Shown here piece after piece: positions 1-6,097 of a stretch of DNA of 6,097 bases. Below the pieces are notes generated by a model that saw nothing but the letters and a program-made list of their open reading frames with translations, searched no databases and had not been told where the DNA came from. The stretch's first letter is position 1. Every line of letters begins with the position of its first letter. The position numbers were made by a program, and so were the translations under genes. The stretch spans positions 1 to 6,097 of the forward strand of contig JAPOVO010000113.1 in the NCBI GenBank assembly GCA_026708165.1, given 5' to 3'. Origin of the DNA: Chloroflexota bacterium (GTDB lineage: Bacteria; Chloroflexota; UBA11872; VXNJ01).

Positions 1-1174
1 AGACTTCGAGAGCGACCTTCAATCGCTGCTCATGCGCCCTGTGGATCGGATTGCGCGTTTGAAAGCCCACTACGGTCTTCCATCCGCGTCGCCGGAATTC
101 CGCCCGGCTCTCCGCAGGAGTCAAGTCAAAGCCTCCGAAATCGGCGAGAGGCGGAATCACTTCGACTTCGCCGCCCACGTATACGTCGTCCTGCTTGAAA
201 AGCGCGGCAACGCCTGGATGCCGCCTGTCGTCGGTGCGGTATACGTTTCTGGCTTCCGTCTCCTTGTCGTATTCGAACAGGTCTACCACGTTCAATATAC
301 CGACCAGACGGTCCTCTTCGTCCCGTAAGGCGGCCCGCTGGGAGCGCGCCAGATCGACCATTGATTTGCCCGGAATCGAAAGGGTGACGGGCATTGGCCA
401 TACCAGTCCGCTTGACAGACGCATATTCTCAATAACGCCGTAATAGTCGGCTCTGTTCATGAAGCCCCGCAGCGGGGAGAGCGCTCCCACGCCCATCAGG
501 TAAAGGTCCGAGAGCTGTCTCTGGGAGAGGCGAATCGACGGGAGCGATCCCGCCTGCGCCCGCAGCTCATCGGCGGCTTCGGGGGCGACGCTTCGCTCTA
601 TCAACCTACCGCCGTGGGCAGGCGCCTGTAACGGCGGCGCGTCGCGGTCGGATAAGAGGCCGAGCTTTGTGAGCGCGTCAACCAGCTTGCGGGTGCTTTC
701 TGCCGGAGATTCCAGGCTAGTCTCGATTACGATTTCAGGCCTCGAAGGCTCCTCGTACGGATCGGAGATACCCGTGAAATTCCCGATTTCACCTGCAACC
801 GCTTTCTTGTAAAGGCCCTTGGGATCACGGCGCTTGAGCACGTCGAGCGGACACTTAACGTAGACTTCGACAAACGATCCGATCTGCCGCCGGACCTCTT
901 CCCGCACTTCGCGGTAAGGGGAGATCGCGGCGACGATTACAGCCGCTCCGTGGCGAGTCGCCATGGCGGCCACCCAGCCTATGCGTCTGACGTTGGCGTC
1001 ACGGTCTTCCCTGGAAAACCCCAGCCCGGCGCTGAGGTTCTTGCGGACTTCGTCGCCGTCCAGCATTTCAACCGCGTGATTCCGAGCCTGCAATTCCTCT
1101 GCGAGGAACGCGGCGATCGTCGATTTCCCGGCCCCGGACAGTCCGGTTAGCCATACAGTGAATCCGTTCTTCAT
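1..1174 (-). CDS. Bifunctional APS kinase / ATP sulfurylase (CysC-Sat fusion), C-terminus outside the window
   Basis: This cytoplasmic enzyme of sulfate activation makes APS from sulfate and ATP (sulfurylase) and phosphorylates APS to PAPS (kinase). The minus-strand frame is open from the ATG at 1174 to the window edge (391 codons), so the 3' part is missing. Residues 1 to about 175 are APS kinase: P-loop GLSGAGKST (11-19), LDGDEVR (38-44), ISPYRE (84-89), CPLDVLKRRDPKGLYKKA (108-125) and FTGISDPYEEPSRPE (133-147). From about residue 185 comes ATP sulfurylase: the PUA-like domain with LSPLRGFM (232-239) and RTDDRRHPGV (313-322), then the catalytic signatures QTRN (372-375) and HRAH (378-381). 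The order is kinase first, as in animal PAPS synthetases and unlike fungal or Aquifex enzymes. It lies 58 nt downstream of cysH on the same strand. An AGGAG at 1188-1192 is 13 nt from the ATG, and a TTG directly before the ATG is an alternative start. All visible catalytic motifs are intact. Confidence 0.96.
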   Translation of the reverse strand, partial: MKNGFTVWLTGLSGAGKSTIAAFLAEELQARNHAVEMLDGDEVRKNLSAGLGFSREDRDANVRRIGWVAAMATRHGAAVIVAAISPYREVREEVRRQIGSFVEVYVKCPLDVLKRRDPKGLYKKAVAGEIGNFTGISDPYEEPSRPEIVIETSLESPAESTRKLVDALTKLGLLSDRDAPPLQAPAHGGRLIERSVAPEAADELRAQAGSLPSIRLSQRQLSDLYLMGVGALSPLRGFMNRADYYGVIENMRLSSGLVWPMPVTLSIPGKSMVDLARSQRAALRDEEDRLVGILNVVDLFEYDKETEARNVYRTDDRRHPGVAALFKQDDVYVGGEVEVIPPLADFGGFDLTPAESRAEFRRRGWKTVVGFQTRNPIHRAHEQRLKVALEV

Positions 1175-1187
1175 CAAGTAAATTCGT

Positions 1188-1192
1188 CTCCT
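1188..1192 (-). promoter_or_regulatory. Ribosome binding site of the cysC-sat gene
   Basis: AGGAG on the minus strand lies 13 nt before the ATG at 1174 and 10 nt before an adjoining in-frame TTG at 1177-1175. The long spacing to the ATG leaves open that translation begins one codon earlier, at the TTG. Confidence 0.5.
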
Positions 1193-1232
1193 GTGAATTG
1201 CGTGGTGGGGTTGGCAGGTTCCGGTGTCGAAG

Positions 1233-1958
1233 TTAGCCGTTCATATGAAGTCCGCACTCGGTCTTGGCAAACCCCGGCCACCTGCCGGATCTCGGGTCTA
1301 CCGAGTCGGGCTCGATCTTCCGAGTGCAAACGGTGCAGCCGAGGCTCGGATAGCCCTTGTCGTGAAGCGGGTTATACGGGACTTGGTGCGTTCGAATGTA
1401 TTCCCACACTTGGCTGCTCGACCAAAGCGCAAGTGGATTTACTTTGACGATTCCAAAACCCGGCTTCCACGAGACAATGCTGGTCTTGGATCTGGCGCGC
1501 GACTGGTCGCGTCTGACGCCGGTTATCCAGCATCTCTTGCCTTCGAGAGCCGCGAAATTCGGCTCGACCTTGCGCAAGCTGCAGCAAAGGTCGGGATTCC
1601 GCTCCCAGAGCTTGTCTCCGTATTGCTCTGCTTGCTCGTCGACAGTCTGATCGGGCCGGAACGCAGATACCCGAATCCCGTATCGACGTTCAACCTCGGA
1701 AACCAGTTCGTAGGTCTGCTCGAAGAGCAGTCCCGTGTCTAGGTAGTAGACCTCGAGCTTGTCGGCAACATCCAGACGGACCGCCATGTCCACGAGGACC
1801 ATGCCGGAAGCTCCGCCAAATGAGCACGATAAGGCGATATTTGGAGCGTACTGTTCGACGGCCCACTGCATGATCTCCTCGGCGCGGGCTCCTTGGAGGA
1901 CGGCAGAGGCCCGGTCGAGGTCGGCGCTGCCGGCGTTGTTGACTGGAGGCAAGACCAC
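1233..1958 (-). CDS. cysH: Assimilatory APS/PAPS reductase with [4Fe-4S] cluster (CysH family)
   Basis: This cytoplasmic enzyme reduces adenylylsulfate to sulfite and AMP with thioredoxin or glutaredoxin as donor. The 241 residues contain the PP-loop-type nucleotide-binding SCSFGGASG (44-52), YYLDTG (71-76), and the cluster cysteine pairs C125-C126 and C208/C211, the CC...CxxC set of APS reductases that classical E. coli-type PAPS reductases lack. The C-terminal KTECGLH (232-238) carries catalytic C235. The length is normal for the family. The first start in the frame is the GTG at 1958; an in-frame TAA lies about 50 nt upstream, and no clear Shine-Dalgarno sequence is visible, so the exact start is uncertain. 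The gene is first in an operon with the downstream cysC-sat fusion, and the promoter is at 2076-2104. Because an APS kinase is encoded next to it, PAPS as an additional substrate is possible; family assignment from the cluster motif favours APS. Confidence 0.95.
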   Translation of the reverse strand: MVLPPVNNAGSADLDRASAVLQGARAEEIMQWAVEQYAPNIALSCSFGGASGMVLVDMAVRLDVADKLEVYYLDTGLLFEQTYELVSEVERRYGIRVSAFRPDQTVDEQAEQYGDKLWERNPDLCCSLRKVEPNFAALEGKRCWITGVRRDQSRARSKTSIVSWKPGFGIVKVNPLALWSSSQVWEYIRTHQVPYNPLHDKGYPSLGCTVCTRKIEPDSVDPRSGRWPGFAKTECGLHMNG

Positions 1959-1993
1959 ACGCGTCGCATCTGCCGGACGAACCGTGGGACGTG

Positions 1994-2005
1994 TAACGAT
2001 CGTTA
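1994..2005. repeat. 12-nt perfect palindrome in the cysH leader
   Basis: TAACGATCGTTA is fully self-complementary. It lies 35 nt upstream of the cysH GTG start and inside the predicted 5' untranslated region. It has the symmetry of a dimeric repressor or activator site and could be an operator for sulfur control, but no regulator can be named from the sequence alone. Confidence 0.4.
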
Positions 2006-2043
2006 GAACTCCAGGACGTTATCGCTGACGTTGGAACCGGTTT

Positions 2044-2071
2044 CTCGCCGCGCGAGTCTCCGCGCGGCGAG
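2044..2071. repeat. Perfect 11-bp inverted repeat (hairpin) at the cysH transcription start
   Basis: CTCGCCGCGCG (2044-2054) and CGCGCGGCGAG (2061-2071) are exact reverse complements separated by the 6-nt loop AGTCTC. The element begins 5 nt after the predicted minus-strand -10 box, so it would lie at the very 5' end of the cysH mRNA. No T-run follows on either strand, which argues against a simple intrinsic terminator. It may be a 5' stabilising stem-loop or an operator. Confidence 0.6.
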
Positions 2072-2075
2072 GGGA

Positions 2076-2104
2076 ATTGTAACTTAATCAATGGATTTAG
2101 TGAA
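2076..2104 (-). promoter_or_regulatory. Predicted sigma-70-type promoter of the cysH / cysC-sat operon
   Basis: On the minus strand TTCACT (2104-2099, 4 of 6 matches to TTGACA) and TACAAT (2081-2076, 5 of 6 to TATAAT) are separated by exactly 17 nt in a locally AT-rich stretch. Transcription would begin near 2069, leaving a leader of about 110 nt before the cysH GTG. Confidence 0.55.
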
Positions 2105-2197
2105 TAAATATTGACAGCCTGTTCGTAATTGCGACTGTTCGTAGAGTGTATGGTATTCTTCTGCCTCATGTTGTCGCAGGTCCGCCGTGTCAAGTCA

Positions 2198-3121
2198 ATG
2201 GGCCGGCTTCGAATTCTGGAGATCGAATCGAAGTCGGCTCTGAGCCGCGTCAAGGGGATGTCGTTCAGGTGGGGACTGAATCCGTATCGCGGCTGCCAGC
2301 ACGGCTGCTGGTATTGCTACGCCCGCGAGACCCACACCTACCTGGAGCTCGGGGCCGGTGAGGACTTCGAGCGAACGATCATCGTCAAGCTGAATGTCGC
2401 GGACCGTTTGCGAGTAGATCTCTCGTCCACCAGGCGTGAAAAGTCGGAGATCGCGGTCGGCACGGCTACGGACCCATATCAGCCGGTCGAGGGGACATAC
2501 AAGCTGACGCGTAGATGCCTAGAGGTGCTTGCTGATCGACAGTGGCCCTTCGGGCTGATTACCAAGAATTCGATGATCGTCCGTGATATCGACTTGCTGC
2601 AAGATTGCTCCCGCCGGTGCGCGAAGGCCACGGTCGTAATCAGCCTGCCCATTCTTGACGATGCGGTCTCCGCTGCCGTCGAACCGCGGACAGCCCCGCC
2701 GCGTCGGCGGCTTGCAACTCTCCGCGGGCTTCGTGACGCGGGTATCTCCGCCGGGATAAACCTCGCGCCGATAATGCCCGGGTTAACCGACTCGGAGTCG
2801 CAGATTCGCGAGGTATTTCGAGCCGCGGTGGACAATGGCGCCGAATTTGTGGGAGCCGCGGTTCTGCGTCTCAAACCCACTGTAGGCAAGCATTTCTTGG
2901 AGCGGCTCGGCCGTCGCCGTCCCAACCTCGCCAGACGCTACCGGAGGTTCTATACCGGGCCGAACGCGCCCGGAGCGTATCAACGCCGGATTATGCGGAT
3001 AGTCGAGGAAGCCCGCCTCGATGCCGGGCTCGACATTCGCCCAATGCCCTCAAACGCCGGTGATTCCGGTTTCGCTCAGCTGCGCCTGCCCTTGAGCGCC
3101 GGTCGGTCGGCCAGACGGTAA
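2198..3121 (+). CDS. Radical SAM protein of the SplB / Rv2578c-like family
   Basis: This is a radical S-adenosylmethionine protein of the group related to spore photoproduct lyase (COG1533-like); the reaction of this subgroup is not established. With the ATG at 2198 it has 307 residues. The N-terminus reads KSALSRV...FRWGLNPYRGCQHGCWYCYAR, in which C33, C37 and C40 form the CX3CX2C motif that binds the [4Fe-4S] cluster. GTATDPYQPVE (88-98) is the conserved 'TDPYQPxE' block of the family, followed by TKNS (122-125) and INLAPIMPGLTD (187-198). The frame stays open upstream to a TTG at 2129, with further ATGs at 2150 and 2168, but those residues look unlike family N-termini and no Shine-Dalgarno sequence supports them. 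The gene is transcribed divergently from cysH and overlaps the converging DUF3052 gene by 46 bp at its 3' end. Confidence 0.9.
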   Translation: MGRLRILEIESKSALSRVKGMSFRWGLNPYRGCQHGCWYCYARETHTYLELGAGEDFERTIIVKLNVADRLRVDLSSTRREKSEIAVGTATDPYQPVEGTYKLTRRCLEVLADRQWPFGLITKNSMIVRDIDLLQDCSRRCAKATVVISLPILDDAVSAAVEPRTAPPRRRLATLRGLRDAGISAGINLAPIMPGLTDSESQIREVFRAAVDNGAEFVGAAVLRLKPTVGKHFLERLGRRRPNLARRYRRFYTGPNAPGAYQRRIMRIVEEARLDAGLDIRPMPSNAGDSGFAQLRLPLSAGRSARR

Positions 3122-3504
3122 ACGAATCGAAGGCCGGACCATATATTTGAGATGGCGCAAACCTTCGTGTCCACCAGGCCTTCACCCAGCCCCACCTCCC
3201 TGACCACGTTTTCGGTGAGGTCCGTCTCCACCCGGGAACTGCGCTTCGGCCAGGCTATCCAGAGCGATCCGGCCGGCTGGAGCCGCCCCGCCAGTGTGCC
3301 GAAGTGGTCTTCCAGTAGCATCCTCTGTTTCGTGAAGAAAACTATGATGTCGAGCGAGTCGCTATTTGTGGAGCACATCTCCACCCCGTCCGGAAGTTCG
3401 CCCAGGATTTCATCTATGTCGTCGGGCGGATAGGCAAGCGCTAGACGGCACGACGGCTTAATCCCCAGTTTCTTGGGAAGTGGCGTTCCTGAATAGCCTG
3501 CCAC
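3076..3504 (-). CDS. DUF3052 family protein
   Basis: This small protein belongs to the DUF3052 family, whose function is unknown. The family start 'AGYSGTPLxKKLGIK' is present at residues 2-16 if translation begins at the GTG at 3504, giving 142 residues, the usual size. WIAWPK (82-87), TDLTENVVREVGL (94-106) and GLVDTKVCAI (109-118) followed by WSGLRFVYR are the other conserved blocks. The frame is open upstream to 3591, but that extension lies inside the neighbouring reductase gene and does not resemble the family. The start is 14 nt after the TGA of the upstream SDR gene, so the two are probably cotranscribed and translationally coupled. The C-terminal codons overlap the end of the opposite-strand radical SAM gene. 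Confidence 0.88.
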   Translation of the reverse strand: MAGYSGTPLPKKLGIKPSCRLALAYPPDDIDEILGELPDGVEMCSTNSDSLDIIVFFTKQRMLLEDHFGTLAGRLQPAGSLWIAWPKRSSRVETDLTENVVREVGLGEGLVDTKVCAISNIWSGLRFVYRLADRPALKGRRS

Positions 3505-3518
3505 GATGACCGCCGCGA

Positions 3519-4325
3519 TCAGCTCGTCAGGATCTCGCCGCCGTCGACTCCGATCACGTTTCCAGTTATCCAGTAGGTGCGGTCGTCGCACAGCGCGACC
3601 ATTGCGTTGGCCACGTCTTCCGGTGTGGTCAGCCTGCCGCTCGGATTTGCGCTGCTCGCTCGGGCGAGCAGTTCGTCGCTGCCGCCGATTACGCGGGCCG
3701 CCGGCGTATCGGTGACACCGGCGCGGATGGCGTTTACGGTTATCCCCTTCGGAGCCAGTTCGTACGCAAGGCGCCGGACGTGCGCGTCAAGCGTCGCTTT
3801 CACCGCCGACACGGCCCCATAGTGAGCCCAGATTTTGGTCGAACCCTCGCTGGTCATCGCGAAGACTCGCCCGCCTTCCGCCAGGGTGCCACGCTCGACA
3901 AGGCCTCTAGTCCAGTACACAAGACTGTGGGCCATCACGTCGAACGTCATCTCCATCCCCGCCCGCGAAATGGTCCGGGAATCCCCATCGGCCGTATATG
4001 GCAGCAAGTTTCCGAATGCCAGCGAATGCAACACGGCCCGGATACGCCCCTGCGACTCGTCTCCCAGCTCCTCCATGATCGCGTCGAGCACCGACTCGCG
4101 AGCGTCGTCTTGGGCCGCATTGGAATTGAAGAACCGGGCCGTGCGCCCGTGCGACTCGATGTCGCTCACTACCTTGTCGACTAGGGGAAGGGTTGCCCGC
4201 CGGTCAAGATGAACGCCGAAAATGTTGAGACCGTCCGCCGCGAACGCTCTGCAAGCCGCGGCGCCAAACCCGCTTGAGGCCCCCAGGACGAGCGCCCAGT
4301 CCAGCTTTTTCGGGTTGTCTGACAA
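3519..4325 (-). CDS. SDR family enoyl-ACP reductase-like protein (FabI/FabL type)
   Basis: This 268-residue short-chain dehydrogenase/reductase is probably NAD(P)H dependent. Its nucleotide-binding motif is GASSGFG (15-21). The catalytic pair is Y169 and K176 in YGAVSAVK, spaced Y-x6-K as in enoyl-ACP reductases FabI and FabL, not Y-x3-K as in classical SDRs. SLAFG (101-105) occupies the place of the FabI 'SIAFA' block. AIRAGVTDTPA (199-209) and GNVIGVDGGE (255-264) are the normal C-terminal elements. The last step of fatty acid elongation, reduction of enoyl-ACP, is the likely role, although this SDR group may act on other enoyl or carbonyl substrates. The TTG start at 4325 is supported by a GGAGAG 8 nt upstream. 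It is the first gene of a pair with the DUF3052 gene. Confidence 0.85.
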   Translation of the reverse strand: MSDNPKKLDWALVLGASSGFGAAACRAFAADGLNIFGVHLDRRATLPLVDKVVSDIESHGRTARFFNSNAAQDDARESVLDAIMEELGDESQGRIRAVLHSLAFGNLLPYTADGDSRTISRAGMEMTFDVMAHSLVYWTRGLVERGTLAEGGRVFAMTSEGSTKIWAHYGAVSAVKATLDAHVRRLAYELAPKGITVNAIRAGVTDTPAARVIGGSDELLARASSANPSGRLTTPEDVANAMVALCDDRTYWITGNVIGVDGGEILTS

Positions 4326-4333
4326 GACGGTAT

Positions 4334-4339
4334 CTCTCC
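4334..4339 (-). promoter_or_regulatory. Ribosome binding site fixing the TTG start of the SDR gene
   Basis: GGAGAG on the minus strand is followed by an 8-nt spacer and TTG (4325-4323), an ideal distance. It decides in favour of this unusual start codon; the first in-frame ATG lies too far inside the Rossmann domain to be the start. Confidence 0.7.
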
Positions 4340-4384
4340 ACTAGCTGCGGCCCGCTTAGGCGGGTTCGGTCGACGGACGAAGCG

Positions 4385-4390
4385 ATTTTA
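4385..4390 (-). promoter_or_regulatory. Possible -10 element for the SDR/DUF3052 pair
   Basis: TAAAAT on the minus strand (5 of 6 matches to TATAAT) lies about 60 nt before the TTG start. No convincing -35 box is found 16-18 nt upstream, so this is only a candidate. A 5-bp hairpin CCCGC-TTAG-GCGGG lies between it and the gene (4351-4364). Confidence 0.3.
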
Positions 4391-4562
4391 CAAGAGCCTC
4401 GGCTGCTTGATGAGAAGCAGACCCGGAAGCGAAAAGCTGGACGAACGCTCGAAATGGACTTCACTGCCGTGCTCGGTCGCACGCGCCGGCGCGCTTTTGA
4501 TGCCGGCTGCGTTACGCTTCCACCAATCGGAAGTTCTGTACTGCGGATTTGTGCGAGCTACT

Positions 4563-5444
4563 GTGAGCATAAAGGGCGAACCGGCCCCCTCGACCACATG
4601 GCGATCCTTGAGAAAGCGCTCGGCCATTCGGTTGTCCCTGGGGCTGGTTTTGATGGCGGCCGGCTGGTCGATCATGTGGGGCGTGGACACTTACTTCAAC
4701 GCCTTCGCGTTCTGGTCGCTCTGGACGGGCGCTAGCCTGCTAGCCTGGACGCTTGGAAAAACGGACTATCCGGGTTTCCGGATACATCTACAGCTTGCGT
4801 TGCTGTCAGTTCCTCTGTGGTGGTGGTTTGAGTTGATCAATGAAAGGGTCCAGAACTGGCACTACGTCTTGAGCTTCGACTACGGCCCGGTGCAATACGG
4901 CTTATTGACCTCCCTGGCGTTTTCCACGGTGGTCCCGGCGATATGCGCCGCCAGTTCCATGATCAGGCGAGGTTGTCTCCAGCAAGTGCCGCGCGGGCTG
5001 CGGCGCTCCCGCAATCGCCGCTTGGCGGTGTCTCTCATCGCTGCCGGGGTCGTGCTTCAAGTCGCCGTGGTTTTGTTTCCGACGCAACTCTTTCCGCTGG
5101 TATGGGTCGCGCCGGCGTTGGTCTTCGACGGGCTCGTCACCTCGGCGGGCGGCCGGAGCCTCGTTCGCGACCTCGCGTCAGGGCGGTGGACTGATGTGTT
5201 GGTTATAGCGGCGGGAGGGCTTGTCTGCGGCTTCCTTTGGGAGTTCTGGAATTACTGGTCGATGCCCAAGTGGGAATACCGGATTCCGTACCTCGGCTTT
5301 TGGAAGATTTTCGAGATGCCCGCGGCGGGATACCTGGGCTACGTCCCGTTCGCTTGGTCGGTGGTCCAGTTGGTGCGGTGGCTCGACTGCCTTTCCATCA
5401 GATCGGACGGCGGTTTGATGACTGCCATCTGGAAGCTGAGGTAA
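4563..5444 (+). CDS. Polytopic integral membrane protein of unknown function, with internal repeat
   Basis: I do not recognise a named family. From the GTG at 4563 it would have 293 residues. About eight hydrophobic segments can be seen, roughly at 23-41, 45-64, 74-90, 111-131, 155-175, 177-193, 212-232 and 253-274. Arg-rich loops (for example near 146-153) lie between the halves. It is exceptionally rich in Trp and Tyr. WWWFELINERVQNWHY (86-101) and LWEFWNYWSMPKWEY (225-239 approximately) share an E-x-x-N ... W-x-Y pattern and suggest two related halves. The conserved-looking tail is FEMPAAGYLGYVPF. The start is uncertain: ATGs at 4407 and 4500 and GTGs at 4551 and 4563 share the frame, none with a good Shine-Dalgarno sequence, and the residues before about 4615 look non-conserved. 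It diverges from the SDR gene, and its stop lies 27 nt from the oppositely oriented tRNA gene. Confidence 0.75.
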   Translation: MSIKGEPAPSTTWRSLRKRSAIRLSLGLVLMAAGWSIMWGVDTYFNAFAFWSLWTGASLLAWTLGKTDYPGFRIHLQLALLSVPLWWWFELINERVQNWHYVLSFDYGPVQYGLLTSLAFSTVVPAICAASSMIRRGCLQQVPRGLRRSRNRRLAVSLIAAGVVLQVAVVLFPTQLFPLVWVAPALVFDGLVTSAGGRSLVRDLASGRWTDVLVIAAGGLVCGFLWEFWNYWSMPKWEYRIPYLGFWKIFEMPAAGYLGYVPFAWSVVQLVRWLDCLSIRSDGGLMTAIWKLR

Positions 5445-5471
5445 GGGCAGCGCTTCAGGAGGCCGCGTCGG

Positions 5472-5543
5472 AGCCGGCGGGGGGAGTCGAACCCTCAACC
5501 TGAGCTTTACGAAAGCCCCGCTCTACCATTGAGCTACGCCGGC
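5472..5543 (-). tRNA. tRNA-Thr (anticodon CGT)
   Basis: The minus strand folds as a complete 72-nt cloverleaf. The acceptor stem GCCGGCG/CGCCGGC has seven perfect pairs. Next come TA, D arm GCTC-AATGGTA-GAGC, anticodon stem GGGCT/AGCTC with one G-U pair, loop TTCGTAA giving anticodon CGT, variable region AGGTT, and T arm GAGGG-TTCGACT-CCCCC. The T stem has one A-C mismatch in its second pair. Threonine identity fits anticodon bases G35 and U36 plus G1-C72 and C2-G71. The discriminator is T and CCA is not encoded. It reads codon ACG. Confidence 0.95.
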
Positions 5544-5620
5544 ATTACAGGAGGCAACCTCTGTCGGTCCGAGCGTAGCGACGGATCTGATCACTACGCC
5601 GACGTTACAGGGGCAACCTC
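5534..5620. repeat. Imperfect 28-bp direct repeat copying the tRNA-Thr leader and 5' end
   Basis: Copy A (5534-5561, spanning the first ten tRNA bases and 18 bp of leader) and copy B (5594-5620) agree at 25 of 28 aligned positions, with two substitutions and a one-base deletion in B. Copy B begins like the tRNA (GTCGGCGTAG on the minus strand) but then diverges completely, so no second tRNA is encoded. The spacer can form a stem of GCGTAG (5573-5578) with CTACGC (5594-5599). This looks like the remnant of a duplicated tRNA gene. Confidence 0.7.
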
Positions 5621-5794
5621 CATATTGTAAGCGGCAGGCACGCGAGTAACCGTTGCTGGATCACCTGCTTCCACGAATCGGGCGTGTAGGCGCACCTTTC
5701 TTCGCATCGCCTAAAATCTCACAAGTGTTCAGAGTGCGCGGTCGGGCGAGCCGGGTCGGTTCGACCGGTCCGCCAAAACGGCAAGGAGGCGGCT
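5545..5794. other. Intergenic region between tRNA-Thr and the selenoperoxidase gene
   Basis: About 250 bp with no supported protein gene. Its left part holds the duplicated tRNA leader. On the minus strand a TACAAT (5629-5624) lies about 80 nt before the tRNA and may be its -10 box, without a good -35. On the plus strand TAAAAT (5712-5717) may be the -10 box of the peroxiredoxin gene, again without a convincing -35, followed by a GC-rich stretch and the ribosome binding site. Confidence 0.5.
5783..5789 (+). promoter_or_regulatory. Strong ribosome binding site of the selenoperoxidase gene
   Basis: AAGGAGG, the strongest Shine-Dalgarno sequence in the window, lies 5 nt before TTG (5795-5797) and 14 nt before GTG (5804-5806). 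The spacing favours the TTG. Its presence shows that the TGA-interrupted frame downstream is actively translated and not decayed sequence. Confidence 0.75.
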
Positions 5795-6097
5795 TTGGAA
5801 CCGGTGAACGTTGGTCAGACAGCGCCTGATTTCGAGTTGAAGGACGTTGACGGTAATGAGGTCAGCCTGAGCGACTTTCGCGGCGCGCACGTCGTGGTCG
5901 TCTTCTACAGACTAGATTTCTCTCCCATCTGAGGGGACGAATTGAGCGCGTGGCGTGACCACGCGAGCGAATTGGAATCCAAAGGCGCGAGCCTCATCGG
6001 AATCAGCGTCGACAGTTGGTTTGCGCACAAGGTGTTCGCCGGGCAATTGAATCTGCCCGCTCACTTTCACCTTCTCAGCGACTTTCCCAACCACGCG
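5795..6097 (+). CDS. Selenocysteine peroxiredoxin (AhpE/PrxU-like) with in-frame TGA, C-terminus outside the window
   Basis: A thiol (here selenol) peroxidase expected to reduce hydrogen peroxide and organic hydroperoxides in the cytoplasm. From the TTG at 5795 the window holds 101 codons. The thioredoxin-fold start is typical: VGQTAPDFELKDVDG (6-20), then VSLSDFRG (23-30) and VVVVFYRLDFSPI (33-45). The next codon is TGA (5930-5932), at the place of the peroxidatic cysteine of the PxxxT/SxxC motif. The same frame continues as GDELSAWRDHASELE (47-61), ISVDSWFAHKVF (70-81) and LLSDFPNHA (93-101), which match the AhpE/BCP pattern ('FTGICQGEL', 'LLSDF.PHG'). No cysteine is encoded in the visible part. 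A hairpin suited to be a SECIS follows the TGA. Position 39 is Arg where most peroxiredoxins have Pro. The alternative is a pseudogene with a Cys-to-stop mutation; the correctly placed hairpin, open frame and strong ribosome binding site argue against it. Confidence 0.88.
5930..5932 (+). other. TGA predicted to encode selenocysteine (residue 46)
   Basis: The only in-frame stop between 5795 and the window end. It replaces the peroxidatic cysteine codon of the peroxiredoxin active-site loop (F-S-P-I-Sec-G-D-E-L). Sec at this position is known in PrxU-type peroxiredoxins, where it raises peroxidase activity. Confidence 0.85.
5942..5970 (+). promoter_or_regulatory. Predicted bacterial SECIS element
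   Basis: CGCGTGG (5947-5953) pairs perfectly with CCACGCG (5959-5965) around the loop CGTGA. The loop starts 21 nt after the TGA and has G as its second base. Known bacterial SECIS hairpins carry a G among the first two loop bases and lie roughly 16-37 nt past the UGA, so both criteria are met. Below the stem, G5946/A5966 and A5945/G5967 could form tandem G-A pairs, then G5944-C5968, T5943-G5969 and T5942-A5970 pair. SelB with charged tRNA-Sec would bind here. The hairpin lies wholly within coding sequence. Confidence 0.8.

Follow-up and report, generated by a model that had tools for sequence, protein, structure and literature searches.

A peroxiredoxin frame with one in-frame TGA

A peroxiredoxin-like frame at the end of a short contig from a Chloroflexota bacterium is interrupted by a single TGA, which raises the question of whether this codon ends the protein or is read as selenocysteine (Sec). 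The window, i.e. the whole stretch of 6097 bases that was analysed, is the complete contig C150 of a 2.98 Mb bin that comprises 505 contigs and is 84.5% complete; position 6097 is the end of the contig and not of the gene. The frame starts at TTG 5795 and remains open to 6097 on the forward strand, with the TGA at residue 46 as its sole in-frame stop (Table 1). When the TGA is read through, the translation matches Pfam AhpC-TSA at residues 6–98 (E 5e-25), with the match spanning the TGA, and in alignments this codon coincides with the peroxidatic Cys of AhpE-type relatives. The locus thus has a UGA within the frame at a redox-active site to which the Cys of homologues aligns, as expected of a selenoprotein gene. 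From these sequence comparisons and those below, we hold it very probable (about 0.94) that this is one peroxiredoxin gene whose TGA is decoded as Sec; the product would be an AhpE-like enzyme, likely to reduce peroxides via a selenolate at residue 46.

Table 1. Coordinates of the features discussed in the text (window positions unless another contig or locus is named)
Feature	Location	Strand	Basis
Putative ribosome-binding site AAGGAGG	5783..5789	+	Sequence; also precedes the same TTG in G001
Predicted Sec peroxiredoxin gene, 5' two thirds, TTG start	5795..6097	+	Truncated by contig end
Active-site motif R39-L-D-F-S43-P-I-U46	5909..5932	+	Alignment to homologues
In-frame TGA, predicted Sec codon 46	5930..5932	+	Conserved in G001
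Predicted SECIS hairpin	5938..5974	+	Folding; criteria from PMC13188914
Remainder of the predicted gene	G000:C102, stop codon ending at C102:7210	-	Contig overlap and frame continuation
UxxC peroxiredoxin-like family loci	L080, L082, L084, L086-L096, L098, L100-L103, L106, L107		

An earlier note, made from the sequence alone, had described a continuous peroxiredoxin frame, preceded by AAGGAGG, in which one TGA stands at the peroxidatic Cys, and had expected Cys homologues to align at U46. Its observation is confirmed in all these respects, and its interpretation proved largely right, with the exception of the label PrxU that it gave to the protein (see below).

The rest of the gene is found in contig C102 of the same bin, which overlaps the last 76 bases of the window (75/76 identical) and carries the frame on to ...EALAAIP, followed by a TGA stop. 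The single disagreement between the overlapping ends (window 6022-6097) makes residue 85 either Leu or Trp, and may be due to differences between strains that interrupted the assembly. A second species of the same genus, G001 (record JAPOWW010000004.1), has the gene in one piece, with the same in-frame TGA and the same terminal stop, and the product is 90% identical. The gene is also flanked by the same genes as in the window and C102, one for a membrane protein and another that, from its sequence and without a family search, we take to encode a HAD hydrolase. As the earlier note had anticipated, the frame therefore reaches a normal C-terminus beyond 6097, in both C102 and G001, without further lesion. 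Between the window and G001, identical, synonymous and non-synonymous codons number 36, 3 and 6 before the TGA, and 46, 6 and 3 after it in the window part; the corresponding figures for the C102 part, which shares 25 codons with the window part, are 56, 13 and 7. Because frame, TGA and C-terminus are all kept in G001 at 90% identity, the TGA is not there by chance.

Other genes of the window include a membrane-like protein gene (4407-5444, +) without a Pfam match, which has a 297-aa counterpart in G001, and a tRNA-Thr (CGT) gene (5470-5543, -) upstream of the peroxiredoxin. Two sulfate assimilation genes lie side by side on the reverse strand, for an APS kinase/ATP sulfurylase fusion (2-1177, cut by the contig start) and a CysH-type PAPS reductase (1233-1958).

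Selenocysteine decoding genes

The source genome contains a tRNA-Sec (74.3 bits against a cut-off of 47; identified by ARAGORN as SeC (tca)), selA (546.8 bits, cut-off 267.9) and selB (334.6 bits, cut-off 242.25), so that selA, selB and selC, which a genome with a genuine selenoprotein is expected to carry, are all present. The Sec decoding trait that had been deduced from the TGA is thereby borne out for these genes but not for selD, for which the best match in the incomplete source bin scores 75.3 bits against a cut-off of 125, although G001 does have a selD, itself with a TGA. The selD locus of G001 and its upstream flank have no near-identical match in the source bin, where the downstream region has only matches of 66-75% and the upstream region only short repeat matches. 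The missing selD is most simply explained by an assembly gap, in keeping with a bin that is 84.5% complete, although this is no proof. A segment upstream of selD in G001 (L057:1230-1366) has 30 short matches across the source genome, with 40 of 73 candidates scored, and is likely a dispersed repeat.

Among the source genome and 60 relatives, selB passed the cut-off in 48/61 and selD in 49/61. A TGA is present in 49 of the 50 selD sequences over the cut-off, and the remaining one lacks the N-terminal part. Within the same family, G002 (96% complete) has neither selB nor selD over the cut-off and its close homologue of the peroxiredoxin is a Cys form; likewise, the enzyme of G004 is a Cys form, and this genome has a selD with a TGA and no selB over the cut-off.

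A SECIS-like hairpin downstream of the TGA

A hairpin with a predicted energy of -11.2 kcal/mol follows the TGA, and consists of a 7-bp upper stem (5947-5953/5959-5965), an apical loop CGUGA (5954-5958, 21 nt after the TGA) and a lower stem. It shows all four features given as bacterial SECIS criteria in a 2026 review (PMC13188914). We compared such hairpins in 20 non-redundant TGA genes (window included), thinned from 44, with other codons of the same genes as controls and with 15 non-redundant Cys homologues, thinned from 20 of 27 loci. A strict model, requiring an uninterrupted stem and a G followed by G or U, was satisfied by 11/20 TGA genes, the window among them, by 90/1750 control codons and by 0/15 Cys homologues (Fisher p 1e-9 for TGA against control codons, and 4e-4 for TGA against Cys homologues). 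Likewise, the energy of the best hairpin averaged -6.95 at the 20 TGAs, and -2.29 over 2088 codons used as controls (p 2e-7). A looser model allowing internal loops discriminated poorly (16/20 TGA genes, 819/1750 controls and 5/15 Cys homologues), and folding z-scores of all 44 TGA genes differed only weakly from those of three control stretches (p 0.053, 0.004 and 0.16). The run of 54 identical bases shared by the window and G001 over the hairpin is no more than expected by chance (P 0.40), and covariation is uninformative here because DNA was available for only two close Sec orthologues, which are identical over the hairpin. We propose that SelB, carrying Sec-tRNA, would bind this hairpin and insert Sec at codon 46, while the TGA at the end of the gene would continue to terminate translation.

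Alternative readings of the TGA

If the TGA were instead a true stop, translation might resume at TTG 5942 and yield two separate pieces; alternatively, the gene might be decaying. Four related proteins of 102 aa in the databases (P0003-P0006, known as protein records only) start where such a restart would start. However, neither piece would then contain the nucleophile, the protein sequence on both sides of the TGA is kept in G001 without other lesion, and the Sec machinery and the SECIS-like hairpin are both present; we thus regard a true stop as very unlikely. The 102-aa records rather agree with the suspicion, voiced in the earlier note, that automatic annotation hides the full gene, since these relatives have been recorded as products that start at the place corresponding to such a restart. 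Products of this kind lack the active site, so that counts of peroxide defence and of selenium use in the lineage would come out too low.

An in-frame TGA inside a conserved gene might also be explained by its reassignment to Trp or Gly throughout the genome. Yet TGA is still a stop here, because the peroxiredoxin gene itself and a FabI-like gene of the window both end in TGA (those for CysH, radical SAM and membrane proteins end in TAA). Reassignment is also at odds with the tRNA-Sec, selA and selB of this genome and with the position of the codon in other genes: among at least 47 TGA-bearing matches, 44 were examined, and in 44/44 the TGA occupies a redox position (TxxU, UxxC or UGC). The probability of this explanation is accordingly negligible, and we give as little credit to a Cys codon turned into TGA by a sequencing or assembly error. 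The window is certainly a short contig, from a bin that is fragmented, and disagrees at one base with C102, but the second species has the same TGA in its own record.

Relationship to AhpE and proposed mechanism

By sequence (7e-23) as well as by fold (TM 0.92, 38% identity), the solved structure nearest to the G001 protein is AhpE (Rv2238c), a 1-Cys peroxiredoxin from Mycobacterium tuberculosis; the fold comparison used a predicted model of the G001 protein with Cys in place of Sec (pLDDT 95.5). The AhpC/TSA domain and the fold identify the protein as a peroxiredoxin. Fold, length and catalytic Arg are those of AhpE, and neither protein has a conserved resolving Cys: the only other Cys, in YGCWN, is replaced by Asn or Ala in P0004-P0006 and in P0002, a Cys homologue of 151 aa. 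The AhpE-like context that had been recognized from the sequence is thus supported, and the protein can be placed among the AhpE-like 1-Cys enzymes. It differs from AhpE in the active site, where AhpE has Cys with the motif Pro and Thr (PLAFTGIC), and the window protein Sec, Arg and Ser. The previous assignment to the PrxU type does not hold; PrxU (NF040737) is the best-scoring NCBIfam model, yet the G001 protein reaches 78.8 bits and the window piece 60.1, against a cut-off of 270.

As judged from the family, the selenolate at residue 46 would attack the peroxide and become a selenenic acid, which an outside thiol or redoxin might then reduce in a cycle of the 1-Cys type. The lack of a second conserved Cys is the reason for proposing an outside reductant.

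An arginine in place of the motif proline

Descriptions of Sec peroxiredoxins go back at least to 2005-2006 (PMC1088965, PMC1794560), and 253 marine sequences were counted in 2008 (PMC2398784). The Sec peroxiredoxins of PMC1794560, PMC1088965 and PMC13188914 share with the gene described here the PF00578 domain, a UGA at the peroxidatic position (TxxU) and a SECIS-like hairpin just downstream, but they have PxxxTxxU where the window gene has RxxxSxxU. The window protein (RLDFSPIU) hence departs from the canonical PxxxTxxC/U motif, as does that of G001 (RLDFSPVU), a feature absent from the earlier note. Nevertheless, the fold and the remaining catalytic residues still place the window protein in the peroxiredoxin superfamily.

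In a profile search, 7658 of the 8000 proteins scored were matches, and the best 120 of them were listed as homologues. For the motif count we considered 126 proteins, excluding that of the window, P0003 (a spurious match) and P0004-P0006 (which lack the motif). Among the remaining 121 listed database homologues, the motif position is Pro in 120 and Arg in one, P0002; Ser in place of Thr is the rule among them, and Arg in place of Pro is not. P0002 is 67% identical to the G001 protein and has the same Arg (RLDFSPVC), but with Cys at the catalytic position instead of Sec.

The Arg probably modifies the shape of the pocket or adjusts the reactivity of the selenolate. It might also make the protein, with Sec inserted, an inefficient peroxidase that serves as another selenol oxidoreductase or as a peroxide sensor. 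The near invariance of Pro in the listed homologues (120/121 with the motif, window excluded) speaks for such a role, as does the review PMC13188914, which calls PxxxTxxU highly conserved and crucial for peroxide binding. We nonetheless consider it unlikely, since the protein retains Ser43 and the AhpE fold, together with the catalytic Arg (R118 in the G001 protein), and Pro is also absent from some other Sec and Cys members.

Sec peroxiredoxins are therefore known as a kind, and what is new is a gene of the AhpE-like branch with an unusual motif Arg that it shares with its nearest Cys homologue. In the open-licence literature we found no paper describing this gene, and a word search of PMC12013277 retrieved neither Chloroflex nor peroxiredoxin nor Prx. 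Arg with Cys and Arg with Sec form a natural pair, with Pro and Cys relatives in the same family, which allows one to ask what Sec adds and whether the conserved Pro becomes less necessary in its presence. In our view it is this substitution of the motif Pro that deserves the attention of specialists.

Evolution of the Arg and Sec residues

In a phylogenetic tree of 49 of 70 non-redundant sequences (12 of the remaining Cys and Pro rows were drawn at random), P0002 pairs with the window protein with support of 94/80, below the strong-support mark of the tool. The next relatives, from the same family, have Cys and Pro, and the set of four is supported by 100/99. The simplest history compatible with these sequences would be a change from Pro to Arg, followed by one from Cys to Sec within the family; it rests on one tree, and P0002 may instead have gone back from Sec to Cys.

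The motif Pro is missing from 6/15 non-redundant Sec peroxiredoxins and from 3/55 Cys peroxiredoxins with [TS]xx[CU] (Fisher p 0.002, with relatedness ignored); this comparison left out 29 sequences with UxxC or similar and no TxxU motif, as well as P0001 and P0003-P0006. A tentative idea, which we find rather unlikely, is that selenium can replace the catalytic Pro: the Arg would have arisen while the enzyme still had Cys, as in P0002, and Sec would later have restored or raised its reactivity.

Related sequences in the class and phylum

In 41 genomes of the class, the only match to the DFSPxU pattern beyond the source genome and G001 was in G038, which reads LDFRPG and does not encode the motif. 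The same search in 400 genomes of the phylum retrieved a chance match that is no peroxiredoxin (L118) and three further Sec peroxiredoxins (L121-L123). These three and L055 form another clade of DFSP-type Sec peroxiredoxins in the phylum, where three members have Val at the position of the motif Pro and the fourth has Pro.

The source genome also carries a second Sec peroxiredoxin (YPKSFTGGU) on a different contig (L003; G000:C62, about 3969-4355, -), which is conserved in G001 as L085. Genomes of the same order carry a UxxC peroxiredoxin-like family (FYRAFWUxxC; loci in Table 1), several of them with two or three neighbouring copies.
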